From: an uncultured bacterium
GTDB taxonomy: Bacteria; CALINM01
DNA: 15,190 nt
Reading direction: 5' to 3'
NCBI GenBank assembly: GCA_938045315.1
Contig: CALINM010000191.1
Location: 1-15,190, forward strand
A program made the position numbers and the translations under genes. The notes beneath the pieces were generated by a model. That model was not told the DNA's origin. It made no database searches and was given only the letters and a program-made list of their open reading frames with translations. Shown in pieces: positions 1-15,190 of this stretch (position 1 is its first letter; each line of letters starts with the position of its first letter).

Positions 1-2206
1 AGAGATAATTTACCAATTCCATAACAGCACTAATTGCTGTATTGAAATGAAACCTTTTTTGTGCATCCTCTGTTACTTTTTTAATAGTTTTATGAACAAA
101 TCTTTTGATTTCTTTAGCTTTTGCATCTTCTAAATCAGGCTCTGATTTATCTGAGGGATTTTCTATGTATTCTTGCCAGTTATAAAATAATCTCCAAAGC
201 CTTTGTATGAATCTATGGCAGCCTTCTACACCAGTTTCAGACCATTCTAAGTCTTTTTCTGGTGGAGCTGCAAATAGACAGAAAAGTCTTGTTGTGTCAG
301 CACCATATTCTTTTACGAGCATATCTGGATCTATAACATTTTTTTTGGACTTGGACATTTTTTCAACTCTACCTACTATAACTTCTTTACCACATTTTTT
401 GCATTTAGAATTGCCTGTATTATCAACTTCATCGGGAAAAAGATAACCATGTTCAGGACAACGGTAGCTTTCCATGCATACCATACCCTGTGTGAGTAAG
501 TTTGTAAAAGGTTCATCAAAGTTTAACATTCCAAGATCTCTCAAAACTTTAACATAAAATCGGGAGTATAATAAATGGAGAATAGCATGTTCGACCCCAC
601 CAATATATTGATCGACAGGAAGCCAGTATGCAACTTCTTCTTTATTAAACATACCATTATCATATTTTGGTGAGGCAAATCTTAGAAAATACCATGAAGA
701 TTCAACAAAGGTATCCATTGTGTCAGTATCTCTTTTAGCTTTGCCACCACATAATGGACAGGTTGTGTTCACAAATTCTGGTACTTCAGCAAGGGGTGAA
801 GACCCCTTTCCTGTGATGTTTACATTTTCAGGCAAAATTACGGGTAAATCATTTTCTGGCACCGGTACCATACCGCATTTTTCACAATATATTACTGGTA
901 TTGGTGCCCCCCAGTATCTTTGTCTTGATATACCCCAATCCCTTAATCTATAGTTTATTTTCTTTCGTCCAATACCCCTTTTTTCTAACTCTAAAGCAAT
1001 TTTTTCTTTTGCCTCTTCATTAAAAAGACCATTAAATTCTCCAGAGTTTATCAAATATCCACTTTCTGTATAAGCTTCTTTCATTTCATGGGGATTTAAA
1101 ATTTTGTCTTTTGGCTGGATTACAACAATAATTGGAAGATTGTATTTTTTTGCAAATTTAAAGTCCCTTTCATCATGAGCTGGCACTGCCATAACAGCAC
1201 CAGTCCCATATTCCATTAAAACAAAGTTTGCTACATAAATAGGCATTTTTGTACCTGTAAAGGGATTTATGCAATAGCTACCGGTAAAAACACCTTCTTT
1301 TTCATATTCTGCGGCCTGTCTCTGTAAAGCTGTTAAGTTTTTTGATTTTTCTAAATAGGATAATATTTCTTTTTCCTGTTTTTTACCCTTGCAGAGTTCA
1401 GGTATTATTGGATGTTCAGGGGCTAAGCTTAAAAAGGTAGCTCCAAATACTGTGTCCTGTCTTGTTGTAAATACGGTTATGTGTCCGCTACCATCTTCTA
1501 AAGGGAAGTCAATCTCACATCCAAAACTCTTTCCTATCCAATTCTTTTGCATCAAAAGTACTTTTTCTGGCCATCCTTTTAATTTTTCGCACCATTCAAG
1601 GAGTTCTTCTGTGTAATTTGTTATTTTAAAAAACCATTGCTCAAGTTCTTTAATTTCTATTTTAGTCCCACATCTCCAGCAAGAGCCACCTTCAACCTGT
1701 TCGTTTGCAAGTACCGTGTTACATTGATTGCACCAGTTTACTGGAGACTTCTTCTTATAAGCCAGGCCTTTCTCCAGCATTTTAATAAAAATTAGTTGTT
1801 CCCATTTATAGTAATCTGGTTTACATGTTGCAATCTCCCTGTCCCAGTCATAGGAGAAGCCTAATCTTATTAACTGTTTTTTCATAAAATCTATATTTTC
1901 ATATGTCCATTTAGCTGGATGTACACCCTTTTCAATTGCTGCGTTTTCTGCAGGAAGTCCAAAGGCATCCCAGCCCATAGGATGTAGTACATTATATCCT
2001 TCCATCTTTTTAATTCTTGCAACCACATCACCGATGGTATAGTTCCTCACATGTCCCATATGAATTTTTCCTGATGGATAGGGAAACATCTCCAGTACGT
2101 AGTATTTGGGTTTTGTTTTATCAACTTCTGATTTATAAATCTTTTGTTCTTCCCATTTTTTTAGCCATTTTAATTCAATTTCATGGGGGTTATACCGAAC
2201 TTCCAT
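1..2206 (-). CDS. leuS: Leucyl-tRNA synthetase, 3' end cut by window edge
   Basis: Cytoplasmic class Ia synthetase that charges tRNA-Leu with leucine. About 735 codons are present; the family is usually 800-870 residues, so only the C-terminal anticodon-binding/tail part lies beyond the left edge. The frame is open throughout. Visible landmarks are the HIGH motif as HMGH (residues 49-52), Cys-x2-Cys zinc-type pairs (for example CNQC near residue 160 and later CEKC, CPLC and CKKC), the CP1 editing domain with a threonine-rich TTRQDT near residue 247 and [15 protein letters not shown] near residue 340 (the Asp aligns with the editing Asp of the family), and KMSKS at residues 616-620. The start at 2206 is supported by a strong Shine-Dalgarno (AAAGGAGGG, 2218-2226, 11-nt spacing) and a normal N-terminus. 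It lies 87 nt after the sulfur operon on the same strand, so read-through is possible. No T-box leader signature was seen. Confidence 0.97.
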
Positions 2207-2243
2207 AATTAAAGTATCCCTCCTTTAACGAGAATAGAATATT

Positions 2244-2272
2244 CTTTTAACACAAAGAGTTATAATTCTCAA
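2244..2272 (-). promoter_or_regulatory. Weak candidate sigma-70 promoter for leuS
   Basis: On the minus strand TTGAGA (2267-2272) and TAAAAG (2244-2249) are separated by 17 nt, placing a start about 15 nt before the leuS Shine-Dalgarno. The -10 is poor (4 of 6). A 6-bp inverted repeat, GAGAAT/ATTCTC (2230-2235 and 2265-2270), flanks this stretch but has no T-run, so it is not a clear terminator of the upstream operon. leuS could instead be transcribed by read-through. Confidence 0.3.
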
Positions 2273-2293
2273 GGAATTTTGTTACAGGGTAAA

Positions 2294-2692
2294 TTAATCT
2301 TCAATTAATATCTTTTCTAATGTTACACTTTTTCCAATGATCTTGAAGGCTTTAACATCGGGGATTTTATTCATAAAGGATACGATAATATAAAACACAT
2401 CATCATAAAAAGCCATATTTATATCTTTTGCCGAAGGCCGTGCTGGTGTTTTAGGATGACTGTGAAATATGGCTAACATTTTCATGTTGTTTTCTCGGAT
2501 ATCTTTCATTACTCTTATCTGCTCATGGGGATCCATAAGATAACTTTCCGGGCTTTCTTCAACATTTCTCATTTTATATATTTTTTTTACTAAATTGTTT
2601 ATGCCTGCGAGGATCCCACAGGCTTCATTTGGTAATTTAGAATTGGTATATGAAATTATTTCATCATAAATAGTTTTCGGAATTCTAATCAT
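2294..2692 (-). CDS. JAMM/MPN+ metalloprotease, Mec/HcyD-like
   Basis: Zinc-dependent isopeptidase/peptidase of the small bacterial JAMM family (Mec of Mycobacterium, HcyD of Wolinella, QbsD of Pseudomonas). Members cut at the C-terminal Gly-Gly of ubiquitin-fold sulfur carriers, either releasing the amino acid just made or trimming the pro-carrier. The 132 residues are essentially one JAMM core. The full motif is present: Glu23 (in NEACG), then His77-Ser-His79-Pro, six residues, Ser87, two residues, Asp90. It is soluble, with no signal peptide. It is the last gene of the sulfur operon, 9 nt after the moeB-like gene, with an AGGA ribosome site overlapping the end of that gene. Inference: it probably both removes the SPII tail of the carrier encoded at 3519-3737 and liberates cysteine from the loaded carrier. 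Its family is clear; its exact substrate is inferred from neighbours. Confidence 0.9.
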   Translation of the reverse strand: MIRIPKTIYDEIISYTNSKLPNEACGILAGINNLVKKIYKMRNVEESPESYLMDPHEQIRVMKDIRENNMKMLAIFHSHPKTPARPSAKDINMAFYDDVFYIIVSFMNKIPDVKAFKIIGKSVTLEKILIED

Positions 2693-2701
2693 TTTTGCGT
2701 C

Positions 2702-3505
2702 CTAATTTTTTAAATCACAAATTTCAGTTTCATAATCAATGAGATCTTTTATTTTAGGATTTTCACCACATAAAGGGCAGTTTTTATTTTTTTTAAAGTT
2801 AATTGTTCTAAACTCTATATTAAGCAAATCAACAAAGAGTAGTTTATTTGTCAATAACTGTCCAGCGGAAAGAATATACTTAATAGCCTCAGAGGCTTGT
2901 ATAACTCCAAGTAGTCCAGCCATAACACCAATAATTCCAGCTTCGCTACATGTGGGGACCACACCCTTTGGTGGTGGAGAATCGAAGATACATCTATAGC
3001 AAGCATTTTCAGGTAAATAAGTAAACGTTTGTCCCTGAAACCTAAGTATACCACCATGAGAAAAAGGCTTTTTCTCAAAAAAACAGGCATCGTTAATCAA
3101 AAATTTAGCAGGAAAGTTGTCGGTACCATCAATAATAAAATCGAACTCACGAACTATTTCCCTTATATTTGATGCATTAACCTTTGTATTGTAAGTTATT
3201 ACCCTTACGTGGGGATTGATTTTTGCTATTTTCTCTTTAGCTGAGTATATTTTTTCTTTGTTCACATCTTCGGTGAAATGTATTATTTGCCTTTGTAGAT
3301 TTGTTATATCTACTTTATCTCCGTCAACAATACCTATGGTACCTACACCTGCAGAGGCTAAGTAAAGCAGAGCAGGGGAACCCAGACCTCCAGCACCTAT
3401 CACTAAAACTTTAGAATTAAGAAGCTTTTCCTGTCCTTTGCCTCCCACTTCTTTAAGGATAATTTGTCTTGAATATCTTTCGATCTGTTCGTTTGTTAAT
3501 CTCAT
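2702..3505 (-). CDS. moeB: MoeB/ThiF-type sulfur-carrier adenylyltransferase
   Basis: E1-like enzyme that uses ATP to adenylate the C-terminal glycine of a ubiquitin-fold sulfur carrier, preparing it for thiocarboxylate formation. The 267 residues match MoeB/ThiF length. Seen: the Rossmann nucleotide loop GAGGLGSP (37-44), Asp61, DxxNLQRQ (66-72), DGTDN (126-130), structural zinc cysteines Cys169/Cys172 and Cys243/Cys246, and Cys186 in the VPTCSEAG loop, equivalent to the conserved Cys of MoeB/ThiF. There is no C-terminal rhodanese domain, unlike mycobacterial MoeZ, so the sulfur must come from another protein or from sulfide. AAAGGAG (3512-3518) supports the start, 13 nt after the carrier gene. 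Because that carrier gene is adjacent, its partner is probably that protein rather than MoaD; the moeB symbol denotes family, not proven molybdopterin function. Confidence 0.9.
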   Translation of the reverse strand: MRLTNEQIERYSRQIILKEVGGKGQEKLLNSKVLVIGAGGLGSPALLYLASAGVGTIGIVDGDKVDITNLQRQIIHFTEDVNKEKIYSAKEKIAKINPHVRVITYNTKVNASNIREIVREFDFIIDGTDNFPAKFLINDACFFEKKPFSHGGILRFQGQTFTYLPENACYRCIFDSPPPKGVVPTCSEAGIIGVMAGLLGVIQASEAIKYILSAGQLLTNKLLFVDLLNIEFRTINFKKNKNCPLCGENPKIKDLIDYETEICDLKN

Positions 3506-3518
3506 ATTTTTTCTCCTT

Positions 3519-3737
3519 TTAAATTATTGGACTTCCGCCGCCCATGTAATAAATAAATTCAATAGAGTCATTGTCTTTAACATAGGTAGTTTTAAATTTT
3601 TCTCTCTCTAAAATTGTGCCATTTAGTTCCACAGTTACCATCTCTGGCATTTTTACTTTTTTTAATTTCAGCAATTCTTCAATTGTTAAGCTTTCCTTTT
3701 CGAAAGATTCAATTTTTCCATTAACAGTGAGTTTCAT
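3519..3737 (-). CDS. ThiS/CysO-like sulfur carrier with C-terminal tail
   Basis: Small beta-grasp (ubiquitin-fold) protein of 72 residues, typical for ThiS/MoaD/CysO. It has the ThiS pattern of an N-terminal strand (MKLTVNG), a central helix (LTIEELL, 17-23), [11 protein letters not shown] (36-46), DNDSIEF (55-61) and a glycine-rich end. The functional Gly-Gly is normally the very C-terminus, but here GGG (66-68) is followed by SPII and then the stop. The carrier must therefore be cut before it can be adenylated and carry a thiocarboxylate, as reported for HcyS and QbsE. The start codon overlaps the stop of the cysteine synthase gene (ATGA, 3734-3737), indicating translational coupling. Neighbours (synthase before; E1 and JAMM protease after) point to a sulfur donor for cysteine synthesis. 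A thiamine role is less likely because no thiG or other thi gene is nearby. Confidence 0.88.
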
Positions 3738-4672
3738 AATTTTTCCTCCTCTTCAAAAATTTCAAACATACTTAAATATCTATCACCCCTATCGGGGAGA
3801 ATTACTACTATAATCTTATCTTTGTTTTCCTGTCTTTGAGCTACCTTTAATCCCGCATAAAGTGCAGCTCCTGAAGATATTCCACATAGAAGGCCTTCTT
3901 CCTTTGCTAATCTTTTAGTGGTAATATATGCATCCTCATCGCTTACTGTTATAATTTCATCAATTAAACTTCTATCAAGAATTTTAGGGATAAATCCCGC
4001 ACCTATGCCCTGAATCTTATGGGCACCAATTTTACCTGATGTTAAAACAGGTGATCCTCTCGGTTCCACACCTATAGCAACGAAGTCTTTTTTGAGAGTT
4101 TTTAATACTTTTGAAATACCAGTTATTGTTCCTCCTGTACCTATGCCTGCGACTAAAATGTCAATTTTCCCATCTGTATCATACCATATCTCTTTTGCTG
4201 TTGTTTCCATATGAGCTTTTACATTGGCTTGATTTTCAAATTGGTGGAGTATAATAGCTTTTTTGTAAGATTCTTTCAGTTCATATGCTTTTTCAATAGC
4301 CCCTTTCATTCCCTTATGGGCAGGAGTAAGTATTGTTGTTGCGCCGAATGATTGAAGAAGTTTTCTCCTCTCTATGCTCATTGTTTCTGGCATTGTTAAT
4401 ATAAGTTTGTAGCCCTTATAGGCGCAAATCATTGCAAGTGCTATTCCAGTATTCCCACTCGTTGGTTCGATTATTATTGTGTCGCTATCTATCAACCCTT
4501 TACTTTCGGCATCAAGAATCATATAAAGTCCAGCTCTATCCTTTACTGAACCGCCAGGGTTTTGTGACTCCAGTTTTCCATAAATTGTTGAATGAAGTCC
4601 AGCTGCTATCTTTTCTAATTTAACTAACGGGGTTTTACCTATTAAATCTAAGATGCTTTTGTAAACGTTCAT
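3734..4672 (-). CDS. cysK: PLP-dependent cysteine synthase (CysK/CysM family)
   Basis: Fold-type II PLP enzyme replacing the acetyl or phosphate group of an activated serine with sulfur to make cysteine. The length of 312 residues is normal. Seen: the PLP lysine Lys44 in NPGGSVKDR (38-46), substrate loop TSGNTG (71-76), phosphate-binding GIGTGGT (176-182), [10 protein letters not shown] (218-227) and GISSGAA (264-270). By these motifs it looks closer to CysK (O-acetylserine sulfhydrylase A type) than to Mycobacterium CysM, despite its position next to a sulfur-carrier gene. Whether it uses sulfide or the carrier thiocarboxylate, and O-acetylserine or O-phosphoserine, cannot be settled from the motifs. 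It begins 7 nt after cysH, with a GAGG site over the cysH stop, and overlaps the carrier gene by 4 nt. Confidence 0.92.
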
Positions 4673-4679
4673 AAAATCC

Positions 4680-5366
4680 TCATTTTATTTCAAGATGAAG
4701 CCCACATTCCTTTTTACAAAGACCTTTCCACCTGCCAGATCTCTCATCATAAAAATCCGGAAGTTCTGTGCATGGCTCGCAACCAATACTTGTATATCCC
4801 TTTTCATATAAAGGGTGAAAAGGGATATTGTTGTCTTTCATATAGTTATAAACATCTTTTGATGTCCAGTTTAAAAGGGGATAAATTTTTACCAAGCCTG
4901 AATCAAGTATTTCGATTCTGTTTAATGTTCTTCTAAAATCTGTTTGTTCTTTTCTTATTCCCGATATCCAGGCTCTTATATCTTTCTTTCTAATGTAATC
5001 GTAAAAAGGCTTTACTTTTCTCTCTCTACAGCAGAAATCTGGATCTTTTTTGAAGATATCATACCCGAATTTTTTTAAAAAAATTTCTTTATTTTCAGAA
5101 GCTTTTACTTCAACAAAATTTGCATTTTTATAAAAATTTTTAAGTATTTCTATGTATTCTAATGTCTCCTTAAAAAAGAATCCTGTGTTAACATAAACAA
5201 TTTCAATTGGAAGGTTCAATTTACAAATAAGGTCAATTATTACCCCTGATGTAATACCAAAAGATGTAGAAGAAATAATTTTGGGTTTAAAAAGATGATA
5301 GGATTTCTCGATTAATCCTTTAGCATCTAAGGTTTCAGATAATCTAAGTAATTCATTAATATTCAT
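4680..5366 (-). CDS. cysH: Assimilatory APS reductase (iron-sulfur CysH)
   Basis: Reduces adenylylsulfate to sulfite and AMP with thioredoxin-type reductant, in the cytoplasm. The 228 residues form an adenine-nucleotide alpha-hydrolase domain: SSTSFG (32-37) is the nucleotide loop region and [13 protein letters not shown] (59-71) is typical of the family. The paired Cys112-Cys113 together with Cys196-x2-Cys199 are the [4Fe-4S] ligands that mark APS-using reductases and are absent from classical PAPS reductases. The catalytic cysteine is Cys221 in KECGLH. An additional cysteine, Cys217, sits four residues before it. The gene starts 3 nt after the permease gene and 7 nt before the cysteine synthase gene. 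ATP sulfurylase and sulfite reductase, needed on either side of this step, are not in the window. Confidence 0.93.
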
Positions 5367-5369
5367 ATT

Positions 5370-6782
5370 TTATAACCTCACCCAGATGAATTTAATTGCT
5401 ATGAAAAGGAAAAGAATTGAAAGGATATTCAACAATAAACCTGCTTTAATGCTGTCTTTAATACTGTAAAAACCAGAACTAAAACATATAAGATGGGAAG
5501 GAGTACCCACAGGCAGCATGAAAGAGAGTCCAGACATAAGAGCAATAGTTGCAGTTAATATTTTTAAATCTGTTTCCAGATTTATGCCAGACTTTAAGAT
5601 AATGGGTAAGAGCAACGCAACGACTGTTGCATTTGAGATAAACTCGGTAATAAATATGGCAATGCTTCCAACAATAATAGCATAAATAATTACGTCTGTT
5701 TTTATGATGCTAAATCTGTTAATTAAAAATGTTCCAGCATCGGTCTGGGCAAAAACAGTACCCAGGGTTATAGCACCACCGTACATGAAAAAGGCTGACC
5801 AATTAATGTTTTTTTCCACATCACTCCATTCTATGATCCTGAAGATAAAGAATAACACAGCTGAAATTATAGAAACACCGGCAAGTCCTATGCCTTTATG
5901 TCCCATGAAAATCCATCCAATGATAGTAATTAAGATAATCAAAAGAACGATTAGTTCAGTAAAAGTGAAAGGCGGCAATGTTTCTAGTTCCCGTTTAATT
6001 TTTTTTGTTACAATTTCAATATCAATCTGTTCTGGCATAAAAATATTGGAAATAATAATAAAACCTGCAATGGATATGGGAATTACAAGGGGTAATGAAT
6101 ATTTTAGCCAGTCGATAAAGCTTATTTTAATACCCCATATTTCTTCAAGAAGCCCCACTGCCAAAGCATTTCTTGCTCCGCCAAGGAAAGTAGCTATACC
6201 ACCTATTATTGTGCCGTATGCAAGGGATAAAAATAAAAGTTTACCGTAGTTTGATTTCTTTTTTTCTAATTTAAGTTCTCCCGTTATGCTCATAACGATG
6301 GGAAATAAAAAAACCGCTACAGCATGTTCAGGCATGAAAAATGACATCATAAGTCCAGTAATATAAATAAGAAATGCAAGTTTTTTTGGATCCCTGGTTG
6401 ATTTTGACAGGATTATTAAGGTAATTCTTTTTGAAAGTCCTGATTTTTCTGTAGCACTGGATATGATAAATGCTGAGAGTATAAAAAATAAAGGTTCATT
6501 ACCAAAAAGTGAAAAAGTTTTTTTCGCGGGTAATATAGATAAAGCTGGTATTAGTACTAAAACCAAAAGGCTTGTAATTGCTGTGGGTATTAAATTTGTG
6601 GTCCATAAAATAGCAGTTAACAAAAATACTAAAATTATTCTATATCCTTCTTTACTTAAGTTATTAACCTCAAAATTAAGAAGGAATATAAAAAGCGAAA
6701 ATAGGGCAATGAGAAAGAAAAATTTGTAATATCTTAATAATAAGAGCCAGAATAAGGGTCTTTTATCAATTTTTATACTCAT
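5370..6782 (-). CDS. DASS/SLC13-family anion permease, likely sulfate
   Basis: Inner-membrane transporter of the divalent anion:Na+ symporter family; the substrate is inferred as sulfate because the gene directly precedes APS reductase. The 470 residues contain about a dozen hydrophobic segments. Family landmarks in the second half are ELVPK-free and clear: FISNATVVALLLPI (381-394, the SNT-type hairpin) and FMLPVGTPSH (421-430). In the first half the equivalent hairpin reads FFMPEHAVAVFLFPI (148-162), with PEH where many members have SNT, followed by GGIATFLGGARNALAVG (194-210). These first-half changes affect the region that binds one sodium ion in characterised members, so ion coupling may differ. 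The start is 2 nt after the preceding stop, with an AGGA site. Other possible substrates are dicarboxylates, molybdate or thiosulfate. Confidence 0.85.
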   Translation of the reverse strand: MSIKIDKRPLFWLLLLRYYKFFFLIALFSLFIFLLNFEVNNLSKEGYRIILVFLLTAILWTTNLIPTAITSLLVLVLIPALSILPAKKTFSLFGNEPLFFILSAFIISSATEKSGLSKRITLIILSKSTRDPKKLAFLIYITGLMMSFFMPEHAVAVFLFPIVMSITGELKLEKKKSNYGKLLFLSLAYGTIIGGIATFLGGARNALAVGLLEEIWGIKISFIDWLKYSLPLVIPISIAGFIIISNIFMPEQIDIEIVTKKIKRELETLPPFTFTELIVLLIILITIIGWIFMGHKGIGLAGVSIISAVLFFIFRIIEWSDVEKNINWSAFFMYGGAITLGTVFAQTDAGTFLINRFSIIKTDVIIYAIIVGSIAIFITEFISNATVVALLLPIILKSGINLETDLKILTATIALMSGLSFMLPVGTPSHLICFSSGFYSIKDSIKAGLLLNILSILFLFIAIKFIWVRL

Positions 6783-6784
6783 TG

Positions 6785-7312
6785 TTAAAGTCCTGATGCG
6801 TTGTATGAGTCATAAACTTCTTTTATACGTAATTTTCGCCGTAAGTTCGTAATATCAATCCAGATTTTTCGCTTAATTGGTTCAAAAATAGAGTCTTCTA
6901 ATAAAAAAGGCATTTTTTTTATTAAGTTTTTATTGCTCAGTATGCTATCTTCATTATTCTTTAGTACAATTGTATCTGCAGGTAGTACTGATATTATCTC
7001 TTTAAAAAGTTCTTTGTTTTCTGAAATAGAATTATTAAATGCAAAAATATCGATGCCAGCTGCATAAAGAATTTTAAGTCTCTCTGTGCTATCCACATAA
7101 TTGGGTTCTAAAATTATAGATATTGATTTTTGCTTAATTTTGGAGATTAAATTTAATAAGCCGTGCTTTGTTAAAGAATCATTATATATGATATGCACAT
7201 ACCTGTGAATTTTGTAGTTAAAAAAAGATAGGAAATGTTCAAGAAGTTCGTCCAGATTTGTATTACTGTCTATGTTGAAAACAACACCTCTTTCCATTAC
7301 CTTATCTTCCAT
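6785..7312 (-). CDS. Uncharacterised protein, first gene of sulfur operon
   Basis: I do not recognise this 175-residue protein. It is soluble, with no signal peptide or membrane segment, and has no cysteine at all. The stretch TERLKILYAAGIDIFAFN (76-93) resembles a strand-helix unit of TIM-barrel enzymes, particularly the second half of radical SAM domains, but the CxxxCxxC cluster motif is absent; this likeness is inference only. A basic C-terminal section (KRKIWIDITNLRRKLRIKEV, about 147-166) follows. It is real by context: it is served by a near-consensus promoter, ends 2 nt before the permease start, and leads an otherwise coherent cysteine operon. The start is uncertain: ATG 7312 has no clear ribosome site, while the ATG at 7297 (residue 6) has GGAAG 8 nt upstream. 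Confidence 0.75.
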   Translation of the reverse strand: MEDKVMERGVVFNIDSNTNLDELLEHFLSFFNYKIHRYVHIIYNDSLTKHGLLNLISKIKQKSISIILEPNYVDSTERLKILYAAGIDIFAFNNSISENKELFKEIISVLPADTIVLKNNEDSILSNKNLIKKMPFLLEDSIFEPIKRKIWIDITNLRRKLRIKEVYDSYNASGL

Positions 7313-7337
7313 TTTTTTCTATTATTTTAGTAGTAAT

Positions 7338-7365
7338 TTTATAATTTATTTATTTTTTATGTCAA
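7338..7365 (-). promoter_or_regulatory. Near-consensus sigma-70 promoter of the sulfur operon
   Basis: On the minus strand a perfect TTGACA (7360-7365) is followed after 16 nt by TATAAA (7338-7343). The predicted start near 7331 gives a short leader of about 18 nt to ATG 7312, or about 33 nt to ATG 7297. There is no room for a riboswitch after this start. The rest of the divergent intergenic region (7313-7435) is extremely AT-rich. No clear operator palindrome was seen overlapping the promoter. Confidence 0.75.
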
Positions 7366-7400
7366 GATTTTTTTAAAAATTCTTTACTAATTTTATAAAT

Positions 7401-7429
7401 TTGGTATTAGTTATGATTTCTGATAAAAT
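7401..7429 (+). promoter_or_regulatory. Extended -10 promoter immediately before amidohydrolase
   Basis: TTGGTA (7401-7406), 17 nt, then TAAAAT (7424-7429) preceded by TG at -15/-14 (TGATAAAAT), an extended -10. Only six bases separate the -10 from the ATG at 7436, so the predicted transcription start coincides with the start codon. No Shine-Dalgarno precedes the gene. Confidence 0.6.
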
Positions 7430-7435
7430 TACTGT

Positions 7436-8272
7436 ATGTATAAGGGTAAGCTAATAGATTTTCATACCCATGTTTTTCCAGACAAGCTATATAGTGCTAT
7501 AAAAAATTGGTTTACGAAAAATGTGGGATGGAATTTCTATTTTAAAGGGTCCAGTGAAGATGTTTTAAATTTTCTTGAAAATAATGATAAAGTATTTAGA
7601 TATGTTTGTTTTGGTTACGCACACAAACCTAACATTTCTGAAAAATTGAATGAGTTTTACATTAGTATAAATGAGAATTTTAAAAAAGCTATTTCTCTTG
7701 GATGTTTTCATCAAGATGATGATTTAGAAAAGCTGCTTAAAAGGGCTTTTTCTAAAGGGCTTATGGGTTTCAAACTTCATTGTCAGGTACAAAGGGTTTC
7801 TCCTGATGATGAGAGGTTATTTAGAGCTTATGAGATTGTAATTGAAAATAATGGTTTTATTCTCTTCCATGCTGGAACAGGTCCTTTTTTTAATGAGTTT
7901 GTGGGGTTCAATAATTTTGAAAGGGTGCTAAAAAAATTTCCAGAATTTAAATGTGTGGTGGCTCATCTGGGATGCTTTGAAGAAAAATTTTTAGAAGCCG
8001 CTTTATTTTATGATAATCTTTATCTTGATACGTCTTATACGTTCATTGCAAATCCAACTAATATTATGAAGGTGCCTGTAGAACTTTTAAAAAAAGCATC
8101 ACATAAGGTTTTTTTTGGCAGTGATTTTCCCGGGATTTGCCATTCTTACGAAGACAGTATTAATGCTATAGCAAAATTACCTTTGACAGAGGAGGAAAAA
8201 AGTAATATTTTTTACAATAATGCTTATAATTTTCTTATGAAAATAAATGAAAAAAAGCTTAAAGGGTTGTAA
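7436..8272 (+). CDS. TIM-barrel metal-dependent amidohydrolase (Amidohydro_2)
   Basis: Probable metal-dependent hydrolase or decarboxylase of the amidohydrolase superfamily, Amidohydro_2/ACMSD-like branch; the substrate is unknown. The 278 residues carry the expected ligands: HTH at 10-12 after IDF (strand 1), Lys113 in GFKLH, His145 in LFHAGTG, His177 in VVAHLG, and Asp230 in FFGSDFPG. Strand-ending motifs are spaced as in a complete barrel, so nothing important seems missing. It is soluble, with no signal peptide. It is divergent from the sulfur operon and 33 nt before the corC-like gene, which has its own promoter; the -35 of that promoter overlaps this gene's stop codon. The N-terminus is canonical, so the ATG with no ribosome site is likely the true start. 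Confidence 0.88.
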   Translation: MYKGKLIDFHTHVFPDKLYSAIKNWFTKNVGWNFYFKGSSEDVLNFLENNDKVFRYVCFGYAHKPNISEKLNEFYISINENFKKAISLGCFHQDDDLEKLLKRAFSKGLMGFKLHCQVQRVSPDDERLFRAYEIVIENNGFILFHAGTGPFFNEFVGFNNFERVLKKFPEFKCVVAHLGCFEEKFLEAALFYDNLYLDTSYTFIANPTNIMKVPVELLKKASHKVFFGSDFPGICHSYEDSINAIAKLPLTEEEKSNIFYNNAYNFLMKINEKKLKGL

Positions 8273-8294
8273 AGTTTACTTTGATTGCTATAAT
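8267..8294 (+). promoter_or_regulatory. Extended -10 promoter before CorC-like gene
   Basis: TTGTAA (8267-8272, ending in the stop codon of the amidohydrolase gene), 16 nt, then a perfect TATAAT (8289-8294) with an upstream TG (TGCTATAAT). The predicted start near 8301 leaves about 5 nt before ATG 8306, too little for a ribosome-binding site. Confidence 0.7.
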
Positions 8295-8305
8295 ATTAGA
8301 ATTAA

Positions 8306-9607
8306 ATGCTTCTTGAAATCATATTAATCTTTATTTTTGTTGTTATTAATGGTTTTTTTGCTGCCTCTGAGATTGCAGTTGTAAGTATAAGAAAAAGTAG
8401 AATAAAACAGTTAATTGAAGAAGGAAAAACAAATGCAAGATTTTTGAGTGAACTCAGACATAATCCTGATAAATTTCTTGCCACAATTCAGTTTGGGGTG
8501 ACCTGCGCGGGTGCAATAGCTTCTGCCATTGGTGGTGCTGCTGCAATAGATAAAATAAAGCCATTACTTCAAGAAATACCAATAACAATAATTTCAAAAT
8601 CAAGTGAAGCAATATCTATAAGTATTGTTGTAATTTTTGTAACCTATATATCTATAATTTTTGGTGAGCTTGTACCAAAGTCAATTGCTCTTGCAAATCC
8701 TGAAAGTGTTGCACTTTTTGTAGCACCATTTATTACAGCCTTTTCGAAAGTGGCAGGCTTTTTTGTAAAACTGTTTTCCCTTAGTACAAATTTTATTTTG
8801 AGCCCCTTTGGTAAAAAGGCTTTTACAGAAAGAGCACTTATCTCTGAAGAAGAAGTGAAATTACTTGTGGAGGAAGGTGGTGAACAGGGAATTTTTGAAC
8901 CCGAAGAAAGGGAGTTAATTCATAGTGTTTTTGAGTTTACAGATACCTTTGTCAAAGAAGTTATGATACCTGCGCCACAGATGGTAACAGTAAAGGCTGA
9001 TTTACCTTTAGAAGAAATGAAAAGAATAATTATGGAAGAAAAGTTTTCTCGATACCCCGTAACTGGTCAGGATTTAAACGATATTAAGGGAATATTATAT
9101 GCAAAGGATTTTTATAATAGCTTGTTAAAAACAGGTACAGTGAATTTACGTAAGATTATAAAACCACCGCTTTTTATTCCGGAAACAATGAAAATTAGTA
9201 ATCTTATGAGAGAGATGCAAAAAAGAAGATTTCATATGGCAATTGTTGTGGATGAATATGGAGCAGTATCTGGTTTAGTAACAATGGAAGACTTATTAGA
9301 AGAAATTGTTGGAGAAATTAGAGATGAGTATGATACAGAAAGCCCCGTTATTGAGTTAAGTGATGGGAGTTTAATTATTGATGCTGCAACAAGCATATCT
9401 GATTTGAGAGAAAATTATAATTTACCCTTTGAAGAGTCTACTGAATATGAATCTATCGCGGGATTTATATTGACCTATTTACAAAGAATTCCAGTAAAAG
9501 GAGACACTATTGATGTTAATGGGTTGAGGTTAAAAATAATTGAGATGGCAGGACAAAGAATAGTAAAAATAAAACTTGAGAAGATTGTTGGGTCAAAGGA
9601 AAGTTAA
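8306..9607 (+). CDS. CorC/HlyC-type CNNM transmembrane protein with CBS pair
   Basis: Membrane protein of the CNNM/CorC (formerly hemolysin C) family; characterised relatives export magnesium, some with sodium coupling. The length of 433 residues is normal. Domain order: CNNM/DUF21 membrane domain (about 1-190) with NGFFAASE (15-22), a small-residue helix around 62-81, and the family motif FGELVPKS (119-126); an acidic linker helix (180-210); two CBS domains (about 216-275 and 283-340) that probably bind adenine nucleotide; and a CorC_HlyC C-terminal domain (about 348-428). The ATG start gives the standard N-terminus of the family but has no Shine-Dalgarno. The stop is 1 nt before the nitroreductase ATG (TAAAATG), suggesting coupled translation. 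Confidence 0.92.
   Translation: MLLEIILIFIFVVINGFFAASEIAVVSIRKSRIKQLIEEGKTNARFLSELRHNPDKFLATIQFGVTCAGAIASAIGGAAAIDKIKPLLQEIPITIISKSSEAISISIVVIFVTYISIIFGELVPKSIALANPESVALFVAPFITAFSKVAGFFVKLFSLSTNFILSPFGKKAFTERALISEEEVKLLVEEGGEQGIFEPEERELIHSVFEFTDTFVKEVMIPAPQMVTVKADLPLEEMKRIIMEEKFSRYPVTGQDLNDIKGILYAKDFYNSLLKTGTVNLRKIIKPPLFIPETMKISNLMREMQKRRFHMAIVVDEYGAVSGLVTMEDLLEEIVGEIRDEYDTESPVIELSDGSLIIDAATSISDLRENYNLPFEESTEYESIAGFILTYLQRIPVKGDTIDVNGLRLKIIEMAGQRIVKIKLEKIVGSKES
9595..9603 (+). promoter_or_regulatory. Ribosome-binding site fixing the nitroreductase start
   Basis: AAAGGAAAG within the last codons of the CorC-like gene; the AAGGA core is 8 nt before ATG 9609. It favours that ATG over an in-frame TTG at 9576, which would add 11 non-homologous residues and overlap the preceding gene. 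Confidence 0.65.
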
Positions 9608-9608
9608 A

Positions 9609-10124
9609 ATGACAAAAATTATCGACTTAATAAAGAAAAGGCATAGTATTAGGGCTTATAAAAGTGATGATATACCTTCCAAAATTATAGCTGAGATTGA
9701 AGAATCTCTTATTTTAGCTCCCAGTGCAGGAAATTTGCAGGCAAGAAAATTCTTTTTTATAAGAGATAAAATTAAAAAAATGGCAATAGCTCGGGCAGCA
9801 TTATCACAAATGTTTATTGCTGAGGCTCCAATTGTAATTGTTGGCTGTACAGATGATTTTATAAAATATAGATATGGAAATAGAGGTTTATTTTTATATT
9901 CTATCCAGGATGTGGCTATAAGTATTTCCTTTGCCATGCTTGTTGCACAGCAACATGGTCTTGGAACTGTATGGATAGGCGCTTTTGATGAAAAAGAGGT
10001 ATCATATATTCTAAATCTGCCGAAAAATCTAAGACCTGTAGTAATTTTACCAATTGGTTATCCCGATGAAGAACCATATATAACAGATAGAAGACCAAGA
10101 GAGGAGATCATAACTTACTTATGA
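9609..10124 (+). CDS. FMN-dependent nitroreductase-family protein
   Basis: Flavin (FMN) oxidoreductase of the nitroreductase fold, probably NAD(P)H-dependent; the physiological substrate is unknown. The 171 residues place it among the short single-domain members. Seen: RHSIRAY (11-17), whose Arg/Ser residues contact the FMN phosphate, APSAGNLQ (37-44), a helix rich in small residues around 100-116, GLGTVWIGAF (117-126) and PIGYPDE (148-154). No ferredoxin or other added domain is present. The gene starts 1 nt after the CorC-like gene and overlaps the following DUF2156 gene by 4 nt (ATGA). Confidence 0.9.
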   Translation: MTKIIDLIKKRHSIRAYKSDDIPSKIIAEIEESLILAPSAGNLQARKFFFIRDKIKKMAIARAALSQMFIAEAPIVIVGCTDDFIKYRYGNRGLFLYSIQDVAISISFAMLVAQQHGLGTVWIGAFDEKEVSYILNLPKNLRPVVILPIGYPDEEPYITDRRPREEIITYL

Positions 10125-10972
10125 AAATAGAAAAAATTAGTCTAGATCATAAAGAGGCTCTACATAAAGGATTAAAAAAAGATACAATGATTGCTGAATA
10201 CAGTTTTGCAAATATTTATCTTTTCAGAGAAAACCATAAATATGAGGTAATTTTTTACAATGATTTAATCTTTATAAAGGGGTATTCATATGATAATAAG
10301 AGTTATGTGATGCCCGTTAGTGATATAAAAAATATTAAAAAAGATGTTTTTGATGATTTACTTAAAATTGTGGATTTTATTTTTCCAGTAGATGAAAAAT
10401 GGCTATCAAATTTTAAAGATTCTGAATTTAGTTTTGAATACAAGGATGGAGACACTGACTATGTATATGAGATAAATAAATTAAGGACATTTTCGGGTAA
10501 GAAATTGCATTCCAAACGCAATCTGCTTCATCAATTTGAACACAATTATCAATGGGAAGCTCTACCTCTTTACGGTGATAGGATCACCGATGCAAAAAAA
10601 ATATTAATCATGTGGCAGGAACAATCAGGTTTAGAGAAGAATGATACAGATTTTAATGCATGCATGGAAGCTTTAGAACTATATGATGAACTTATTTTAT
10701 GTGGTTTTATTTATTATGTAGATAGGAAACCTGCTGGGTTTATAATTGGTGAAGAAATTTGCTATGATACTTTTGCCCTCCATTTCGCGAAAGGTTTAGT
10801 TGAGTTCAAAGGCATCTATCAATTTATGTTCAATAATTTTTCGAAGATTTTGCCAGATAAATATAGGTTTGTAAATTTTGAACAGGATTTAGATAAGGAA
10901 AATCTCAGGATTGCAAAAAAATCGTATGAACCAGATATACTTGTAAAAAAATATAGGGTTAGAAAGCTTTAA
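10121..10972 (+). CDS. DUF2156 (GNAT-like) protein of unknown function
   Basis: A 283-residue cytoplasmic protein of the DUF2156 family, related in fold to the acyl-/aminoacyl-transferase part of phosphatidylglycerol lysyltransferase (tandem GNAT-like domains). Family hallmarks are FSGKKLHSKRN (124-134), VNFEQDLDKENLR (251-263) and the C-terminal KKYRV (276-280). It has no membrane domain, unlike the MprF synthases, so it may be a stand-alone transferase with an unknown acceptor. It overlaps the nitroreductase stop by 4 nt and appears to be the last gene of the plus-strand operon. No clear terminator follows; only the short palindrome AAAGCTTT at 10963-10970 and AT-rich sequence are visible. 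Confidence 0.8.
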   Translation: MKIEKISLDHKEALHKGLKKDTMIAEYSFANIYLFRENHKYEVIFYNDLIFIKGYSYDNKSYVMPVSDIKNIKKDVFDDLLKIVDFIFPVDEKWLSNFKDSEFSFEYKDGDTDYVYEINKLRTFSGKKLHSKRNLLHQFEHNYQWEALPLYGDRITDAKKILIMWQEQSGLEKNDTDFNACMEALELYDELILCGFIYYVDRKPAGFIIGEEICYDTFALHFAKGLVEFKGIYQFMFNNFSKILPDKYRFVNFEQDLDKENLRIAKKSYEPDILVKKYRVRKL

Positions 10973-11039
10973 AGAAAATATTTTTTATAAAATCTTGCCC
11001 CCCCATTATGTTTGAAATTAAACGAAGAACTTAAAATTC

Positions 11040-11083
11040 TTGATTTACTAATCTAATATGGTATGCTACAGGTTCAGGAGGTG
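11040..11083 (+). promoter_or_regulatory. Promoter and strong ribosome site for DUF3617 gene
   Basis: TTGATT (11040-11045), 16 nt, then TATGCT (11062-11067) with an upstream TG (TGGTATGCT), a plausible extended -10. AGGAGGTG (11076-11083) is a near-perfect Shine-Dalgarno 4-5 nt before ATG 11088. This shows that the organism does use canonical ribosome sites, in contrast to the genes at 7436 and 8306. Confidence 0.6.
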
Positions 11084-11087
11084 AAAT

Positions 11088-11492
11088 ATGAAAAAAATAT
11101 TTATATTTTTATCTTTATCATTATTTCTGGTGGTAAATGTTAATGCCACAGATTTAAAAGAAGGATTATGGGAAATGACATCAAAAATGGAAATGAAAGG
11201 TATGCCCCTTCATATGACTGCACAAAAATTTAAACAATGTATAACGAAGGAAAGATCAGTTCCAATGGAAACTGAAAAGGGGGATACAAAATGTAAAGTG
11301 ATTGAGCAAAAAGTTAAAGGCGATACGATTTTTTGGAAAATTATTTGCAATGATAAAGAGGGCGAGACAATTGTAACTGGAAAGGGAACCTACAAGAATG
11401 ATAAGTTTGAAGGAGAGACAAAAATTAAAACACCTGATGGTATGGAATTAAAACAACAAATAACGGGGAAGTGGATAGGTAAGTGTAAATGA
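11088..11492 (+). CDS. Exported DUF3617-family protein
   Basis: A 134-residue protein with a clear Sec signal peptide: MKK, a hydrophobic core at 4-16, and a likely signal peptidase I site after VNA (residue 20). The cleavage region has no lipobox cysteine. The mature part matches the DUF3617 pattern: GLWEMTSKMEM (26-36) at the start, a QCIT segment (50-53), then beta-rich repeats ending in TGKWIGKCK. Four cysteines (51, 69, 87, 133) in the mature chain could form two disulfides, consistent with a periplasmic location. Function is unknown for the family. It is monocistronic with its own promoter and convergent to the tRNA-Arg gene 32 nt away. Confidence 0.8.
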   Translation: MKKIFIFLSLSLFLVVNVNATDLKEGLWEMTSKMEMKGMPLHMTAQKFKQCITKERSVPMETEKGDTKCKVIEQKVKGDTIFWKIICNDKEGETIVTGKGTYKNDKFEGETKIKTPDGMELKQQITGKWIGKCK

Positions 11493-11510
11493 TTTAAATC
11501 ATATGCATAT
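11490..11510. repeat. Two abutting short palindromes
   Basis: TGATTTAAATCA (11490-11501, beginning at the DUF3617 stop codon) and ATATGCATAT (11501-11510) are both perfect palindromes sharing one base, in the gap between convergent DUF3617 and tRNA genes. They are AT-rich and followed by no T-run, so a Rho-independent terminator is not supported. They could be a weak bidirectional stop or chance in AT-rich DNA. Confidence 0.35.
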
Positions 11511-11524
11511 CTATCTAAGAACTA

Positions 11525-11598
<74 letters not shown>

Positions 11599-11614
11599 AA
11601 ATAAAGGCTTTGAT

Positions 11615-11643
11615 ATTATAAAATTAAATGTTTGTATTGTAAA
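11615..11643 (-). promoter_or_regulatory. Near-consensus promoter of tRNA-Arg
   Basis: Minus-strand TTTACA (11638-11643), 17 nt, TATAAT (11615-11620). The predicted start is near 11608, about 10 nt before the mature tRNA 5' end, leaving a short leader for RNase P removal. It lies in the gap after the HD-GYP gene, so the tRNA does not depend on read-through. Confidence 0.75.
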
Positions 11644-11666
11644 GAAATTTGAAGGAACTAAAGCCA

Positions 11667-13136
11667 TTATATTTTTAATGAGTGGGAAATAAGCTCCTCA
11701 TAGGTAGTACCATCTCTTGGATAAGCTAAAATTTTAGCATGAATTTCTATGTTATCTGCTAAAAGAGCCTTTTTAGTTTTTTCTAAATTTTCAGAGATTG
11801 TTTTGGTATTGATGGGTGCATAAATTATAAAATCATCACCACCTGATCTAACTACAATACATGGATTATTAAAATACATGGATAGGGCATTGGCAGTTTT
11901 TACTATTAAATTATCACCTACAATTCTTCCCTGCTCTTTATTTATCTTCGAAATACCAATTATGTTAACACATACTATAAAGAAAGGCTGTTTTTTTGAT
12001 ATTGTTTCGTTAATAAACTTTTTTAAGTATGGGTACCAAAATAATCCTGTTAAAAAGTCTATGTATATCATTGACTCTCTGAATTTTTCAATGAATGGAA
12101 CTATCTTACTCTCCTTTTCTTCACAAAGTTCACATTCTTTTAAGATTTTAATGGCTGCTAACTCAATCTGGGGATTAAATTTTTTACCAAATTGAGATTT
12201 TATGTATTTTATTGCTTCGTCTTTAGTAATTTTTTCTCTATATGGTCTAAGTGATGTTATTGCATCGAAATTATCAGCTATGGCTATTAATTGAGCTTCT
12301 ATTGGGATCTCAAAACCCTTTAACCCATCGGGATAACCATTACCATCATAGTTTTCGTGGTGATACTTTATCCACGGTACTATCCCTTTTAGTGGATCTA
12401 TTTCTGAAACAATTAAAGCACTCATCTTAGGGTGTTCCTTCATAATTGTATACTCAAAGGGAGTAAGTTTACCGGGTTTAAGTAATATTCTATCAGGAAT
12501 ACCTACTTTCCCTACATCATGAAGAAGGCCTGCTAATTCCAGCTTAGCAAGAGTTTCCTCTTCTAGGCCCAAGCTTTTACCTATCAAAACTGAAATTGTA
12601 GATACCCTCTCTGAATGCCCTCTCGTGTAAGGATCTCTTGCTTCAATAGCATTTGCCAGTGCTTTTACTGACTGAATAGCTAATTGTTCTAATTTCTCTG
12701 TTCTTTCCTTTAGTAAACTTTCTATATGACTAAAATATTTCTTGTGTTGTTTTGTCATTAATCGGTAATTAAGTGCGCTTTCAATTTTTTCTTTCATTCT
12801 TTGAAGTGTAAAGGGTTTAGATATAAAATCAAAAACTTTTTTACTTATAGCTTCCTGAATAAAATCAGGGTTAATTGCGCCACTGATTATAATTACGGGA
12901 ATTTCTGAATATCCTTTTGATCTTATATAATCTACAAAGTAAAGTGAGTTTTTACCCCTGATAAATACATCGAGTATAATTAAATCAATTTCAGGACCAG
13001 TGTCTAAAAATTTTATTGTTTCTTCAATGTTTGGAAAAGCAAAGGCATCATATCCCAAGGTTTCACAAAAGTCTTTGAGCATATCTCTAGGTGCTTCGTC
13101 ATCATCTATAATTACTATAACTGGTTGTTTGCTCAT
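11667..13136 (-). CDS. Response regulator with HD-GYP and degenerate GGDEF domains
   Basis: Probable phosphorylation-controlled c-di-GMP phosphodiesterase. Domains in the 489 residues: receiver (5-122) with Asp11/Asp12, phospho-acceptor Asp56, Ser85 and Lys107; a helical, coiled-coil-like linker (125-160); HD-GYP (about 160-335) with RDPYTRGHSERV (167-178), His206-Asp207, and a complete HHExxDGxGYPxGLxG signature (259-274); and a GGDEF-like domain (about 357-489). The last domain keeps DFLTGL (360-365) and GGDDF (432-436) but has Asn391 where the first metal-binding Asp is expected, lacks the usual NR after TGL, and has no RxxD inhibitory site. It is probably not an active cyclase and may sense GTP. 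The ATG overlaps the stop of the histidine kinase gene by 4 nt (13133-13136), so the two are made together and probably form one phosphorelay. Confidence 0.92.
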   Translation of the reverse strand: MSKQPVIVIIDDDEAPRDMLKDFCETLGYDAFAFPNIEETIKFLDTGPEIDLIILDVFIRGKNSLYFVDYIRSKGYSEIPVIIISGAINPDFIQEAISKKVFDFISKPFTLQRMKEKIESALNYRLMTKQHKKYFSHIESLLKERTEKLEQLAIQSVKALANAIEARDPYTRGHSERVSTISVLIGKSLGLEEETLAKLELAGLLHDVGKVGIPDRILLKPGKLTPFEYTIMKEHPKMSALIVSEIDPLKGIVPWIKYHHENYDGNGYPDGLKGFEIPIEAQLIAIADNFDAITSLRPYREKITKDEAIKYIKSQFGKKFNPQIELAAIKILKECELCEEKESKIVPFIEKFRESMIYIDFLTGLFWYPYLKKFINETISKKQPFFIVCVNIIGISKINKEQGRIVGDNLIVKTANALSMYFNNPCIVVRSGGDDFIIYAPINTKTISENLEKTKKALLADNIEIHAKILAYPRDGTTYEELISHSLKI

Positions 13137-15190
13137 GCTAATCTCAAAGTACTTATTAATTCATTAAAACTAAAGGGTTTTATCAAGAAAGGTCTCCCAG
13201 TTTTTTTAAGTTTTTCTTTAGTATCTAAAGATACGTCTCCTGTTATAAATATAACTTTATCTAATTTTTCCGGGCAATCTATCATAAGGTTATTGTAAAT
13301 TTGAAAACCATCTCCATCAGGTAATTTAATATCCATAATTATTAAATCGTAGAAGTTTGATTTTAATAGTTGAAGCCCTCCTTTTTTATCCCTCACTTCA
13401 TCTACAATAAATTTGAAGGTCATCAGAATATTTGATAAATAATCAACAACTATTGGATCATCATCGATTATTATGGCCCTTTTATTCTGAACCTTTTCAA
13501 TTTTTTCCATTTCTTTTTCTTTTGTGACATTCATAGTTACCTTTGGTTCATTTAATGGAAGCATTATTGTAAATCTTGTTCCATCTTTTGAAGTTTCTAA
13601 TCTTATTTCTCCTTTGTGAAGTTGAACTATTCTATGTATAAGATAAAGGCCAAGTCCTGTTCCTTTCCCTTTACTTTTTGTAGTGAAGAAGGGTTCAAAA
13701 ATTTTATCTGTTATTTCTGGTGGTATACCAGGCCCATTGTCAGAAACGGATAATAGCAATGATTCATTATCAATTTTAACATTTAACTCTACTTTATCTC
13801 CTTTATTGCTGGTAGTTATGGCATCAAAAGCATTTTGTAAAAGGTTCAATATTGCCTGTTGAATCAAACCACTATTGCAAAATATTAAAGGTAGATCATC
13901 GGGAATTTCATATTTAAAAGTAATATTATTTTCGTGAAAAGATGCTTCCATAAGGGGGATAATTTCCTTTAAAGAGGCACCTAAATCAACATAAGCCATA
14001 TCTGTAATTTGTTGTCTCCTTGAGAATTTAAGGAGGTTTTCAATTATATTTTTTACTCTATAGCTTTCTTTTATAATCTTGTCGATAATCTCGTTGACTT
14101 TTTCTGGCAAAATTGATTTGTGAAGAGTAAGAAGCTCACTATATCCAATGATACCCGTTATGGGATTATTAACTTCATGAACTATACTTGCTGCAAGTTT
14201 ACCAATTGATACAAGCTTGGTAGATTGTATTATTTCTTCTTGAGTTCTGATCTCCTGAGTTATATCTGTGATTGTTAAAATTATCCCCCCATTTTTTTCT
14301 TTTTCTATTTTTCTTAAATTGATCTTGTAGAACTTATCTTCAACTTGAATAACCTTACTCTTTTCTTCTTCTGGTAATTCAGATAATGAAAAAAGATCAG
14401 ATAGGCTTAAGTTACCTATCCTAATTAAGACATTATCTTCTATGATACCAGCTTTATTTAAAATTTCTTTACCACCAGGGTTTTGTTTGATAATTTTACC
14501 ATCTTCACCAATAAATATAAGACCCTCTCCCATGTTTAGAAGAATATTCTCTAAGAGCATATTTATCTTATTAATTTCCCGCTCTTTAAAAATGATATCA
14601 GTTACGTCTTCTTGGATTTCTACTATTTTCACAACCTGTTTTTTTTCATCGAATATAGGGAAAGCAGATATGTTTATATATTTTTGTTTGCCCCCTATTG
14701 GATCTTGAAATTCAAAAAAGCTTTTGTGGCTGGCACCATTTAAAGCCATCATTGCGGGGCAGGGTGTATTTTCATTAATGCATTTTTTATCAATGCCAAA
14801 GGATATCTTATGACAGGGTTTCCCAATGACTTGTTCTAAAGTTAAACTCCTTTTTTTTAAGAAAGATTCATTTACCATATCAATAGTCAAATCTGGATTA
14901 ATTATTAATAAATCGTGTCCAAGGCTGTTAATTATAGTATTTTGAAAATCTCTCTGTTTTTTTAGAGATTTTTCTGCTTTTCGAATTTTTATTGCTCCAT
15001 TTATGCGGGCAAAAAGTTCTCCTTCATCAAAAGGTTTGGTAATATAATCAATAGCTCCAATTGAAAGACCGTATATCAAATCTTTTTTATCAATATATCT
15101 TGCTGTTAGAAAAATTATTGGTACATCTTGAGTAATTGGATTTGCTTTTATTCTCCTGCATACTTCAAACCCATCCATTTCAGGCATCAT
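13133..15190 (-). CDS. Hybrid sensor histidine kinase, N-terminus cut by window edge
   Basis: Phosphorelay kinase, apparently cytoplasmic since no membrane segment is visible in the 685 residues present. The window edge falls inside a receiver domain: the first residues, [10 protein letters not shown], normally follow the phospho-acceptor Asp, so the true start and that Asp lie outside. Order using window numbering: partial REC (1-75, with Lys52-Pro), coiled coil, PAS1 (about 82-200) containing Cys126, His127, Cys137 and Cys144-Pro, PAS2 (about 210-312), HisKA with His338 in SIVHEVNNP, HATPase with N-box Asn449/Asn453, DNGPGIP (484-490) and GTGLGL (510-515), then a C-terminal REC (571-685) with Asp576-578, phospho-acceptor Asp620, Thr650 and Lys671. 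Signal and cofactor are unknown. The likely target is the HD-GYP regulator encoded immediately downstream. Confidence 0.93.

Follow-up and report, generated by a model that had tools for sequence, protein, structure and literature searches.

A probable sulfate-to-cysteine operon in which a ThiS-like sulfur carrier adjoins a CysK-type cysteine synthase and MetY is missing

Which enzyme receives the sulfur of a small carrier protein when the carrier gene lies next to a cysteine synthase gene, in a run of genes for sulfate assimilation? The question is raised by seven genes on a stretch of 15,190 nt (hereafter the window) from an uncultured bacterium. Judged from sequence, these genes probably help the source bacterium to convert sulfate into cysteine via a small sulfur-carrier protein. 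The locus is unusual in that MetY, the usual homocysteine partner, is missing, and that a cysteine synthase adjoins the carrier. The ORF read-out gave seven open reading frames, all on the minus strand (7312-2294), and a family could be assigned to six of the seven products with Pfam and NCBIfam. These results agree with the first-pass annotation of this DNA, which had listed seven same-strand genes whose junctions ranged from -4 to +13 nt. In order of transcription, the features are:

7336..7365, minus strand: predicted sigma-70-type promoter, TTGACA-18-TAAAAT (consensus scan, 11/12 positions; a consensus match alone)
6785..7312, minus strand: orphan protein, 175 aa, function unknown (ORF; no family)
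5370..6782, minus strand: DASS-family sodium:anion symporter, predicted sulfate importer (Na_sulph_symp 9e-58; TIGR00785 over cut-off)
4680..5366, minus strand: CysH, assimilatory APS/PAPS reductase, APS-reductase type (PAPS_reduct 5e-43; TIGR00434 and PRK02090 over cut-off)
3734..4672, minus strand: cysteine synthase, CysK (OASS-A) type (PALP 1e-74; cysK equivalog over cut-off)
3519..3737, minus strand: ThiS-like sulfur carrier, end MGGG-SPII (TIGR01683/PF02597; ThiS 5e-10)
2702..3505, minus strand: E1-like adenylyltransferase (MoeB/ThiF family), no rhodanese (ThiF 1.4e-81)
2294..2692, minus strand: JAMM/JAB metalloprotease, active site intact (Prok-JAB 3.7e-21)

From the orphan gene to the JAMM gene the intergenic gaps were 2, 3, 7, -4, 13 and 9 nt, the -4 junction being an ATGA overlap between the CysK and carrier genes. 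The predicted promoter (7365-7336) lies directly upstream of the orphan gene, the first of the run. One weak terminator-like site was found within the run on the same strand, which is no more than expected by chance, and an Rfam search revealed no family, riboswitches included, within the operon. It is plausible from this layout that the seven genes form one transcript, which may extend further, since leuS begins on the same strand 87 nt downstream of the JAMM gene.

The orphan protein (175 aa) had no Pfam or NCBIfam match. Its comparison with 289 other genomes gave nothing better than E 0.0019, the weak matches (E 0.002-0.008) all lying inside longer proteins, and its AlphaFold model, made from the single sequence with no alignment, had a pLDDT of 49. 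The DASS permease has relatives that also occur within carrier operons, at three of the loci surveyed below (L144, L148 and L157). CysH displays the motifs CC...GCEPC...ECGLH, read from the sequence and found also in its alignment to 7lhr; CC, CxxC and ECGLH form the motif set of iron-sulfur APS reductases. As CysH shares just 28-38% identity with the CysHs of related module loci, it may have been acquired separately by the operon. The presence of CysH and the DASS permease in the operon supports the earlier proposal that a carrier module is linked here to sulfate import and reduction.

The operon had also been called complete. This description does not hold, the genes for ATP sulfurylase, sulfite reductase and serine acetyltransferase being located on other contigs; the accompanying prediction that the missing steps are elsewhere was borne out. 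In the genome assembly (1.86 Mb in 244 contigs, 92% complete), CysD and CysN (ATP sulfurylase) are encoded side by side on contig C181, and these are found instead of a Sat-type ATP sulfurylase, for which the genome search was negative. A sulfite reductase-TusA fusion of 782 aa is encoded on contig C65, and a serine acetyltransferase, CysE, scoring over its cut-off, on contig C226. An APS kinase gene is present on contig C105, and MetX together with a MetY fragment on contig C108. The genome also has its own ThiS and ThiF for thiamine on contig C40. This separate set, and the absence of ThiG from the operon, led us to reject the carrier as a thiamine ThiS.

The carrier ends in ...YMGGGSPII, with four residues after GGG. 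In ThiS the active end is GGG, and trimming would be needed if the same end is active here. The E1 (267 aa) consists of a ThiF domain alone, the rhodanese domain being absent by Pfam; its central cysteine C186 and the C-terminal pair C243/C246 (CxxC) are invariant in the alignment, and it is 54-69% identical to the E1s of related module loci. In the JAMM protein, whose nearest solved structure is 2kks, residues E23, H77, S78, H79, S87 and D90 are intact and are invariant among the aligned relatives.

Operons of this kind have been known since 2006, when Iyer et al. described, as type '4e', carrier, E1 and JAMM genes in company with sulfate-assimilation genes, with Wolinella listed under 4e in their table (PMC1779556). 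We consider it very probable that the operon belongs to this ThiS-like carrier/rhodanese-less E1/JAMM class, to which the Wolinella homocysteine system also belongs, as a variant without MetY. Common to the window and type 4e are a ThiS-like carrier with the (F/Y)MGGG end and a short tail (here SPII), a rhodanese-less E1, a JAB/JAMM protease with an intact site, and sulfate-assimilation genes in the same run (here CysH and the DASS permease). Its carrier has 37-51% identity to those of six type-4e loci, and in a wider scan the identity to relatives reached 62%. Unlike type 4e, the operon lacks MetY, TusA, sulfite reductase and ATP sulfurylase, SirA/TusA and sulfite reductase being present elsewhere in the source genome, and it has CysK and the DASS permease in place of the MetY and ABC transporters of 4e.

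When species genomes were scanned with an alignment of carriers as query, at least 574 carrier relatives were obtained. Neighbourhoods were read for the best 80 of these at least 574 loci, which come from at least 13 named phyla; gene counts over the 80 loci are lower bounds, because of contig ends. So counted, an E1 gene was present in at least 77 of the 80 loci and a JAMM gene in at least 75, MetY in at least 68 and CysK in at least 31, CysH in at least 33 and CysD in at least 28. Sulfite reductase was found in at least 55 and a sulfite reductase-TusA fusion in at least 34; TusA itself was seen in 62 (again a lower bound), so that its lack from the operon is not a departure from a universal feature. 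All of CysK, carrier, E1, JAMM, sulfite reductase, CysH and CysD occurred together in 11 of the 80. One such run, Melioribacter L135, reads CysH-CysD-CysN-SiR-TusA-CysK-carrier-MetY-E1-TusA-JAMM, and the window order CysH-CysK-carrier-E1-JAMM is the same with genes left out. Carrier, E1 and JAMM genes thus recur with sulfate-assimilation genes across many phyla, which argues against an association by chance. By this survey and the 2006 description (PMC1779556), there is no novelty in wiring a carrier route to sulfate assimilation. Such wiring is widespread.

The Wolinella succinogenes HcyS-HcyF-HcyD homocysteine system is reportedly the work of Krishnamoorthy and Begley (2011), to which PMC6225789 and PMC5764234 refer. 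Its carrier, E1 and JAMM protease are of the same class as those of the window, but its acceptor enzyme leads to homocysteine, whereas a cysteine synthase stands in that place here. The MetY partner of the HcyS pathway is absent from the operon, and the MetY of the genome is of the free type (see below), which makes the locus a variant of the module rather than an HcyS homocysteine system. With the CysO-CysM-Mec system of Mycobacterium tuberculosis, which works with MoeZR (PMC3227635, PMC11361707), the window shares a carrier, a cysteine synthase and a JAMM protease with an intact site (compared as a JAMM protease, not as a Mec orthologue), and the logic would be the same if CysK takes the carrier sulfur. 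The likeness, which the first-pass annotation had drawn, fails in detail for carrier, synthase and E1. The carrier is not CysO-like, having only 19-28% identity to the CysO-like carriers of JAMM-linked loci, the synthase is of CysK type, the E1 is no E1-rhodanese of the MoeZR type, and sulfate reduction genes lie in the operon; assignment to CysO-CysM-Mec was rejected on the first three points. Type 4c of Iyer et al. (2006) unites ThiS/MoaD, E1-rhodanese, JAB and cysteine synthase (PMC1779556). These four gene kinds are shared with the window, but the 4c E1 is fused to rhodanese, and at the JAMM-linked loci comparable to 4c the synthases fall mostly in a separate CysM clade on the tree, unlike the window CysK.

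Is this CysK, then, the acceptor of the carrier sulfur? The protein scored 440 bits with TIGR01139 cysK (cut-off 351), and 314 bits with TIGR01138 cysM, whose cut-off of 394 was not reached. The tree groups it with E. coli CysK inside the CysK clade, outside the CysM clade of the loci with CysO-like carriers. The CysK clade also holds the CysKs of CysK-MetY pairs from the two nearest genomes, both lacking a JAMM gene. Since it includes ordinary enzymes such as that of E. coli, the window CysK bears no sequence mark of carrier dependence. At 12 of the 80 surveyed loci the CysK gene immediately precedes the carrier gene, a state that switches four or more times on the CysK tree, so that the pairing seems to have arisen repeatedly. 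MetY is by far the commonest neighbour of the carrier (adjacent in 51 of 80, versus 12 for CysK).

This preference points to the main competing explanation, in which, as in Wolinella, the carrier supplies sulfur for homocysteine, here via the MetY of contig C108, while the operon CysK uses free sulfide. It would account for the ordinary type of the CysK, for MetX and MetY in the genome, and for MetY being found in 68 of the 80 loci, next to the carrier in 51 and fused to it in two. We regard it as rather unlikely, given the nature of that MetY. No MetY was found in the contig or the operon, and the genome MetY shares 89-90% identity with its counterpart in a same-genus genome that has neither the module nor a JAMM gene. 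On the tree it groups with free MetYs (100*), apart from 64 operon-linked MetYs, for which a single clade was not rejected (AU p 0.77). With an assembly 92% complete and in 244 contigs, a module-type MetY could be missing from it. The genome's own MetY being of the carrier-free type, the adjacent CysK appears the likeliest acceptor, and from the sequences we give it an even chance of being the main one.

Other partners were considered. The genome encodes a second, CysM-like cysteine synthase on contig C10, which lies on the tree in the clade of CysMs found beside JAMM genes and CysO-like carriers. That the carrier donates sulfur to this enzyme is nevertheless improbable, as its gene is away from any carrier gene, has an orthologue in the same-genus genome without a JAMM gene, and belongs to a clade whose loci have carriers of the CysO-like type. 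Alternatively, the E1 could mainly activate MoaD-like proteins for molybdenum/tungsten cofactor, with the carrier as a side partner. The genome search turned up just two proteins of the ThiF family, the operon E1 and the thiamine ThiF, to set against two MoaD-like proteins, one of them beside aldehyde ferredoxin oxidoreductase, and mycobacterial MoeZR has a dual role of this kind (PMC3227635). This reading we hold to be very improbable: the E1 is encoded in a sulfate-assimilation operon, as are its 54-69% identical relatives, and the assembly may have missed a separate MoeB. Protein conjugation, like that of archaeal SAMP/UbaA/desampylase, is the most improbable of all. In NCBIfam the JAMM protein has desampylase as its best model and the E1 hits UbaA, but both scores are well below the curated cut-offs, and the partners are all sulfur-metabolism enzymes.

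We next turn to the protease. At 77 of the 80 surveyed loci, the carrier end has residues past GGG or a fusion there. Of 77 separate carriers measured, 74 had a tail of 1-21 residues after GGG, which fits processing of the carrier by the JAMM protein. In natural fusions, carrier-E1 at L133 and carrier-MetY at L134 and L159, GGG lies between the parts, and these are likewise consistent with a protease cutting after GGG. The three remaining carriers stop exactly at GGG, with a JAMM gene in view for two of them; tail removal is therefore probably not the sole role of the protease. By analogy with Mec, the other role is likely to be hydrolysis of the carrier-amino acid product.

The flow that we infer with CysK as acceptor draws on observed gene content, motifs, other pathway steps and module conservation, each chemical transfer in it being putative. 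Sulfate would be imported by the DASS permease, whose substrate is predicted, activated to APS by CysD/CysN (C181) and reduced to sulfite by CysH. The sulfite reductase-TusA protein (C65) would reduce sulfite and pass the sulfur, with TusA as the presumed donor, to the carrier, adenylated by the E1, so that a thiocarboxylate forms at the carrier C-terminus. The JAMM protease would cut off the SPII tail of the carrier and expose GGG. CysK, in its putative acceptor role, would then place the carrier sulfur on the aminoacrylate that arises from O-acetylserine (made by CysE, C226), and the carrier-cysteine product would probably be hydrolysed by the JAMM protease. As a whole, the proposal that a CysK-type synthase takes sulfur from the thiocarboxylate of a ThiS-like carrier loaded by sulfite reductase-TusA, so that sulfur from sulfate enters cysteine with no free-sulfide stage, by a route unlike CysO-CysM that arose through MetY loss from a homocysteine module, is possible but tentative.

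To place the module in its lineage, a same-genus genome (92% complete) and a same-family genome (84% complete) were compared. Neither a JAMM gene nor sulfite reductase was found in either of them. For the CysH family, the search gave CysD plus two weak, larger members in the same-genus genome and none in the same-family genome. Among the three genomes of the family, the JAMM gene, a CysH-like match and sulfite reductase are present only in the source genome, and the other two have CysK-MetY pairs without a carrier. The simplest reading of these sequences is that the carrier module and sulfate reduction were gained in the source lineage, where they are now spread over two or more contigs; alternatively, they may have been lost from the other two genomes.

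The survey adds sulfite reductase-TusA and carrier-enzyme fusions as natural parts of the module, and the fusion proteins are concrete candidates for passing on the sulfur of sulfite without its release as sulfide. Should CysK draw its sulfur from the carrier, a cysteine synthase of ordinary appearance would depend on a carrier, and it would not be safe to annotate CysK as using free sulfide in the many genomes that have the module.

Sulfite reductase in this genome bears a C-terminal TusA domain, and a radical SAM/SPASM gene lies directly upstream of it, both on contig C65:

L003:37-2385, sulfite reductase with C-terminal TusA domain
L107:5008-6102, radical SAM/SPASM protein, perhaps with a role in siroheme or heme maturation

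The same C-terminal domain was found on sulfite reductase in 34 of the 80 best carrier neighbourhoods read (L125-L204). Because TusA is fused to the reductase, the domain arrangement suggests that sulfur is passed directly from this enzyme to the carrier system.

The E1 of the window might also serve a MoaD-like protein, for which no dedicated MoeB was found in the assembly (92% complete).

L104:2705-4691 (contig C196), MoaD-like protein and adjoining aldehyde ferredoxin oxidoreductase

For the first operon gene, no relatives were found, same genus included.

Window 6785-7312, minus strand, orphan protein of 175 aa

Elsewhere in the window, as judged by eye only, a response regulator (11667-13136) contains an HD-GYP-like region and ends in a degenerate GGDEF-like stretch, SGGDDF; its neighbour is a hybrid histidine kinase, cut short by the contig end.

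Natural carrier fusions occurred at three of the 80 loci, two with O-acetylhomoserine sulfhydrylase (MetY) and one with E1.

L134:9001-10437, carrier-MetY
L159:9001-10446, carrier-MetY
L133:8962-10029, carrier-E1

Since the carrier GGG falls mid-protein in all three, these fusions imply that the carrier is either freed by proteolysis or functional while tethered.
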